DNA of 64,000 bases, taken from assembly GCF_026155325.1 (NCBI RefSeq), contig NZ_JAPFPW010000006.1, positions 1 through 64,000 on the forward strand. Direction: 5' to 3'. This document shows positions 1 through 64,000 of this stretch, in pieces; position 1 is the first letter of the stretch; each line of letters opens with the position of its first letter. The notes below the pieces were generated by a model. The model was not told the origin of the DNA, did not search any database, and saw only the letters and a list, made by a program, of their open reading frames with translations. Position numbers and translations under genes: made by a program. The stretch is from Desulfobotulus pelophilus. GTDB lineage: Bacteria; Desulfobacterota; Desulfobacteria; Desulfobacterales; ASO4-4.

Positions 1-15
1 TAATAGGAGATTGAT

Positions 16-909
16 ATGGAAATTTTTTTCCCCGTATCCGGCCTCAGCCTGAACCCTTTGATCCCGGTTCTGATAGGTTTTGTCCTCTCATTTTTTTGCT
101 CCATGGGGGGCATATCCGGAGCCTTTCTTCTTCTTCCCGTTCAGATGAGTTTTCTTGGTTTTACAACGCCCTCTGTCAGCGCCACCAATCAACTTTATAA
201 TATTGTCGCCATACCCAGTGGAGTATGGCGTTTTTATAAGGAAGGCCGTCTCATAACCCCTCTGGTCCGTGCCGTGGTTATCGGCACCCTCCCTGGTGTT
301 TTCATAGGAGCCTTTGTACGCATTACCTATATGCCTGATGCATCTATGTTTAAACTGTTTGTGGGGTGTGTTCTCCTGTATATTGGCATCCGCATGGTCC
401 GGGATCTTCTGGGAAAGAAAAAAAGCAGCGTAGCCCCCGGCCAGGGCACCGGCCGTGTGGAGGTGTTGCCTTCTGGTTATCTGGAAATACGCTTTCTCTT
501 TCAGGGTCAGGAATATTATGTTGGCGCCTGGGGTATTATGGCTTTAAGCGGTGTTGTGGGCATTATAGGAGGAATTTACGGAATTGGCGGAGGGGCGATT
601 ATAGCACCATTCTTTGTATCGGTTTTCGGACTTCCCGTATATACCGTTGCAGGTGCCGCTCTCATGGGGACCTTCATCACCAGCGTTGCCGGCGTTATTT
701 TTTATCAGGGGCTGGCTCTCCTGTATCCCGAGCAGGCCATATCCCCGGACTGGCTTCTGGGGATTCTCTTTGGTATCGGCGGTTTTATCGGTATGTACTG
801 TGGAGCAAGAACACAGAAATTTGTTCCTGAGCGTTGGATAAAGTGGGGACTCTGTCTTGTGATTGCCTGGACCGCAGGTCACTATATTCTGGGTTATTTC
901 TTCGGGTGA
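16..909 (+). CDS. TauE/SafE family membrane transporter
   Basis: Multi-pass inner-membrane protein of the TauE/SafE (DUF81) family, whose members are linked to movement of sulfite, sulfonates and similar anions. Hydrophobic stretches alternate over all 297 residues, and the two related glycine-rich halves of the family are visible (SMGGISGAF near residue 32, YGIGGGAIIAPF near residue 188). The ATG follows TAGGAG at normal spacing. The 3' end overlaps the convergent GTPase gene by 16 bp, so no terminator separates them. In a sulfate reducer a sulfur-anion role is plausible, but no neighbour fixes the substrate. Confidence 0.88.
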   Translation: MEIFFPVSGLSLNPLIPVLIGFVLSFFCSMGGISGAFLLLPVQMSFLGFTTPSVSATNQLYNIVAIPSGVWRFYKEGRLITPLVRAVVIGTLPGVFIGAFVRITYMPDASMFKLFVGCVLLYIGIRMVRDLLGKKKSSVAPGQGTGRVEVLPSGYLEIRFLFQGQEYYVGAWGIMALSGVVGIIGGIYGIGGGAIIAPFFVSVFGLPVYTVAGAALMGTFITSVAGVIFYQGLALLYPEQAISPDWLLGILFGIGGFIGMYCGARTQKFVPERWIKWGLCLVIAWTAGHYILGYFFG

Positions 910-2303
910 GAACCAGAAGCAAGCCGACTCAGAACAGAAGCAATGGTGTCATCCGTCTCCTTTCTTATATTTTCCTGAAGTTTTCGCCTGGCTGCATCGC
1001 GGATAAAAGCAGCCAGGCGTTTTCGTTCATCCCCTTCCAGCAGGTACAGAAGACTTGTTTCTACGGGATGCCTCTCTTTCTCCCGCGTGGCATGGGGCCT
1101 TGTAATCAGGGCATGAAAAAGAAGCAGGCTCCGGTCCAGCACCATCCAGGGAATTCTTGTATCCTTTACAGGGCCGATACATATTTCAACGCCACTGATG
1201 CGGACACCTGCCATGCGCCTTGCATCTCCGCTGCGGGTTCCGAAGTAACTCCAGGCGGCACCGGCCACTCCGCCTGCTGCCGTCACCAGCCCCAGAGCTG
1301 CACCTCCAAGGGCAAGGTCCACACCGGCTGCAACGGCAGCACCGGCTCCACCACCAAGAGCGGCCAGCTGCCTGCGGGAAAGTCCGAACATGTGAAAGGC
1401 TTCTTTGGAAAGAAGATCCGTCTCCACCAAAGCAAGAAGGTCAGGAGACGGTGCAAAAAAACGGTGCCTGAAAGTATCCCTCAGGCTGTTCCAGCATCGT
1501 TCCTCCAGCTTCCGGATACCTTCTTGCCACTGCCCTGTCATTTTACGGGAAAGTTCTTCCACGCCCGCTGCATCCGGGGCTTCCCTTTTCAATGAAAAAG
1601 AGGCGACCCCTGCCAGCAGATCACTGATTCTTGCTGCCGACTCAGCAATACGTTTTTCCCAGTCCTGCTCCAGCTCCCGTATGACAGGATGCAGCACCGG
1701 CTCAACATCGGGATCCATGGCACGCAGGGCTCCAAGAAGGCGCATGCGTTCCCGGAATCCAGCGGTCAGGGCATTGAATACATGAACAGCATTAAATGTT
1801 TTTCTCAGAGCTGTTTTCCATTCCTCCACATCCTCTGCTGTATTTTTTGGATTGATGATAGCCATCCGTGGCAGCCCAACCAGTCTGAGAATTTCCATTT
1901 CCGCAAGATCACTTTTGCGGACAGGGCGTGCAGCATCCACAACATAAAGAATGCCTGCTCCCCGGGCAAGGGCGGAAAAAATCTGGCATTCATCCCTGAA
2001 ATCAGGATCACCCGAATGACTTTCAAAAAATGCCCGGGCCAGATTTTTTCCCGTGTAAAGCGGTTCATGGGCCCGGATCCACTCCAGGGCACGCCGGGGA
2101 GACTGAAACCCCGGCGTATCGGTGAATAAGAGTCTTATCACATCCCCGGATTGAACAGGATAGGCACGGCTTTCAAGGGTTTCTCCGGGCCATGGGCTGA
2201 TACGGATAGTGTCGTCCTCCACAAGGGTGGCAACAACCGATGATTTTCCTTCATTGGGGTGGCCCACAACGGCGAATTCGAGCTTCAGCTTATCCAATGT
2301 CAT
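894..2303 (-). CDS. GTPase with DUF3482 domain
   Basis: P-loop GTPase of 469 residues in the Era/MnmE-like (TRAFAC) class. A G1 loop GHPNEGKS lies at 14-21, a G3 motif DTPGF at 63-67, and a weak G4 candidate NPKN at 152-155 instead of (N/T)KxD, so guanine specificity may be unusual. The C-terminal half is the DUF3482 region, with a glycine/alanine-rich hydrophobic segment around 310-355 that could insert into or lie on the membrane. SD GGAG precedes the ATG by 8 nt. The start overlaps the end of the upstream DUF2868 gene by 14 nt, so the two are translationally coupled. The pairing of these two DUFs recurs in proteobacteria; the cellular role is unknown. Confidence 0.85.
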   Translation of the reverse strand: MTLDKLKLEFAVVGHPNEGKSSVVATLVEDDTIRISPWPGETLESRAYPVQSGDVIRLLFTDTPGFQSPRRALEWIRAHEPLYTGKNLARAFFESHSGDPDFRDECQIFSALARGAGILYVVDAARPVRKSDLAEMEILRLVGLPRMAIINPKNTAEDVEEWKTALRKTFNAVHVFNALTAGFRERMRLLGALRAMDPDVEPVLHPVIRELEQDWEKRIAESAARISDLLAGVASFSLKREAPDAAGVEELSRKMTGQWQEGIRKLEERCWNSLRDTFRHRFFAPSPDLLALVETDLLSKEAFHMFGLSRRQLAALGGGAGAAVAAGVDLALGGAALGLVTAAGGVAGAAWSYFGTRSGDARRMAGVRISGVEICIGPVKDTRIPWMVLDRSLLLFHALITRPHATREKERHPVETSLLYLLEGDERKRLAAFIRDAARRKLQENIRKETDDTIASVLSRLASGSHPKK

Positions 2304-3762
2304 GGGAGGTCTCCAGCTGCATAATGGGCCGTGGTTCTCTCAGTCCTTCCAGGCGTCTGGACCAGATGAGTATATCCGTCTTCTCTGCCCTACCCCCTTT
2401 CCTGTCCACACGACCTACGGGCCAAATCCACAACGGCCCCCTGATTGCTTCCGCTGCTTTTTTAAGAATCTGAACATCTTCATGAACCGGAGGCATGAAC
2501 ACTTCCATGGCCAGTACCCTCGGTCGGTCAGAATACGCTGTTTTTTCATGGAGAGTCTCAAGGTTAATAAAAAGACAATTTTCCGGTTTGCAACCCATTA
2601 CCCCGCTTGTTTCTTCAAGGATCAGTCCATGCAGACTTTCGGGTATTTCATCGTTGATCCAAAGCTCCCATTCCCGGATTGGTACAGATTCGACATGAGA
2701 AACTGGGCAAACGGAAGCAGACAATCCACTTCCTCTTTCCGGAGAGGCCGTGAAAAGAGCTTCCCTCCGGAGAAAAAAGCAGAGGTTGTGCACACGACTG
2801 TCCACCACCTCTACCTGATCAATGCGTCTATGAAACAGCTTTCGCGCCAGAAGAAAAAGAAAAAGCCTGGGCAGAAGACCATAAACGAGAAGGGCCATGG
2901 ACAAAAAAGTCCACCAGGATGTGAGATGATCATGGGTCAGTCCCCCTATTCCATCCTTTAGAATAATACGGGAACCTTCAATCTGTGCTGGATCAGGAAG
3001 GGTATGGGGCAGCAGGATGCTCCAGGGGGCGGATACCATGCGAACCATACGTGAAAAAGTTTCAGGAGGAAGGTTCAGGGTACTTTGCCAGGCAAAGGCA
3101 AGATCGCTGCCCACCACTTTGATAAGAAATCCGGAAAAAAGACCGAATACAAAAAAAAGGCCTGCCATTTGAAATGCGTAAAAGGCAAGGGAAAAAATCA
3201 GCGGCTGGTATCGGGCGTACAATTCTTGTATACGACTGTTTCTGGATTTGAGAAAATCCCGGGCATGGGACGGGATTCTTTTTTCTGTACCAAGCAGCAT
3301 GCGGCTAAAGAGCCACTGTAAAACGGAAAAAAAAAGCTTATAGGTTACGGGGAGCTTTTTTTTCCGGAATAAAACCAGCCCAAGGCTGAAGATCACAGTA
3401 AGCAGGGGCAGTGCAACAAAAACAGTAAGAGCATAAAGAAGATTGACAGGTGTTATGCCATCATAGCGCAGAGTGGCCAGTGCCATAAAAAATCCTGTCA
3501 AAAAACCGGCAATCCCCAGCAGGGCAATGGCAAGGCGCAGGGCAGCCAGTACTCTCACTCCGGGCATGGGCCTGCCAGCCTCAGAACCGGCTTCTCTGCG
3601 GCGGTGATCCAACCATATGGTGAGGCATTCCCCATCCGTCATTTCAGGAGATATGAATGCGGCTATGCGCTGGTTGCGCAGATCCGCTTCCCTGCTTCCT
3701 GCGTCCAGCTCAAGAAACCACTCTGTATCCACAAGGGAAGCTATTGTATGATGTTGTTTCAT
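2290..3762 (-). CDS. DUF2868 membrane protein, partner of the DUF3482 GTPase
   Basis: Integral membrane protein of 490 residues matching DUF2868 (N-terminal part LVDTEWFLELDAGSREADLR, then hydrophobic segments). About four membrane segments are visible near residues 72-98, 105-130, 190-220 and 290-312, with large cytoplasmic stretches between and after them. The gene overlaps the following GTPase by 14 nt, and the two are expected to act together. SD before the ATG at 3762 is weak. It is divergent from the HD-domain gene, sharing a roughly 220-bp promoter region. No enzymatic motif was recognised. Confidence 0.8.
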   Translation of the reverse strand: MKQHHTIASLVDTEWFLELDAGSREADLRNQRIAAFISPEMTDGECLTIWLDHRRREAGSEAGRPMPGVRVLAALRLAIALLGIAGFLTGFFMALATLRYDGITPVNLLYALTVFVALPLLTVIFSLGLVLFRKKKLPVTYKLFFSVLQWLFSRMLLGTEKRIPSHARDFLKSRNSRIQELYARYQPLIFSLAFYAFQMAGLFFVFGLFSGFLIKVVGSDLAFAWQSTLNLPPETFSRMVRMVSAPWSILLPHTLPDPAQIEGSRIILKDGIGGLTHDHLTSWWTFLSMALLVYGLLPRLFLFLLARKLFHRRIDQVEVVDSRVHNLCFFLRREALFTASPERGSGLSASVCPVSHVESVPIREWELWINDEIPESLHGLILEETSGVMGCKPENCLFINLETLHEKTAYSDRPRVLAMEVFMPPVHEDVQILKKAAEAIRGPLWIWPVGRVDRKGGRAEKTDILIWSRRLEGLREPRPIMQLETSHDIG

Positions 3763-3985
3763 GATTGATGACTATGCCCGATCCTATATGGGGTCTGTAT
3801 CTGTCCATGATGGCTTGTGGTCCGCCCTGTGGCCTGAATGGCAATGGAAGGAAGCAACTGTTCAATGCCGGTTTGAAAGCCTGCATTCCGGCTGCATGAC
3901 AGACTTTATATTTTCTTCACCGTACCAGTTTGCTACTTTAAAGGTGAAAAACGCTTTATTCAAGAACTCTTCAGGGAGTCAGGGA

Positions 3986-4855
3986 ATGAATGAAGAAAAA
4001 CTAGCTGCAAAAATTCTCAGTCAGTACAGGCTGAACCCCTTTGGAACCCATGGTGTATCCCACTGGGCAAGGGTAATGGAAAATGGGCTGCGTCTCTGTC
4101 TTGAAAATGGTGCGGACCAGGATGTTATCCGTTATTTTGCTCTTTTTCACGATTCGTGCAGAAGAAATGAGGGCTTGGATTTTAACCATGGCCTCCGGGG
4201 TGCTAATCTGGCGCGACGTCTGCGGCGGGATTTTATCAGGCTGAATGATACTCAGCTTGAACTTCTGGTACTGGCCTGCAGGGACCACACCAAAGGCAGA
4301 ACAAAAGCCCATATCACTATTCAAACCTGCTGGGATGCGGACAGGCTGGATCTCGGGCGTGTGGGAAAAATTCCAGACCCGGCCCGTCTCTGCACAGAAG
4401 CGGCCAAACATCCGGAAACCATTGCATGGGCAACGGAGAGGGCTTCCCGCCGGATAGTGCCCGAGTGGATTTGGAATGCCTGGGGTTTAAAGGCCCTGCG
4501 TTTTAACGACAAAGGCCTACCTTGGCTGGACAGGCAAATGGTTGCCCGCATCCTTAAGCGAGTCACCTGTGGTTTTTTATACCGTGAAAGGGTGGATATG
4601 GCAGAAGATAAACAAATCCGGGACTTCCTTGAGATGTTGACGTCCATGCAGCACTATAATTACAGTTACCGTTCGGAAGCCATTATGGAAATGAAGGAGC
4701 ATATCATGCCCCTGATTCCGGATATGGCCCATACAGATGTTATTCGCATGTGGCTGGCACTGGCACTGGCCCTTAAGGATCTCTATCATATGCCTCGATC
4801 CCGTTTGGCCGCCATACTTGCCAAAGGGCTGCCTCAGCCACAAGAACGGGAATAA
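3986..4855 (+). CDS. HD-domain (metal-dependent phosphohydrolase-like) protein
   Basis: A 289-residue protein with an N-terminal HD fold: HGVSHWxRV at 22-30, the HD pair at 55-56 in LFHDS, then CRDHTKG and a CWDADRLDLGRVG motif, the usual metal ligand order. HD proteins hydrolyse phosphate esters of nucleotides or small molecules, but the substrate cannot be read here. The last ~110 residues match nothing I recognise. I chose the ATG at 3986, which is preceded by CAGGGAGTCAGGGA and starts just before the homologous part; the open frame extends 75 codons further upstream without support. It lies 58 nt before rtcB on the same strand and is probably co-transcribed. Confidence 0.72.
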   Translation: MNEEKLAAKILSQYRLNPFGTHGVSHWARVMENGLRLCLENGADQDVIRYFALFHDSCRRNEGLDFNHGLRGANLARRLRRDFIRLNDTQLELLVLACRDHTKGRTKAHITIQTCWDADRLDLGRVGKIPDPARLCTEAAKHPETIAWATERASRRIVPEWIWNAWGLKALRFNDKGLPWLDRQMVARILKRVTCGFLYRERVDMAEDKQIRDFLEMLTSMQHYNYSYRSEAIMEMKEHIMPLIPDMAHTDVIRMWLALALALKDLYHMPRSRLAAILAKGLPQPQERE

Positions 4856-4913
4856 GCACATCCGCACTCCCTCTTGCTTACGGATGCAACAGCATACTGT
4901 CAGAGGTGATCCC

Positions 4914-6110
4914 ATGAAGCAGAATTTAAAAAATATGTCAGGAGTTCCCATCCGGTCATGGTGTCAGGATCCCGGCCCCCTTACCATGACTCAGGCTGAA
5001 AATCTTGCTCGTCACCCGAGAATTTTCAGCCATGTTGCCCTGATGCCAGACTGTCATCCCGGTTACGGTATGCCCATCGGTGGAGTGGCAGCGTTCAGAG
5101 ATGCCGTTGTTCCTAATGCCGTGGGTGTGGATATCGGATGCGGTATGTGCGCGCTGGCAACAGACAGTAAGGGGAAACCGGATAAAACCTTGTTGCAGCA
5201 CATGATTGCGCGGATTCAAAAAAGGATTCCAACGGGTTTTAACCGACATAAAAGCGCGCAGCACTGGGATGGCCTGGAAGAATACAGGGAAAAACTCTCC
5301 AGAAAGCCCGGCTGGATGGGCAAGGAAAGTCTCCTCATAGCCGCTCAAAGTCTCGGGACTCTGGGTGGTGGAAATCATTTTATCGAAATTCAGGTGGACA
5401 GAGAAGACCGTGTCTGGGCCATGATCCATTCAGGATCCCGCAATCTTGGCAAAACCATTGCAGAATATTATCACAGAGAAGCTCTGAAGCAGAATCGGAA
5501 AGAGACAATTGTCCTGCCCTCTGAGGATCTGGCCTTTTTGGATGTTCACTGTGCAAAGGGAAAGGATTATATTCGCGACATGTCCTTTGCCCTTGCCTTT
5601 GCCGGAGAAAACCGAAGACGCATGATGCATACCCTGAAAGCAATTCTTGCCGATACTCTGGGGTGCGGTTTTGAGAACGAGGTAAATATTCACCACAATT
5701 ATGCTGCAGAAGAAACCCATTTCGGATACCGGGTATGGGTGCACCGTAAAGGAGCCACTGCCGCTCACAAAGGAATCAGGGGCATCATTCCGGGATCCAT
5801 GGGCAGCCCTTCCTATATTGTGGAGGGTCTTGGTAATCCGGATTCCTTTTGCTCCTGCGCCCACGGGGCAGGCCGTGTTATGGGTCGTAATGAGGCCTGC
5901 CGAAAACTCGATGCTGCCGACGTTGCCCGTTCCATGCAAGGTATTGTGCATGGAGATTTCCCCAAGATCCGGAAAGGCCCTCTGAAGGGCATGTATGATT
6001 TTGGGGAAGCACCCGGTGCATACAAAGACATTGATACAGTTATGGCCTGCCAGTCCGATCTGGTCACTGTTCTAACACGCCTGCAGCCACTGGCAGTGGT
6101 AAAAGGCTGA
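4914..6110 (+). CDS. rtcB: RNA-splicing ligase RtcB
   Basis: RtcB joins RNA ends carrying 2',3'-cyclic phosphate or 3'-phosphate to 5'-hydroxyl using GTP and Mn2+, in tRNA or rRNA repair. The 398 residues cover the full bacterial length. Visible family motifs are MPDCHPG(Y)GMPIG, VGVDIGCGM (metal Asp73/Cys76), LGGGNHFIE, HNYAAEE, HRKGATAA, SPSYIVEG and the guanylated histidine in CAHGAGR. The start at 4914 follows AGAGGTGAT; the frame runs further upstream into the HD gene without homology. No rtcA or RtcR partner is in view. The HD protein upstream may be its functional partner. Confidence 0.95.
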   Translation: MKQNLKNMSGVPIRSWCQDPGPLTMTQAENLARHPRIFSHVALMPDCHPGYGMPIGGVAAFRDAVVPNAVGVDIGCGMCALATDSKGKPDKTLLQHMIARIQKRIPTGFNRHKSAQHWDGLEEYREKLSRKPGWMGKESLLIAAQSLGTLGGGNHFIEIQVDREDRVWAMIHSGSRNLGKTIAEYYHREALKQNRKETIVLPSEDLAFLDVHCAKGKDYIRDMSFALAFAGENRRRMMHTLKAILADTLGCGFENEVNIHHNYAAEETHFGYRVWVHRKGATAAHKGIRGIIPGSMGSPSYIVEGLGNPDSFCSCAHGAGRVMGRNEACRKLDAADVARSMQGIVHGDFPKIRKGPLKGMYDFGEAPGAYKDIDTVMACQSDLVTVLTRLQPLAVVKG

Positions 6111-6111
6111 T

Positions 6112-6154
6112 GAAAAACAGTAACCCCGACAGGGTCCATACCGAGGTTACTGTT
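6112..6154 (-). terminator. Probable intrinsic terminator after the ferredoxin gene
   Basis: Inverted repeat with 10-bp perfect arms (AACAGTAACC at 6116-6125, GGTTACTGTT at 6145-6154) and a 19-nt loop. Read on the minus strand the stem ends in a run of five T, as in a rho-independent terminator, about 65 nt past the ferredoxin stop. The same sequence starts 6 nt after the rtcB stop but lacks a T-run on the plus strand. Confidence 0.5.
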
Positions 6155-6217
6155 GATACTGTATCTGCCCAGAAAAACACAGGCATTCCGGCTGACCTTA
6201 TGCTGCTGCAGAGGCAA

Positions 6218-6409
6218 TTAAATAATTTCAATGGCAATGGCAAGAGTGAAACATACGTCGAGGCAGATTCCGCAGCCAATGCACTCGTCTGCGTTCACGG
6301 GGACGGATTTGCCATCCTTTAAAACAAAAACATTCTCGGGGCAAACTTCCACGCACTCTTCGCAGCCAACGCACTTGGTATCATCCACGATGGGGGTATT
6401 GGTGCTCAC
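6218..6409 (-). CDS. Small 2[4Fe-4S] ferredoxin
   Basis: A 63-residue bacterial-type ferredoxin for low-potential electron transfer in the cytoplasm. Two cluster motifs are present, CVGCEECVEVCP (residues 13-24) and CIGCGICLDVC (43-53). The second lacks the usual proline after its last cysteine (CF instead of CP), a common variation. Translation most likely starts at GTG (6407-6409), preceded by AAGGAG and AGGAAA. It is monocistronic: 440 bp lie upstream, and a hairpin with a T-run follows. The redox partner is not evident from neighbours. Confidence 0.88.
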   Translation of the reverse strand: MSTNTPIVDDTKCVGCEECVEVCPENVFVLKDGKSVPVNADECIGCGICLDVCFTLAIAIEII

Positions 6410-6849
6410 TTTCCTGCTCCTTATAAATTAAGTAAAAAATGAATTAAGGATGCCAAGCATCTTTATGGGTATAGGCGGGTAATTCATGCCAGAAAATGCC
6501 CGTCCCTCAACCCGTTTTTCCCAAAGTTTTTAATTATCAGGATGATCTATAAGGACTTCCCAAAGCCTCTGTCAATCCTTTTTATGGGATTTGGCATGCC
6601 ATAATATTCTCGACCTTCCTCCGACAAAAACACCCCTCTGATCATTTGCCATAAGCCATTATGTCCGCATGTCCTGTCTGTTTATAGGTACTCAAAAGCT
6701 CATTTCTCACTCGACGCAGATAAAAATACCTGATCGTTGTGATCAAATCTGAAACAACGGATGCTTTGCCGAGTGGGTTCCGGTCTTAATTAATTAAGGA
6801 TAAAACAAGACGAATTCAGGATTTTGGCATGCGAAGAATGCAACCATAT
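6410..6849. other. 440-bp AT-rich intergenic region
   Basis: No plausible reading frame with a ribosome-binding site was found. It should contain the promoter of the minus-strand ferredoxin. It also holds a TGATC-N5-GATCA dyad (6731-6745) and a TTAATTAATTAAGG tract (6786-6799). I see no tRNA-like or strong terminator fold. Confidence 0.5.
6731..6745. promoter_or_regulatory. Perfect TGATC-N5-GATCA inverted repeat
   Basis: The 15-bp dyad TGATCGTTGTGATCA lies about 320 bp upstream of the ferredoxin start and about 105 bp past the stop of the unknown gene at 6850-7674. It resembles CRP/FNR half-sites (TTGAT/ATCAA) but the spacing is wrong for FNR. Its function is unassigned. Confidence 0.25.
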
Positions 6850-7674
6850 TTAGCCCTCCTTGCCGGAAGAACCCAGACAATAAACCCATACAACTTCAGG
6901 CAGCTCTGAGGGCTTTGTTTTGAGCAAAGGGTCATTATTGAGATTCAACCGCAGAAGAATGCCGTTTTCGGGCAGATCTGGGTATGGGACAGAGGCATCA
7001 TCCGGCAGGATTATTTCTGCACATGACGGAAAAAGTTTTATAAGTATTTCTGCCGCATCAGGAAAATCCGTTACCCAGAAAAAAGGAGGCTGATTACAAC
7101 TTTGAAAAAGCCGGAGCCATGCCCGCATCCGTTGCTCCGGCCTGCATGGTGAAGAAAAAAACCTGCTGGCATTTCCCGGCGTATCCCCCACACCTCCTGC
7201 GAGAGCTGCCATCATATGGCGATGCGCATCATCCACCTTCCGCATTTCCCGGGCAAGCTCCAATTCTGCCCTGTCAAAGGCTTCCGCCTGCATCAGAAAA
7301 AAAGCTGACAGGGCAAGAGAGTCTGTACCTTTGCGGAATTCCGGGGACTCAACTCTTACCTCGCCCCGCATTTCACGGCTAAGGGCCCATGGACTGGGCT
7401 CCGGTTCTTCTTTGGGAGAGAACAGGTCAAGCACGGCTTCCTTTCCGAGCTGAGCCGCCCTCTGTTCCAGATCTTTTTTCATCAGCACCATGAAGGAGGG
7501 GTCTATTTCTTTGATCCGTAAGGGTACCAACCATCCTTCCTGCACTGCGGCGGCAGCATCCGGCCCCATTTCCGAGCCACCGGTATGGAGAATGAACAGG
7601 CGGGGAAAAAGGGAACGAAGATATCCGATGGATGCAGCAGGCATATCCAGAAAAGGGAAGTAAAGCATATCCAT
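6850..7674 (-). CDS. Uncharacterised protein downstream of the cysteine synthase-CysRS fusion
   Basis: A 274-residue soluble-looking protein that I do not recognise. It starts MDMLYFPFLDMPAASIGYL, has a charged, probably helical middle (residues ~65-170, rich in E, R and K) and a hydrophobic C-terminal part with FFWVTDFPDAAEILIKLFP. There is no signal peptide or metal motif. The start at 7674 is chosen because AAGGAG lies 9 nt upstream; an earlier in-frame ATG at 7701 would place that SD inside the gene. It follows the fusion gene by 88 nt on the same strand and could be the last gene of the tmk-led unit. Confidence 0.6.
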   Translation of the reverse strand: MDMLYFPFLDMPAASIGYLRSLFPRLFILHTGGSEMGPDAAAAVQEGWLVPLRIKEIDPSFMVLMKKDLEQRAAQLGKEAVLDLFSPKEEPEPSPWALSREMRGEVRVESPEFRKGTDSLALSAFFLMQAEAFDRAELELAREMRKVDDAHRHMMAALAGGVGDTPGNASRFFSSPCRPEQRMRAWLRLFQSCNQPPFFWVTDFPDAAEILIKLFPSCAEIILPDDASVPYPDLPENGILLRLNLNNDPLLKTKPSELPEVVWVYCLGSSGKEG

Positions 7675-7762
7675 GATGCAAGGCTCCTTGTACCGTTTCA
7701 TGTAAGGGGAGACAAACCGACCCTACCTTGTCTGCAGGTATCCTTTTGGAAGGTTCATGTAG

Positions 7763-10039
7763 TCAGCTTTTTTTTCCATCCTGCATAATGATGCCCATAT
7801 GGGAAAGCTCTTCCCGCAAACGGTCCGACGCCTCCCAGTCTCCTCTGCTACGTGCTGCTTCCCTTTCCGCCAGCTTCAGGGCTATTTCCGGATTACTGCT
7901 GGGATCAGTAAATTCGAAAATTCCCAGAACACTGTCCATTTGCCGGAAAATTTCCAGAACTCTGGATGCACCCAGAGGCCCCACACCACCATCCGCAAGC
8001 AGTCGATTCAGGTTGCGGATCTGGTTGAAGATTCCCCCCATGGCTGCGGAAATATTGAGATCATCGTCCATGTCCCTGATAAAATTTGTCATCAGTTCCG
8101 TGGCAAGGGTTTCCAGCTCCCCGGTTTCATTTCCCGTTGTGATACAGGCCAGGCGGTGCAGGCAGCTGTCAATTCGCAAAAGGGATCTGCGCACGGCAAG
8201 CCGGACCTCCGCCGTAAGAAGAGCCGGCTTGCGGTAGTGGGCAGACAGAAGCCAGAAACGGACTTCTCTGTCCGTCATCCCGTCTTCATCCAGATCCTTC
8301 AGGGTCAACCGGTAATCCTGACCAACGGCTCGCCCGTTCACAAAAACCCTGTCACAGTGCATCCAGAACCGGGCCATGGGGGCTCCCGTAGCTGCTGTGG
8401 CAATGGCTATTTCATTTTCATGGTGAGGGAAAAGAAGGTCTCTGGAACTTGTATGAATATCAAATGTTTGTCCAAGGTATTTCATGGACATGGCCGCACA
8501 CTGCAGGTGCAGTGAGGGCCTCACATTACCCCATTCCGTACTGGCATAGATCCCCCGTTTCAGCTCAGAGAGGCGGATTCTCTTCAGCAGGGTGAAATCC
8601 CGGGGGTTGTCCTTTTCATATTCCTCCAGATCCACGGTGGCTCCCAGGCGAATTTTATCCAAATCCACACCGGAAAGGGACCCGTACTCTGGAAAAGCAG
8701 ATATGTTGAAGTAAATGGAGTGATGCTTTTCATAGGCGACACCGGAACTGACCAGCTTCCGCGTAAGAGAAACCATATCTTCAAGGTGTTCGCTGACTTT
8801 AGGATAATGCTTAGCCGGCAAAACCTTGAGCCTTGCCAGATCTTCATGAAAAATCCGGATCCACTGCTCCGTAAACTGGGCCAGAGGAAGGCCTGCCGCT
8901 TCGGATCCTGCAATGGTTTTGTCATCCATGTCCGTAATGTTCATCACGTGGGTTACATCAAGGCCCCGGAACTTCAGATATCGGCACAGAAGGTCACTGA
9001 AAACAGCTCTGCGGCAACCTCCGAGGTGCATGCGGTCATGAACGGTGGGGCCGCAGGAATAAATGGAGGCCTTACCTTCGTGCAGAGGGCGGAAATTTTC
9101 TTTAGTCCGTGAAAGTGTGTTGTGAAACTTCAGGCTTTCCGGAGTTTTGCTGGCAAACAGTTCTGTGGAGAGGTAGCGTTCTCCACTATCCGGAAAGATG
9201 ACCACCAGCGTGCCCGATTCCATGGAAGCGGCCATGTCATGGGCAACAGCCATGGCTGCACCGCTGCTCATTCCCACAAGAAGACCTTCTTCTCTGGCCA
9301 GCTTTCTGGCCATTTCAAAAGCCCGGCCATCCTGGATATTGATTTTTGCATCCAACCGCTGTTTTTCGTACAGTTCCGGCTGATATGCTTCCTTCATGTT
9401 TTTCAGACCCTGAATCCGGTGCCCGAGGTAAGGCTCCACTCCGATGATACGGATGTCACTGTTCAGGCACTTCAGGCCCCTGGATAGTCCCATAAGGGTA
9501 CCCGTGGTACCCATGGTGGCCACAACGGCCTGGACCTTTCCGCCGGTCTGCTCCCATATTTCCCGGCTCGTTCCGTCGGCATGGGCTCGCCAGTTGGCTT
9601 CGGTGTTGTACTGATCCGTCATAAAATACCGGTCAGGATGTTCCCGCACCAACCGGTAAACAGCCTCTATGGCCCCATCCGTTCCCAGATGGCCGGGAGT
9701 GAGGAGTATGTCGGCTCCCCTTGCCTTAAGAATGCGACGTCGTTCGAGGCTCACAGCTTCACTCATGGCCAGCATGAGCCTGTATCCTTTTACAGCACAG
9801 ACCATAGCGAGGCCAATGCCTGTATTGCCACTGGTCGCCTCTATAACGACCTTGTCTCTGGTCAGGATACCCGCTTCTTCGGCCATGCGGATCATGTAAA
9901 GAGCGGCCCGATCCTTTACGGAGCCGCCGGGATTCATGTATTCAAGTTTGGCAAGAATCCGTACGGAAGGATTGGGATTCATCCGACGAATTTCAACCAT
10001 AGGGGTATTGCCGATAAAGTCCAGAAGGGAATATGACAT
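7763..10039 (-). CDS. Cysteine synthase (CysK/CysM-type) fused to a degenerate cysteinyl-tRNA synthetase
   Basis: A 758-residue two-domain protein. Residues 1-300 form a complete fold-type II PLP cysteine synthase: Lys42 in GGSVKDR, TSGNTG at 69-74, the phosphate loop MGTTGT at 176-181 and SSGAA at 258-262. Residues ~305-758 form a full-length CysRS-like region. It keeps all four expected zinc ligands of the cysteine pocket (Cys329, Cys514, His539, Glu543). HIGH is changed to HLGG (338-341), and the KMSKS loop is absent, replaced around 570-580 by AVGQDYRLT. It is therefore unlikely to charge tRNA normally; cysteine sensing or another condensation is possible. A canonical cysS lies at 45023-46438. 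SD AGGA precedes the ATG. It sits 40 nt after the photolyase. Confidence 0.85.
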   Translation of the reverse strand: MSYSLLDFIGNTPMVEIRRMNPNPSVRILAKLEYMNPGGSVKDRAALYMIRMAEEAGILTRDKVVIEATSGNTGIGLAMVCAVKGYRLMLAMSEAVSLERRRILKARGADILLTPGHLGTDGAIEAVYRLVREHPDRYFMTDQYNTEANWRAHADGTSREIWEQTGGKVQAVVATMGTTGTLMGLSRGLKCLNSDIRIIGVEPYLGHRIQGLKNMKEAYQPELYEKQRLDAKINIQDGRAFEMARKLAREEGLLVGMSSGAAMAVAHDMAASMESGTLVVIFPDSGERYLSTELFASKTPESLKFHNTLSRTKENFRPLHEGKASIYSCGPTVHDRMHLGGCRRAVFSDLLCRYLKFRGLDVTHVMNITDMDDKTIAGSEAAGLPLAQFTEQWIRIFHEDLARLKVLPAKHYPKVSEHLEDMVSLTRKLVSSGVAYEKHHSIYFNISAFPEYGSLSGVDLDKIRLGATVDLEEYEKDNPRDFTLLKRIRLSELKRGIYASTEWGNVRPSLHLQCAAMSMKYLGQTFDIHTSSRDLLFPHHENEIAIATAATGAPMARFWMHCDRVFVNGRAVGQDYRLTLKDLDEDGMTDREVRFWLLSAHYRKPALLTAEVRLAVRRSLLRIDSCLHRLACITTGNETGELETLATELMTNFIRDMDDDLNISAAMGGIFNQIRNLNRLLADGGVGPLGASRVLEIFRQMDSVLGIFEFTDPSSNPEIALKLAEREAARSRGDWEASDRLREELSHMGIIMQDGKKS

Positions 10040-10079
10040 AATCTATCCTGATAATTGCAGAATCAATTAAGGCCCCGTA

Positions 10080-11477
10080 TCAGCAGGGCACTTTGTTACA
10101 GCCTGGCAGACTGTTCACATGATGGACATATTCGCGGATATGACTTTTCCGCTCAAGGCCGGAAGCAGCCATATAACGGACACTTCCAAAGACAGGTCTT
10201 TTGGGCCATGGTCTGTCGTGAAGACCGAAAATCCAGCCACAACCCGCATAAGAAGACGGATCCCTTCCATCGAGAAAGCCTGTGTTGGTAAGGTACAGAA
10301 GACGCTCAAAGGCTTCCTCCGGAGAAGCGGACCACTCCAGAATTTTTTTCCCCCAGTACATACGCATGACATTGTGCATATATCCCGTGCGCCTCATTTC
10401 TTCCATGGCGGCATTCCAGTAGCTGTCATGGGTGGCAGCAGATTGCAGGGTTTCCATGTCATACAAAAAGGGACGCCGGTCCTGCCTGTGCAGATCAAGG
10501 GTTTCCTGTGCCCAGGCAGGCAGGGAAGAATAGCTGTCATAATCTGGCGTGTGGTGCACAAAATTGACGGCCAGTTCCCTCCGTACCACAAGCTGTTCCA
10601 GGAAAGCCTTTTTGATCTCCTCATCCAGCTCGGAGTCCAGGATCCTGCGGACCACAACTGCCGGGCTGATCATGCCAAAATGAAGAAAGGGAGAAAGAAA
10701 TGACACCCCGTAGCGATGGGGAATACGCCGATCCATGACATATCTCTCCGCCCTCTCCTGCATAAAGTTGTCAAGGCAAAGAGCTGCCGCATCTTCTCCG
10801 CCTCCGTATCGCCAGACAACGGGCGTGGAAGAAGGAAAAATCTTTGCCTGACGCAGCAGTTTTTCCAGATCTTTCAGGCTTTCTCCGGCCGGGGTTTTCC
10901 CCGTGATGGGCGGAGGTGTGATCTGGGGGACTGGCGACAGGAAACAACCCGTTTTTTTCAGAATTTGCGGCCGGAGCACATAGGCTGCATAGGCTCTTTT
11001 ATGATAGGCCTCTGCCACGGGGACAACGACATCCCCTTCCACTGCCGTTACGGAACAGGGGGCATGGCTACCCGCAAATTCACGCCATGATCGCTGATGC
11101 CTCAGATACCCCACATCACAAATCATGGCAGCCGCATTGTTGTACAGATCGGGCAGTATGGATTCGGGGGTCCCGATACGAAGAACAAAGCCCATCCCCC
11201 TGTCCCGCAGTTTTACGGAAAGGCTCTGGAGTCCCTGCAGCATGAAAAAAAAGTGAAAGCTTCGTGCTTCCGGATAGTCTCCCATAAGGATAAAAGCCAC
11301 CAGCACCGGTTTTTTGAGAAAAAGAGCGGTTTCTACGGCAAAGGCCAGTGCATGATTGCCTTCAATCCTCTGGGACTGCTGCATCCAGTACAGAACATAA
11401 CGGCCTTCCGGGCGAAAGGGCTGGGAATTCATCCGTCTGAGTCTTTCCGGCGGTACGGCTGAAAAACTTCCTGTCAT
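10080..11477 (-). CDS. Class II CPD photolyase
   Basis: DNA photolyase that splits cyclobutane pyrimidine dimers using FADH- and blue light. The class II signature YWMQQSQRIEGNHAL lies near residues 30-44, and the C-terminal FAD-binding helical domain includes TGYMHNVMRMYWGKKILEW and FLDGRDPSSYAGCGWIFG. The 465-residue length is typical of class II. The start at 11477 is 1 nt after the stop of the upstream small gene and has no clear SD, so coupled translation is likely. A second in-frame ATG at 11432 (MNSQPFRPEGRYVLY) sits after GGAAAG and is a fair alternative. Confidence 0.92.
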   Translation of the reverse strand: MTGSFSAVPPERLRRMNSQPFRPEGRYVLYWMQQSQRIEGNHALAFAVETALFLKKPVLVAFILMGDYPEARSFHFFFMLQGLQSLSVKLRDRGMGFVLRIGTPESILPDLYNNAAAMICDVGYLRHQRSWREFAGSHAPCSVTAVEGDVVVPVAEAYHKRAYAAYVLRPQILKKTGCFLSPVPQITPPPITGKTPAGESLKDLEKLLRQAKIFPSSTPVVWRYGGGEDAAALCLDNFMQERAERYVMDRRIPHRYGVSFLSPFLHFGMISPAVVVRRILDSELDEEIKKAFLEQLVVRRELAVNFVHHTPDYDSYSSLPAWAQETLDLHRQDRRPFLYDMETLQSAATHDSYWNAAMEEMRRTGYMHNVMRMYWGKKILEWSASPEEAFERLLYLTNTGFLDGRDPSSYAGCGWIFGLHDRPWPKRPVFGSVRYMAASGLERKSHIREYVHHVNSLPGCNKVPC

Positions 11478-11478
11478 T

Positions 11479-11757
11479 TTAAATCCGTTTCAGGGGAGAC
11501 AGCTCTCCCCGCCACTGGGCCAGCACTGCTTCCAGGGCAGCAATTTCTGCAGATAGCATGACTTCCTGCACGGGGCTGCCTCCGTCCCATCCGTGGCCAT
11601 AGCGCAGATACCTGTCGTTAAGCCTTGCCTCAATTTCGGTGATGGGCAGGCCGGAATGCATTTCCCCCTGCCGTGTCAGTTCCATAAAGGTACGGTCAAA
11701 GGTTTCCTCAAAAAGATTTTCGCGCCATTTTTCCGTTGCATCCTTGCTGTCATTCAT
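11479..11757 (-). CDS. Small uncharacterised helical protein
   Basis: A 92-residue acidic protein (MNDSKDATEKWRENLFEETF...) with several predicted helices and no recognised domain. The start at 11757 has an excellent SD (AAGGAG, 8-9 nt upstream). The frame runs upstream into tmk without an SD, so the longer version is rejected. It lies between tmk (81 nt upstream) and the photolyase (1 nt downstream), probably in one transcript. The GHGWDGGSP segment near residue 60 is its only distinctive feature. Confidence 0.65.
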   Translation of the reverse strand: MNDSKDATEKWRENLFEETFDRTFMELTRQGEMHSGLPITEIEARLNDRYLRYGHGWDGGSPVQEVMLSAEIAALEAVLAQWRGELSPLKRI

Positions 11758-11837
11758 GGCGATACTCCTTATCCGTTCAAAAAACGGTCTGATAATACCC
11801 GGAGATATTCCGGCATACGATTCGATACCTGACGGCC

Positions 11838-12482
11838 TCAGTTTTTTCGGCTTTGCATTCTTTCCTCGATGACAAGCAGCATGGTGTCCGTCAGAGTTTC
11901 CTGGGGCTGCATGGCATCCAGACAGCAAAAACGGTTTGTCTCCTTTGCCGCAAGGGCAAGGAAACCCTGACGGATCCGCCTGTGGAAATCCAGAGATTCC
12001 TGCTCAAACCGCATTTCATCAAGACTTCTCGTACCCTGGTTGGCCTGGGACAATGCCCTTGACAGGCCCTCTTCGGGTAAGAGATCCAGCAGAAAGGTAA
12101 TATCCGGAAGTAAACCCTGCAGAACCAGCTCATGAACACGCTGAATCCGTTCCGGATCCAGGCCCCGGGCAACTCCCTGATATACGGTTGTGCTGTCTGC
12201 GAAACGATCGCTGATGACTATTTTCCCTTCCTTGAGGGCAGGTCTCACAACCTCTGCGAGGTGCTGTGCCCTGTCAGCAGCGTAGAGAAAAAGTTCCGTA
12301 TCAGCAACCATGGCTCTGTTGGCAGGGTCCAGAAGAAGGGCGCGGATTTTACGGCCAATGGCAGTACCGCCCGGTTCCCGGGTAACAACAACCCTGTATC
12401 CCTTCTGTTCCAGTTTTTCTGAAAGCCGCCGCACCTGAGTGCTTTTCCCTGCACCTTCACCGCCGCAGAGTGTAATCAGCAT
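11838..12482 (-). CDS. tmk: Thymidylate kinase
   Basis: dTMP kinase, converting dTMP to dTDP with ATP. The 214 residues contain the P-loop GGEGAGKST (7-15), the REPGGT motif (35-40) and the DRFADST motif around residue 92. The LID region near residue 145 carries SQANQGTRSLDEMRFE. The ATG at 12482 follows AAGGGAACATAGT. It is the first gene of a minus-strand series and divergent from lptD. In related genomes tmk often neighbours holB; here holB is about 6.4 kb away on the other strand. Confidence 0.96.
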   Translation of the reverse strand: MLITLCGGEGAGKSTQVRRLSEKLEQKGYRVVVTREPGGTAIGRKIRALLLDPANRAMVADTELFLYAADRAQHLAEVVRPALKEGKIVISDRFADSTTVYQGVARGLDPERIQRVHELVLQGLLPDITFLLDLLPEEGLSRALSQANQGTRSLDEMRFEQESLDFHRRIRQGFLALAAKETNRFCCLDAMQPQETLTDTMLLVIEERMQSRKN

Positions 12483-12540
12483 ACTATGTTCCCTTTTATG
12501 AAGTGTGACCAGATTTTTTACCGGGGTACATGGGCTGCCC

Positions 12541-12569
12541 TTGTCCGGATACTGAAGTGCATGTATAGT
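12541..12569 (+). promoter_or_regulatory. Probable sigma70-type promoter of lptD
   Basis: TTGTCC (12541-12546), a 17-bp spacer and TATAGT (12564-12569) match the -35/-10 consensus at 4/6 and 5/6. It lies in the tmk-lptD divergent region, about 70 bp before the lptD start. Confidence 0.5.
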
Positions 12570-12639
12570 CCATAAGTTTCAGAGGTTCAAGCGAAAGCCG
12601 GGCTGGATTTTTTCTTTACATTACAGGACGACCAAATCT

Positions 12640-14787
12640 ATGGGGCTTACTTTCCGATTCCTTTTTTTTCTCCTTCTGCTTCCCCTGCTGGCCAGTGCGC
12701 AACCCCCTTCCCCTTATGTGATTCATGCAGAACGGCTGGGCTATGATCCCGTATCCGGACAGTACAGGGCCATGGGTAAGGTCCGTATAGAGAGGGAAGG
12801 TACAATCCTCACGGCGGACAGGGCCATATATAATCCAGAAGCCAATACCTTTACCGGCGAGGGTAATGTGGTCCTCGAAACCGGTGGGGACCGCATGACG
12901 GGCGAACGGATCCATTACAATATGGAAGAAGATACGGGTACCGTTGAAAAAGGATATATTTTTGTCACAGAGTCCCAGTTCCGGCTCAGGGGCCGTCGTA
13001 TTGAACGGACAGGAGAGCATACCTATATTGCCGAAGGAGCCGGGCTGACGGCCTGCGAGGGTGATGTCCCGGACTGGGAAATTACGGCTTCACGGATCCA
13101 TGTTACACTGGAGGGGTACGGAACTCTCCAGCACGGAGCTTTCCGCATCAAGGGTTTTCCTGTCCTCTATGCGCCATGGGTACTTTTTCCCGCAAAAACC
13201 CAAAGGCAGAGCGGACTTCTCATTCCGGATTTTTCCCTCTCCGACCGCTATGGATATGAGCATGTGCAACCCCTCTACCTTGTGCTCAGCGACAGCTCTG
13301 ATGCGACCTTCTATTATCACTTCATGGAAAAGGGCAGAGATCGGATGGGGCTGGAATACCGTAAGGTATGGAGTACGGAAGACCGTCTTACCATGAGGGT
13401 GGATGGCCTCAAGGACAGCAGGACTCCTGAAACTGAAAAAGCGCCGGATTACAGCGGCGACCGCTACTGGTTTCGCATGAAACAGAATGTTTCCTTTGGA
13501 TCTTCTGCCATGGGGTTTGTCGATCTGGACCTGCTCAGTGACCCGGACTATATGGATGATTTCAAGGATGGCACCCTTGGGTACGCAAAGTCCAACGCCC
13601 TTTTCCAGGGAGAATTCGGAAGGGATCTGGATGCGGAAAAGGAGCGGACCCGGACCAACCGTTTTCTGCTGACCGGAAGCGGTGAAGTTTTTCGAATGGA
13701 AGGCGAGTTTGTGTGGGAAGATGATGTCAGAAGGCGCAGTCTGGACCTGAAGGACAGCACCGTACAGCGCCTTCCGCAGATCCGCGTATCAACCCGGAGA
13801 CAGGCCATGGCCTGGCTGCCCCTGTACCACGATTTTGAAGCAGAAGGCACGTACTTTCACCGCATTGACGGTGAGCGGGGCTCCCGTATGGACCTGGCGC
13901 CCCGCATGTATGCCCCTTTCCGTATGGGGCCTTTTTCTGCTGAACCCTCCGTTGGGCTACGCCAGACCTACTGGTACACCGAGAACCCCCTGGACCCGGA
14001 CGACAAGGGGCTTAGCATGGATGACCGGACCCTCTATGATGCACGCTTTGATCTTTTTACGGAAATCTACCGGGTTTTTGACCTTGAAAGAACCGCTGCC
14101 GATAAAATCCGTCACAGCATTCAGCCAAGGCTGACCTTTGAATTTGTTCCGCACAAAGATCAGGATACCCTCCCCGACTTTGATGATCTTGACCGCATCG
14201 GGAAGCGACGTCTTGTAACCTACAGCCTTACCCAAAGCCTGACCGCCCGTTTTCCGGGACAGGATGTGGATGACAGGGATCGTTTGCCGGAATACAGGGA
14301 GTTTCTCCGACTTAAGGTTTCCCAGAGCTATGACATTGACAAAGCGAAAGAGGATGGCGAAACGGCATTCTCCGACGCCAAGGCGGAGCTCTCCCTTTTC
14401 CCCGCAGATGGTGTTCGCCTGTTTGGAGACATTTCATGGTCACCCGAAGAAGCAGACTGGAACACGTACAGCGCAGGTATGGATCTGCGCCATGGCTCTC
14501 ATCGTTTTTATGCAGAACACCGCTACTCTAAGGATGTTTCCGCATCCATGCACCTCAGAGGGTATCTCGGCCTGACGGACAACGTGGGCTTTCTCTGGAA
14601 TTACGCACGCAATATGAAAGACGACATCATCAACCGGCAGGATTACGGCATTCGTTACAACAGGGGGTGCTGGCAGCTTGATCTGATTTATTCGGATGAT
14701 AAGGATGACCGCAAACTCGGATTTTTCTGGACTCTTACGGGACTGGGCGTGTTTGAACACAGCCTGGGAGAGGAGAGGCTTCCATAG
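12640..14787 (+). CDS. lptD: LPS-assembly outer-membrane protein LptD
   Basis: LptD forms the outer-membrane barrel that, with LptE, inserts LPS in the outer leaflet. The 715-residue protein starts with a signal peptide (cleavage after ASA near residue 20). An OstA/LptA-like jelly-roll domain follows (about 25-130: AERLGYDPVSGQYRAMGKV, repeated GNVVLETGGDRMTGERI). The rest is a long Asp/Tyr/Arg-rich beta-barrel. The ATG at 12640 has a weak AGGA 11 nt upstream. It opens a plus-strand run with the heptose-activation genes, consistent with envelope glycolipid biogenesis. Few cysteines are visible, so the disulfide arrangement differs from E. coli. Confidence 0.93.
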   Translation: MGLTFRFLFFLLLLPLLASAQPPSPYVIHAERLGYDPVSGQYRAMGKVRIEREGTILTADRAIYNPEANTFTGEGNVVLETGGDRMTGERIHYNMEEDTGTVEKGYIFVTESQFRLRGRRIERTGEHTYIAEGAGLTACEGDVPDWEITASRIHVTLEGYGTLQHGAFRIKGFPVLYAPWVLFPAKTQRQSGLLIPDFSLSDRYGYEHVQPLYLVLSDSSDATFYYHFMEKGRDRMGLEYRKVWSTEDRLTMRVDGLKDSRTPETEKAPDYSGDRYWFRMKQNVSFGSSAMGFVDLDLLSDPDYMDDFKDGTLGYAKSNALFQGEFGRDLDAEKERTRTNRFLLTGSGEVFRMEGEFVWEDDVRRRSLDLKDSTVQRLPQIRVSTRRQAMAWLPLYHDFEAEGTYFHRIDGERGSRMDLAPRMYAPFRMGPFSAEPSVGLRQTYWYTENPLDPDDKGLSMDDRTLYDARFDLFTEIYRVFDLERTAADKIRHSIQPRLTFEFVPHKDQDTLPDFDDLDRIGKRRLVTYSLTQSLTARFPGQDVDDRDRLPEYREFLRLKVSQSYDIDKAKEDGETAFSDAKAELSLFPADGVRLFGDISWSPEEADWNTYSAGMDLRHGSHRFYAEHRYSKDVSASMHLRGYLGLTDNVGFLWNYARNMKDDIINRQDYGIRYNRGCWQLDLIYSDDKDDRKLGFFWTLTGLGVFEHSLGEERLP

Positions 14788-14844
14788 CCGTATCCGTCTG
14801 CCGGGATGACGGCAAGGTTCTCCATAGATAAAGGAAAGAATGTT

Positions 14845-15840
14845 ATGATTATTGCACAAACGCCACTTCGCCTGAGCTTTGTGGGAGGTGGATCGGACAT
14901 GAAAGCGTTTTATAGTCAACGGGACGGGGCTGTGATCTGTACCGCCATAGACAAATATGTTTATGCCATCATAAAAGAGCGTTTTGATGAGGAAATCTAC
15001 CTGAACTATTCTGAAAAAGAACGGGTTTCCAAAGTGGATGACATCCGTCATGACCTTGTGCGCGAAGCCATGAAATTAACAGGGGTGAATGCGGGGGTGG
15101 AAATTACGACTCTGGCAGATATTCCCTCTTCCGGTTCAGGTCTTGGAAGCTCCAGTGCCATCACCGTTGCCCTGCTCCATGCTCTGCATACCTATCGTAA
15201 TGAGCTCGTTACGGCGGAACAGCTGGCTGAGGAAGCCTGCCACATTGAAATCGACAGACTGAAAAAACCCATCGGCAGGCAGGATCAGTATGCCGCTGCC
15301 TATGGTGGCCTGCACCATTTTATTTTTCAAAAAAATGACAGAGTACTGCGCAGTCCCGTGCATCTCCCCCCTGCCCTGCGCCGGAGAATTTCCGAAAGTA
15401 TGCAGCTTTTTTTCACGGGAATAACCCGCAGCGCTGACAGTATTCTCTCCGAACAGCAAAAAAACCTGAAAGAACAGGATAAAATGGAAAGCCTTGCTTC
15501 CATGGTAGATCTGGTTCAACCGTTTATCGATGCCCTTGTCAAAGGAGACGTGGAAACCTGCGGTCGTCTTCTCCACCGTAACTGGCTTTTAAAACAAAGC
15601 CTGGCCACCGGCATTTCCAGTGCCGACACCCGCTCGATGTATGATGCGGCACGGAATTCCGGAGCTGTGGGTGGTAAAATTGCCGGAGCCGGTGGCGGAG
15701 GGTTCATGTTCTTTTTCACACCACCGGGAAACCAGCCTGCCGTACGGGAAAAACTATCCGGTTTCAGGGAATTCCCCTTCCTTCTCAGCGAGTCCGGAAG
15801 CCGTATTATTTTTGACGGCCGATCCTATTCAGCCAAATAA
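14845..15840 (+). CDS. GHMP-family sugar kinase, D-glycero-D-manno-heptose 7-phosphate kinase-like
   Basis: A 331-residue GHMP kinase. Family motif 1 is PLRLSFVGGGSDM near the start, motif 2 (ATP loop) is PSSGSGLGSSSA around 94-105, and motif 3 is GAGGGGFMFFF near 285. The arrangement fits HddA-type kinases, which phosphorylate heptose 7-phosphate at C1. The ATG at 14845 is preceded by AAAGGAAAG; the frame starts 13 codons earlier without an SD. The following epimerase, nucleotidyltransferase and SIS isomerase support a heptose-nucleotide pathway. Specificity for another sugar cannot be excluded. Confidence 0.82.
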   Translation: MIIAQTPLRLSFVGGGSDMKAFYSQRDGAVICTAIDKYVYAIIKERFDEEIYLNYSEKERVSKVDDIRHDLVREAMKLTGVNAGVEITTLADIPSSGSGLGSSSAITVALLHALHTYRNELVTAEQLAEEACHIEIDRLKKPIGRQDQYAAAYGGLHHFIFQKNDRVLRSPVHLPPALRRRISESMQLFFTGITRSADSILSEQQKNLKEQDKMESLASMVDLVQPFIDALVKGDVETCGRLLHRNWLLKQSLATGISSADTRSMYDAARNSGAVGGKIAGAGGGGFMFFFTPPGNQPAVREKLSGFREFPFLLSESGSRIIFDGRSYSAK

Positions 15841-15858
15841 AAAAAGGTGACCCATCCT

Positions 15859-16980
15859 ATGCATATTCTCATTACAGGTGGTGCGGGATTTATCGGTTCC
15901 CACACAGCAGACGCCCTCCTGGCTCAGGGACACAGGGTGCGGGTGCTGGACTGCCTGCAGCCAACGGTTCATCCCATGGGGCTGCCCTCCTACCTCTCTC
16001 CCGATATCGAGTTTATTCGCGGTGATGTCCGATCTAAGGCAGACTGGGTTCTTGCTCTGGACGGTGTGGATGCCGTCTATCATTTTGCCGCCTATCAGGA
16101 CTATCTTACGGATTTTTCAACTTTTTATCATGTCAATGCCGTGGGAACCGCCCTTTTGTATGAAATACTGGCGGAACAGGGAGACAGGCGCAGAGTTACA
16201 AAGGTAATTGTCGCGACAAGTCAGGCCGTGATGGGTGAAGGACTTTACCACTGTCCTTCCTGTAGCTGGGAAGGAGTTCCCGATATCAGGGATGAAAGTC
16301 GACTAAAGCAAAAATACTGGGAACACCCCTGTCCACTTTGCGGCCACAATCTTGATTGGCAGGCTTCATCTGAGTCCATTGCCAATCCGTGTAACCCCTA
16401 TGCCCTCTCCAAGGATGCCCAGGAAAAAGCGGCCCTGCGCCTGGGAAGGAGGGAAGATATTGATACCACCGTGCTACGTTATTCCATTGTTCAGGGACCG
16501 AGACAGTCTTTTTTTAATGCCTATTCTGGTGCCATGCGGATTTTTTCCCTTTGCCTTTACTGCGGAAGAAGCCCCCTTATATTTGAAGACGGCCTGCAAA
16601 TCAGGGATTTTGTCAATATTCATGATGTGGTGGATGCGAACCTGCTGGTGCTGGAGCACCCCGAAGCAAAGGGACGTATTTTGAATGTAGGTGGTGGCAG
16701 GGCATACACAGTCAACACTTTTTATGAAACCATGCAGAATATCACGGGCAAAAGAATTGCACCCGAGAAATCAAGCCACTATCGATATGGCGATACCCGT
16801 CATATTTTCTCTGACATAACAGCATTGCAGAGCCTTGGGTGGCAACCCGGACGGGGGATAGAAGAAAGTATTCTTGCCTACTGGCAGCATCTTCATGAAA
16901 GCCAGGCACAGGAAGACATTCTTGCCTATGCCGATGCTCACATGAAAAAACTGAACGTCATCCGGGAGGCAAAGGGATGA
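15859..16980 (+). CDS. NAD-dependent sugar epimerase/dehydratase with a CxxC...CxxC insertion
   Basis: Extended SDR of 373 residues: the Rossmann motif GGAGFIGS is at 7-14, catalytic Ser near 121, and YALSK gives Tyr181/Lys185. Between the Ser and the Tyr sits an insertion with CPSC (132-135) and CPLC (158-161), a probable zinc-ribbon seldom seen in this fold. It probably acts on a nucleotide sugar made by the neighbours. I place the start at ATG 15859 because AAAGGTGA lies just upstream; a GTG at 15847 is in the same frame. It overlaps the next gene by 4 nt (ATGA). Confidence 0.82.
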   Translation: MHILITGGAGFIGSHTADALLAQGHRVRVLDCLQPTVHPMGLPSYLSPDIEFIRGDVRSKADWVLALDGVDAVYHFAAYQDYLTDFSTFYHVNAVGTALLYEILAEQGDRRRVTKVIVATSQAVMGEGLYHCPSCSWEGVPDIRDESRLKQKYWEHPCPLCGHNLDWQASSESIANPCNPYALSKDAQEKAALRLGRREDIDTTVLRYSIVQGPRQSFFNAYSGAMRIFSLCLYCGRSPLIFEDGLQIRDFVNIHDVVDANLLVLEHPEAKGRILNVGGGRAYTVNTFYETMQNITGKRIAPEKSSHYRYGDTRHIFSDITALQSLGWQPGRGIEESILAYWQHLHESQAQEDILAYADAHMKKLNVIREAKG

Positions 16981-17696
16981 AAGCCTTTCTTCTGGCAGCC
17001 GGGCTGGGCACGCGGCTGCAACCCCTGACCCACAGGATTCCCAAATGCCTGATTCCCATTCATGGTCGTCCTCTGCTGGGGATCTGGCTGGATCATCTGG
17101 CATCATGCGGTGTGAAAGAAGTCTGTATAAATACCCACTATCTGGCAGATCAGGTGGAAGCTTTTCTCAAAAAACAGGTTGAATCCGATCTTCTGGTTCA
17201 CAGCATACATGAATCACAACTTCTGGGAAGTGCGGGAACCCTTCTGGCCAACAGGGATTTTGTGCCACCTGGAGAAACCTTTCTGATTCTCTATGCCGAT
17301 AATCTGACAAATTACAGATTATCGGATCTGGTAACTGCCCATGAAGTGAACCGAACAAAAGGCGGGGTTCTGACCATGGCTCTTTTCAGGGCTGAGAATC
17401 CTGCTGCCTGCGGCATTGTTGATCTGGATATGGATGGCAGAATCACCGTTTTTGAGGAAAAACCGATCAACCCGGTTTCCAACCTTGCCAATGCGGGGAT
17501 ATACGCAGCAGATACGGAACTGTTTTCTCTGCTGGAAACCTGCTTTCCGGGCTGTTATCCTTATGACCTGGGTCGGCATCTGCTACCGGCCATTCCAAAC
17601 CGCCTTTTCGGCTTTCCCATGCAGGGTTACCTCCGGGATATCGGCACACCGGTTTCACTGGAAACAGCCTGCAGGGAGTGGCCCTATTTTGTGTAA
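16977..17696 (+). CDS. Sugar-1-phosphate nucleotidyltransferase, HddC-like
   Basis: Nucleotidyltransferase of 239 residues: the N-terminal signature LAAGLGTRLQPLT is followed by PKCLIPI, the metal-binding Asp sits in YADNL, and FEEKP is near residue 160. Such enzymes join a sugar 1-phosphate to NTP. The nearby SIS isomerase and GHMP kinase suggest heptose-1-phosphate guanylyltransferase (HddC), but mannose or glucose 1-phosphate are alternatives. Translation is coupled to the epimerase by an ATGA overlap, and 9 nt separate it from the SIS gene. Confidence 0.82.
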   Translation: MKAFLLAAGLGTRLQPLTHRIPKCLIPIHGRPLLGIWLDHLASCGVKEVCINTHYLADQVEAFLKKQVESDLLVHSIHESQLLGSAGTLLANRDFVPPGETFLILYADNLTNYRLSDLVTAHEVNRTKGGVLTMALFRAENPAACGIVDLDMDGRITVFEEKPINPVSNLANAGIYAADTELFSLLETCFPGCYPYDLGRHLLPAIPNRLFGFPMQGYLRDIGTPVSLETACREWPYFV

Positions 17697-17705
17697 AGGA
17701 GCTTT

Positions 17706-18284
17706 ATGAATTGTCAAGCTTTTGCTTCCCGCTATATTGAAGAATTTTATCAGGCCATGACAGCCATGGACAAGGTTCCCTTCGAATCCTTCTGTCAAGT
17801 CATGCTGAAAGCTTATGAAGAGGAAAAAACCATATTCGTTCTGGGCAATGGAGGCAGTGCGGCCACTGCCTCCCATGGAATGTGCGATATCAATAAAGGC
17901 GTCTGTCTGGAACTTGACAAAAAATTCCGGATGATTTCATTATGCGACAATATCCCTACCATAACCGCCATAGCCAATGATCTGGATTACAGTATGATCT
18001 TTGTGGAGCAGCTGAAAAACCTGCTTTCACCCGGAGACATCCTTCTTGCCATTTCAGGAAGCGGGAACTCGGAAAATATTATAAAAGCAGTTAGTTATGC
18101 CCACAAGTCTGGCAATACCGTTGTCGGCATTTCGGGTTTTGACGGCGGTCGTCTGGCAGAGAAAAGCCATATTCATATCCATATACCTGTTCATGATATG
18201 CAGAAGGTCGAAGATGGACAGATGATGGTGCTCCATATGCTGATGCAGTCTTTGCGGCAGATTCTGGGCCTTCGGCTGTGCTGA
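17706..18284 (+). CDS. SIS-domain phosphoheptose isomerase, GmhA-like
   Basis: A 192-residue SIS-fold protein: FVLGNGGSAATASH (about 44-57), AISGSGNSENI (about 115-125), and a GmhA-like C-terminus (VEDGQMMVLHMLMQSL). GmhA converts sedoheptulose 7-phosphate into D-glycero-D-manno-heptose 7-phosphate, the substrate of the kinase encoded three genes upstream. The SD AAAGGAG precedes the ATG. It is the last gene of the run; 257 bp with a dyad symmetry follow. Assignment rests on motifs and context. Confidence 0.82.
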   Translation: MNCQAFASRYIEEFYQAMTAMDKVPFESFCQVMLKAYEEEKTIFVLGNGGSAATASHGMCDINKGVCLELDKKFRMISLCDNIPTITAIANDLDYSMIFVEQLKNLLSPGDILLAISGSGNSENIIKAVSYAHKSGNTVVGISGFDGGRLAEKSHIHIHIPVHDMQKVEDGQMMVLHMLMQSLRQILGLRLC

Positions 18285-18327
18285 TAAAAATTATATTCGA
18301 CAGAAGGGGCAAAGGCCTGCTATGTGC

Positions 18328-18361
18328 TGCATGTCCGGCACCTGTCGCCCGTGGACATGCA
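18328..18361. repeat. 9-bp-arm stem-loop after the heptose gene cluster
   Basis: TGCATGTCC (18328-18336) and GGACATGCA (18353-18361) are perfect inverted repeats with a 16-nt loop, about 45 nt after the SIS gene stop. No T-run follows, so it is either a Rho-assisted terminator, an mRNA 3' stabiliser or a protein-binding site. Confidence 0.4.
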
Positions 18362-18475
18362 CAAAACGGGATCCAGCTCCGTTTGTGAATCCAAATGGGT
18401 TCACATGTCAAGCCGGTCATGGCTGATCTTTCTATGCCTTCTGCTTCCAGCAGGCGGCATTACGGGCATAAGCCC

Positions 18476-18504
18476 TTGACTTAGGACAATTTTCTTTCTA
18501 TGTA
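18476..18504 (+). promoter_or_regulatory. Candidate promoter of the HU gene
   Basis: TTGACT (18476-18481), a 17-bp spacer and TATGTA (18499-18504) lie about 38 bp before the HU start. The -35 is 5/6 and the -10 only 3/6. Confidence 0.4.
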
Positions 18505-18541
18505 CTTCGCTTGAATTCTATTCGCCGGTGAGGAGGCAAAA

Positions 18542-18841
18542 ATGAACAAACTGGAGCTGATTGCAACGCTCAAAAATGAAGCCGACATTTCCAAAGCGGA
18601 AGCTGCGGAAGTGGTTCAGATTTTTTTTGATTCCATGACAGAAGCCCTGGCGCGCGGAGAAAGGGTTGAAATCCGTGGGCTGTGCAGCTTTTTTATCAAA
18701 GAGTATAAAAGCTATACGGGCAGAAACCCCAAAACCGGTGAAAAGGTACTTATTCAACCCAAGAAACTCCCCTTTTTCAAATGCGGCAAAGAGCTTAAGG
18801 AAAGGGTTGACTATCCGGAAAAAGCGGAAAAAAGAGCATAA
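18542..18841 (+). CDS. HU/IHF-family DNA-binding protein
   Basis: A 99-residue nucleoid-type DNA-bending protein. The dimerisation helices (MNKLELIATL, then EAAEVVQIFFDSM) and the DNA-contacting arm with GRNPKTGEKV (residues ~60-70) are intact. Whether it is HU or an IHF subunit cannot be told from the sequence. The strong SD GAGGAGG lies 5 nt before the ATG, consistent with high expression. holB begins 6 nt after its stop, so the two form one transcript. Confidence 0.93.
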   Translation: MNKLELIATLKNEADISKAEAAEVVQIFFDSMTEALARGERVEIRGLCSFFIKEYKSYTGRNPKTGEKVLIQPKKLPFFKCGKELKERVDYPEKAEKRA

Positions 18842-18847
18842 AAAAGA

Positions 18848-19870
18848 ATGCTTGTGGATTCTGACTCCCAAACTGAATACGGTTTCCGATCTTTACAGGA
18901 GCAACCGTCTGTGGTGCGTACCCTGAAAGGTATGCTGGATGCAGATCGCCTGCCTCAGGGCCTTCTTTTTTCTGGAATGCCGGGCACAGGCAGGGACAGG
19001 GCTGCACGGACACTTATGATGCATGAAAACTGTGCCTCACCTTCTGTGCCCTGTGGTGCGTGCCGTTCCTGTACCCGAATTCGTAACGGTCAGCATCCCG
19101 ATTTTATCAGGGTGACGGCTACCAACGGTGTCGTTCGCGTCGACAGCATACGGAGTCTTCTTGAACGGCTGATCCGTAAGCCCCATGAAGCCCGAAGACG
19201 TCTGGTGGTGCTGGAACAGGCAGAATCCATGAACCTTGAGGCAGCCAATGCACTGCTCAAGGTACTGGAAGAACCCCCCGAAGCCACCTGCTTCATCCTG
19301 CTGAGCGAGGACCCCCACCGGCTTCCCGCAACGGTCCGGTCCCGCTGTCAGGAAATCCGCTTTCAGCCTCTGTCCCTGCACCATCTGACGGATACAGTTC
19401 ATGGTTCCGCACCGGATCGTGAAGCCGCTGAAGCAGCAGCTAAAATAGCCTGTGGGAATCTTGACCTGGCTTTTGCCTTGGCAAGAGAAAGCCATAAACG
19501 CCGCACTCTTGCCACAATCCTTGCAGCAGGCCTGCCCCTGGCACCGGGCACAGCTCTGACCCTTTCCGAATGGCTGGCACCGGACAGGGTCCATGCGGAA
19601 ACAGGTCTCAGCATTCTGGAAAGTCTTTTCAGGGATATCTGTCTTGCAGCCCTGGACCCTGACGTGCTATGCATTCATGGGTTTTCCTTGGATTGCCGAG
19701 AGGCCATCCTGGCCGCTGGGAAAAAAATTCTCCATGAAGAATCTCTGGCCATTATCCGTCGTATCCGTGAAGTCCGACGGGGCATGGCACAAAATATTCT
19801 GCCTAGGTTGGCGCTGGATGCGATTCTTCTGGATTTACAGTACCCTTCTCCCTGTGGATACACGGGTTAA
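18848..19870 (+). CDS. holB: DNA polymerase III delta' subunit
   Basis: Clamp-loader AAA+ subunit of 340 residues. An N-terminal ATPase-like domain has GMPGTGRDRAA (about 43-53) in which the Walker A lysine is Arg, as expected for the non-hydrolysing delta'. The zinc module CGACRSC follows, then MNLEAANALLKVLEEPP and the SRC sensor (VRSRCQEIRF). Family knowledge: delta' works with tau/gamma and delta to load the beta clamp. The start is 6 nt after HU; a strong intrinsic terminator follows the stop by 33 nt. Confidence 0.9.
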   Translation: MLVDSDSQTEYGFRSLQEQPSVVRTLKGMLDADRLPQGLLFSGMPGTGRDRAARTLMMHENCASPSVPCGACRSCTRIRNGQHPDFIRVTATNGVVRVDSIRSLLERLIRKPHEARRRLVVLEQAESMNLEAANALLKVLEEPPEATCFILLSEDPHRLPATVRSRCQEIRFQPLSLHHLTDTVHGSAPDREAAEAAAKIACGNLDLAFALARESHKRRTLATILAAGLPLAPGTALTLSEWLAPDRVHAETGLSILESLFRDICLAALDPDVLCIHGFSLDCREAILAAGKKILHEESLAIIRRIREVRRGMAQNILPRLALDAILLDLQYPSPCGYTG

Positions 19871-19902
19871 GGTCTCTGATCCATTTCATTTGATAGAAAG
19901 CC

Positions 19903-19948
19903 GACCGTCGGTATCCGTATCACTGCGACCGGCGGTCCGACTTTTTTT
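19903..19948 (+). terminator. Intrinsic terminator after holB, abutting the ricT ribosome-binding site
   Basis: The stem is GACCGTCGGT (19903-19912) with ACCGGCGGTC (19928-19937), ten pairs including one G-U, with a 15-nt loop, followed by CGAC and seven T (19942-19948). The ricT SD GGGAG begins at 19949, directly after the T-run. Read-through, attenuation or an internal promoter is needed for ricT from the upstream transcript. Confidence 0.7.
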
Positions 19949-19957
19949 GGGAGTATT

Positions 19958-20830
19958 ATGGTCCGAATTGCAGGTGTTCGCTTTAAATCCGCCGGTAAAA
20001 TTTATGATTTTAATGCCGGCGATCTGGAGCTTATTCTTGGAGATGCCGTTATTGTAGAAACGGAGCAGGGGCTGGGGTTTGCTACCCTTGCCACGGCTGT
20101 CCGCGAGTTGGAAAAACCGCGTACCGGTCCGCCTCTGAAGGCAATTTTGCGGCCTGCAGGATCGGAAGACTATCTTCGGGTGGAAGAAAACCAACGCATT
20201 GAAGAGGCGGCTTATCATTTCTGCAAACAGGAAGTGGAGAGCCTTGAGCTGTCCATGAATCTTTTTTCCGTCGAAAGTACCTTTGATGCATCCAAGCTGA
20301 CCTTTTTCTTTACGTCGGAAGGCAGGGTGGACTTTCGTCAGCTGGTCAAAAACCTGGTGCGTGAATTCCGAGTCCGTATCGAAATGAGACAGGTCGGCAT
20401 CCGCCATCAGGCAAAAATGTGCGGAGGAATCGGCCGGTGCGGTCGCCAGACCTGCTGCAGTGCTTTTATTGAAAAATTTGATCCCGTATCCATCCGAATG
20501 GCTAAGGAGCAGGGTTTATCCCTGAATCCGACAAAAATTTCCGGACTCTGTGGTCGCCTCATGTGTTGCCTTACCTATGAAAACAGCACCTACAAAGATC
20601 TGAAAAGTGGTGTCCCAAAAATTGGCAAGCTGGTCACCACCCCTCGGGGTAAAGGAAGAGTAACCCGTCACAATGTCATTGCGGGCCGCCTTTCCGTGCG
20701 TATGGAAGACGGAATTGAACTGGAATTTCCTGCAGATGAAGTAATTCTGCAGAATATCGTGACTCCGCCGTCCGGGGTAACGCCGTCGCCGGGACCGGCC
20801 AAGGAAGGCACGGAAGAGGATTCCATTTAA
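19958..20830 (+). CDS. ricT: PSP1/RicT-family regulatory iron-sulfur protein
   Basis: A 290-residue PSP1 C-terminal-domain protein (YaaT/RicT). In Bacillus, RicT works with RicA and RicF in an Fe-S complex that promotes RNase Y-dependent processing. The cysteine-rich core is clear: KMCGGIGRCGRQTCC (about residues 149-163) and GLCGRLMCC (about 197-205). The C-terminal tail is Pro/Gly-rich and probably disordered. It lies between holB and metG, the same order as in many Firmicutes and Desulfobacterota. The ATG at 19958 has GGGAG 5 nt upstream. Confidence 0.88.
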   Translation: MVRIAGVRFKSAGKIYDFNAGDLELILGDAVIVETEQGLGFATLATAVRELEKPRTGPPLKAILRPAGSEDYLRVEENQRIEEAAYHFCKQEVESLELSMNLFSVESTFDASKLTFFFTSEGRVDFRQLVKNLVREFRVRIEMRQVGIRHQAKMCGGIGRCGRQTCCSAFIEKFDPVSIRMAKEQGLSLNPTKISGLCGRLMCCLTYENSTYKDLKSGVPKIGKLVTTPRGKGRVTRHNVIAGRLSVRMEDGIELEFPADEVILQNIVTPPSGVTPSPGPAKEGTEEDSI

Positions 20831-20921
20831 AAAAACCGTATGCTGGCAGGCTGCACCTCTTTTGTTTCTTGAACAGACGATACTGTCGTATACCATTCAA
20901 AAGGCTTTCGGGAAAACTATC

Positions 20922-22838
20922 ATGTCCGATGTTTTTTATATTACAACGCCCATTTATTATGTGAACGCCCGCCCCCATCTGGGCCATGCCTACACCACCA
21001 TTGCAGCGGACGTATCTGCTAGATTTGCACGCATGCAGGGTAAGGACACCTACTTTCTTACGGGCACGGATGAACATGGGGACAAAATTGTCAAAGCAGC
21101 GGCAAAGGAAAATCAGAGTCCCCGTACCTATGCGGATGCAATCAGTTCCCTGTTCCGGAACCTGTGGCCGGAATTATCCATCACCAACGATCAGTTTATC
21201 CGGACAACGGATCCGGCTCACATCCGCGTTGTACAGCATTTGCTGCAGAAAATTTATGACTCGGGTGATATTTATTTCAGCGAATACGAAGGTCTCTACT
21301 GCTACGGATGCGAACGTTTTTACACGGAAAAAGAGCTGGTGGACGGAAAATGTCCGGATCATCTGACAGAACCGGAAAAAATCAGGGAAGCCAACTATTT
21401 CTTCCGCATGGGCCGTTACCAGCAGTGGCTGATTGATCACATTCACAATAACCCGGACTTCATACGCCCCGAACGCTACAAAAATGAAATTCTTTCCTTT
21501 CTCCGTGAGCCCCTTGAGGATCTCTGTATTTCCAGACCAACCTCCCGGCTTCAATGGGGCATTCCCCTGCCCTTTGATGATCGTTTTGTCACCTATGTAT
21601 GGTTTGATGCACTGACCAACTATGTATCCGCCCTCGGATATCCGGATGGAGAAGCCTTTCAGCGTCTTTGGCCGGGAGTTCAGCATATTGTGGCAAAAGA
21701 TATTATTAAACCCCACGGCATTTACTGGCCCACTATGCTGAAGGCAGCAGGAATACCAGTTTATCATCATCTGAACGTTCATGGATACTGGAATATTTCC
21801 GAAACAAAGATGTCCAAAAGTCTCGGTAATGTTGTGGATCCTCTTGATATGAAAAATCGCTACGGATCTGATGCATTCCGGTATTTTCTGATGCGTGAGA
21901 TGGTTTTCGGGCTGGATGCCTCTTTTTCCGAAGAAGCTGTCATTGGCAGGATCAATGCCGATCTTGCCAATGACATTGGCAATCTCTTCAGCCGTGTCAT
22001 TGCCATGACCCATAAATATTATAATGGAACAGTACCTTCACCCGATGGCGCAAAAACTGCCCTGATGGATTTCGGATTACAAGCTGGAGCGCTGGAAACC
22101 GTCACTTCCTTTGTGCACCATATGTCTGATTTTGCCTTCCACAAGGCATTGATGGCGGTCTGGTCTTTCATTGGGCAACTGAATAAATATATTGATGCCA
22201 CAGCTCCATGGGAGCTGCAGAAAAACGCCCAGGAAAAAGAACTGGCCACGGTGATCTATAATCTCCTTGAAGGCCTGAGGGTTGTAACGGGTCTTGTCGC
22301 TCCTGTCATGCCTGAAACATCCCGGCGCATGCAACAGCATCTGGCTCTTGAAAATTCGGATATTGATGCCATTGATACGCTCTGCCAGTGGGGGTTAGTA
22401 CACCCGGGGGCTGTCCTGCCCAAAGCGGTTCGTCTTTTTCCCCGTATTGACGTACCTTCCAAAGAAAACCACAAGGATGAAACGACTGTCCCCAAAGGGC
22501 TGAAAGGTTCCAAACCATCCGTATCGATAGAAGAAGTGGGGCGTCTTGACCTGCGGACCGGTATCATACTTGAAGCAGAAATTATTCCCAAATCAGACAG
22601 ACTCTTAAAGCTGAAAGTGGATCTGGGAGATGAAACCCGGCAAGTGGTTGCCGGTATTGCTCAGGACTATGAAGTGGGTGCCCTGCCTGGCCTTCAGGTT
22701 ATGCTGCTTGCCAACCTGAAGCCAGCCAAGCTGATGGGAGTTCGATCCGAAGGGATGATACTTGCAGCTAACAGTGATCAGGGTCTTTGTCTTGCAACCT
22801 TTGACCGCCCTGTGATGCCCGGCTCTGTGGTGAAGTAA
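20922..22838 (+). CDS. metG: Methionyl-tRNA synthetase
   Basis: Class I aminoacyl-tRNA synthetase of 638 residues. It has the HIGH-type motif HLGHAYT near residue 20, GTDEHG near 50, a zinc-like CYGC...CPDH knuckle around 127-147, and KMSKSLGN around 300. The last ~110 residues form the EMAP/Trbp111-like tRNA-binding OB domain (GRLDLRTGIILEAE...MGVRSEGMILAA), giving a dimeric enzyme. The ATG at 20922 starts the homologous sequence; the frame extends 20 codons upstream without SD support. It is co-directional with ricT, 91 nt upstream. Confidence 0.96.
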   Translation: MSDVFYITTPIYYVNARPHLGHAYTTIAADVSARFARMQGKDTYFLTGTDEHGDKIVKAAAKENQSPRTYADAISSLFRNLWPELSITNDQFIRTTDPAHIRVVQHLLQKIYDSGDIYFSEYEGLYCYGCERFYTEKELVDGKCPDHLTEPEKIREANYFFRMGRYQQWLIDHIHNNPDFIRPERYKNEILSFLREPLEDLCISRPTSRLQWGIPLPFDDRFVTYVWFDALTNYVSALGYPDGEAFQRLWPGVQHIVAKDIIKPHGIYWPTMLKAAGIPVYHHLNVHGYWNISETKMSKSLGNVVDPLDMKNRYGSDAFRYFLMREMVFGLDASFSEEAVIGRINADLANDIGNLFSRVIAMTHKYYNGTVPSPDGAKTALMDFGLQAGALETVTSFVHHMSDFAFHKALMAVWSFIGQLNKYIDATAPWELQKNAQEKELATVIYNLLEGLRVVTGLVAPVMPETSRRMQQHLALENSDIDAIDTLCQWGLVHPGAVLPKAVRLFPRIDVPSKENHKDETTVPKGLKGSKPSVSIEEVGRLDLRTGIILEAEIIPKSDRLLKLKVDLGDETRQVVAGIAQDYEVGALPGLQVMLLANLKPAKLMGVRSEGMILAANSDQGLCLATFDRPVMPGSVVK

Positions 22839-22923
22839 CTCTGGCCCTATCCACGAAAAAAACGTGCTCTGCCCTGTAATATTTTGAAGACTAACGGTCG
22901 TTTGGCAGCGAAAAGACGGGGCT

Positions 22924-22952
22924 GGGGAAAAAAGCTGTTTTTATCTTTCCCC
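22924..22952 (+). terminator. Weak hairpin after metG
   Basis: GGGGAAA (22924-22930) and TTTCCCC (22946-22952) form a 7-bp stem with a 15-nt loop, about 85 nt past the metG stop and 34 nt before the next start. No clean T-run follows, so termination is uncertain. Confidence 0.3.
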
Positions 22953-22986
22953 TGAGTGGGAAGGTTTTTCTAAGGGTTTTTTGTCT

Positions 22987-24357
22987 ATGTCTTCATATAA
23001 GCCGGAACCTTCATGGCGCAGGGAGCAGATCCGCAGGATCCGGGAGGACCGGCCATTGCACCTGAAGACTCCTGCTTTGCCCGGTATCCGGATCCTCGGA
23101 TATTTTCTTTCCCTTCTCCTTGTGACAGGGCTCTTATTCTATCTGGTCTCCTTTTTTACAAAAGACCGGGCCCCCTCCGTCCAGGATGCCAGAGAAGAGG
23201 AAACCGTCCGGCTGCCGGAACAACTTACGGATCATTTGATCCGACAGGCTTTGGAAGACATGCCGCACAGCGGTCTGCTTGCTTCTGACTTTCCTCTTCA
23301 CATTATGGGCCAACCTTTTACGGTTGAAACCACGCTGGATCTGGGCCTGCAGGCACGCCTGCAGCGCTTTGTGCTTCAAGCAGAAACGGCAGGCAGGGGG
23401 ATGCCCGAGCTGCTCGCTCTTGTGGTTATGGAGCCTGAAACGGGGAAAATCAGAGGCCTTGCAGGAACCAGGGGAGGTGCGCAGGGTGGGGATCCTTCCG
23501 TCCCTTTCACCGTACATCCTGCCGCCAGTATATTTAAGATTGTTGCCGCCGTAGCTGCCATGGAACTGCAAGGTCTGACACCGGACAGCCCCCTTTTTTT
23601 TAACGGAGACATGTATACCCTTTATAAGCGACAGATGAGCCAGCAGGAGCACCGTCATACCAACCGCATCAGTTTCAAGGATGCTTTTGCCCAGAGTGTC
23701 AACCCCGTATTCGGCAAGCTGGGCTATCATGATCTGAAAAAATCAGGCCTGCGTGAATACGCAACACGCTTCGGTTTCAGTGGTCCCGCCCCCAAAGGAA
23801 CCCTCCCCGTTCCGCAAAATCAAATACACCTCAGTGATACCCCATATAGCTGGGCAGAAATTGCATCGGGTTTTAACAGAAGAACCCTGATTTCTCCCTT
23901 GCATGGGGCTTCCATCGCGGCAGCCGTGGTATCTGATGGCCGCATGCCTCCACCTCACATAATCGAAAAAGTCATGGACGCGGATAACAGGATCCGCTAT
24001 CAAGGATACGGAGAGAGCGTGCAGCAGGCCATGAAAAAAGAAACGGCTGATGCCATGCGGGTGCTCATGAACCGCACCGTTTCTTCGGGAACATCCAGCC
24101 GGATTTTTCGGGGTCAGCAAAGAGACCGCATTTTGAAAAATCTTGAAATAGGTGGGAAAACCGGCTCCATTTCCAATCATAGCCGGGATATCCGTTATGA
24201 CTGGTTTGTGGGGTACGCTGTCCATCCCGATGGCCGCAAAATAGTGGTTTCCGTCATGGTGGGCCATGGTGCTTACATCGGAAGACGGGCGGGTGAATAC
24301 GCCAAGAGTATTTTTTCCTTCTGGTTCGACCCATCCCGTCTGCCTGCAGAATCATAA
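22987..24357 (+). CDS. Membrane-anchored penicillin-binding transpeptidase
   Basis: Peptidoglycan DD-transpeptidase of 456 residues with one N-terminal membrane anchor (about 37-57). The three penicillin-binding motifs are intact: SIFK (Ser181), SVN (237-239) and KTG (391-393). There is no glycosyltransferase domain, and the N-terminal periplasmic part is short, so it is a small monofunctional class B-like enzyme rather than a typical FtsI. The start ATG 22987 is preceded by AAGGG; a TTG two codons upstream is in frame. It precedes kdnA by 80 nt. Confidence 0.86.
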   Translation: MSSYKPEPSWRREQIRRIREDRPLHLKTPALPGIRILGYFLSLLLVTGLLFYLVSFFTKDRAPSVQDAREEETVRLPEQLTDHLIRQALEDMPHSGLLASDFPLHIMGQPFTVETTLDLGLQARLQRFVLQAETAGRGMPELLALVVMEPETGKIRGLAGTRGGAQGGDPSVPFTVHPAASIFKIVAAVAAMELQGLTPDSPLFFNGDMYTLYKRQMSQQEHRHTNRISFKDAFAQSVNPVFGKLGYHDLKKSGLREYATRFGFSGPAPKGTLPVPQNQIHLSDTPYSWAEIASGFNRRTLISPLHGASIAAAVVSDGRMPPPHIIEKVMDADNRIRYQGYGESVQQAMKKETADAMRVLMNRTVSSGTSSRIFRGQQRDRILKNLEIGGKTGSISNHSRDIRYDWFVGYAVHPDGRKIVVSVMVGHGAYIGRRAGEYAKSIFSFWFDPSRLPAES

Positions 24358-24437
24358 CCTTCCGGAGCCTGACACGTTTTTTACCGATTTCCCTTATTCC
24401 ACAACCTACTATTCTCTACTTCTTTCAGGAGAAAGCT

Positions 24438-25628
24438 ATGCCTGGCTTTGAAATTTTTGGTGAAGAGGAACGCAGCGAAGTACAGGAAGTCCTTGGTACC
24501 GGCGTTCTCATGCGTTACAATTTTGATGGACCCCGTAAAGGTATTTTCAAGGCAAAGGATTTTGAGGAAACTCTCGCCCGTCGCCTGGGTGCACGGCATG
24601 CCCATCTGGTTTCAAGTGGTACGGCAGCTCTTCAGGTAATGCTGGCCTCCTGCGGTGTGGGAGCCGGTGATGAAGTCATTGTCCCTTCTTTTACCTTTGT
24701 GGCCACCATAGAAGCCATTGTTGCGGCTGGAGCGGCTCCTGTTTTTGCTGATATTGATGAAACCCTTTGCCTTTGTCCCAAGGCCGCAGCCAAAGCTTTG
24801 ACTCCCCGTACGAAAGCCATTATGCCAGTTCATATGTGTGGTTCCATGGGCCGTATAGATGAACTGGAGATGCTCTGTAAAGAAAAAGGCCTGATGCTTC
24901 TGGAAGATGCCTGTCAGGCTCTCGGCGCCAGCTACAAAGGAAAGGCACTGGGACTGTTCGGCAGGATGGGGTGCTTTTCCTTTGACTATGTTAAGACCAT
25001 CACCTGCGGCGAGGGTGGAGGTATTATCACCGATGATGCAGATCTCTACTTCAAGGCACAGGCTTTTTCCGACCATGGACATGATCATATAGGACAGGAT
25101 CGTGGAGCGGAAGATCACCCCTTTATTGGCCTGAATTTTCGCATCAGCGAACTGAATGCCGCTGTGGGACTGGCTCAACTTCGTAAATTAGACAGGATTC
25201 TTACCACGCAGCGAACCAATAAGGCCATCCTGAAAGATGCTCTGGCCTCCATACCGGGCATTCGTTTCCGTGATCTTCCGGATCCTGCAGGTGACTCTGC
25301 TACCCACCTCAGTTTTTTTATGGAAACAGAAGATAAAGCCCGCGCCATGGCCAAAGCTTTACCCGCCCATGGGGTGGACGGCGTCTTTTACTGGTTCGAT
25401 AATAACTGGCACTACATAAGGCGATGGGACCACATTCGCAATATGACCAGTCTGGCTGGTCTGCCCCTTGGATTGCGTCATGATACACCGGACTACAGCG
25501 GACTGTACCTGCCGGTTTCCGATGCCATCATGGGCAGAACACTGTCCATGCAGATACGGCTCGGGTGGACAGACGCAGACATGGAAAAACGCATCAACGG
25601 AATTAAAAAAGCATTTGCATCGCTCTGA
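24438..25628 (+). CDS. kdnA: 8-amino-3,8-dideoxy-Kdo synthase (DegT-family aminotransferase)
   Basis: A 396-residue PLP aminotransferase of the DegT/DnrJ/EryC1 family. Visible are SSGTAALQ (phosphate cup, ~55-62), VPSFTFVATIEA, LLEDACQA and the PLP lysine in FDYVKTITCGEGG. The opening MPGFEIFGEEE and the pairing with a Kdo 8-oxidase-like gene match Shewanella KdnA, which transaminates 8-oxo-Kdo to 8-amino-3,8-dideoxy-Kdo for LPS. SD AGGAGAAAG precedes the ATG. It is 120 nt before kdnB. Assignment is from remembered similarity plus context. Confidence 0.85.
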   Translation: MPGFEIFGEEERSEVQEVLGTGVLMRYNFDGPRKGIFKAKDFEETLARRLGARHAHLVSSGTAALQVMLASCGVGAGDEVIVPSFTFVATIEAIVAAGAAPVFADIDETLCLCPKAAAKALTPRTKAIMPVHMCGSMGRIDELEMLCKEKGLMLLEDACQALGASYKGKALGLFGRMGCFSFDYVKTITCGEGGGIITDDADLYFKAQAFSDHGHDHIGQDRGAEDHPFIGLNFRISELNAAVGLAQLRKLDRILTTQRTNKAILKDALASIPGIRFRDLPDPAGDSATHLSFFMETEDKARAMAKALPAHGVDGVFYWFDNNWHYIRRWDHIRNMTSLAGLPLGLRHDTPDYSGLYLPVSDAIMGRTLSMQIRLGWTDADMEKRINGIKKAFASL

Positions 25629-25748
25629 TGCCACAGTGAGAATTCCATTCAATCCGTCGGGTATACGAAGAAATGAGGAGGTATCCGGCACGGGTTATTC
25701 TAATATTCTTATGGTTTGCTATGCTGGAATGATGAGAAAGGACACATC

Positions 25749-26828
25749 ATGTACCGCAATTTAAAGGTTGTTCCCCGTGTAGTTTTTGGACGAGGCTGTT
25801 TTGATCAGCTGGACGGTATTCTTGAACCCCAAAGAACCGGTTCCGGCATCATGGTTTTTATTCTTGATGATTTTTTTGAAGGCAAGCCCCTGGAAAAGCG
25901 CCTACCCCTTCGGGATGGGGATCTGTTTCTCCGGATGAATGTGGATGATGAACCGAAAACCAAAGGAATTGATGCCCTTTGCGAACAGATCCGTCAGTTC
26001 TGCGGCAATGGAAGGCTCCCGGATGGTGTGATCGGCATCGGGGGAGGCTCTGTTCTGGACACGGCAAAGGCCGTATCCCTTATGCTGACCAACCCTGGTG
26101 AAGCCCATGAGTATCAGGGATGGGATCTTATTCAGTTTCCCGCAATATACCATGTGGGGATTCCTACCCTTGCCGGAACCGGTGCGGAAGTATCCCGCAC
26201 AGCGGTACTCACCGGACCGGTACGGAAACTTGGCCTCAACTCCGACCATACGGTCTTTGATCAGGTTATTCTCGATCCCGATCTGCTGGAAGGTGTGCAA
26301 AAAAACATTCCAGAGCAGTGGTTCTGGACCGGCATGGACTGTTATATCCATAATGTGGAAGCACTGTGCGGTACTTTTGTCAACGAATATGCCAGAGCCT
26401 TTGGTGAGCAGTCTCAGGTGCTGTGCAGAGAAGTTTTTCTTGACCACCATCCGGAATCCGATGAAAAACTCATGATGGCTTCTTATTTTGGTGGTATGAG
26501 CATTGCTTACTCTCAGGTAGGAGCCTGCCATGCCCTTTCCTATGGGTTAAGTTATGTGCTGGGCTTGCACCATGGAATAGCCAACTCCATCGTTTTTGAT
26601 TACCTGGAAGATATTTATCCCGAAGGCGTGAAAGAGTTCCGGGCCATGGCGGAAAGAAACAATATTACGATTCCGCGCAATCTGACATCCGGACTCAGCG
26701 AGGCTCAGATGGAAAAAATGGTGGAGGTTTCTACGGGAATGGTACCCCTATGGGAAAACTGCCTTGGCAAAGAATGGCAGGAAAAAATGCCTAAAGAACG
26801 CATGCGGAAGCTGTTCAATAAAATGTAG
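25749..26828 (+). CDS. kdnB: 3-deoxy-alpha-D-manno-octulosonate 8-oxidase-like Fe-alcohol dehydrogenase
   Basis: Group III (Fe/Zn-dependent) alcohol dehydrogenase of 359 residues. The nucleotide loop is GIGGGSVLDTAKA; the metal ligands are Asp/His in GMDCYIH, His in GACHAL and His in GLHHG. The start VVPRVVFGRGCFDQLD and the neighbouring kdnA support KdnB, which oxidises C8 of Kdo to the aldehyde. The start at 25749 has AAAGGACA upstream; the frame begins 11 codons earlier without an SD. It ends before an inverted repeat (26839-26868) and the promoter of the GlmS paralogue. Confidence 0.85.
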   Translation: MYRNLKVVPRVVFGRGCFDQLDGILEPQRTGSGIMVFILDDFFEGKPLEKRLPLRDGDLFLRMNVDDEPKTKGIDALCEQIRQFCGNGRLPDGVIGIGGGSVLDTAKAVSLMLTNPGEAHEYQGWDLIQFPAIYHVGIPTLAGTGAEVSRTAVLTGPVRKLGLNSDHTVFDQVILDPDLLEGVQKNIPEQWFWTGMDCYIHNVEALCGTFVNEYARAFGEQSQVLCREVFLDHHPESDEKLMMASYFGGMSIAYSQVGACHALSYGLSYVLGLHHGIANSIVFDYLEDIYPEGVKEFRAMAERNNITIPRNLTSGLSEAQMEKMVEVSTGMVPLWENCLGKEWQEKMPKERMRKLFNKM

Positions 26829-26838
26829 CCTTTTTACC

Positions 26839-26868
26839 TGCCGGGAAGAGTCAAAGCATTCCGGCAGA
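26839..26868 (+). other. 7-bp-arm hairpin after kdnB
   Basis: CTGCCGG (26839-26845) and CCGGCAG (26862-26868) are perfect arms around a 16-nt loop, 10 nt past the kdnB stop. There is no T-run; it could be a 3' end structure. Confidence 0.3.
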
Positions 26869-26884
26869 CCGGCATTGTCTGTAT

Positions 26885-26928
26885 TATGTCAAAGAGCTCC
26901 CGCATATCTGCGCGAGCTCTTTGACATA
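26885..26928. repeat. 44-nt near-perfect palindrome overlapping the GlmS-paralogue promoter
   Basis: The arms are TATGTCAAAGAGCTC (26885-26899) and GAGCTCTTTGACATA (26914-26928), a perfect 15 bp. After one C-C mismatch, three more pairs (CGC/GCG) close a 6-nt loop. The right arm contains the TTGACA of a near-consensus promoter. It may be an operator, a cruciform-forming site or an mRNA hairpin from an upstream start. Confidence 0.8.
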
Positions 26929-26950
26929 TCTGTATTTCGTGGTGTACAAT
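26921..26950 (+). promoter_or_regulatory. Strong sigma70-type promoter of the GlmS paralogue
   Basis: TTGACA (26921-26926, 6/6), an 18-bp spacer and TACAAT (26945-26950, 5/6) lie about 70 bp before the start at 27019. The -35 hexamer is embedded in the right arm of the palindrome. Confidence 0.7.
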
Positions 26951-27018
26951 CCATCCATCTGATCCTGAGACGACATCAATGCGCATGGCATATTGACCGG
27001 AATATAAACGAGGTGTTC

Positions 27019-30000
27019 ATGGCTTTTCCCCTTCTCTTCCCCTCTCTGGCCTCTCTGGCCTCTCTTGTATCGCCCCTTAAACGAGTTTACTGGGGCCGTT
27101 GCCTGGCTTCGGTACCACAGGGGGCACTGGTCCTTTTTCCTGTTTCCCATAGGGTGTTCGGTTGCGGTCTTGCAGGACTGATTGCTTTTAAGAAAAAACC
27201 GACACCCATCGATTTTGATTTTTCCCTGCAGGAAATCGAGCATATCCTGCAAGAAATCAGCAAGGTGAATATCCATGATCTCAATGAGTCTGAAATCCAT
27301 ACAGCTTTTATGGGTGGAAAAGACCGCATCCATCAACTTGCGGAGAAGGTAGAAGTTTTCCGAAGCGAACCTGCCATGGCAGGCTTGTTCAATGATGATG
27401 CCATGCAGGAAAAACTTCTTGCCATGGCAGAAACAATGTCTGTGATGATCCTTGATCAGAAAAAAGCACTGCAGGAAAAAGAGGCTCGGCTTTCGCGGAA
27501 AAATTTGGCCATTCTTACCGACCGGCTTGAAAAACTGAAGGACATCCACTGGCATCTGTCCCGTGATCTTTTAAACAATATGAGAAAAATTAAACAACTG
27601 ATAGGGACACACTCCATTCAGCCTTCCGGTACTGCCATCAGAATTTTTCACAGAATTAATACCATTGTAAACAGTATTGAGATTCTTGAAGTCCGTGGCA
27701 GAGACTCTGCAGGGATTTCCATTTTTTTTGTTCTGGATCCTGAACTTTTCATGCGTTTTCAGTCTCTTGTGGAAAAAGAAGGCCTTACTGCCCAGCTGGC
27801 AGAACGAAGCAACCCAAGGGTTCTGGTCAATCAGTCTGTCACCATTCAGCATCAGATTATGAAAGGCAGACATACCGTAGGGATCAGTTTTGCCTACAAA
27901 GTGGCTGCCGAAATCGGTTCTCTGGGTGATAATGGTGATTTCCTGAGAAGCCAGATAAAAAACGATCCTCTGCTGCATCTTCTCAGCCCCCTGCCCCACC
28001 GGCATTTTTCCGTTGCAGCCCATACCCGATGGGCATCTGTGGGTGAAATTTCCGTTGCCAACTGTCATCCTGTGGATAACCAGACAGATGATCCATCCAG
28101 CATCCGATCGGGTATTATTCAGGTGGCTCTCAACGGTGATATAGACAATTATCTTGAACTCAAGAAACAGTATGAAAACCGATGGGATTTCATACCTTCC
28201 GAAATTTCTACGGACACCAAAATCATCCCTCTCCGTATTGAACACTATCTCCGGGAAGGAAAAAACATTCAGGAAGCTTTTCGCTGTGCCGTATCGGATT
28301 TTGAGGGATCCCATGCCATATGGATGCAGACGGACCTTGCTCCGGGAAAACTTTTTCTTGCTCAGAAAGGCTCCGGCCAGGCCATTTTTGTGGGAATAGG
28401 CAGCGATTATTATCTGGCTGCTTCTGAAGTCTATGGATTTGTGGAAAGCACCCCCTATTATGTCAAAATTGATGGCGAAAAATTTTTTGACACTCCTGAT
28501 GGTCCTGTTCAGGGACAGATTTTTATACTGGATGAAAATCCAGCTGATCCCCTTGGTGATATTCAGGCATTCCGGTATGACGGTACGCCTGTTATCCTTT
28601 CCAAAGAACAGGTGAGACAGACGGACATCACATCAAGGGATATCGACCGTCAGCATTTCCCCCATTATTTTATTAAAGAAATCAGCGAGGCACCCCAGTC
28701 TGTCAACCGAACCCTTCAGGGCCGCTTTCACCTCGAGGACCCGGAAAAAGGCGGATACACCGTAAACCTTGAAACTTCGGCCTTGCCAGAATCTCTGCAT
28801 CAGGTTTTCAGTGAGAACAAAATCAGAAGAGTTTTTTTCATAGGCCAGGGCACGGCTTCCATTGCCGCCCAGGCTTCCGCTGACCTTTTACGGTACTATA
28901 TGGCAGACCCATCCCTGCAGATTCAGGCTCTGAAAGCTTCGGAACTCAGCGGATTTTTTCTGGAAGACAGTGATGGACCGGATACCATGGCCGATGCACT
29001 CGTGGTAGCCATCAGCCAGTCCGGAACAACAACGGATACAAACCGCAGCGTGGATATGGTCCGGAACCGGGGAGCCCGCACTATCGGTATTGTCAACCGC
29101 AGGGATTCGGACCTGACGTTCAAGGTGGAAGGAGTTCTCTATACCAGTTCCGGCAGGGATATAGAAATGTCTGTAGCCTCCACTAAAGCATTTTACTCTC
29201 AGGTGGTAGCTGGTGCTCTTCTGGGTCTGCAGCTTGCCCAGATGATGAATAGAAGAAGCCCGGACTTCATCAGTTCTGAAATCAGAGAGCTTCTGGCACT
29301 TCCAGACAAAATGAACCGGGTGCTCATGAATCGGGAAACCATTGGAAAAGGAGCTGAAAAACTGGCTGTTTCCAGAACATACTGGGCAACGGTGGGCTCC
29401 GGACCCAATAAAAGTGCAGCCGATGAGATTCGCATTAAGCTCAGTGAGCTTTGTTACCGAACCATCTCTTCCGATTATGTGGAGGATAAAAAACATATTG
29501 ATCTGTCGGCAGAACCTCTGATTTTTATCTGCGCTGCAGGAACCAGAACTTCGGTCATCGGTGACATCATCAAGGATACGGCCATTTTTCATGCCCATAA
29601 AGCTCTGCCCGTAGTTGTGGTGGCAGAAGGTGACCACCGTTTTGACCCCTATGCGGCCCAGACCATTCCCGTGCCTGATCTTCCCGAACATCTTTCCCCT
29701 CTGCTTTCTACCCTTGCCGGACATATATGGGGATATTATGCAGCACTGGCCATCCACGACGGATCCCGTTTCCTGTATAACCACCGTCGCAATATTTCCG
29801 GTATTCTTCAGGAATACACACGCAAAGGCATGGATATTCACGAAATAGTTCTTGAAAAACGTTTCCGTGAGGAAATGGCCGTTTTTGGGGCTCTTTTCCG
29901 CAAGTCTCTCTCAGAAGGGCCTTTAACCTGCCTTCTCGATGCGGGGCAAGCCACTGATCTTCTTCTGCTCACAAAGTATCTCTCTGGCCGTCTGCCCATC

Positions 30001-30747
30001 AGTGACATTGAAATGGATTTTGGTAAGGGAGAAAGTATTCAGGGTATTCTGGACCGCTTTTTTACCGTTCTCAGTATGGCCATCAATCTCCTGGCACGAC
30101 CCATTGATGCCATCAAACATCAGGCAAAAACCGTTACGGTGGGTACCAGCCGACTGGCAGAAAGAACCGAAGGTATTCTCTTTGATGCTCTGGAATTCCA
30201 TGATATCAAGGCAACCCAGTTGAACAGCCGCAATATTCTTGTTCTGCGCAATCTGCAGGCCGTCATATCCAAAGTGAACGGAGCCTTTCTCTACAGAGTG
30301 CAGGGTCTCAACCTTCTTGGTGAGGTCAATGGACATACAACCATATCTCTTGAAAGAAAAACCGGAAGCCTCATCAATTTGTCTTCCCGCACAGAATCAG
30401 ATCCGACCCTTCGCGGCAGTAAGCGGATTATTGTTCAGGAAGGCAACGTATTTATTGGCAGGGGTAAAAAAGATGGCCGTCGTATTCTCATAATACCCGC
30501 TTTTTCCAATAGAACCGAGGGCCCTAAAGTTCTGGAATACCTGCTTTCACTGGATATTAGTTTTGAGTCTGATGTTCCACTCTTTGCCCGTATGAAAGCA
30601 CTGGGTGGAAAACTCGAACGTATCCGTAACAATGTGAATGAATATTCCATACCCTGGCAGGATGCCTATCTTGACCTCTTTACCACAGAAGAACTTTTTG
30701 GTTTTACGGCAGATAAAATTGTAGAAGAAATTCTGATCCGACGCTGA
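27019..30747 (+). CDS. Very large GlmS-like glutamine amidotransferase/SIS isomerase
   Basis: A 1242-residue relative of glucosamine-6-phosphate synthase. The glutaminase signature CGLAGLI starts at Cys49 instead of residue 2, followed by a helical insertion (about 60-215). Glutaminase motifs then resume: RGRDSAG (226-232), HTRW (335-338), Asn372-Gly373 and TDT (398-400). SIS1 covers ~600-740 with AISQSGTTTDTN. Isomerase residues Glu810, His826 and Lys1037 (in AKTVTVG) align with E. coli Glu488, His504 and Lys603. About 200 unassigned residues follow. Cys49 would need propeptide removal, or a later start, to be an N-terminal nucleophile. The ATG at 27019 has GAGGTG upstream; the frame extends 85 codons further without support. 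Confidence 0.82.
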   Translation: MAFPLLFPSLASLASLVSPLKRVYWGRCLASVPQGALVLFPVSHRVFGCGLAGLIAFKKKPTPIDFDFSLQEIEHILQEISKVNIHDLNESEIHTAFMGGKDRIHQLAEKVEVFRSEPAMAGLFNDDAMQEKLLAMAETMSVMILDQKKALQEKEARLSRKNLAILTDRLEKLKDIHWHLSRDLLNNMRKIKQLIGTHSIQPSGTAIRIFHRINTIVNSIEILEVRGRDSAGISIFFVLDPELFMRFQSLVEKEGLTAQLAERSNPRVLVNQSVTIQHQIMKGRHTVGISFAYKVAAEIGSLGDNGDFLRSQIKNDPLLHLLSPLPHRHFSVAAHTRWASVGEISVANCHPVDNQTDDPSSIRSGIIQVALNGDIDNYLELKKQYENRWDFIPSEISTDTKIIPLRIEHYLREGKNIQEAFRCAVSDFEGSHAIWMQTDLAPGKLFLAQKGSGQAIFVGIGSDYYLAASEVYGFVESTPYYVKIDGEKFFDTPDGPVQGQIFILDENPADPLGDIQAFRYDGTPVILSKEQVRQTDITSRDIDRQHFPHYFIKEISEAPQSVNRTLQGRFHLEDPEKGGYTVNLETSALPESLHQVFSENKIRRVFFIGQGTASIAAQASADLLRYYMADPSLQIQALKASELSGFFLEDSDGPDTMADALVVAISQSGTTTDTNRSVDMVRNRGARTIGIVNRRDSDLTFKVEGVLYTSSGRDIEMSVASTKAFYSQVVAGALLGLQLAQMMNRRSPDFISSEIRELLALPDKMNRVLMNRETIGKGAEKLAVSRTYWATVGSGPNKSAADEIRIKLSELCYRTISSDYVEDKKHIDLSAEPLIFICAAGTRTSVIGDIIKDTAIFHAHKALPVVVVAEGDHRFDPYAAQTIPVPDLPEHLSPLLSTLAGHIWGYYAALAIHDGSRFLYNHRRNISGILQEYTRKGMDIHEIVLEKRFREEMAVFGALFRKSLSEGPLTCLLDAGQATDLLLLTKYLSGRLPISDIEMDFGKGESIQGILDRFFTVLSMAINLLARPIDAIKHQAKTVTVGTSRLAERTEGILFDALEFHDIKATQLNSRNILVLRNLQAVISKVNGAFLYRVQGLNLLGEVNGHTTISLERKTGSLINLSSRTESDPTLRGSKRIIVQEGNVFIGRGKKDGRRILIIPAFSNRTEGPKVLEYLLSLDISFESDVPLFARMKALGGKLERIRNNVNEYSIPWQDAYLDLFTTEELFGFTADKIVEEILIRR

Positions 30748-30756
30748 ACGGATCAG
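30733..30756 (+). other. Stem-loop over the stop codon of the GlmS paralogue
   Basis: CTGATCCG (30733-30740) and CGGATCAG (30749-30756) form a perfect 8-bp stem with an 8-nt loop spanning the TGA. No T-run follows. A role in 3' end stability or termination is possible. Confidence 0.35.
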
Positions 30757-30902
30757 GGGAATCTCCGTCTCTCCCAAAGATCTGATTGGGTAAAATGAAA
30801 GAATCCGTGGACAGGAACGGATGCTCTTGCTAAAAATCATCAGAAGCTATATTTATTAAAAAAATAATAAAGCAGAATTGACATCAGTGAAAGGCTCTTC
30901 CC

Positions 30903-31730
30903 ATGAAAAACAACTGGTTCCGTTTTTTGCTACTCTCCTTGACCCTTGTTCTGGCCTTTTCTTTTTTTGCATGCGATGAGCAACAGAAAGCGCCTGAATC
31001 TGCCGTGGACAGGATTTTATCCAAGGGAGTTCTCCGCATTGGCATGGATCCGGGCTATCTCCCCTTTGAAATGAAAGACCGGCAGGGAGAGCTGATGGGT
31101 TTTGACGTGGATCTGGCCTATCTGCTGGGTGATACCATGGGCGTTCGAGTGGAATTCATCCCTCCTTCCGGATCCTATGCAACCATGCTGGATGACCTTA
31201 AGGCAAACCGTTTTGATATCATCATCAGCGGCATGACCATTACACCGCAGCGAAACCTGAAAATCATGTTCTCCGATCCCTATATAACCGTTGGTCAGGC
31301 CATCCTTGCCAACAACAGACACCGGAATACGATACGGAATGCTGATGATCTCAACAGCACCAACTACCTTGTGGTTTATCTTGAGGGAACGACCGGTGCG
31401 GCAGCCGTTGACAGATTCCTGCCAAGGGCACGGAGGATTGCCGTATCAACACAGCAGGAAGGTGTTGCCATGGTTCGTGAGGGCAGAGCAGATGCCTTTG
31501 TCTATGACCTCCCAGCCTTTGCAACGCTGGTTGCCAAGGAAGGAAAAAATGTTTTCCACTTTATTGATCAGCCCCTGACCTTTGAACCCATTGGAATGGG
31601 CCTCCGGTTCACGGATCATGAGCTCTTGAATCTGATCAACAACTTTACCCGTCAGATTCAGGCCGATGGCACCTACGATACCCTGTATGACCGCTGGTTC
31701 ATACAGACGGGCTGGTTTCAAAGGCTGTAA
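30903..31730 (+). CDS. Periplasmic amino-acid-type solute-binding lipoprotein
   Basis: Family 3 extracellular solute-binding protein of 275 residues, the binding component of an amino acid ABC importer. The N-terminus is a lipoprotein signal with lipobox FFAC (Cys21 region), followed by GVLRIGMDPGYLPFEM, GFDVDLAYLLG and ITPQRNLKIMFSDPY, the standard binding-cleft motifs. No permease or ATPase gene is adjacent, so it is an orphan receptor, or serves a distant transporter or sensor. AAAGG lies upstream of the ATG. Confidence 0.9.
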   Translation: MKNNWFRFLLLSLTLVLAFSFFACDEQQKAPESAVDRILSKGVLRIGMDPGYLPFEMKDRQGELMGFDVDLAYLLGDTMGVRVEFIPPSGSYATMLDDLKANRFDIIISGMTITPQRNLKIMFSDPYITVGQAILANNRHRNTIRNADDLNSTNYLVVYLEGTTGAAAVDRFLPRARRIAVSTQQEGVAMVREGRADAFVYDLPAFATLVAKEGKNVFHFIDQPLTFEPIGMGLRFTDHELLNLINNFTRQIQADGTYDTLYDRWFIQTGWFQRL

Positions 31731-31808
31731 TATTGTGTGATAACCCCGTTCATTTACCTTGGGCTGAAGAGTCGCTGGTAATTGTTTACCGTCCTGAGAG
31801 GAGTGGTC

Positions 31809-32132
31809 ATGAGTTTTTTCGTTACCAGGCTGAGATTTCTGCCTATGGCCTTGTTGTTTTTGCTGGCTGCTTCAACAACTGCCCTCTGTCAGGAAAGCGA
31901 AAAAATACCTGAGAAAAATGAAAAGGGGATATATGAGGGCATGCCCCTGAGTGAAGTCCGGAATCTTCTGGGCATGCCCCGCAACATTACCCGAACGGAA
32001 TGGCGCTATCCAGACCTTGTTATCCTCATTGAAAACCAGCAGGTAGCCTGTGTGATTTCTCCTTCATGTATAGGCAAATGGGCCAATTGTCAGGCATACC
32101 GTACCCGATCGCCAGAATGTCTGCTTCCCTGA
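31809..32132 (+). CDS. Small secreted protein with a BamE/SmpA-like motif
   Basis: A 107-residue protein with a signal peptide (about 1-24, ending TTALC) and a short domain, GIYEGMPLSEVRNLLGMPRN...TEWRYPDLVILIENQQV. It has the pattern of BamE/SmpA or DUF2845 proteins (G-M-x-x-x-EV-x-x-LLG-x-P, aromatic strand, V). Cys25 could be lipidated, but the lipobox is poor. The start at 31809 follows GAGAGGAG. The diguanylate cyclase begins 22 nt after the stop and may share its transcript. Confidence 0.65.
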   Translation: MSFFVTRLRFLPMALLFLLAASTTALCQESEKIPEKNEKGIYEGMPLSEVRNLLGMPRNITRTEWRYPDLVILIENQQVACVISPSCIGKWANCQAYRTRSPECLLP

Positions 32133-32154
32133 ATCCTTACAGAGGTTTGCAACC

Positions 32155-33006
32155 ATGGATCCTGAATGTCTTGCCTATTTTCACGATATGATACCCCTTG
32201 AAATGTGTATCCTGGATGAAAATATGACCCTTGTTTATGCCAATGAGGCTTTGACAAAAAGTACGGGCATCCATGATTTCTCAAATAGAAATATCAAAAG
32301 CCTCATACCGGAGAATCGCGTGGGAACCCTTCAGATTCTTCTGGGCAAAGCCCGCCGGGATAATCGTGAGATCCGCTACAGAGCAGAAGGTCTGATTGGC
32401 GGTGAAGACCGTGAACTTATCCTTCGCTACCATCCCGAGACCCACACTTTTTATGCGGTTCTGCTGCGGGAGTCCTGTAAACCTTCCATAGAAAACAGGG
32501 ATGCCCTGACAGGATTACCTGCCAGGGCATCTTTTCTTGAACGGGGCGAACAGCTTTTTCACCATGCAAAGCGGCATCAGACAGGGATTGCCATTGTATT
32601 TATGGACCTGAACGGTTTTAAGCCCATTAACGACACCTATGGTCATAAAGCTGGAGATGTTGTCCTGAAACTTGTGGCCCAGCGTCTTCAGACTACCATA
32701 CGAAAAACCGATGCCCTTGCACGCTACGGTGGTGATGAATTTGTACTGGCCCTGTCCGATTTAAAGGCAGGAATTCATGCTTCACTGGGTGTACGCCGCC
32801 TTATGAAGGCCGTAAGTGAACCCATTGACATTGGAAACAGGCAGGTCAGCGTTTCCGGTAGTTTTGGAATATCCATATACCCACAGGATGCAACGGATTT
32901 ACCGACACTGATTCGCTATGCAGATGAAGCCATGTACCAGGCCAAAACCCGGGGGCTTGGTTATGCTTTTTTTTCTACACCGGAAACTTCGCTGCCTTCC
33001 TCCTGA
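32155..33006 (+). CDS. PAS-GGDEF diguanylate cyclase
   Basis: A 283-residue cytoplasmic enzyme making cyclic di-GMP. Residues ~8-110 form a PAS-like sensor (MCILDENMTLVYANEAL), and residues ~120-275 a GGDEF domain (DALTGLPARASF, FMDLNGFKPINDTYGH, RYGGDEF). The active-site GGDEF and the RxxD inhibitory site five residues before it (RKTD) are both intact, so activity with product feedback is expected. No membrane segment is seen. A CheZ-like gene follows by 121 nt, and a flagellar-brake-domain protein lies about 2.7 kb downstream. Confidence 0.93.
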   Translation: MDPECLAYFHDMIPLEMCILDENMTLVYANEALTKSTGIHDFSNRNIKSLIPENRVGTLQILLGKARRDNREIRYRAEGLIGGEDRELILRYHPETHTFYAVLLRESCKPSIENRDALTGLPARASFLERGEQLFHHAKRHQTGIAIVFMDLNGFKPINDTYGHKAGDVVLKLVAQRLQTTIRKTDALARYGGDEFVLALSDLKAGIHASLGVRRLMKAVSEPIDIGNRQVSVSGSFGISIYPQDATDLPTLIRYADEAMYQAKTRGLGYAFFSTPETSLPSS

Positions 33007-33015
33007 TAACACTCC

Positions 33016-33040
33016 TGTCAAAAAGACTGACATTTTTTTT
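33016..33040 (+). terminator. Weak intrinsic terminator after the GGDEF gene
   Basis: TGTCA (33016-33020) and TGACA (33028-33032) form a 5-bp stem, followed by eight T (33033-33040). The short stem makes it weak, but position and T-run fit termination 10 nt after the stop codon. Confidence 0.45.
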
Positions 33041-33127
33041 CTTCTCTGATACTCTTATGAAGTAATTCTAAAACATGTTCCTGCCCGGTCATAACGAAAT
33101 TTATAACAGCAAAAGTTACAGGTACCT

Positions 33128-33799
33128 ATGGAAGAAGAAATTCTCTCACGGCTGGCCGAACGCCTTAATGCAGATGTTTCCAGAACCATTAAGGAAACTC
33201 TTGAAAAGTCCGTTGCCATTGAAGTACAGAAAGCCCTTTCCCGGGCAATCAATGACGGGGAATTTTACCAGAGTATTTCCACGGATATCAAGGAAGGGCT
33301 GGAAGACCTTGTCAAGGAGATGCGGCGTCTGCGGAGAGAGACCTCAGGTGGGCTGTGCCCCGAAGATGCACCTGGAGAAGCCTTTAATCTGACGGCCATA
33401 CAGCTGGAAGATATTCATAAGCGAACGGAAAGTGCTACTCTTTCTGTTATGGATATCGTTGAAAGACAGATGGATGCCCTGGAAGTTCAGCGTACAGCAC
33501 AGCATGATGGCAACGGAACTGTGGCAACAGCCTTTATGGATGGGCTGCAGGAAGATCTGGTCCACATTCTCACAGCTTTGAGTTTTCAGGATCTGATTGG
33601 CCAGAAGATGCATAAGGTAATTATTTTTATCAGGAAGGTTGAAGAAATTATCAACCGTCTCTATGTATCTCATAATTTGATGCTGCAGGATAAAAAAGCT
33701 CACCCGGAAAAAAACAGCCGGGAAATCCGTGAGGAAGTACAGAACAAAATTTCCCAGGAAAACATTGATGCCCTGCTCTCCGAACATGGCATTGACTAA
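33128..33799 (+). CDS. cheZ: CheZ-type CheY-phosphate phosphatase
   Basis: A 223-residue, almost wholly helical protein. The catalytic helix reads ALSFQDLIGQKMHKVI; its Asp and Gln, spaced D-x-x-x-Q, match Asp143/Gln147 of E. coli CheZ. The last residues SQENIDALLSEHG resemble the CheY-binding C-terminal peptide shared by CheZ and FliM. Function: speeds CheY-P dephosphorylation and ends the motor-switch signal. No cheA or cheY is in the window. Confidence 0.85.
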   Translation: MEEEILSRLAERLNADVSRTIKETLEKSVAIEVQKALSRAINDGEFYQSISTDIKEGLEDLVKEMRRLRRETSGGLCPEDAPGEAFNLTAIQLEDIHKRTESATLSVMDIVERQMDALEVQRTAQHDGNGTVATAFMDGLQEDLVHILTALSFQDLIGQKMHKVIIFIRKVEEIINRLYVSHNLMLQDKKAHPEKNSREIREEVQNKISQENIDALLSEHGID

Positions 33800-33851
33800 A
33801 CCTAATTTTTTAAAACACCCCTTATTCCTCCCTCCCCGGCGGTGAGAAACA

Positions 33852-34805
33852 TTATCCGTCCAGCTGCTCCAGCAGCACCGCCAGAAAAAGGTTCAGATCT
33901 TCCACTATACCTATATCTGCATGCTGGAAAAAAGGTGCCGTTTTTTCCCTATTAATGACGACCACAAAACCGGATCTCTTCATACCTGAAAGATGCTGGG
34001 AGGCACCGGAAACACCAAGAGCCATGTACAGTTCCGGAGCTACATCCGCTCCCGTTTCGCCTATCTGGCGGTCGTAGGGAATCCAGCCATTATCACAGAC
34101 AGGCCTGCTTCCCGCAATCAAACTTCCGGGAAGCCATTCCCCCAGCTGTCTCACGACATCAAGGGTAGCCGGCTTTTCTATTCCCCTTCCGGCTGCGAGT
34201 ACAATGCGGGCATCCCTGAGGCCGACGGCTGCCCCCCCCCCGGCTTCTTCTCCTTCAAAGGAAACCTTTTCGGCTGGCGGACGGGGAGAAAAAAACCGGA
34301 TGCTCGCCGGATCATTCATAGGGCTGGCGGAGGCAAAACATCCCGCTGGGATCGTAAGTACCACGGGTGAAATTTCCATGCGCAGCCATACCATCCGACG
34401 TCCGCTCCAGGCATGACGTCCAAAACTTGTGCCTTTTCCGTCCTGACGGATATCCCGTATGGCCGCTCCATACACTCCCTTCAGTTTGAAGGCGAGAGCA
34501 GGTGCCACACTCCTCCAGAATCCTGAATCGGGCATCAGTACGGTTCCCGGAGTCTCCTTTGCCCAGAAATCCCACAGCATGGACAGGATACCTTCATAGG
34601 AATAAGCAGAGACTTGTGTATGGGTAAAAAAAACCAGTTCAGAGCTAAGGGGAGCCAGTTGCTCCTGTATATCTGCATTGCAGCCGACAGGAAAAAGAAT
34701 GCGGATTTTTTCATGATCTCCTGCAAGCTGCTTTGCCAGCCCCAGCATTTCTTTTCCATGGGCAGCGGTATCATCCCTGCCCAGAACTATATCTACGGTT
34801 CTCAT
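33852..34805 (-). CDS. etfA: Electron transfer flavoprotein alpha subunit
   Basis: ETF alpha/FixB-type protein of 317 residues. The C-terminal FAD domain is standard: AAGRGI, AGSRPVCDNGWIPYDRQIG, GADVAPELYMALGVSGASQH, LSGMKRSG and VINREKTAPFF. The N-terminal domain is more divergent. Together with the beta subunit it passes electrons from acyl-CoA dehydrogenases, such as those encoded at 37148 and 62998. The start at 34805 overlaps the etfB stop in an ATGA, giving coupled translation. No ETF-quinone oxidoreductase is adjacent. Confidence 0.9.
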   Translation of the reverse strand: MRTVDIVLGRDDTAAHGKEMLGLAKQLAGDHEKIRILFPVGCNADIQEQLAPLSSELVFFTHTQVSAYSYEGILSMLWDFWAKETPGTVLMPDSGFWRSVAPALAFKLKGVYGAAIRDIRQDGKGTSFGRHAWSGRRMVWLRMEISPVVLTIPAGCFASASPMNDPASIRFFSPRPPAEKVSFEGEEAGGGAAVGLRDARIVLAAGRGIEKPATLDVVRQLGEWLPGSLIAGSRPVCDNGWIPYDRQIGETGADVAPELYMALGVSGASQHLSGMKRSGFVVVINREKTAPFFQHADIGIVEDLNLFLAVLLEQLDG

Positions 34806-35575
34806 TGATCCCCTCGTGCCGGGGAGACAGCCAACCATCCCCGTTCTTTCAGAATGGCCTTCAATGACGCAGCCTTAGCCCGTGTATCTCCGGTAAGAAA
34901 ATGGACTGAACGGCTGGGAGACGGAAGGGATATTTCCTGCAGAGAGGCCGAAGGATATTCGTTCATGGAAGGAGTCATCACAGGGATAACAGATTGATCC
35001 GCTTTCAGCATTAAGGACAGTTTCGGATATCTGGGCGTATACAATCCTGTTTGTACCGTAACCAGACAGGGGAATGGAAGGGAATAGCGCAGTCGTCTGC
35101 CTCCGGACCCTTCGGATGAAACACAGATTCCGTTTGTTCTGCAGTCAACGGCAACGACCATGGCAGCAAAAGGCAGATCGCATGCAGCCGCCAGCATGGG
35201 GCCAATCGCCGCCTGCATGCCCTCCTCTCCCATAGCTCCACAAATTACAAGATCCGGCTGAATGGATCCTATGGCAAAGGCCAGTGCTCCGGCAGTTTCA
35301 CCGGGTCCTGTCATGGAGGGAAAATGATGAACACGCAGGGCTGCATCCGCACCCATTCCCATTCCTCGTTGGAGAACACAATTCCATGATTCAGGGCCTG
35401 CTGTGATTATGGTCACTTTTCCTGATCCGCGGGCATCCCTGAGCCGGAGTCCTGCCTCCATGGCTACACTGTCCCAGTCGCTCATGCGCAGAGCATCCTC
35501 TTTCCCTATCTCTGATTCAGGCCCCGGATCCGGCAGTCGGTCTGAAGTAGCCTTCACACAAACGGCAATGTGCAT
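34802..35575 (-). CDS. etfB: Electron transfer flavoprotein beta subunit
   Basis: ETF beta/FixA-type protein of 257 residues: MHIAVCVKATSD at the start, SDWDSVAMEAGLRL (~33-46), CGAMGEEGMQAAIGPMLA (AMP/FAD region) and LPFPCLVTVQTG. The start at 35575 follows AAAGGAA; the frame is open for 17 more codons without homology. It forms an operon with etfA through the ATGA overlap. A bifurcating versus classical role cannot be decided from sequence alone. Confidence 0.9.
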   Translation of the reverse strand: MHIAVCVKATSDRLPDPGPESEIGKEDALRMSDWDSVAMEAGLRLRDARGSGKVTIITAGPESWNCVLQRGMGMGADAALRVHHFPSMTGPGETAGALAFAIGSIQPDLVICGAMGEEGMQAAIGPMLAAACDLPFAAMVVAVDCRTNGICVSSEGSGGRRLRYSLPFPCLVTVQTGLYTPRYPKLSLMLKADQSVIPVMTPSMNEYPSASLQEISLPSPSRSVHFLTGDTRAKAASLKAILKERGWLAVSPARGDQ

Positions 35576-35728
35576 GTACAATTTCCTTTCCGGATATCCG
35601 GTTCCGCCTATTGGATCATTCTTCATGGAGATGGGTCCTTGCGGAACATATGGACACAGGCCTGCTCCCTGTCCGCATAAAACGTCCTGCCAACCTCTGA
35701 TCAGGGACTTCCGGCCAGCCCCCCTCTC

Positions 35729-36088
35729 TTAGCCCTCCGCTGTGCCTGTTTCTGTTTTGATTCTGCGCGTCAGAATTTTATCCGGATATTCCAGTACAAC
35801 AATTCGTATGGGTTTCACCAGAAATGCCAAAATTTTAACGCCAAAAACATAGACAAAATCCTTGTCCTGATACTGGGCGATAATGCGGTTTCCTTCAAAC
35901 AGCTTGGGCTTGGTTGTGGCAAAGGGAGTTGGGTGCGTAATGAGAATATATTCATCTTGTATCATCCCGACCACCTGACTCTGAATACGGAGGGGGATAT
36001 CGATCCCTTCGATCTTCAGTGTAAGAGAGGCACCCGTGGGAACGGAGTGCACAAAGCCAGGCCCTGCCGCTGTTTTATCTTCTGTCAT
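35729..36088 (-). CDS. Flagellar-brake (YcgR N-terminal-like) domain protein without PilZ
   Basis: A 119-residue protein resembling the PilZN/YcgR N-terminal domain: GASLTLKIEGIDIPLRIQS, EGNRIIAQYQDKDFVYVFGVKI and LEYPDKILTRRIK. In complete proteins a PilZ c-di-GMP domain follows the final Arg pair, but here the chain ends 9 residues later. It may bind another PilZ protein or act without c-di-GMP. ATG 36088 has AAGGAT 6 nt upstream; ATG 36109 is an alternative. It lies ~150 nt upstream of etfB on the same strand. Confidence 0.65.
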   Translation of the reverse strand: MTEDKTAAGPGFVHSVPTGASLTLKIEGIDIPLRIQSQVVGMIQDEYILITHPTPFATTKPKLFEGNRIIAQYQDKDFVYVFGVKILAFLVKPIRIVVLEYPDKILTRRIKTETGTAEG

Positions 36089-36240
36089 TACAGGATCCTT
36101 CATCTGCATATGTTGTTACAAAAAAGGTTTCACTCGGCCTTATTCTTACAACAGTCATCCTGCATAGGCAATGCGAAAACGTAACCATCCCGGCATCGTG
36201 AGACGGCCTGTTACCGAAAATAAGAGGATGTCATTAAATC

Positions 36241-36252
36241 GAACGCTCGTTC
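36241..36252. promoter_or_regulatory. GAACGCTCGTTC palindrome, candidate TetR operator
   Basis: The perfect 12-bp palindrome GAACGCTCGTTC lies 10 bp before the -35 of the operon that includes a TetR gene. From memory it resembles the GAACG-type operators of TetR lipid regulators such as DesT. Eight T follow, but a stem this short makes a terminator unlikely. Confidence 0.45.
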
Positions 36253-36261
36253 TTTTTTTTA

Positions 36262-36290
36262 TTGACCGATCTGTTTTGGCCACGTATCCT
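36262..36290 (+). promoter_or_regulatory. Promoter of the phosphatase-acyl-CoA dehydrogenase operon
   Basis: TTGACC (36262-36267, 5/6), a 17-bp spacer and TATCCT (36285-36290, 4/6) lie about 105 bp before the first gene and next to the GAACG palindrome. Confidence 0.55.
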
Positions 36291-36400
36291 TGCAATATAT
36301 CTGCAGCAAAAAGAATGGGAGCGGATGTTCTGTATGGAAAACTGCTTTTTCAGCCAACCCTTTCCTGAATGATTCCAATTCAAACAAAATGGACAGTAGA

Positions 36401-37102
36401 ATGGGTATGCTCTACCTTATCCGCCATGGCCAGGCTTCCTTTGGAGAGATATCCTACGACAAACTCTCCGATAGGGGAACAAAACAGGCAGAACTTCTCG
36501 GTGACTACCTCATTCAAACAAATACGAACTTTGAATATATGGTTTCAGGAACTCTTGAACGCCAGCATCACACTGCCGCCACTCTCATGGCAACCATGGG
36601 AAGCCATATTCTTTCTTCGGATCTGCGCCTTCTCACCGAATTCAATGAGTATGATTCCGAAGGAGTTTTCCGGGAAATCCTTCCGTCAATTATGGCCAAT
36701 GATATCAGGGCATCCTATGACGGCTACCACATGATGAAAGATGGAAAAGCCTTTCAACGTACCCTTGACCGGGTTCTGGATCGGTGGATGGGAATGGAGC
36801 CCGGTGAGTATGAAGTGGAAAGCTGGGATACTTTTAAAAAACGGGTACTGCGGGCCATAGAAAATCTCGATCTCAGCGGTAAAAAAAAAGTTGCCGCCGT
36901 TACTTCCGGTGGTGTTATTGCTGCTTGCATGCATCTTTTTCTGGATGTTCCGCCCAGACGTGCCATGGCCCTTTCATGGCAATGCCTGAACAGTTCCATG
37001 ACCATATGGCTTACCGGAAAAAAGGGCCTTCGCCTGTATGCCTGGAATCTCGCCCCCCATCTGGAGTTGTGTGGCAACCCGGACATGATCACATATAGAT
37101 AA
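36401..37102 (+). CDS. Histidine phosphatase family protein
   Basis: A 233-residue phosphoglycerate-mutase-like phosphatase: the catalytic LIRHGQAS near the N-terminus, SDRGTKQAELLG, GTLERQHHTA, and VTSGGVIAACMH in which the second catalytic His is at a variant position (SGG instead of SHG). The start at 36401 (MGMLYLIRHG) has GGA seven nt upstream; ATG 36389 is an alternative. It is the first gene of the operon, and a kinase-type gene lies three genes on. It may remove phosphate from a small-molecule intermediate. Confidence 0.8.
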   Translation: MGMLYLIRHGQASFGEISYDKLSDRGTKQAELLGDYLIQTNTNFEYMVSGTLERQHHTAATLMATMGSHILSSDLRLLTEFNEYDSEGVFREILPSIMANDIRASYDGYHMMKDGKAFQRTLDRVLDRWMGMEPGEYEVESWDTFKKRVLRAIENLDLSGKKKVAAVTSGGVIAACMHLFLDVPPRRAMALSWQCLNSSMTIWLTGKKGLRLYAWNLAPHLELCGNPDMITYR

Positions 37103-37147
37103 TGACAGCCTAATCAATTCAGTACCAAACCAAGAAAAGGAGTGGAC

Positions 37148-38341
37148 ATGGATTTCACCGTTTCCGACAAAATGAAAACCATTCTAGGCATGATCAATGA
37201 ATTTGTAGACAGGGAACTTTTACCTCTTGAAATGGAATTTGTTAAAAAAGATTTCCACGAACTGCTTCCGCAGATCCGAGAAAAGCAGAAGATGGTAAAG
37301 GACATGGAACTCTGGGCACCCATCTATCCTCCGGAGCTGGGAGGCATGGGCCTTTCCATGGTTGAGCATGCCATGGTTTCTGAAGCCCTCGGTCGGTCTC
37401 CTTTGGGGCACTTTGTTTTCTGGTGCCAGGCTCCCGATGCTGGCAATGCGGAAATTCTGCATATGCATGGATCAGAAGACCAAAAAAAACAATGGCTTGC
37501 GCCTATGGTTAGTGGTGATATCCGTAGCTGCTTTGGCATGACAGAGCCCGATATGCCCGGATCCAATCCCGTACTTCTCGGTACAACGGCGGTCAAAGAT
37601 GGCAATGACTACATTATCAACGGCCATAAGTGGTACACTACTGCCGCAGATGGTTCTCAGTTCTGCATTGTTATGGCCGTAACGGATCCCGATGCCCCGG
37701 TCTATGGCCAAGCCAGCATGATCATTGTACCGACTGATACCCCAGGCTTTCATCTCGTACGCAATATTCCGGTTATGGGTCATGAAGGAACAGATTATGC
37801 CAGCCATGGAGAAATTATTCTGGAAAACTGCAGGGTCCCCCGGAGCAATCTCCTGGGTTCGGAAGGACAGGGTTTTGTCATGGCCCAGGACAGACTGGGA
37901 CCCGGCCGTATTCACCACTGCATGCGCTGGCTGGGCATCTGCCACCGTTCCTTTGATCTGATGTGCAGTCGGGCCAATTTCCGGAAAATAACCCGCGACG
38001 GACAAACACTGGCCTCCCGTCATATTATTCAGCAGTGGGTTGCGGAATCCGCTGCTGAAATTCAGGCCGCGCGGCTGATGACTCTTCATGCCGCATGGTC
38101 CATCGATCAGGTGGGAGCGGCTAAGGCTCGGGATGAAATTTCTGCCATTAAATTCTATGTGGCAGGAATTATGCAAAAAGTTATTGACCGTGCCCTTCAG
38201 GTTCATGGTGGTCTCGGCATGACAGATGACACCATTCTTGCCTATTTCTTCCGCCATGAACGGGCAGCGAGAATTTATGACGGAGCTGATGAGGTTCATA
38301 AAACCTCCATGGCCAGACGGATTCTGAAACGATATGCATAA
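37148..38341 (+). CDS. Acyl-CoA dehydrogenase, ACAD10/11 (LvaC)-like
   Basis: FAD acyl-CoA dehydrogenase of 397 residues. The FAD/substrate loop CFGMTEPDMPGSNP is near residue 125, with INGHKWYTTAADG, GPGRIHHCMRWLG and QVHGGLGMTDD further on. The C-terminal region reads IYDGADEVHKTSMAR, as in ACAD11-like enzymes. SD AAAGGAG stands 5 nt before the ATG at 37148. Its neighbours (APH-type kinase, SDR, phosphatase) match gene sets for 4-hydroxyacyl-CoA breakdown, where the kinase phosphorylates the 4-OH and the dehydrogenase-fold protein removes it. ETF genes are close by. Confidence 0.88.
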   Translation: MDFTVSDKMKTILGMINEFVDRELLPLEMEFVKKDFHELLPQIREKQKMVKDMELWAPIYPPELGGMGLSMVEHAMVSEALGRSPLGHFVFWCQAPDAGNAEILHMHGSEDQKKQWLAPMVSGDIRSCFGMTEPDMPGSNPVLLGTTAVKDGNDYIINGHKWYTTAADGSQFCIVMAVTDPDAPVYGQASMIIVPTDTPGFHLVRNIPVMGHEGTDYASHGEIILENCRVPRSNLLGSEGQGFVMAQDRLGPGRIHHCMRWLGICHRSFDLMCSRANFRKITRDGQTLASRHIIQQWVAESAAEIQAARLMTLHAAWSIDQVGAAKARDEISAIKFYVAGIMQKVIDRALQVHGGLGMTDDTILAYFFRHERAARIYDGADEVHKTSMARRILKRYA

Positions 38342-39089
38342 GATGGATTTCCAAACATTTACAAAACGGTACGATATTTCCCTGGAACGAATCTGCAGAG
38401 ACATTTTCCGGTCCAGGGACAAAACAATACGGATAAAAAAAGAAGAGACAGCCGTAAAAAATCTGACGCTCATTCTGGATGCGGCCCTGAACCTTTCCGT
38501 AGAAAAAGGTTTTGATGCCATGACACTGCGGGACCTCCAGTCACGGTCAGGACTGAGCATGGGCTGTCTTTACTCATACTTTTCCGGAAAAGAAGCCCTG
38601 CTCCATCTGATGCAGTATCAGGGCCGGAACCTGGTACGTGATGTATTGCACGAAGTCCTGAAGGATGAAGCCATACCCCAGAACAAGCTGGAAATTGCCA
38701 TCCGTGCCCATCTTTACCTCAGTGAACGCATGCACAAGTGGTTTTATTTCTCCTACATGGAAACAAAAAATCTAGGCCGGGAAGAAGCCCGAAAAGCCAT
38801 TGAAAGTGAGCTTCTTACGGAAGCAATTTTTGTGGATATTCTGGATGAGGGGAAACAAAAAGGCGTTTTTTTCTTTACTGATGCCAGGCTTGTGGCAGCC
38901 ATCATCAAAGCCATGCTGCAGGATTGGTATCTGAAGCGCTGGAAATACAAGAAAAGGCAAATAGGCGTAGAAGAATACGCAGCTTTTCTCATTACATTCA
39001 CCGGGAAGGCTCTGGGGCACTTCCCTTCCGACCTTATGTCGGGTACGGCAAGCCCGAACCATTCATCAGCAGGAGGAGAGCAGATATGA
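38334..39089 (+). CDS. TetR/AcrR family transcriptional regulator
   Basis: A 251-residue regulator. The helix-turn-helix is at about residues 63-88 (TLRDLQSRSGLSMGCLYSYFSGKEALL), preceded by ~40 basic residues more than usual; a helical ligand domain follows. It overlaps the acyl-CoA dehydrogenase gene by 8 nt and the kinase gene by 4 nt (ATGA), so it is embedded in the operon it probably controls. The GAACG palindrome at 36241-36252 is its best operator candidate. ATG 38343 is an alternative start. The likely effector is an acyl-CoA (inference). Confidence 0.85.
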   Translation: MHKMDFQTFTKRYDISLERICRDIFRSRDKTIRIKKEETAVKNLTLILDAALNLSVEKGFDAMTLRDLQSRSGLSMGCLYSYFSGKEALLHLMQYQGRNLVRDVLHEVLKDEAIPQNKLEIAIRAHLYLSERMHKWFYFSYMETKNLGREEARKAIESELLTEAIFVDILDEGKQKGVFFFTDARLVAAIIKAMLQDWYLKRWKYKKRQIGVEEYAAFLITFTGKALGHFPSDLMSGTASPNHSSAGGEQI

Positions 39090-40150
39090 GTATTGAGGAT
39101 GAGGCCTCTCAGGTACGTTCCGGCGAGGAACTTGACCTGCCGCGGCTTTCTGCCTACCTTGAAAAAGAAGTACCGGGCCTTAGTGGCAGCATTGACATTC
39201 AGCAGTTTCCCAGTGGTTTTTCCAATCTCACCTATTTGCTCCGTTGTGGAAATCAGGAAATGGTCCTGAGACGTCCCCCCTTTGGCAAAAAAGCAAAAAC
39301 AGCCCACGACATGGGAAGGGAATTCCGGATTTTACAAGCACTGCGTCCCCTTTTCCCTTATTGCCCTGAGCCCCTTTGTTTTTGCAACGATCCGGAAGTC
39401 ATGGGCTGTGATTTCTATGTAATGGAAAGAATTCAGGGCATCATTCTGCGGAAAGAACTCCCCGTCGGCCTGAGCTTATCTGCTGAACAGGCCTACAGTC
39501 TCTGCGATAATCTGATCTCCGTGCACGCCGATCTTCACAATCTTCCAATTCGTGATGCTGGTCTGGAAAAATTTGGTAAGCCCGAAGGGTATGTCAAAAG
39601 ACAGGTGGAAGGATGGTCCAGAAGATTCAGGGATGCCCGGACGCCCGATGTGCCCGACTTTGAGACCGTAATGAAATGGCTGTTTCGGCAGCAGCCGGAA
39701 GATACGAAGCAGCCCGCCATCATCCATAATGATTTTAAATTTGACAATGTGGTACTGGACCCTGCAGATCCCACCCGTATCATTGGCATTCTGGACTGGG
39801 AAATGGCAACCATAGGCGATCCGCTCATGGACCTTGGAGCCTCCATGGCATACTGGATCAATGGGAATGATCCGGAATCTCTGCAACACACGCGACTCAT
39901 GCCCACCAATCTACCCGGGATGATGAGCCGCGAGGAGGTAGTCGCCGCCTATGCCCGTAAAACGGGCCGTAATGTGGATAATTTTGATTTCTATTATGTT
40001 TTCGGTCTTTTCCGCCTCGCCGTCATTGCTCAACAGATCTATTATCGCTTCTATCACGGACAGACAAAGGATCAACGGTTTGCTTTCCTTGTTCATGCCG
40101 TAGGTTTTTTTGAGGAAGCCTGCCAAAAAATGATTGGTACAAATTCATAA
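39086..40150 (+). CDS. APH-family kinase, LvaA/ACAD10-11 kinase-domain-like
   Basis: Phosphotransferase-fold protein of 354 residues: PSGFSNLTYLL (glycine-rich loop), catalytic-loop IIHNDFKFDNVVLD and the metal motif ILDWEMATIGDPLMDL. In mammals the same domain precedes acyl-CoA dehydrogenase in ACAD10/11; in Pseudomonas the free-standing LvaA phosphorylates 4-hydroxyacyl-CoA. The adjacent dehydrogenase supports the same here, rather than antibiotic resistance. The ATG at 39086 overlaps the TetR stop and has AGGAGGAG upstream; the open frame starts far inside the TetR gene. Confidence 0.86.
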   Translation: MSIEDEASQVRSGEELDLPRLSAYLEKEVPGLSGSIDIQQFPSGFSNLTYLLRCGNQEMVLRRPPFGKKAKTAHDMGREFRILQALRPLFPYCPEPLCFCNDPEVMGCDFYVMERIQGIILRKELPVGLSLSAEQAYSLCDNLISVHADLHNLPIRDAGLEKFGKPEGYVKRQVEGWSRRFRDARTPDVPDFETVMKWLFRQQPEDTKQPAIIHNDFKFDNVVLDPADPTRIIGILDWEMATIGDPLMDLGASMAYWINGNDPESLQHTRLMPTNLPGMMSREEVVAAYARKTGRNVDNFDFYYVFGLFRLAVIAQQIYYRFYHGQTKDQRFAFLVHAVGFFEEACQKMIGTNS

Positions 40151-40208
40151 TTCAGCTGCCATTGAACCTGTAACCTGTTTCAACCCACTTTACACGGAAG
40201 GAGTTCCC

Positions 40209-40970
40209 ATGCAGAATCTTTTTTCCCTGGAAAAAAAAGTTGCCCTGATTACCGGTGCAAGCCGGGGCATTGGTGCATCCATAGCCAGAACTCTGGCTGC
40301 CCATGGTGCCCATGTTGTACTTTCCAGCCGGAAAGCAGAAGCCCTGGAGGAAGTTGCTGCCGACATACGTAGTGCAGGAGGTCAGGCAACGGTCATGGCC
40401 TGTCATATGGGTCAGATTCCTGCCGTCCGTGAGCTCGTGGACCGCATTGACAAAGAGATGGGACGCCTGGATATCCTTGTTGCCAATGCCGCAACCAACC
40501 CATATTTCGGGGATCTCTTTGGTGTGGATGAAGGTGCCTGGGATAAAATTATGGAAGTGAACGTGAAAGGGCCTTTTTTCCTTATGCAGGCTGCCGCAAA
40601 AATTATGGATAAAAATGGCGGTGGTACGATGGTCACGGTGGCTTCCGTCAATGGTGTCAGCCCGGCCCTGTTTCAGGGAGCCTATTCCATTTCCAAGGCA
40701 GCGGTCATTTCCATGACCAAGGCCTTTGCCAAGGAACTGGCGGCAAGAAATATCCGGGTCAATTCCCTTCTCCCAGGCCTTACGGACACTAAATTCGCCG
40801 GTGCTCTGATCCAGAACGATGACATTCGTGAATATGCTGTCAAACAGATTCCCATGGGCCGATATGCTCAGCCCCAGGAAATGGCCGGTGCCGTGCTGTA
40901 TCTTGTCAGTGAAGCTTCAAGCTTTACCACGGGAACAACCCTCATCTGTGACGGAGGGCAGCTGGCCTGA
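40209..40970 (+). CDS. Short-chain dehydrogenase/reductase
   Basis: Classical SDR of 253 residues: TGASRGIG (cofactor motif, ~15-22), NAATN near 90, catalytic Ser in VASVNGVS and YSISK for Tyr/Lys, ending in TTLICDGGQLA. The Arg after the glycine motif and SSRK further on favour NADP(H), but this is weak evidence. The start at 40209 has AAGGAG 6 nt upstream. As the last gene of the TetR operon it probably oxidises the hydroxyacyl intermediate (an LvaD-like role). Confidence 0.88.
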   Translation: MQNLFSLEKKVALITGASRGIGASIARTLAAHGAHVVLSSRKAEALEEVAADIRSAGGQATVMACHMGQIPAVRELVDRIDKEMGRLDILVANAATNPYFGDLFGVDEGAWDKIMEVNVKGPFFLMQAAAKIMDKNGGGTMVTVASVNGVSPALFQGAYSISKAAVISMTKAFAKELAARNIRVNSLLPGLTDTKFAGALIQNDDIREYAVKQIPMGRYAQPQEMAGAVLYLVSEASSFTTGTTLICDGGQLA

Positions 40971-41027
40971 TCACAAAGCTGGTTCTGCCACCAGAGACCC
41001 CAATCAGCAGTCCTGTTCTTTTTTTGC

Positions 41028-41059
41028 GGCACAGGGCTGTTCGTCTCATCCCCTGTGCC
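41028..41059. terminator. Hairpin in the SDR-uvrC convergent region
   Basis: GGCACAGGG (41028-41036) and CCCTGTGCC (41051-41059) are perfect 9-bp arms with a 14-nt loop, 58 nt after the SDR stop. There is no T-run on either exit side, so Rho-assisted or structural termination is more likely than intrinsic. Confidence 0.4.
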
Positions 41060-41072
41060 TTACCCGGCCTGA

Positions 41073-41107
41073 TGAACCATGCCAGAAACCTTTCCTGCCA
41101 TGGTTCA
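41073..41107. terminator. Second hairpin, overlapping the uvrC stop codon
   Basis: TGAACCATG (41073-41081) and CATGGTTCA (41099-41107) are perfect 9-bp arms. The right arm includes the uvrC stop codon. With the neighbouring hairpin it separates the converging SDR and uvrC transcripts. No T-run. Confidence 0.4.
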
Positions 41108-42982
41108 GGAAATCCGGTTTTCCATAAAATCCGTACTGTGCAGAAAGGCATGCACCCGTGCCGCACTTTCATGGCTGAAACCGGGGACAGCGGCAATCTC
41201 CTCCGAAGAAGCGGTCCTTAGCTTCCGGAAGCTGCCAAAGTGCTGAAGGAGGGCTGATTTTCGTCTGGGACCAACTCCAGGAATCCCATCCATCCGGGAA
41301 TGAAGGGTGGTTTTTTTTCTTTGCTTTCTATGAAACGAAACCGCTGTTCTGTGGGCCTCATCCCGAATCCGCATCAGGAGAAACAGGGACTCAGGATCTT
41401 TAGCAAATGAAAGGGAGTTCATACGACCCGGAAGGAAAATCTTATCTTCGGTTTCCCCTTTTTCCGGGTCCATTTTAGCAATGGCAGCAACGGTAAAACG
41501 ATGGAAAATACCCATGTCCTTTAATACGTCAACAGCCACATTCAACTGGCCCTTGCCTCCGTCCAGAAGAAGGAGGTCAGGAAGATCTCCCTCCAGCTTG
41601 TCCGGAGCAAAGCGTCTTCTCAGGGTCTCATCCATATAGGCATAGTCATCCTGTTCCGGAACATGGCGAATCCGATACCTCCGGTACAGACTCCGATCCG
41701 CTTTACCATTCACAAAAACGACCATTCCCGTAACGGGGTTTTTACCTGATATATTGGCATTATCGAAGCACTCGATACGCCGGGGAGGAACGGTCATTCC
41801 GAGCCGTACCCCGAGGCGCTGCAGAACGGCTTCATCTCCCTGTTGCAAGGCCACTCGTTCTTCCAGTTCCTTTTCAGCATTACTTTGCGCCCATTCCAGC
41901 ATACGGACTTTTTCACCACGCAGGGGTTTGATGATACGCAGTCTTGAACCTCCTCCGGTACTCAGTTCCTCTGTCAGAAGATCCCTGTCCTCGATTTCTT
42001 CCGGAATGAGGATCTCGCGGGGCAAGTAAGGCATATCCGCATAGTACTGACGGATAAAGGAGCTGACCTGGTCAGCAGGGCTGGCAAGGGTTTCCCGGAA
42101 CGGGAAATGGCGCGTATGCACAAGAAGACCAGCCCGAACCTGTAGCAAGGTGAAAAGACTCATTCCCGGTTTTTCCGCCCGTGCCAGAATATCCCGGTCT
42201 ACCATATCCGTTCCCACCACCACCTGACGCTTGATGGTTTTTTCCAGAGCAAACAGCTTATCCCGTATTTCCGCAGCCCTTTCAAAATCCTGTACAGCTG
42301 CCGCTTCTTTCATCTGTTTACGCAAGCGTGCTGCCAGAATCGGTGCTTTGCCTAACAGCACCCAAATGGCTTCTTTCACATTTTTTGCATAAACCTGCGG
42401 ATCCGGAGGGTGACAGCAAACGCCGAGACAGACTCCCATCTGATAATTCAGACAGGGTCGGGTACGATTGCGCATGGCCGAATCTTTACATGTACGGAGG
42501 CGAAAGGTCCGGTTCACAAGTTTCAGGGTCTCCCGTACCGCACTGCCCGAAGAAAAAGGGCCGAAGTAGCGGGCATGATCCTTTTTCATTCTGCGTACTA
42601 TGGTAAGACCTGGGTAGGGGTGAGAGACGTCCAGTCTCAGAAAAGGATACTGTTTGTCATCCTTCAGGATGATATTATACCGGGGGCGATACTGCTTGAT
42701 CAGAGTGGATTCGAGCAGCAGTGCTTCATTCTCGCTCTCCGTAAGGATGGTATCAAAATCAGTTATTTTACGGACAAGAACCCCGGTTTTTACGGGATGC
42801 TGATCCATGCGCTGAAAATAGGATGCCAGCCTACGTTTCAGGTTTTTCGCCTTTCCCACATAGAGAATCCGTTTGTCCGTATCCTTCATGAGATAGACAC
42901 CCGGACCGGTAGCCACGCGGTCCAGCTTCTCACGGATCTGCCAGGAAGGGCTGTCTGCTTCGGTACTTTGACTTTCATCCAT
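41105..42982 (-). CDS. uvrC: Excinuclease ABC subunit C
   Basis: UvrC makes both incisions in nucleotide excision repair. The 625 residues show the GIY-YIG-type N-terminal nuclease (GPGVYLMKD, ILYVGKAKNLKRRLASYF), a middle Cys-containing region (CLNYQMGVCLGVCC), the UvrB-binding UVR segment (MKEAAAVQDFERAAEIRDKL), the RNase H-like C-terminal nuclease (IECFDNANISG, LLLDGGKGQLNVA) and a terminal HhH pair (IPGVGPRRKSALLQHFGS). It begins 13 nt after uvrB, in the unit ispF-cysS-uvrB-uvrC. Confidence 0.97.
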   Translation of the reverse strand: MDESQSTEADSPSWQIREKLDRVATGPGVYLMKDTDKRILYVGKAKNLKRRLASYFQRMDQHPVKTGVLVRKITDFDTILTESENEALLLESTLIKQYRPRYNIILKDDKQYPFLRLDVSHPYPGLTIVRRMKKDHARYFGPFSSGSAVRETLKLVNRTFRLRTCKDSAMRNRTRPCLNYQMGVCLGVCCHPPDPQVYAKNVKEAIWVLLGKAPILAARLRKQMKEAAAVQDFERAAEIRDKLFALEKTIKRQVVVGTDMVDRDILARAEKPGMSLFTLLQVRAGLLVHTRHFPFRETLASPADQVSSFIRQYYADMPYLPREILIPEEIEDRDLLTEELSTGGGSRLRIIKPLRGEKVRMLEWAQSNAEKELEERVALQQGDEAVLQRLGVRLGMTVPPRRIECFDNANISGKNPVTGMVVFVNGKADRSLYRRYRIRHVPEQDDYAYMDETLRRRFAPDKLEGDLPDLLLLDGGKGQLNVAVDVLKDMGIFHRFTVAAIAKMDPEKGETEDKIFLPGRMNSLSFAKDPESLFLLMRIRDEAHRTAVSFHRKQRKKTTLHSRMDGIPGVGPRRKSALLQHFGSFRKLRTASSEEIAAVPGFSHESAARVHAFLHSTDFMENRIS

Positions 42983-42995
42983 GGGCTAAAGCTTC

Positions 42996-45026
42996 CTATA
43001 CATCCTGAATCCCCTTCAGCTCCCGGATTCTGTCCCGCAGTCTGGCAGCCCTTTCAAAGGCCAGCTCTTCGGAAGCTGCCTGCATTTCCGCCTCCATGCC
43101 TGCAATGACAGCGGCAAGGTCAGCCCCTTTTCTGCCTGCTTCAAAAGGAAGTTCTTTTTCCGCTACTGCGGCCATATCCGGATTATCTTCATCGGCCACA
43201 CCAAAAATCAGTAAGGATCCAATGGCCTTGGAAATGGTTTTCGGTGTAATGCCATTGGCTTCGTTGAAAGCCAGCTGGATGGCTCGGCGTCTTTGGGTTT
43301 CCTCAATGCATTTTTCCATGGAGCGAGTCCGGTGATCCGCATACATAATCACCTTGCCCAAGGCATTGCGGGCTGCTCTGCCGCAGGTCTGAATGAGAGA
43401 TCGGGCTGAACGCAGGAAGCCTTCCTTATCCGCATCCAGAATAGCCACCAGAGCCACTTCCGGTATATCCAGTCCTTCCCGAAGAAGGTTGATCCCCACC
43501 AGAACATCAAAACGATCCATTCGAAGATCTTGAATAATTTCAATTCTCTCAAGGGTAGAAATATCGGAGTGAAGATAGCGGACACGCAGGCCCATCTCCG
43601 TATAATAATCCGTCAGATCCTCGGACATACGCTTGGTCAGGGTCGTGACAAGGACCTTCGCTCCCCGTTGCAGGCAGTCCCGGATTTCATCATACAGATC
43701 ATCCACCTGATGGGCTGCGGGGCGAACCTCAATCAGGGGATCTACCAGTCCCGTTGGACGGACAATCTGTTCCACCACTCTTCCATCGGATTTTGCCATT
43801 TCATAGTCTGCGGGAGTGGCGGAAACATAAATTACCCGTTCAGCCTTCTGTTCAAACTCATGGAACTTCAAAGGCCGGTTATCCAGAGCCGATGGAAGCC
43901 GGAAACCGAAATTTACCAGGGTCTCCTTACGGGAACGATCTCCCTTATACATGCCTCCTACCTGAGGTACGGCTATGTGAGACTCATCAAAAAAAATCAG
44001 CATATCATCGGGAAAATAATCAAAAAGGGTAGGCGGCGGTTCACCCGCATTGCGCCCTGTCAGATGACGGGAATAATTTTCTATCCCATTGCAGTAGCCG
44101 ATTTCACAGAGCATTTCCAGGTCGTAGAGGGTTCTTTCTTCAATTCGCTGGGCTTCGATCAACTTGTTTTCATGGCGAAAAAATTCAATCCGATCCTTCA
44201 GCTCCCCTTCAATAGCCTTCATGGCTCGTTTGCGGGTGGTTTTTTCTGTCACATAATGGCTGCCTGGGAAAATGGCCGTCTTTTTCATCTTCCGAAGTAT
44301 TTCACCACGTAGGGGGTCAATTTCTGAAAGCCCTTCAATCTCGTCTCCGAAAAATTCCACTCTGACAGCCCGGTCTTCCTCATAGGCAGGAAAAATTTCC
44401 ACCCTGTCTCCCCTGACCCGGAAGGTACCCCTGTGGAAATCAAGATCACTGCGGGAATACTGCATGGCCGTCAGATCCCGGAGGAGGCGATCCCGGCCCT
44501 TTTCCTCACCAACACTCAGCTCAACCCGTAATGCCAGATAATCTTCCGGAGCACCGAGACCATAAATGCAGGAGACACTGGCTACTACAATGACATCCCT
44601 CCGGGTTAATACGGAACGGGTGGCAGAATGGCGCATTTTATCGATCATCTCATTGATGGCCGAGTCCTTGGCAATATAGGTATCGCTGGATGGAATATAG
44701 GCTTCCGGCTGGTAATAATCATAATAGCTGACAAAATATTCTACCGCATTGTGAGGAAAAAGCTGTCTGAACTCATTAAAGAGCTGCGCTGCTAGAGTTT
44801 TGTTGGGCGCAATGATCAGGGCGGGTCGACCGATACGGGCGATAACATGGGCCATGGTAAAGGTTTTGCCCGACCCGGTAACACCCAGTAAAACCTGGTG
44901 GGCGGCCTGTTCTTCTATCCCCTTCACCAAAACGTCAATGGCTGCAGGCTGATCTCCCTTGGGTTCAAAAGTAGAAACAAGCCGAAATTCACTGTCTCCG
45001 TAATCTGCTGCCTCTGCCTTTTTCAT
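42996..45026 (-). CDS. uvrB: Excinuclease ABC subunit B
   Basis: Helicase-like UvrB of 676 residues, which verifies damage and loads UvrC. Motifs seen: Walker [11 protein letters not shown] (~45-54), the beta-hairpin region [27 protein letters not shown], and the C-terminal UVR domain ([27 protein letters not shown]). The ATG at 45026 overlaps the cysS stop in an ATGA; a GTG 12 nt upstream is in frame but less likely. uvrC follows directly. Confidence 0.97.
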
Positions 45027-46438
45027 TCCAATCGCCACAAGGTCCCTTCCGGCTTATCCTCAAGAACCACGCCCATGTCCAACAGCTGCTGACGCACAGC
45101 ATCGGCCTTATGGAAGTCCTTATGCTTCCGCGCTTCTGTTCTTTCCCGAACCAGCGCATCTATCTCAGAGGCATCAAGGCCCGTGGAAGAAAGGGCATTT
45201 TTTTTCTTGGTCTCAAAATAAACAGATGCTTCTTCATTCCCCAGTCCGAAAACATCTGCCATGGAGTAGCAATCTGCTATCAGGGCAGCCGCCTGCCTGT
45301 TAGATTTCGGGCTGCCTTCATCCATCAGCCGGTTTGCGGAACGGATGGCATCGTACATCAGCCCCATGGCTTTTGCCGTATTAAAATCGTCATCCATGGC
45401 TGCGCAGAAAGACTGCCACAATTCTCCCCGGCCATCCGGTAGAGTCAGATTGGACGCATGGGCCCTCAGAAAAAGGGCATAGAGTTTATCGAGGTTTTGA
45501 GCCGCCTCATCCAGGTACTGGTCCGTAAAATCAATGGGACTTCGGTAATGACTGGATAGGAGAAAAAGCCGGACGCTTTCCGGATGCCAGGTTTCAATCA
45601 CATCCCTGACCCGAAGAAAGTTACCAAGGGATTTAGACATTTTTTCCTGATTGATATTCACAAAACCATTGTGTACCCAATAGCTTGCAAATGGCTGCCC
45701 CGTGGCTGCCTCGCTCTGGGCAATCTCGTTTTCATGATGGGGAAAAATAAGGTCCTTACCTCCGCCATGAATATCAAAAGAAGCACCCAGCAGAACGCAG
45801 CTCATGGCTGTACACTCAATGTGCCATCCCGGACGGCCCGGTCCCCAGGGGCTCTGCCAGAAGGGTTCATCCGGCTTGGCGGCCTTCCAGAGGGCAAAAT
45901 CGTGGGGATTTTTTTTACGGGTATCCACGGCAATACGGGAACCCGCTTCCATATCCTCCAGTTTTCGTCCGGATAGTTTTCCGTAGTCCGCAAAGGTTTC
46001 CACGGAAAAGTACACGTCACCGTCCACGGGATAGGCATGGCCTTTTTCGATCAGCAGAGTCACAACATCAATAATGTCCGACATATGTGCCGTGGCTCTG
46101 GGCTCAAGATCCGGTCTCAGGACATGAAGACGGTCCATGTCTTCATGGAAAGCCCGTATAAACGTTTCGGAAACGGTGGCGGAATCCGATCCCGTTTCAT
46201 TGGCTTTCTGAATAATCTTGTCGTCCACATCCGTAAAATTGCGGACATAGGTAACCTCATATCCTTTCACGCGGAAATACCGTACCACCACATCAAAAAA
46301 AATGACGGAACGGGCATGGCCGATATGGCTGTAGTCATAAACAGTCGGGCCACATACATAGAGACGCACCCTGCCCTTTTCCATGGGCGTGAAAATTTCT
46401 TTTTTCCGGTGCAGGGTATTGTATATGCGTAAGCTCAT
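45023..46438 (-). CDS. cysS: Cysteinyl-tRNA synthetase (canonical)
   Basis: Class I CysRS of 471 residues with all catalytic features: [18 protein letters not shown] (zinc Cys plus HIGH), [17 protein letters not shown] (zinc His/Glu) and [12 protein letters not shown]. This is the housekeeping enzyme, in contrast to the degenerate CysRS region of the fusion at 7763-10039. The start at 46438 (MSLRIYN) has GGAG upstream; the frame begins 11 codons earlier without support. It lies between ispF and uvrB, overlapping uvrB by 4 nt. Confidence 0.97.
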
Positions 46439-46468
46439 AAAAACTCTTTCTCCGGCGGATTTGGTAAT

Positions 46469-46490
46469 CAAAAGCCATCTTCAGCTTTTG
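46469..46490 (-). other. 7-bp-arm hairpin between ispF and cysS
   Basis: CAAAAGC and GCTTTTG (46469-46475 and 46484-46490, plus coordinates) form a stem with an 8-nt loop, 22 nt after the ispF stop and 30 nt before the cysS start. T residues are only inside the stem, so termination is weak at best. Confidence 0.3.
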
Positions 46491-46512
46491 TGGAAGCCGT
46501 ATTATAATCATT

Positions 46513-47028
46513 TCAGTCTGCCTTGCAAACCATCCTTTCCACTTCGCGCCAGAGAAGAACCATGGCCGTAGCGGCCATACCTTCCTTTCTACCAATGGCA
46601 TCAAGGCCCTCGGTTGTCGTTGCTTTAATATTGATTCTGTCCGGATGAAGACCAAGGGCTTTCGCCAGATTGCGCTTCATCTTTATTTTATGGGGAGAAA
46701 TTTTAGGTTCCTGGGCAAAAAGAATGGCATCAATATTGATAATACGGAACTTTTTCCTGAAAAGAAGATTTCCTGTCTGTTCAAGAAGCTCCATGCTGCA
46801 GACATTTTCATAAGCCGGGTCGGAATCGGGAAACAGTTCACCTATATCTCCCAGTCCCGCAGCGCCCAGCAAGGCGTCACATATGGCATGGGTCAGCACA
46901 TCGGCATCGGAATGGCCCAGCAGGCCAAGGGGGTAATCCAGGTGTTCACCACCGAGAATCAGGGGGCGTCCAGCGACAAAACGGTGAGTATCATGACCAA
47001 TTCCTGTTCGGAAATTCATCGGGTGCAT
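46513..47028 (-). CDS. ispF: 2-C-methyl-D-erythritol 2,4-cyclodiphosphate synthase
   Basis: MEP-pathway enzyme of isoprenoid synthesis, 171 residues. Metal ligands are visible in GIGHDTHRF (Asp/His); GHSDADVLTHAICDALLGAAGLGDIG and the C-terminal IKATTTEGLDAIGRKEGMAATA signature follow. The start at 47028 has GGAG 6 nt upstream; ATG 47040 is also in frame. ispF-cysS adjacency is common in bacteria. An ispD partner is not in the window. Confidence 0.96.
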   Translation of the reverse strand: MHPMNFRTGIGHDTHRFVAGRPLILGGEHLDYPLGLLGHSDADVLTHAICDALLGAAGLGDIGELFPDSDPAYENVCSMELLEQTGNLLFRKKFRIINIDAILFAQEPKISPHKIKMKRNLAKALGLHPDRINIKATTTEGLDAIGRKEGMAATAMVLLWREVERMVCKAD

Positions 47029-47195
47029 ACATTTCTCCATATACAGGGTTAGAGTTCCTGCTACGGAGGTAGCTTATACCTTTCCTGTGACAGGGCGTAA
47101 AGACGGAATAAATGAATTATACTGTAGGGTATGCCGGAAAGTACCGATCAGAGACTCTCTGAGAGCAGAAGCAAAAAAAAGCAGGAAAGCAGCAA

Positions 47196-47474
47196 TCAAT
47201 GCACGGTGTGGGTTTCGATACTCATGGAAAATTCGTTCTGCAGAAGGACCATAAGGAGTTCAAGAGATACGGTGTCCATGATGTGGGGATGCCATCCTAT
47301 GCGGGTCAGGGCATCGTTGATTCCCGCAAGGGTAAACGCACCACCTCCCCGAAGGATATTGTATACATCCTTCACAAGGCGGTGCACATCTCCGGGTTCC
47401 AGCCCCTGGCCAGTCAGGCGCATGAGGAGGGTGGCACAAATGTCAGCAGAATTGGCAACAGCAGGAGAAATCAC
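47196..47474 (-). CDS. Small uncharacterised protein
   Basis: A 92-residue protein (MISPAVANSADICATLLMR...) with a hydrophobic start and a helical pattern; no domain recognised. A GGGAGG lies 6 nt before a GTG at 47474, a good ribosome-binding arrangement that favours a real gene starting there over the TTG two codons earlier. The stop is 167 nt before ispF on the same strand. Compositional evidence is limited, so it remains tentative. Confidence 0.5.
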   Translation of the reverse strand: MISPAVANSADICATLLMRLTGQGLEPGDVHRLVKDVYNILRGGGAFTLAGINDALTRIGWHPHIMDTVSLELLMVLLQNEFSMSIETHTVH

Positions 47475-47894
47475 AGGCAACCTCCCTTCGGTAATATGGC
47501 CACTCTATCGCGGCACTCGGTTTGAAACGCTGTTTATTCAAAAAAACATTTCATGCTCTATGGTTTCATATTTCAGAAGTGTTCCAGGATGTCCATAGGG
47601 AAACAACTTTATTTTCCCGGGATATTTTCCCGTTTCGCATCGAGCACAGGGGAAAAAGAATGGTTTCAAATGCAGCATGAAGACATGACCGCTGCAGAAA
47701 CCGGCACACAAAAGCAGAAAAAACACAAATGATCAAGATTTAATATTGAAAAGGCAGCCAGTTGTGTTACATCAAATGCACATTGTGCAATACCAATGAC
47801 TGCTGCGACTGTTCTCCCTCCCCGGGGAAAGCAATGGTATCTGGACTTTTTTCCCGGGGCCTGGATCTGAATAGCAACAAATGGGGAGTTTTTT
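47475..47894. other. 420-bp intergenic region upstream of the NarL-type regulator
   Basis: No convincing reading frame. It contains a TGCACA-T-TGTGCA palindrome (47777-47789) and a GC-rich imperfect inverted repeat built on CCCCGGGGAAA/TTTCCCGGGG (about 47822-47858), just before the regulator's start. Both could affect expression of the regulator; I see no tRNA or terminator with a T-run. Confidence 0.4.
47777..47789. promoter_or_regulatory. TGCACA-T-TGTGCA palindrome
   Basis: Perfect 13-bp dyad (6-bp arms, single central base), about 105 bp upstream of the response regulator start. Candidate operator for an unidentified regulator, possibly self-control. Confidence 0.3.
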
Positions 47895-48572
47895 TTGAAA
47901 GAAAATATTCGTATTCTGATCATTGATGACCATCCTCTTTTCAGAGAGGGGCTTAAATCCATTATAGTAAAAAACAAGGCTTTTGAGCTTGTCGGCGAAG
48001 CCGGTTCTGGCAAGGACGGATTGCGCATGGCAAGGGAACTGAAGCCTGATCTGGTTATTGTCGATATATCCCTGCCCGACATTAACGGTATTCAACTCAC
48101 CCGAGATCTGACAGCAGCCTCCCTTTCCCTCCGTATTATTATCGTATCCATGCATGCCAAAATTGATTATATCGCAGAGGCCTTTCAGGCTGGAGCCATT
48201 GGCTATATAGCAAAAGATTCCGCATCGGATCGTCTGCTTCAGGGTATTGAAACAGCCATGCGGGGGGATTATTACCTCGACAGCGCGATTTCCCATCAGG
48301 TGGTGGAAAAACTGATGCAGTTTCCCGTCAAAGAAGCCAAAATTACCGATTCTGAATACGGTTCCCTCACTCCAAGAGAACAGGAAGTCATGCGGCTTCT
48401 GGCCGAGGGGAGCAGTCCAAGAGATATTGGGGACCGCCTTTATATCAGCCCGAAAACCGTGGAGAATCACCGGGCCAACATAATGAAAAAACTGAATGTC
48501 CACTCCACAATGGATTTAGTTCGTTATGCGGCCCGCCTGGGCCTGATTGACGTGGATCTCTGGAAGGAATAG
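47895..48572 (+). CDS. NarL/FixJ-type response regulator
   Basis: A 225-residue two-component regulator. The receiver domain has IIDDHPLF (acidic pocket), the phospho-acceptor in VIVDISLPD (~Asp56) and the AKDSA lysine. A LuxR-type HTH follows (LTPREQEVMRLLAEG, ISPKTVENHRANIMKKLNV). Translation appears to start at TTG (47895-47897), 7-8 nt after GGGGAG; the nearest upstream ATG is followed by an in-frame stop. No histidine kinase is adjacent, so it is an orphan. It faces the DUF89-like gene tail to tail, 7 nt apart. Confidence 0.92.
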   Translation: MKENIRILIIDDHPLFREGLKSIIVKNKAFELVGEAGSGKDGLRMARELKPDLVIVDISLPDINGIQLTRDLTAASLSLRIIIVSMHAKIDYIAEAFQAGAIGYIAKDSASDRLLQGIETAMRGDYYLDSAISHQVVEKLMQFPVKEAKITDSEYGSLTPREQEVMRLLAEGSSPRDIGDRLYISPKTVENHRANIMKKLNVHSTMDLVRYAARLGLIDVDLWKE

Positions 48573-48579
48573 GCTGTAA

Positions 48580-50352
48580 TCATAGATTTTTATCATGCAT
48601 TTTCCCTACCCCGTAATCCCTTCTCCGCATAAATTTTTCCGCTGGCGGACCGATCAGCTGCATTTCCGGGTCAGCGGCAAGAACATCCATGGCAATCTGC
48701 ATTTCTTTTGTACAGCCCGTAGAATACGTAGCATCCTTACCTACCCACTCCGGAGGTACTTTTTCACCTAAAATGGTGAAGGTTTCGGCTATGTCCTCGT
48801 AGGTCTGAAACCGCCAGATGTCAATATATCCACAACGCTGTACAATTTCCCACATATACATGAGATCATCGGCGTCCATGCCGGGCTCGTAATACTGTGA
48901 CGGATTGATGATAAAGGTGCGGGCAAAACGACTGCGGAGATAATCAATAAAAACTGTCATAATGCGCTTGGCTTCATCAATTTTACCGGGTATGGAACCG
49001 ATAATCCCGCTGTAAAACATCACAGCCATGCCGTTTTCACGGGCTTTTTTCATCTGGGCAATGATTTTTTTCGCTTTGCGCTCCAGATCAAAGTGGGAAA
49101 ATCGGATGACATCAGGATGGGCTGGCTTATGGAGAATCTCAACGCTCCCGTCTTCCTGGGTCGATATATTGAAAACGGGTCTTGTAAACTCAAAGCGGGT
49201 ATCAAAAAAACGACGTTTCTGCTCTGCCCCCCTGGAAATAACCGCATCCGTTTCTTTAAAAACCCTGGCAAAGGTAGTGCAGGCCAGCAGAAGGTTGACA
49301 TTTTCCCGGGTACCATCGGAAATGACAACAATATTTTCTTCTTTTCGTAAAATTTCAACCAGGGCATTTTTGCTGATCTCCGGGTCGGCCACGATGCGGG
49401 CACCATCCAAGGCCTCCTGCAGAGTACTGTCTTCCATCACATCCGCAAAATCCACCTTGGTAAAAATCGGTTCGCCTTTAAAACTGACCACAATTTTATG
49501 ACCCAGACGGGCAAGATATCGAATAATTTTCAGATCCATCAGAACCTCTCCGGCTTCATCCGCCAGCCAGAGAATTTTTTTTCGCTCCTCACCGTCAGAA
49601 CAGCGAAAGGGTTCTCCCCGAATTCCCAGAAAACAGAAAAGAGCCTCCACATCCCCTCTGAGACTTTGGGAAAAAATATCAAGAAAGGCATGGCAATCCG
49701 GCAGCAAGTCCCCACTGTTCAGCCATAAATCCTTTGCCCCCGTGAGGAGAAAGAGCCGTTGCAGTTCCAGTGTGTTCAGGTTGTCACGGATTTTGCCAAG
49801 GGAAACCGGCACTTTTTTCATGGAAGAAAGATCAACATAGTCAAAGGCATCTCGAAAGGCCTGGGACTTCAGAGCTTGAGCTGCTTTGTCATTGCGCTGT
49901 CGTTTTTCGTGCAGATAGGGATCAACGATATTGGTCTGGTTGAGAAAAATCCGGAAGAGACGTTTTTCCAGACGGGAGGGAATCATCAGTTCATCACGGG
50001 TTTCATGGCGAAACTTAATCTGAAGGAGGGCTTTGAGAAATTCTCTGTCTGATTCATTTTCAATGAAGACATCCACCACTTCCAGTATCCGATCCAGCAC
50101 CTCACGGTAACGCTGTTGCAAAAAAACGGACTGCTGTTTGCCCATGATAGCCTGATACATCTCCTCAGAGCAGGGGTAGTAACGCTGATCCGGGAGAAGG
50201 TGGACCATGAACCCGACCTGTTCCGGCGCGGCCACTTCTTCCGGATAGGCAGCATGATCCAAGTGATTTTCAATGTAAAAGGCTGCTTCCCACGCCTTTT
50301 TTTCTCCGCTTTCTACGGCATCTACGTTATTTTGCCTGTTTGGAGGAATCAT
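48580..50352 (-). CDS. ARMT1/DUF89-like domain protein
   Basis: A 590-residue protein of uncertain function. Its middle part (about residues 265-400) resembles the DUF89/ARMT1 metal-dependent phosphatase fold: WLADEAGEVLMDLKIIRYL, VVSFKGEPIFTKVDFADV, and ISRGAEQKRRF near where DUF89 has its glycine/Asn motif. The usual DNAGE is DEAGE here, so metal binding may differ. The ~250-residue helical N-terminus and the C-terminus (YSGIIGSIPGKIDEAKRIM...) are unassigned. It starts 11 nt after codB and ends the minus-strand unit; nucleotide or sugar-phosphate damage control would fit the context (inference). Confidence 0.55.
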   Translation of the reverse strand: MIPPNRQNNVDAVESGEKKAWEAAFYIENHLDHAAYPEEVAAPEQVGFMVHLLPDQRYYPCSEEMYQAIMGKQQSVFLQQRYREVLDRILEVVDVFIENESDREFLKALLQIKFRHETRDELMIPSRLEKRLFRIFLNQTNIVDPYLHEKRQRNDKAAQALKSQAFRDAFDYVDLSSMKKVPVSLGKIRDNLNTLELQRLFLLTGAKDLWLNSGDLLPDCHAFLDIFSQSLRGDVEALFCFLGIRGEPFRCSDGEERKKILWLADEAGEVLMDLKIIRYLARLGHKIVVSFKGEPIFTKVDFADVMEDSTLQEALDGARIVADPEISKNALVEILRKEENIVVISDGTRENVNLLLACTTFARVFKETDAVISRGAEQKRRFFDTRFEFTRPVFNISTQEDGSVEILHKPAHPDVIRFSHFDLERKAKKIIAQMKKARENGMAVMFYSGIIGSIPGKIDEAKRIMTVFIDYLRSRFARTFIINPSQYYEPGMDADDLMYMWEIVQRCGYIDIWRFQTYEDIAETFTILGEKVPPEWVGKDATYSTGCTKEMQIAMDVLAADPEMQLIGPPAEKFMRRRDYGVGKMHDKNL

Positions 50353-50362
50353 CGGGAATTAC

Positions 50363-51634
50363 CTATAGACTTTTGGGTTGAGTGGATGGAGAAAAGGCTG
50401 CAATCATGGATGTCCCCGCCACATAAACGGCCATGGCGCAGACCACACTGTTCAGAGGTGCTATACCGGGAATATAGCGGGCAGCCAGAACACCCGCTGT
50501 CCAAGCCAGAACAGCTACGGGCCGGATAGTGACAAAGGAGCTTTTTTCGAGCCTTTCGTAGCTCGCTTTTCTTACCATATAATAATCTGCAATGAGAACC
50601 CCACCTATGGCGGGCAGCATGGTATTCAGAAACGACAGCCAGCCAACAAAATTATTGTAAAGATAAAGAGCCATGAGAGTACCCACGGCTCCATTGATCA
50701 GAACAAGTATTTTTTTGGGCCAACGGGTGATATTGGATAAACCCAGCCCTGAAGCATAAAGGGCATTGTCATTGGTCGTCCAGATATTGAGGCCAAGGAT
50801 TACCATCGCCCAGACAATCATTCCCTGCTGCATCAGCACATCGGCTATGTCGGCTTGCTGGTAGAAGGCCGCACCAACGGCTCCGAAAAGAAACATCAGG
50901 CTGTTGCCAAGAAAAAAAGCGATCAGGGTTGTGATCACAGCTATTTTGGTTGATCGGGCAAAACGGGTGAAGTCCGGTGTCAGGGTTCCTCCGCTGATAA
51001 AAGAAGCCACACAGATTCCAATGGCCGCAAAAAGAGTCATGGGTTCGGCAGGCACGAGTCCCAGCCATCCTTCCATGCCACCGAAATCCGTAAAGGCTTT
51101 TCCAACGGAAAAAAAGCCGAGGACGGCAATGGCCGGCACGGCCACGAAGCTCAAAACTGTCAGCGCACGCATGCCAAACCATGCGGTAAAGGTCATAATC
51201 ATGCCGGAAACAAGAATAATGAGATGAAGATTCCACCCCGTCACTTTCTGGACAGGAAGGGCAAACATGGCAACCCCTACCCCAAACCATCCGACCTGAG
51301 TGACGGCAAGCAGAAAGGACGGCAGAAAGGAACCTTTTTCTCCAAAAGAATAACGGGCAAGAAGGTGGGTGGATAGCCCCGTGCGGGCGGCAATGGCAGC
51401 CAGCAGGGCAGTATAGGCTCCGAGAAGGAGGTTGCCCGTCATCACGGCAAGAAAAAACTCCCATGCGCCAAGGCCTGTGCCCAGCTTTCCTCCAGCCCAC
51501 ATGCTGGCGGAAAAAAAGGTGAAGCCCATCATGACCACAAGCATGGACCAGAAGCCTTTCCTGTGGGAATCGGCCACATGGGCGAGGGCAAAATCGTTAT
51601 CTTTCTGCATAGGATTTTCCATGGACTCTTCCAT
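50363..51634 (-). CDS. codB: Cytosine/nucleobase permease (NCS1 family), CodB-like
   Basis: Membrane transporter of 423 residues with about 12 hydrophobic segments. It resembles E. coli CodB in length and in motifs such as FTAWFGMRAL, ASFISGGTLTPDFTRFAR, NIWTTNDNALYASGLGLSNI and the C-terminal MLPAIGGVLIADYY. The substrate is probably cytosine or another nucleobase taken up with H+ or Na+. Start ATG 51634; ATGs at 51622 and 51610 have better SDs. The phosphoribosyltransferase-like gene lies 53 nt upstream, pointing to nucleobase salvage. No cytosine deaminase is adjacent. Confidence 0.85.
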   Translation of the reverse strand: MEESMENPMQKDNDFALAHVADSHRKGFWSMLVVMMGFTFFSASMWAGGKLGTGLGAWEFFLAVMTGNLLLGAYTALLAAIAARTGLSTHLLARYSFGEKGSFLPSFLLAVTQVGWFGVGVAMFALPVQKVTGWNLHLIILVSGMIMTFTAWFGMRALTVLSFVAVPAIAVLGFFSVGKAFTDFGGMEGWLGLVPAEPMTLFAAIGICVASFISGGTLTPDFTRFARSTKIAVITTLIAFFLGNSLMFLFGAVGAAFYQQADIADVLMQQGMIVWAMVILGLNIWTTNDNALYASGLGLSNITRWPKKILVLINGAVGTLMALYLYNNFVGWLSFLNTMLPAIGGVLIADYYMVRKASYERLEKSSFVTIRPVAVLAWTAGVLAARYIPGIAPLNSVVCAMAVYVAGTSMIAAFSPSTQPKSL

Positions 51635-51687
51635 ATTTTCGCATTATCTGAATGGCATGCCTGTCAGGGCCAGCCCCCGCAGTCAGC

Positions 51688-52674
51688 CTATAAGGCTTCC
51701 ATACGCCTCATCTCTTCACGGCACAAAGAAACAATATCAACATTCCCAAAAGGTTCCGCATCCAGCCCTGGAAAGCGTTCTTCCAGAAAATCATTGAACG
51801 TTTTTCCGGATTGGGCAAGGTTCAGACAGGCTTTCCAGTATCCCTTCACGTCTTCCACATATTCTGGCGTCCAGAAAGCTCTGGATCCGGCATCATAAAT
51901 AGCGCAGCGCTGAAGCGGAAAGGCCGGATGCTCATACTGGGAAGCAATAAATTCAGGGGCCATCTGAGCCTGCCACCGCAAAAGATCCGTTCCTGTCAGC
52001 TTGATGGAAAGAGGCGTTTCGGCCGAAGGGACCGTAAACCGGCCTTCCAGATAGATAAGCGTGGTTTTTTCATAATCTTGAAACCGGTCACGACACATGC
52101 GGTGGGTTTTTTCCAGAATTTCCTCCGCACGCACGCCGCCAAAGGTAAAAAACAAAATGGAACGGAGACAGGTCCCCTGCTTGATGGCTTCCTGAATGAG
52201 AGCCTGCATGGCATGTTCAAGGCTCGTTCCCGTGGCAACCACATCTCCGATCACAATGCTGGCAACCCTGGGCATGTACACCTTGCTGTATTCACTTTCA
52301 ATAATATGCCAATGCTCAGGGTCATCATCCACCCTCGCCCGCTGGGCACTAATGAAAGAAGCACCATGGCGATTCCATCCGAAGGCAGAAAAAAGGGCCT
52401 CTCTGAGTCCAAAATTCAGCCCGCCACGGAGGATATGGAGAACCAGTGTTTCATTTTCCTCAATGCGGAGTTCCTTTTGAGCCTGTAAAGCCGTGAGAAT
52501 GCGGGAACAGGCTTTTTCCAGGTTGCGGGTATATCGGATTCCCATGACAGCCGTATCATTGCAGATGGATCGGGTTTCAGGAGTGGATGCAATCAGTTTC
52601 TGAAAGCCGGTACTCTGCTCCGCTTCCAGGGGATACAATACACAGTCCGGCAATTCACTCTTGGGGTAACTCAT
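51688..52674 (-). CDS. Phosphoribosyltransferase-domain protein
   Basis: A 328-residue protein with a type I phosphoribosyltransferase core. The PRPP loop SIVIGDVVATGTSLEHA lies at 139-155, after a HILRGGLNFG strand-loop (80-89), and is followed by LFFTFGGV. The 130 C-terminal residues (RFTVPSAETPLSIKLTGTD...) are not recognised. It probably converts a nucleobase imported by the neighbouring permease, or acts as a PRPP-binding regulator. The start at 52674 has AAGGAG at 6-7 nt; the open frame continues through the leader without homology. A promoter and a leader terminator precede it. Confidence 0.75.
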   Translation of the reverse strand: MSYPKSELPDCVLYPLEAEQSTGFQKLIASTPETRSICNDTAVMGIRYTRNLEKACSRILTALQAQKELRIEENETLVLHILRGGLNFGLREALFSAFGWNRHGASFISAQRARVDDDPEHWHIIESEYSKVYMPRVASIVIGDVVATGTSLEHAMQALIQEAIKQGTCLRSILFFTFGGVRAEEILEKTHRMCRDRFQDYEKTTLIYLEGRFTVPSAETPLSIKLTGTDLLRWQAQMAPEFIASQYEHPAFPLQRCAIYDAGSRAFWTPEYVEDVKGYWKACLNLAQSGKTFNDFLEERFPGLDAEPFGNVDIVSLCREEMRRMEAL

Positions 52675-52696
52675 GGATTTCTCCTTGGCAAGACAC

Positions 52697-52717
52697 AAAA
52701 AAACCCGCAAAGGCGGG
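52697..52717 (-). terminator. Intrinsic terminator inside the leader of the phosphoribosyltransferase operon
   Basis: On the minus strand CCCGC-CTTT-GCGGG (5-bp GC stem) is followed by seven T, ending 12 nt before the SD and 22 nt before the start codon. A second hairpin, CGGGC-AAA-GCCCG (52735-52747), lies just upstream. GCAAAG of that hairpin can pair with CUUUGC of the terminator, offering a mutually exclusive antiterminator. Attenuation or a riboswitch is likely; the ligand class is not recognised. Confidence 0.7.
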
Positions 52718-52759
52718 ATGATTAACCATCTGTCCGGGCTTTGCCCGAAAAACTTATGT

Positions 52760-52788
52760 CTTTTAATGGGAGGAAACTTCACTGTCAA
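52760..52788 (-). promoter_or_regulatory. Promoter of the phosphoribosyltransferase-codB operon
   Basis: Read on the minus strand: TTGACA (52788-52783, 6/6), a 17-bp spacer and TAAAAG (52765-52760, 4/6). It predicts an RNA start near 52753 and a leader of about 80 nt containing the two hairpins. Confidence 0.65.
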
Positions 52789-53326
52789 GCCCTGCCATTT
52801 GTTTTGAAAGCACATAGAAGGAACACCTTCCGTACAGTTTAGCTTTGGCAATGACCGCAGCTGCCTGACAAAGGAACCCAGGCCATTTTTCTTCGTCACT
52901 CCAGTTACAACCAACCACGTGCAACATCCGGAACCTGCCTGTGCCGGAAACACCCTATGCCAGAGACCTCACAACAAACACACAAAAAGACATTGCTGAA
53001 AGTAACAGATACATTGCACTAAAAAGGGTACCCATGATCCAGATTTTTTTACCCTATTCCGGTCAGCCTCATGGCCCCGTCCGATAAATTGATGCCCTCG
53101 TCAGTTCTCATTTTAAGGAGTTTTACCGAAAGTCGTCTTATACCCCCCCTGACGTTTGCCATGGGGAGGTTCCGTTCAAAAATATCCGTATGGTGGGTTT
53201 GTGAGGCGGACGGTTTTCTGGTTTTTGCCAGTCCATCATACATTTTTTTTCACCGATTCCCGTCAATCCAATTGAGCAGCCTGTTCGTTTCGTCGCCATT
53301 GGTGGCATGACGGTTGTAGGTAAGGC
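52789..53326. other. Intergenic region without a recognisable gene
   Basis: About 540 bp between the phosphoribosyltransferase promoter and the fadR promoter. Short open frames exist on both strands, but none has a convincing SD, domain or codon pattern. No tRNA-like fold or mobile-element end was found. Confidence 0.5.
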
Positions 53327-53354
53327 TTGATCTTTCCGACAAAACTGGTATGAC
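53327..53354 (+). promoter_or_regulatory. Candidate promoter of the fadR-glpD operon
   Basis: TTGATC (53327-53332, 4/6), a 16-bp spacer and TATGAC (53349-53354, 4/6). The -10 lies inside the FadR-like operator. It would give a 5' leader of about 245 nt before fadR. Confidence 0.45.
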
Positions 53355-53362
53355 CTCTTACC
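53343..53362. promoter_or_regulatory. FadR-type operator candidate
   Basis: AACTGGTATGACCTCTT (53343-53359) keeps the CTGGT-N2-GACC core of E. coli FadR sites as I remember them. It is also part of a longer dyad, CTGGTA-N8-TACCAG (53345-53364). It covers the candidate -10, a position suited to repression by the FadR-like protein encoded 245 bp downstream. Confidence 0.5.
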
Positions 53363-53607
53363 AGACATCGTCATACAACAATCATGGTCACAGACAGGGA
53401 AACAGTGCAGGTTCGATGCATGGAACCCAAAAAGGTTTGTTTTCATGGCAGATGAAATCAAAGGCTGGCACAGGGCACGTCTTTCTGCTTTTTTCCTCGG
53501 CAGGATACATTTTCAGCTCCGCATCCATGGGGTGACGATCGGCTGGTAAACAGCAGAATCCATTACGCGTCTCCTCTACCCCAGGCAACCTGCATCCAGG
53601 GAGGTTC

Positions 53608-54345
53608 ATGGTGCCCATCGCAGCATCCCTTCATACAAAGCATACCATTTTGCATAACATCCTTTCCGGGTCATGGCCAGCAGGCACTCCACTCCCTCCC
53701 GAACGGGAGCTGGCAACCATTCTGGAAGTTACCCGACCAACACTCAGAGAAATTCTGAAGTTTCTCGAATATCAGGGGTGGATCACCATTCGTCATGGAA
53801 AAAGTTCCGTAGTTAATGATATCTGGGAAAAAGGTGGACTGGGCATCCTCAGCACCCTTGCCCGCTATCCTGACTTTATCCCCCTTTCCCTGATTACGGA
53901 ACTTCTTGAACTGCGCAGGCAGATTCTGCCACCCTGTGCCCGTATCGCAGCCCAGCGTTCCCCCAAATGCCTGGACATCCTTCTTTCCACCGAGGCACTT
54001 CCTTCGGATGGCCCCAAAACCTTTTCTGAATTTGACTGGAAAATTCAGGAAATCCTGATCCGTGCTTCCGGGAAACGCACAACCCTTCTGGTCTACAATG
54101 ACTTCAGGGATCTGTTCCGCACTGGAGGCACCCTTTATTTCGAAGCCCCTGATATCCGGAACCAGTCCTTGCGGTATTATGCAACATTACGATCCCTGTT
54201 CCCTCACGACCCGGAGGCTGTGGAAAAATGCGTATCGGCCGCCATGGAGAATAGCCTTCTCTACTGGCAGACCCTCTTCCCCTCTAACACTCCGGTACCC
54301 GATTTCGACACAGCCGAAATCAAAGACCCGAATTTTGTCCCATGA
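53608..54345 (+). CDS. FadR-subfamily GntR transcriptional regulator
   Basis: A 245-residue regulator. The N-terminal winged helix has LPPERELATILEVTRPTLREIL, and the wing WITIRHGKSSVVND closely resembles that of E. coli FadR. A helical effector domain follows (~80-230) with no obvious metal-binding His set, which favours an acyl-CoA type ligand over an organic-acid/metal type. The SD GGGAGG precedes the ATG. It is followed by glpD with the starts nearly overlapping, so it probably autoregulates the operon. Confidence 0.85.
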   Translation: MVPIAASLHTKHTILHNILSGSWPAGTPLPPERELATILEVTRPTLREILKFLEYQGWITIRHGKSSVVNDIWEKGGLGILSTLARYPDFIPLSLITELLELRRQILPPCARIAAQRSPKCLDILLSTEALPSDGPKTFSEFDWKIQEILIRASGKRTTLLVYNDFRDLFRTGGTLYFEAPDIRNQSLRYYATLRSLFPHDPEAVEKCVSAAMENSLLYWQTLFPSNTPVPDFDTAEIKDPNFVP

Positions 54346-54353
54346 GGAAATTC

Positions 54354-55892
54354 ATGAAAAGCTATGATCTGATCATAATAGGTGGCGGCATTACCGGAGC
54401 CGGAATTTTCAGGGAAGCAGCCGCATCCGGTCATTCCGTCCTGTTGCTGGAACGGCATGACTTCTGCTCAGGCACATCCAGCCGCTCTTCCAAACTGGTA
54501 CACGGCGGACTTCGTTACCTCCGGCAGGGTGCTCTCCACCTTACAATGGATTCCGTCCGCCACAGGGAACGACTGCTGAGGGAACTTCCCGGACTGGTCA
54601 CCCCCCTTTCCTTCGTGATGCCAGTTTATCAAGATACCGGACCATCCGCTCTGCAGATGAAAACAGGACTCTTTCTCTATGATCTCATGGCAGGCAAAAG
54701 CAGACACCGATTCCTGCTACCCAGCGAGCTCAGTGCTACCTTTCCACAAATGAACCCTCTTTGGCTCAAAGGCGGTTTTCTGTTTGAAGATGCCCAGGTG
54801 GATGATGCCGCTCTGGTCCTGAGGCTGATACGGGAAGGCTGCCTGTACCCCGGGGCAGAAGCGCTGAACTACACAGAAGTAACGGGACTTGTCCGCAGAC
54901 CTGACGGTCGTGTGACAGGTGTCCGTACCCGGGACGGGGAAATTGGAGAAAACAACGCATACGGGAGTGCGCTGGTCATCAATGCCACGGGAGCCGATGC
55001 TGCCCTGATTCATCCTCTTCCTTCCAGAAAACAGCATATGCGTCCTTTGAGAGGCAGTCATCTTGTTTTTCCGGCAAGCCTCCTGCCCCTCAGAACAGCT
55101 GTCAGCTTTCTCCATCCGGAAGATCACAGGCCCGTATTTTTACTTCCGTGGGAAGGAGTCCTGCTGCTGGGGACAACGGACAGGGATGCCCATGCCAGTG
55201 ATATGCATACGCCCCGCATCCGATCGGAAGAAATCAGCTACCTGCTCACAGCCGTCCAGCGTGTCTTTCCCGGCATTGCTTTCCATCGGGACAGCATTCT
55301 GAGCACCTTTTCCGGAATACGCCCTGTCCTTTCAATGGACAGAGATCGTTCTCCTTCCGATGAGTCAAGAGAACATATTACATGGCAGTCTCCGGGGTTA
55401 ATCAGCGTAACAGGAGGAAAACTGACCACCTTTCGAAAGCTGGCCAGAGATACCCTGAAGCTGGCCTGCCGACAAAAAAAAATGAAGCTCCCGGACTTCC
55501 GTACGCCTGTGGTGAATACACGGCATCTCCCCTGCCCTCCTCTTCTGAATCCGGCTTGCTGGCAGCGCCTATGCGGACGATACGGAGAGGATATTCTCAA
55601 AATAAATTTCCGTAATCAAAGCATGGTCCAGCCCATTACAGGCACCCACCATATCCGGGCTGAAATTCTCCTTGCCGCCGCAGACAGCAGTGTACGCCAC
55701 CTGGACGATCTGCTCCTGCGACGACTGCGCCTGGGAATTCTTCTAAAAAATGGGGCCATGGGTCTGATCCCGGAAATTCGCGAACTGGCCAGCAGTGAAC
55801 TGGGATGGTCCGATGATAAGTGGAACAATGAAATTATCCGCTATGGTGCCATATGGCAAAAAGAACACTGTCCAAACGGAAATCTGCCATGA
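54354..55892 (+). CDS. glpD: FAD-dependent glycerol-3-phosphate dehydrogenase
   Basis: GlpD/GlpA-type enzyme of 512 residues that oxidises sn-glycerol 3-phosphate to dihydroxyacetone phosphate, passing electrons to the quinone pool. The FAD motif IIIGGGITGAGIFREAA is at the start, followed by GTSSRSSKLVHGGLRYL and, near residue 340, TGGKLTTFRKLA. The start at 54354 has GAGGAAATTC upstream; ATG 54342, overlapping the fadR stop, is an alternative. The kinase gene overlaps by 4 nt (ATGA). Its product DHAP is the precursor used by alkyl-DHAP synthase, encoded two genes on. Confidence 0.92.
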   Translation: MKSYDLIIIGGGITGAGIFREAAASGHSVLLLERHDFCSGTSSRSSKLVHGGLRYLRQGALHLTMDSVRHRERLLRELPGLVTPLSFVMPVYQDTGPSALQMKTGLFLYDLMAGKSRHRFLLPSELSATFPQMNPLWLKGGFLFEDAQVDDAALVLRLIREGCLYPGAEALNYTEVTGLVRRPDGRVTGVRTRDGEIGENNAYGSALVINATGADAALIHPLPSRKQHMRPLRGSHLVFPASLLPLRTAVSFLHPEDHRPVFLLPWEGVLLLGTTDRDAHASDMHTPRIRSEEISYLLTAVQRVFPGIAFHRDSILSTFSGIRPVLSMDRDRSPSDESREHITWQSPGLISVTGGKLTTFRKLARDTLKLACRQKKMKLPDFRTPVVNTRHLPCPPLLNPACWQRLCGRYGEDILKINFRNQSMVQPITGTHHIRAEILLAAADSSVRHLDDLLLRRLRLGILLKNGAMGLIPEIRELASSELGWSDDKWNNEIIRYGAIWQKEHCPNGNLP

Positions 55893-57448
55893 ATGAAGTA
55901 CTTCTTGCCATTGACTGCGGCACCCAGAGCCTCCGTGCCCATCTTTTTTCCACTGAGGGCCGCTTGCTTGCCAGTGAAAGACGGTGTTATGAGCCCTACC
56001 ACAGTCCCAAACCCGGATGGGCGGAGCAGGATGCGGATCTGTTTTGGGACAGTCTTTGCCAAGTCTGCACTTCCCTGAAAGAAAAAGAGCCGAACGCTTT
56101 TTCAAAGATCAGCGGTTTGGGGGTAACGACCCAGCGGGCAACCATGGTCTGCCTTGACGGAGACGGCAATCCCCTTCGCCCTTCCATTACCTGGCTGGAC
56201 CAGCGCAAGGCTCAGCCCCTGTGGAAGCCCGGCATTCTTACCCCTTTTCTGCATCTTGCCGGTGCGGCCCGTCTGATTCATAAAGCTCAGACCGATGCCA
56301 AAGGCAACTGGGTCCAACAGAATGAGCCGGAGATCTGGAAGCAAACAGCTTGCTACGTACAGGTTTCAGGCTTTCTGAACCACCGACTTACCGGGCGTTT
56401 TGCTGATTCCAGAGCCTCTCAGATAGGCCATCTGCCCTTTGATTATCGAAGGCAGAAGTGGAGCGGCCCTTGGTCCGTCAGTCACCGGATATTCCCCGTT
56501 GATCCCAGCAAACTCCCGGAATTATTGAACCCTGGAGAGACACTTGGCCGTGTAACCCAAAAAGCCTCCGCCGCTACCGGTATTCGTGCCGGGACACCGG
56601 TCATTGCCTGCGGTTCGGACAAAGGCTGCGAAACCCTTGGGGCCGGGGTGTCCGGTCCTACCATGGCCAGCCTCAGCTTCGGTACCACCGCTACGGTTCA
56701 GACAACCACCCCCCGGTATTTTGAACCCCTCCGTTTCATGCCTGCCTATCCGGCCCCCATTCCCGGCCACTACAATCCGGAAGTAGAAATTTTCAGGGGC
56801 TACTGGATGATCGCCTGGTTCAAGAATGAGTTCGGTCATCCGGAAATACAGGAAGCAGAAAAATGCTCCATGGCTGCAGAGATTCTGCTGGATCGCCTCC
56901 TGGCCCGTACGCCTCCCGGGGCCATGGGCCTCATACTGCAACCGTTCTGGAGCCCCGGCCTGCATCACCCAGATGCCAAAGGCAGCCTCATCGGGTTTGG
57001 CGATGTGCACACCCGTGCCCATGTGTACAGATCTGTCATTGAAGGGCTGGCTTACGGGCTTCTGGATGGTCTTCATCGCATAGAAAAAAAAGGAGGGTCT
57101 GGCATTCAGACCCTTGCCGTATCCGGAGGCGCATCCCAGAGTGATGCCATCTGCCAGATTTCTGCCGACATTTTCAACCGGCCCCTGATCCGTGGGGAAA
57201 CCAGTGAAACCTCAGGCCTGGGAGCCGCCCTGGTAACAGCTGTTGGGCTGGGTATCCATCCGGACTTTTCTACCGCCCTTTCCCGCATGGTCAGAGTTCA
57301 GGGCCATTTTCTTCCGGACCCTGACAATGTAAAACTCTACCACAGGCTGTATACGGAAGTGTATCAGCGCATGTACACGGCACTGGCACCGCTTTACCGT
57401 AAAATCAGGGATATCACAGGATATCCTGAGGACTCACATTTCCATTAA
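55889..57448 (+). CDS. FGGY-family carbohydrate kinase (glycerol kinase-like)
   Basis: ATP-dependent sugar/polyol kinase of 519 residues with the FGGY/actin-like fold. AIDCGTQSLRAHLF forms the phosphate-1 loop, with GWAEQD, TWLDQR and ACGSDKGCETLGAG further on. The C-terminal adenosine motif is LAVSGGASQSDAICQISADIFNRPL. Context (glpD, alkyl-DHAP synthase) suggests glycerol, dihydroxyacetone or an alkylglycerol as substrate; sequence alone cannot tell. The ATG at 55889 overlaps the glpD stop. Confidence 0.85.
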   Translation: MNEVLLAIDCGTQSLRAHLFSTEGRLLASERRCYEPYHSPKPGWAEQDADLFWDSLCQVCTSLKEKEPNAFSKISGLGVTTQRATMVCLDGDGNPLRPSITWLDQRKAQPLWKPGILTPFLHLAGAARLIHKAQTDAKGNWVQQNEPEIWKQTACYVQVSGFLNHRLTGRFADSRASQIGHLPFDYRRQKWSGPWSVSHRIFPVDPSKLPELLNPGETLGRVTQKASAATGIRAGTPVIACGSDKGCETLGAGVSGPTMASLSFGTTATVQTTTPRYFEPLRFMPAYPAPIPGHYNPEVEIFRGYWMIAWFKNEFGHPEIQEAEKCSMAAEILLDRLLARTPPGAMGLILQPFWSPGLHHPDAKGSLIGFGDVHTRAHVYRSVIEGLAYGLLDGLHRIEKKGGSGIQTLAVSGGASQSDAICQISADIFNRPLIRGETSETSGLGAALVTAVGLGIHPDFSTALSRMVRVQGHFLPDPDNVKLYHRLYTEVYQRMYTALAPLYRKIRDITGYPEDSHFH

Positions 57449-57461
57449 AAAGGAACCACCC

Positions 57462-59141
57462 ATGAAAATTTTTCTGCCCCCATGGATACAAACGCCACCC
57501 CCGGAAAAAAGCTATCGTAGTATTTTCAAATGGGGAAATCCTGCTGCCTTTAAGCATCCCAGCCCCAGACTGTTCCGCATGCTGAAACAAAATTTCGGGC
57601 TTGATAATGCAGACTTCAGGGAAAGGCAGTTCACGGGTGAAACAAGGGTAGTAGGCATGGACCTGGCACCTCAACTGTCAGAAGATTTTATGAACGCCGT
57701 GGAACAGGCTGTGGGGAAGGATCAGGTGGAGAGGGATGTTTACAGCCGTCTCCGGTACAGCACCGGACAAACGACGGAAGAATCCATGGATCTTCGCCAG
57801 CATAGGGTCAGAGGACTTACGGATCTGGTGGTCCATCCCCGGCATAGAAATGATGTGCAGGCCCTTGTTACTCTCTGCCATGCCCATGGTGTTCCTCTGT
57901 CGGTTTACGGTGGAGGATCTTCCGTTACCCTTGGTCATCGTATGGATAAGGGAGGTATTACACTGGTTATGGGAACTCACATGAACCGCATTCACTCCCT
58001 GAATGAAACGGATCTGTGCGTAACCGTAGAGGCCGGCATGATGGGAGCGGAGTACGAAAAGATCCTCAATGAGGCACCTTCCCGCATGGGAGCCGTACGG
58101 GCCTATACCGGCGGACATTTCCCCCAGTCCTTTGAGTACAGCAGTGTGGGGGGATGGGTGCTGACTCTGGGGTCCGGTCAGGCCTCTTCCCATTACGGAG
58201 ATGCAGCCGACCTTCTGCTTGCCGTTGAGATGGTTACGCCCCGGGGAACCATCCGGACCTCTTCCATTGCCGCCACCGCAACAGGACCCAGGATCCAGGA
58301 TTTTTTCAAGGGCAGCGAAGGTGCTTTCGGAGTGCTGGTCAGTGTCACCATGAAAATTTTCAGATTTATGCCCCAAAATCGACAATCTTTTTCCTTCATC
58401 TTCCATGACTGGTCTTGCGCCGTAACCGCCGCACGGGAAATCAGTCAGGCAGACGGTGGCATGCCGGCGGTGTTGCGCATATCAGATGAAGAAGAAACGG
58501 ATGTGGCTTTGAAACTCTACGGCGTGGAATCCGGCCCACTGGATCACTGGATGCGATGGATGGGATTCAAACCCATGGCCCGTTGCCTGATGCTGGGGAC
58601 GGCAGAGGGTGAGCGCATTCATGCCCGTGAGGTAGCCGCTATGGTACGGCGTATTGCCAGGCAGCAGGGCGGCATGTCCTTGACAGCTTACCCGGTACGA
58701 AAATGGGAGCACAGCCGTTACATGGATCCATATATGCGTGAGGATCTTCTTGATTTTGGCATAATTATCGACACCCTTGAAACGGGAGTCCCATGGTCCA
58801 GGCTTCATGAGGTCCATCGGAACGTACGTGCTTTCATCAAGCAGAATCCGGAAATCATCTGCATGTCCCATGCTTCCCATTTTTATCCCCAGGGCACCAA
58901 TCTCTATTTCATTTTTATTAGTCGGATGATGAATACAGAAGCCTACCGGACTTTTCACAGAACAATTATCCGCAGAATCCTGGATGCAGGCGGCACCCTC
59001 TCCCATCATCACGGTGTCGGCCGGATGATGGCCCCTTTCATGGAAGAACAGCTGGGCAAGGAAAGCATGGATCTGCTGAAAGCGGTGAAGCGTCATCTGG
59101 ACCCGAAGGGAATTATGGGACCGGGCATCATGGGTTTATAA
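57462..59141 (+). CDS. Alkyldihydroxyacetonephosphate synthase-like FAD enzyme
   Basis: A 559-residue VAO/PCMH-type flavoprotein. The FAD domain has VYGGGSSVTLG and the SVGGWVLTLGSGQASSHYGDA segment; the C-terminal part carries IIDTLETGVPW, SHASHFYPQGTNLYF and LSHHHGVG. This set, with the N-terminal FKWGNP, fits alkylglycerone-phosphate synthase, which swaps the acyl group of acyl-DHAP for a fatty alcohol to form an ether bond. SD AAGGAACC precedes the ATG. It ends the fadR-glpD-kinase operon. Alternative: another oxidase of the same family. Confidence 0.83.
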   Translation: MKIFLPPWIQTPPPEKSYRSIFKWGNPAAFKHPSPRLFRMLKQNFGLDNADFRERQFTGETRVVGMDLAPQLSEDFMNAVEQAVGKDQVERDVYSRLRYSTGQTTEESMDLRQHRVRGLTDLVVHPRHRNDVQALVTLCHAHGVPLSVYGGGSSVTLGHRMDKGGITLVMGTHMNRIHSLNETDLCVTVEAGMMGAEYEKILNEAPSRMGAVRAYTGGHFPQSFEYSSVGGWVLTLGSGQASSHYGDAADLLLAVEMVTPRGTIRTSSIAATATGPRIQDFFKGSEGAFGVLVSVTMKIFRFMPQNRQSFSFIFHDWSCAVTAAREISQADGGMPAVLRISDEEETDVALKLYGVESGPLDHWMRWMGFKPMARCLMLGTAEGERIHAREVAAMVRRIARQQGGMSLTAYPVRKWEHSRYMDPYMREDLLDFGIIIDTLETGVPWSRLHEVHRNVRAFIKQNPEIICMSHASHFYPQGTNLYFIFISRMMNTEAYRTFHRTIIRRILDAGGTLSHHHGVGRMMAPFMEEQLGKESMDLLKAVKRHLDPKGIMGPGIMGL

Positions 59142-59160
59142 AAAACGCTTCACCGGCTAC

Positions 59161-60861
59161 TTACCTGTGTTTTTTTTCTGGAAAGCGATGCATGAATTCC
59201 GTTTCAGCCTCTGCCGTACCCACAAGAATCAGCTCCGTATCCTGCTCTATGATGCTTGAGGGGTGAGGATTGATATCCATATGCTCTCCACGCACCATGG
59301 CCACAACACTGCACCCTGTCTGGTTACGAATCTCGCTCTCAAACAGGGACTTGCCCACAAGATTTTTATGGCTTCGGATACGAAAAATATTCAATCCTTC
59401 CGTGAGCATCTGAACCTTGCCGGGGCTGAGAAGATTAAAAAGGGTATTCCCTGCAAGAGCGGCATAGGACATGACAAGGTCGGCCCCAGCGGTATGGAGA
59501 ATCCCCACATTCCGGTCCAGGGTGGCCCGGCTGATAATCTGAATATCGGGACGAAGTTTTCGGCAGTAAAGGGTCAGGTAGATATTCATGTCGTCGGAGT
59601 GTGTGGTAATGAAAACCGAAGGTGCTTTTTGAATGCCCGCTTCCATCAGCACATCCAGATCCGCGGCACTGCCCACAACCATATTTTTTTTCCCTGTGGC
59701 AACCTTGCTGTTTTTTTCAACAATTTTATAAGCAACACCCCGTGAATCCAGAGTTTCCGCGGCCGCCTGCCCCACCCTTCCGCCACCAAGGATAAGAACG
59801 GGATCCGGTGATATCGGCTGTTTTCCCACAAAGTCCTCGTAGGCCAGAACCTGTTCCATGGAACCGGCCAGCACCAGTACCGTCTCCGAGAGAATGGAAC
59901 TGTCAGGCTTCGGAAGTTTAAAAATTCCCCTTTCCCAGAGTCCTACAACATTCAGTCCCGTGGCTTCACGGATTCCGCAATCTAAAATGGTTTTTCCCAC
60001 CAGGCGGGACCGCATGACCGGAGCTTCCACAATCATGAGTTTTTCAAAGCGACCGATAATGGCGGACTGAAGACCGGGACCAACAATGCGCCGTGCCAGA
60101 AAACCACCCAGCATTTTGCGAAACTGAAAAACCCGGGTTGCTCCGGCAAGTTTCAGGATGTCGACGGATTCATCCTTATCGGAAGTAACAACGATGGGGA
60201 TATCTTTAGAAAGCTCCCTTACCGTAAAAGCGATATTGGTATTTTTCATGTCATCGGTGAGGGCCAGCAACATGGAGGCCTTTTGAATGTTCAACCTCAT
60301 GTAGGTATCCGGATCATCGGGATCACCGGCCAGTGCCTTATATCCCTGATCTCGGAGACTTAATGCCTGATTCACATCTGGGACCAGCAGCGCATAATTT
60401 CTGTCATATTTAACCAGCCTGGCTATAAAGCTTGTGGCTACGGGTTCAAAGCCAACAATGATAACATGATTTCCCATATCATCCGGAAGACTCTGCCGGG
60501 CTCTGGACTGAGTCTGTGCTTCCAGCCATGGAGCGTAAAAAAACTGGATAAAGGTAAAAGGAAGCATGACAAGAAGAAACACCACGCCGGATATCAGTAC
60601 AACAATGGAAAAAATCCGACCAATGTCACTTTGAAAGGTTATGTCGCCAAAACCAAGAGTAGACATTACGGTGAGCGTCCAGTACACACCCGTGGCCCAG
60701 GAATGGGTTTGGCCTTCCATGAGCATAAAAAAATGGAAGATCATACTGTAAAGGGCGATCACACCCGCAAGAATCACAATGAACCGTGATAGCAGGCGTA
60801 TATTACGACGCGCTGTCCGGTCCTGAAGAAGATACATCAGCTGGGAGGGAAGAAATTTCAT
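59161..60861 (-). CDS. Potassium channel protein with two RCK/TrkA domains
   Basis: A 566-residue ion channel: two membrane helices (about 22-50 and 80-105) flank a pore loop with selectivity filter TLGFGD (68-73). Two RCK repeats follow, each with a TrkA-N Rossmann part (HVIIVGFEPVATSFIARL; PVLILGGGRVGQAAAETL) and a TrkA-C part (LVGKTILDCGIREATGLNVVG; LVGKSLFESEIRNQTG). Ligand gating by nucleotides or Ca2+ is typical of the family. The start at 60861 has AAGGAAG upstream. It lies 39 nt after the LUD gene, and ends 19 nt from the convergent AGPS gene. Confidence 0.92.
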   Translation of the reverse strand: MKFLPSQLMYLLQDRTARRNIRLLSRFIVILAGVIALYSMIFHFFMLMEGQTHSWATGVYWTLTVMSTLGFGDITFQSDIGRIFSIVVLISGVVFLLVMLPFTFIQFFYAPWLEAQTQSRARQSLPDDMGNHVIIVGFEPVATSFIARLVKYDRNYALLVPDVNQALSLRDQGYKALAGDPDDPDTYMRLNIQKASMLLALTDDMKNTNIAFTVRELSKDIPIVVTSDKDESVDILKLAGATRVFQFRKMLGGFLARRIVGPGLQSAIIGRFEKLMIVEAPVMRSRLVGKTILDCGIREATGLNVVGLWERGIFKLPKPDSSILSETVLVLAGSMEQVLAYEDFVGKQPISPDPVLILGGGRVGQAAAETLDSRGVAYKIVEKNSKVATGKKNMVVGSAADLDVLMEAGIQKAPSVFITTHSDDMNIYLTLYCRKLRPDIQIISRATLDRNVGILHTAGADLVMSYAALAGNTLFNLLSPGKVQMLTEGLNIFRIRSHKNLVGKSLFESEIRNQTGCSVVAMVRGEHMDINPHPSSIIEQDTELILVGTAEAETEFMHRFPEKKHR

Positions 60862-60900
60862 GCAACTTCCTTGTTTAGTAGACACTGGAACAGAAAACGG

Positions 60901-61557
60901 CTAAAAGCCCAAATCCTCGTTGATCAGCACCACATGGATTCGACCTTTGGGGAAACACTTCTCCGTGAGGGTCCAGACATTGCAAATGCGGTCTTCGCTG
61001 CTGCAGTTCATACAACGGCTGGCACTGGCACAGGGTGTCTGCTTTCCCAGACGGCGGATATTAACCAGTGCGGCATATCCACGGGTTCGCTCCATGCCTG
61101 CGGCCACATCCCTGACAACCTTGTTCCGTCCGGCAAGAATCACCACCTTCCGCGGACCGAAGGTAATGGCTGCCACACGGTTACCGATCATGTCAAGGTT
61201 TACCAGAACACCTTTTTCCGTTATGGCATTGGTACCCGTAAAAAACAGGTCGCAGAGAAGGGCCTGCCGTCGTCTTTCCATGGCGGATTCTCTGTCAATG
61301 CTCTTATCAAATGTATCCAGAATTTTGATGTCACTACGCTGACGCAGAATATCGTAAAGGCCTGTATCAATAAAGGTGCGCGAACCTCCCCATGCAATGG
61401 AGGCAGGATGCATGGCAGGAATCAGCTGTTCTGTAACCAGATTGCATGCTGCCCGTGTATCTCCCACCACATGGGAAACAAAACCATTTTCAGTCAGCTT
61501 TTCCGCCAGATCTTCCAGTTTTTTTTTCCAGTATGCATCAATGGCTGTCTGTGTCAT
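60901..61557 (-). CDS. LUD-domain protein (lactate-utilisation LutC/YkgG-like)
   Basis: A 218-residue LUD (DUF162) protein. The pattern WGGSRTFIDTGLYDIL (~57-72), a GTNAITEKGVLVNLD segment and VVILAGRNKVVRD are typical. The C-terminal TPCASASRCMNCSSEDRIC carries conserved cysteines found in this subgroup. LutC-like proteins take part in L-lactate oxidation, but the LutA/LutB partners are absent, so the role is open. It starts 20 nt inside the end of dus with SD GGGAGG. Confidence 0.85.
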   Translation of the reverse strand: MTQTAIDAYWKKKLEDLAEKLTENGFVSHVVGDTRAACNLVTEQLIPAMHPASIAWGGSRTFIDTGLYDILRQRSDIKILDTFDKSIDRESAMERRRQALLCDLFFTGTNAITEKGVLVNLDMIGNRVAAITFGPRKVVILAGRNKVVRDVAAGMERTRGYAALVNIRRLGKQTPCASASRCMNCSSEDRICNVWTLTEKCFPKGRIHVVLINEDLGF

Positions 61558-62581
61558 CTTTTCCTCCCTGAAATAGTGAAGAACCCTTCACCCAGCCAGC
61601 GGCTTCCGGCATACGCCAGCGTGGTTTACTGTCCAGAAAACCTGTTACCTCCCTGCGGAAGACTTCCATTCGATTCAGTTTCCTGAGGCTTTTAAAAAAG
61701 CTTGTTCCATTTTCAAAGCTTTCCTGAAAGCAAAGCCACCAACCTTTCATTCTGGAAAGGAGATGGGAATCTCCTGAAAGACGTTTTCCATAGGCATTTT
61801 CAAGATCATCATAAAAAGATCTGAACCGGATGAGTTCCGTCTGATCTCCCGAATGAAAAGTTCCCCGCAGGCGTTCTGCTAAAAAGGGATCAGCCAGCAG
61901 GCCTCTGCCAAGCATCCACCCCTTCACACCGGGAAATTCTGTGGAAAGAGCCATGAAGTCATCCTTTGACCATATGTCTCCATTATAGATCACCTGATGA
62001 TTGGAATCACGAAGAAAAGACCGGAAAGCTTCAAGATCCGGCCTGCCTTCATACATCTGAACACCAACCCGTGGATGAAGAATAATCCGTTCAAGGGGAT
62101 AGCGGTTCAAAACTTCGAGTAAGGCCGTCGTTTCCCGGCTGTCATGACGGCCGAGACGCATTTTTACGGAAACACCAAGGGGAGACAAGGCACAGGCCTC
62201 CTCCAGAAACGCATCAATCCTTTCGGGAAAACAGAGAAGACCTGATCCCTTTGTCTTTTTGGCAACCATGGGAAAGGGGCATCCAAGATTCCAGTTAAGT
62301 TCTTGAAAGCCAAGATCGGCAAGGCGGCAGGCCAGAGCCACAAAGGCCTGTGAGCTGTTTCCAAGAATCTGGGGTATAACGGGAATGGAGCGCTCCCCTT
62401 TCTGTGCTACATCGGCAAGAATTTTTGATGAAAGATCTTTAGCCTGTTGCAGAGAAATGAACGGAGCAACGGCCTCATCCATGCCTGAAAAATGTTTCGC
62501 CCATATGTCACGGAAAACAGCATCCGTATAGCCCCTCATGGGAGCCATGATGAACTGGTCCCTTTTATGTTCATGATTCAT
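61538..62581 (-). CDS. tRNA-dihydrouridine synthase
   Basis: Dus-family FMN enzyme of 347 residues that reduces uridine in tRNA D-loops. Visible motifs: MAPMRGYTDAVFR at the start, the catalytic cysteine in NWNLGCPFPMVAKK, SVKMRLG, IILHPRVGVQMYEG, YNGDIWS and MLGRGLLADPF. The start at 62581 is close to the homologous sequence; the frame continues 44 codons upstream through a terminator-like hairpin and is judged a leader. The SD is weak. The LUD gene overlaps its end by 20 nt. Confidence 0.9.
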   Translation of the reverse strand: MNHEHKRDQFIMAPMRGYTDAVFRDIWAKHFSGMDEAVAPFISLQQAKDLSSKILADVAQKGERSIPVIPQILGNSSQAFVALACRLADLGFQELNWNLGCPFPMVAKKTKGSGLLCFPERIDAFLEEACALSPLGVSVKMRLGRHDSRETTALLEVLNRYPLERIILHPRVGVQMYEGRPDLEAFRSFLRDSNHQVIYNGDIWSKDDFMALSTEFPGVKGWMLGRGLLADPFLAERLRGTFHSGDQTELIRFRSFYDDLENAYGKRLSGDSHLLSRMKGWWLCFQESFENGTSFFKSLRKLNRMEVFRREVTGFLDSKPRWRMPEAAGWVKGSSLFQGGKDDTDSH

Positions 62582-62997
62582 GATACGGCCTGAAACCCTT
62601 TCACTATGTGGCAAGAGAGTGAAAAAAAAGTAACGAGTTGTTCGATAATGAAAAACACTTTTGTACAAACGTGACAAAAAAGCCTCCCAGAGAGGCCCTT
62701 CAAGCCTTGGCATTCAGCATAGAGAAACACCTGCATTATTTACAAAAAACTACCCCAAATTCCGTTGCAGGAACCTGGGGCGAGTGCTATCACTGGCAAG
62801 ATGGTCCATCAGAACACTGCCGGATTTATGAAACCTGTTGGAATCCAATAGTGCGGATTTTCCGGAACAGCGACAGGCTGCCCCGGTAAAGGTCATTCCA
62901 TCATCCGCCGCAGTCCGTGCACCCATGAACACAGGCAATCCAATCCTTCCCAAAGGAAGGTCGCTTGACACAGTACAACACATTCCGAGGAGGCACC
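62582..62997. other. 416-bp intergenic region between dus and acyl-CoA dehydrogenase
   Basis: Divergent promoter region. It contains a minus-strand terminator (62676-62696), an AT-rich candidate -10 for dus (TGTAAATAAT on the minus strand, near 62734-62743) and a TTGACA at 62965-62970 that lacks a matching -10. Open frames of 77-83 codons are present on both strands, without SD or domain. Confidence 0.4.
62676..62696 (-). terminator. Intrinsic terminator in the dus leader
   Basis: On the minus strand GCCTC-TCTGG-GAGGC is followed by six T. It lies 95 nt upstream of the dus start and just downstream of a candidate -10, so transcripts would have to read through it. It may instead end a short RNA of about 50-60 nt. 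Confidence 0.55.
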
Positions 62998-64000
62998 ATG
63001 GTTCTTTTTAATCCCAAACAGTACAAAGACCGCAATTATCCGGACGCAAGATCTGCAGAAGTAATGAAAAAAACCATCGAGTTCTTTGAGAACAAAGGAC
63101 TGGCGAAACTTAAGGAGGATTTTCACAGTCGGGAATTCACCTATGATTTTGCGGAATTTGTAAAAAAAGAAAGAATTTTTGAAACCCTTTTCCTGCCCAA
63201 AGGTTACGGAGAAGATCCGAATCAGTACTATTCAACCTACCGGATGTTTGAATTCTCTGAAATTCTGGGCTTCTACGGGTCCGCTTACTGGTACATGTTC
63301 CATGTATCCACCCTTGGTCTTGATCCCGTACTTCTCGGTGACAACGAGGAAGCCAAGCATAAAGCTGCCGCCAAGCTCAAGGAAAATCCCCTGTGTGCCT
63401 TCGGCCTTTCCGAACGCGCCCACGGTGCAGACATCTACTCCAGTGAAGTGAAGCTCTACCCTCAGGCAGACGGGACCTATCTGGCCCAGGGGTCCAAGTA
63501 TTATATAGGTAACGGCAATCTGGCCGGCACGGTTACGGTATTCGGTAAGATGGCGGACACAGATGACTATGTCTTCTTTGTGGTGGACTCCAGCCATGAA
63601 AAATATGAATGCATTCAAAATGTCATCGCCCAGAATCAGATGTATGTGGCTGAATTTGCCCTCCATGATTACCCCATTACGGAAGCGGAAATTCTCTCCC
63701 GGGGCCAGAAGGCCTGGGATGACATGCTGAACACCATCAATATCTGCAAGTTCAATATTGGCTCTGCTTCCATCGGAATTTGCGAGCATTCCCTTTACGA
63801 AACCCTGAACCATGCCGCCAAACGGAACCTCTTTGGCAAATATGTAACGGAGTTCGCCCATATCCAGCAGCTCTTTTTTGACTCCTGGTGCCGCATTGTG
63901 GGTATGAAACTTTTTGGCCTGCGTGCTACGGACTATCTGCGGGCCGCCAATCCCGAAGACCGCCGCTACCTTCTCTTTAATCCACTCATGAAAATGAAAA
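62998..64000 (+). CDS. Acyl-CoA dehydrogenase (3' end beyond window)
   Basis: The N-terminal 334 residues of an acyl-CoA dehydrogenase run off the window. The SD GAGGAGG is 5 nt before the ATG. After an atypical start (MVLFNPKQYKDRNYPD), the mid-domain loop reads FGLSERAHGADIYSSE where most family members have (M/L)TEPxxGSD, followed by KYYIGNGNLAGTVTVFGK. It belongs to a divergent long branch of the family. ETF from 33.8-35.6 kb is a plausible electron acceptor. The catalytic Glu region lies beyond the end. Confidence 0.85.
   Translation, partial: MVLFNPKQYKDRNYPDARSAEVMKKTIEFFENKGLAKLKEDFHSREFTYDFAEFVKKERIFETLFLPKGYGEDPNQYYSTYRMFEFSEILGFYGSAYWYMFHVSTLGLDPVLLGDNEEAKHKAAAKLKENPLCAFGLSERAHGADIYSSEVKLYPQADGTYLAQGSKYYIGNGNLAGTVTVFGKMADTDDYVFFVVDSSHEKYECIQNVIAQNQMYVAEFALHDYPITEAEILSRGQKAWDDMLNTINICKFNIGSASIGICEHSLYETLNHAAKRNLFGKYVTEFAHIQQLFFDSWCRIVGMKLFGLRATDYLRAANPEDRRYLLFNPLMKMK

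Follow-up and report, generated by a model that had tools for sequence, protein, structure and literature searches.

A cysteine synthase fused to a degenerate cysteinyl-tRNA synthetase-like module in Desulfobotulus pelophilus and its phylum: a candidate tRNA-Cys-binding pseudo-synthetase

Introduction

The nearest worked example of a regulatory pseudo-synthetase is HisZ. This paralogue of HisRS is inactive but binds histidine; it activates ATP phosphoribosyltransferase and passes on to it the inhibition by histidine (PMC10795190). For CysRS, a review of duplicated aminoacyl-tRNA synthetases names only MshC and CysRS*. MshC, the mycothiol ligase, is a CysRS paralogue lacking the anticodon domain and is recognized by a ligase model of its own. 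CysRS*, which belongs to the selC* system and also occurs as a second CysRS-like gene in Desulfobacterales, lacks the anticodon domain too and is active with the selC* tRNA. As for cysteine synthases, the known CysM and CysK enzymes stop at about residue 300.

The protein described here has a complete synthase domain in common with CysM and CysK, followed by a CysRS-like module. With CysRS (CysS) this module shares the fold, the zinc ligands and the residues contacting the anticodon; it differs in having neither HIGH nor KMSKS, in a changed GGG loop, in the absence of the GTxWR tail and in its position behind a synthase. Its core fold is similar to that of MshC, but it keeps the anticodon domain and fails the MshC model. 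It likewise differs from CysRS* in keeping this domain and in having lost the catalytic motifs. The likeness to HisZ is that a dead aminoacyl-tRNA synthetase paralogue is attached to an enzyme making the same amino acid, so that HisZ can be taken, by analogy, as a precedent. However, HisZ derives from HisRS and forms a subunit in its own right, whereas the fusion is one polypeptide, of CysRS origin, with its anticodon residues kept and with a regulatory role that is hypothetical. No description of a cysteine synthase-CysRS fusion was found in the open-access literature, although an earlier mention in subscription journals is possible; the phrase "cysteine synthase" is absent from a 2022 review of cysteine encoding.

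The fusion gene and its two halves

The window analysed is a stretch of 64,000 nucleotides of D. pelophilus (contig NZ_JAPFPW010000006.1, positions 1 to 64,000). Its minus-strand CDS 7766-10039 forms a single 758-aa open reading frame comprising a cysteine synthase and a full-length CysRS-like module. This agrees with the frame reported at 7763-10039 by an earlier note on this DNA, to which the strand is now added. The features of the locus are the following:

7766..10039, minus strand: complete fusion gene encoding 758 aa (stop at 7763-7765)
9152..10036, minus strand: cysteine synthase (PALP/CysM-like) domain, residues ~2-296 (Pfam, TIGR01136, structure match)
8225..9136, minus strand: CysRS-like catalytic core, residues ~302-605 (Pfam, structure match)
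9053..9055, minus strand: Cys329, zinc ligand, equivalent to E. coli C28 (alignment)
9017..9028, minus strand: degenerate HIGH, HLGG, residues 338-341 (alignment)
8498..8500, minus strand: Cys514, zinc ligand, equivalent to E. coli C209 (alignment)
8411..8425, minus strand: HHENE, residues 539-543, with zinc ligands His539 and Glu543 (alignment)
8315..8329, minus strand: site of the lost KMSKS loop, AVGQD, residues 571-575 (alignment)
7913..8086, minus strand: DALR helical domain, residues 652-709 (Pfam)
7769..7873, minus strand: anticodon-binding domain CysS_C, residues 723-757 (Pfam, alignment)
45023..46471, minus strand: separate canonical CysRS, HIGH and KMSKS intact (Pfam, TIGR model, alignment)

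Pfam recognizes PALP at residues 7-284 (7e-67), tRNA-synt_1e at 316-605 (2.5e-74), DALR_2 at 652-709 and the CysS_C anticodon-binding domain at 723-757. The synthase half exceeds the curated cut-off of TIGR01136 (346.3 bits vs 344.15). Its PLP-binding Lys42 and its TSGNTG (69-74) and GTTGT (177-181) motifs, present as the earlier note had read them, are largely invariant among 64 aligned members. By its sequence, this half is an intact predicted cysteine synthase. Besides the fusion, the D. pelophilus genome contains a further cysteine synthase-like gene that stands alone, as well as a serine acetyltransferase-like gene scoring below the cut-off of its family.

In the AlphaFold model, the mean pLDDT rises from 84 with 34 sequences in the alignment to 90 with 64, with a pTM of 0.61 both times. 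The first half of the model superposes on O-acetylserine sulfhydrylases (Z ~34) and the second half on E. coli tRNA-bound CysRS (1u0b, Z 47, residues 302-757). More generally, CysRS structures (1u0b, 1li5, 8qhp) match residues 301-757 with Z scores of 47-49, and MshC structures match the core fold with Z scores of 40-42. CysRS and cysteine synthase are matched separately, and none of the 50 entries listed in the structure search covers both domains. Because neither alignment gives a predicted arrangement of the domains relative to each other (pTM 0.61), no interface can be claimed and no route for allostery is visible in the model.

State of the CysRS-like module in D. pelophilus

Alignment to CysRS shows that HIGH has become HLGG and that the KMSKS stretch reads G-R-A-V-G-Q-D, in agreement with the HLGG and the missing KMSKS loop of the earlier note. 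The C-terminal GTxWR of canonical CysRS is absent, and the CysRS half scores 314.5 bits, below the curated TIGR00435 cut-off of 340. The four zinc ligands are all present, C329, C514, H539 and E543 aligning with E. coli C28, C209, H234 and E238, and to this extent the cysteine pocket is kept, as had been proposed; calling it kept is nevertheless slightly too strong, since Leu510 stands in place of the pocket Trp (E. coli W205) and TSS in place of the GGG loop (225-227). At the other end of the module, R726, R730, W735, D739, R742 and D754 align with E. coli R423, R427, W432, D436, R439 and D451; all four G34-reading residues (R726, R730, W735, D739) are therefore present.

With both HIGH and KMSKS broken, and with a canonical CysRS encoded as well, the fused module cannot be a normal CysRS. 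The canonical gene has intact HIGH and KMSKS and spans 45023-46471, where the earlier note gave 45023-46438. Two identities can be set aside at this stage, namely a second active CysRS, ruled out by the broken motifs, and CysRS*, rejected because the fused module has an anticodon-binding domain (residues 723-757).

The earlier note also suggested that the module could make a sulfur-carrying product, naming the cysteine persulfide formed by CysRS and the ATP-dependent condensations of paralogues such as MshC as known activities. The persulfide activity of E. coli CysRS needs four lysine positions (PMC5660078). Positions K73, K76, K266 and K269 are K, A, A and Q in the D. pelophilus module, and this reading loses support because three of the four are not lysine; a persulfide synthase was rejected on these grounds. 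An MshC-like ligase is unlikely because both ATP motifs, HIGH and KMSKS, are broken; moreover, the module scores far below the cut-off of the MshC model TIGR03447 (160.9 vs 485.1 bits).

Distribution and ancestry of the fusion

The search covered 40 relatives (the D. pelophilus genome counted), of which 34 have a full-length, stop-free fusion, with 53-87% identity. Broken or contig-edge pieces occur in two further relatives, which brings the total to about 36/40 across the order. Over the phylum, the fusion is present in 156 of 395 species sampled, counting only matches that a fusion alone can reach, with identity down to 44%. Named carriers include Desulforapulum, Desulfobacula, Desulfocapsa, Candidatus Desulfobulbus and Caldimicrobium. 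A frameshift or a sequencing error hiding KMSKS, for which the earlier note had allowed, is excluded because the same layout, free of stops, is seen in two congeners at 87% identity and in some 30 further families.

Outside the phylum fusions are rare (0/198, 3/247 and 0/249 genomes in the three other phyla sampled). Two of them (L199 and L200, 53-54% identity), from the phylum of an Acidobacteriota MAG in which 3/247 genomes carry a fusion, are perhaps the product of gene transfer.

Each of the 31 fusion genomes that were checked has a separate CysRS too. A tree built by a quick method and without an outgroup root, with 81 fused modules and 23 separate CysRS, groups the fused modules as one clade, on one side of a branch with an SH-aLRT of 99. 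In a member of the Patescibacteria (L085, CysRS open reading frame from ~6890), cysM and cysS are adjacent and unfused, about 20 bp apart. Such a fusion could arise from this gene order; the L085 CysRS is not near the fused modules in the tree.

One practical consequence concerns annotation. The database names "cysteine synthase" and "cysteine--tRNA ligase" are misleading for the fusion proteins, and CysRS counts in the phylum are inflated by about one per fusion-bearing genome.

Catalytic loss and selection across the family

As read from its motifs, the fused CysRS-like module is CATALYTICALLY broken in all members, to a varying degree. Homologues with HIGH and KMSKS both intact, which the earlier note had also considered, number 0 among the 81 full-length modules. 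The last His of HIGH is retained in 5/81 members. A KMSRS-like loop persists in some lineages (for instance L155, L156, L158, L159, L167 and L175) and is lost in the order of D. pelophilus. Most members have TSS or TSG in place of the GGG loop. All four zinc ligands are found in 51/81 modules, two in five modules and only one in 11/81. Because the motifs are broken by degrees in all 81 modules, the motif loss in D. pelophilus is the local state of a family-wide, probably old loss of aminoacylation. Catalytic loss of the fused module is thus well supported at the sequence level.

The nearest approach to an intact pair of motifs is that of L157 (G366), with HLGH and RTSKA; by motif, this is the least damaged fused module and a candidate for residual adenylation activity.

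The fused module is under strong purifying selection and is not decaying. Within the genus, dN/dS values, obtained by a pairwise counting method with synonymous sites partly saturated in the wider pairs, are lowest in the CysRS-like core (0.015-0.04), followed by the synthase (0.04-0.06) and by the DALR and anticodon part (0.08-0.09).

The anticodon-reading residues

In the E. coli CysRS-tRNA-Cys complex (1u0b), G34, the main identity base of tRNA-Cys, is contacted directly by R427, D436 and W432, and through water by R423 (PMC12684709, citing Hauenstein 2004). R423, D436, R439 and D451 (E. coli numbering) are found in 81/81 fused modules; the R427 position is R in 77/81 and K in 4/81, and position 432 is aromatic in 81/81. 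These residues are retained even where a lineage has lost HIGH, KMSKS and the zinc site. Of the columns that are invariant in CysRS, the 15 most degenerate members keep all five of the anticodon domain and four of the five of the stem-contact fold; of the six in the KMSKS loop they keep none, and the two Rossmann parts retain 4/21 and 6/22. For the anticodon domain versus the rest, the one-sided p is 0.008, in a test that is small (five anticodon columns) and partly post hoc, the degenerate set having been picked after zinc and motif loss were seen.

Such retention is informative because the domain is absent from MshC and CysRS*, two paralogues that no longer use the anticodon of normal tRNA-Cys; part of it could reflect needs of the fold. 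From this pattern we infer that the fused module binds tRNA-Cys. Moreover, since the anticodon residues are universal and the zinc ligands are complete in only 51/81 modules, the common denominator of the family would be tRNA-Cys recognition rather than cysteine binding. This reading, drawn from the best-kept residues and hence from the most informative pattern, is absent from the earlier note.

Association with dissimilatory sulfite reductase

Among the 395 species, dsrA is present in 190. The fusion occurs in 134 of these 190, but in only 22 of the 205 species that lack dsrA; in other words, 134/156 fusion genomes carry dsrA (Fisher p 3e-36, with species treated as independent despite shared ancestry). 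In the D. pelophilus genome, dsrA lies on another contig than the fusion.

Proposed role of the fused module

It can be proposed, with a probability that we put at roughly 0.5, that a pseudo-CysRS binding tRNA-Cys, and perhaps cysteine, controls or tethers the fused cysteine synthase in the manner of HisZ. The module would neither activate cysteine nor charge tRNA, the separate canonical CysRS being present for this. It would still bind tRNA-Cys through its anticodon-binding domain and, in many lineages including D. pelophilus, may also bind cysteine on its zinc. Occupancy of the module by uncharged tRNA-Cys, by cysteine or by Cys-tRNA would then set the activity or the place of the synthase. 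In this way the module would report the state of tRNA-Cys (and of cysteine, where the zinc site persists) to the synthase, and cysteine would be made at the pace at which translation needs it. What is hypothetical in this scheme is the control exerted on the synthase. The association of the fusion with dsrA counts in favour of the scheme, the missing GTxWR tail of the D. pelophilus module and the unpredicted placing of its domains count against it.

Such a device would suit cells in which internal sulfide is always high and cannot be used as a control signal. The pairing of serine acetyltransferase with CysK is usually sensitive to sulfide, and because sulfate reducers hold plenty of sulfide it would carry little information in them. 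By contrast, tRNA-Cys may be a good readout of cysteine demand in these organisms. The sequences suggest that cysteine production of many sulfate reducers could be steered by the protein-making machinery. A fuller version, in which tRNA-Cys, uncharged or charged, on a fused dead CysRS controls cysteine synthase in cis throughout the phylum and replaces sulfide-based control in dissimilatory sulfate reducers, is tentative, and we hold it to be somewhat improbable as a whole. If the proposal is true, sulfate reducers couple sulfur assimilation directly to translation through a tRNA-reading pseudo-enzyme. To our knowledge, this would be the first such control on a cysteine synthase; in bacteria, it would parallel the dead HisRS domains known from HisZ and from eukaryotic GCN2.

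Alternative explanations

The module may instead be a pure product sensor, free cysteine on its zinc inhibiting or activating the synthase as in HisZ, with tRNA uninvolved. Cysteine sensing that controls the synthase had already been suggested, and it is possible because the zinc ligands persist in most members, D. pelophilus included; in CysRS, the pocket bearing the zinc is where cysteine binds, and HisZ provides the precedent. However, the pocket is not kept across the family. The modules with one or two zinc ligands still keep the module and its anticodon residues, the pocket Trp is replaced in D. pelophilus, and an anticodon domain is needless for sensing cysteine, as MshC illustrates. 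We therefore regard this explanation as rather unlikely.

Clearly less probable is a delivery scaffold, in which the module would hold tRNA-Cys, and perhaps the canonical CysRS, beside the synthase for local loading without allostery. The sequence evidence for tRNA binding serves this model equally, and the transsulfursome of methanogens, a SepRS-SepCysS-SepCysE tRNA complex, offers a precedent. Yet the canonical CysRS and the fused module would compete for one anticodon, a complex of the module with tRNA-Cys or canonical CysRS is purely conjectural, and in the window 35 kb separate cysS from the fusion.

The eroding catalytic residues, together with a domain placing that looks flexible in the model, would fit a structural or stability domain that is only a relic of an ancestral bifunctional fusion. 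The low dN/dS of the core (0.015-0.04) and the precise conservation of base-contacting anticodon residues over the whole phylum make such a relic quite improbable.

Finally, residual ATP-dependent chemistry on cysteine (MshC-like ligation) or persulfide formation, for which MshC, the CysRS persulfide synthase and the KMSRS kept in some distant members could be invoked, is very improbable given the two broken motifs in D. pelophilus and in no member an intact pair, the TSS loop, the replacement of K76, K266 and K269 and the MshC score of 161 bits against 485.

Gene neighbourhood and other CysRS-like genes

The neighbours of the fusion comprise tmk and surE, two genes resembling a photolyase and an HD-domain exonuclease, and an uncharacterized downstream gene. 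A functional operon was considered and rejected, no sulfur or tRNA-Cys gene being seen among these neighbours, and for the same reason the gene context is uninformative on function. In most other families tmk is much nearer to the fusion than in D. pelophilus, where the photolyase-like gene (10083-11477, minus strand, weak FAD domain match) lies between the two in the same direction. Directly downstream of the fusion and on the same strand, 6853-7701 (minus strand) encodes a 283-aa protein without Pfam family; a homologue stands at the same place in 32/84 loci, two of them outside the order (L156, L158).

Two further CysRS-like genes were seen in other genomes. A 729-aa CysRS-like open reading frame (L193; G097, contig 27), whose last 260 residues resemble a GT2 glycosyltransferase, is possibly another CysRS fusion or the result of a lost stop. 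A third CysRS gene in another genome (L194; G406), with KMSKS present and no anticodon domain, is probably the CysRS* of the selC* system.
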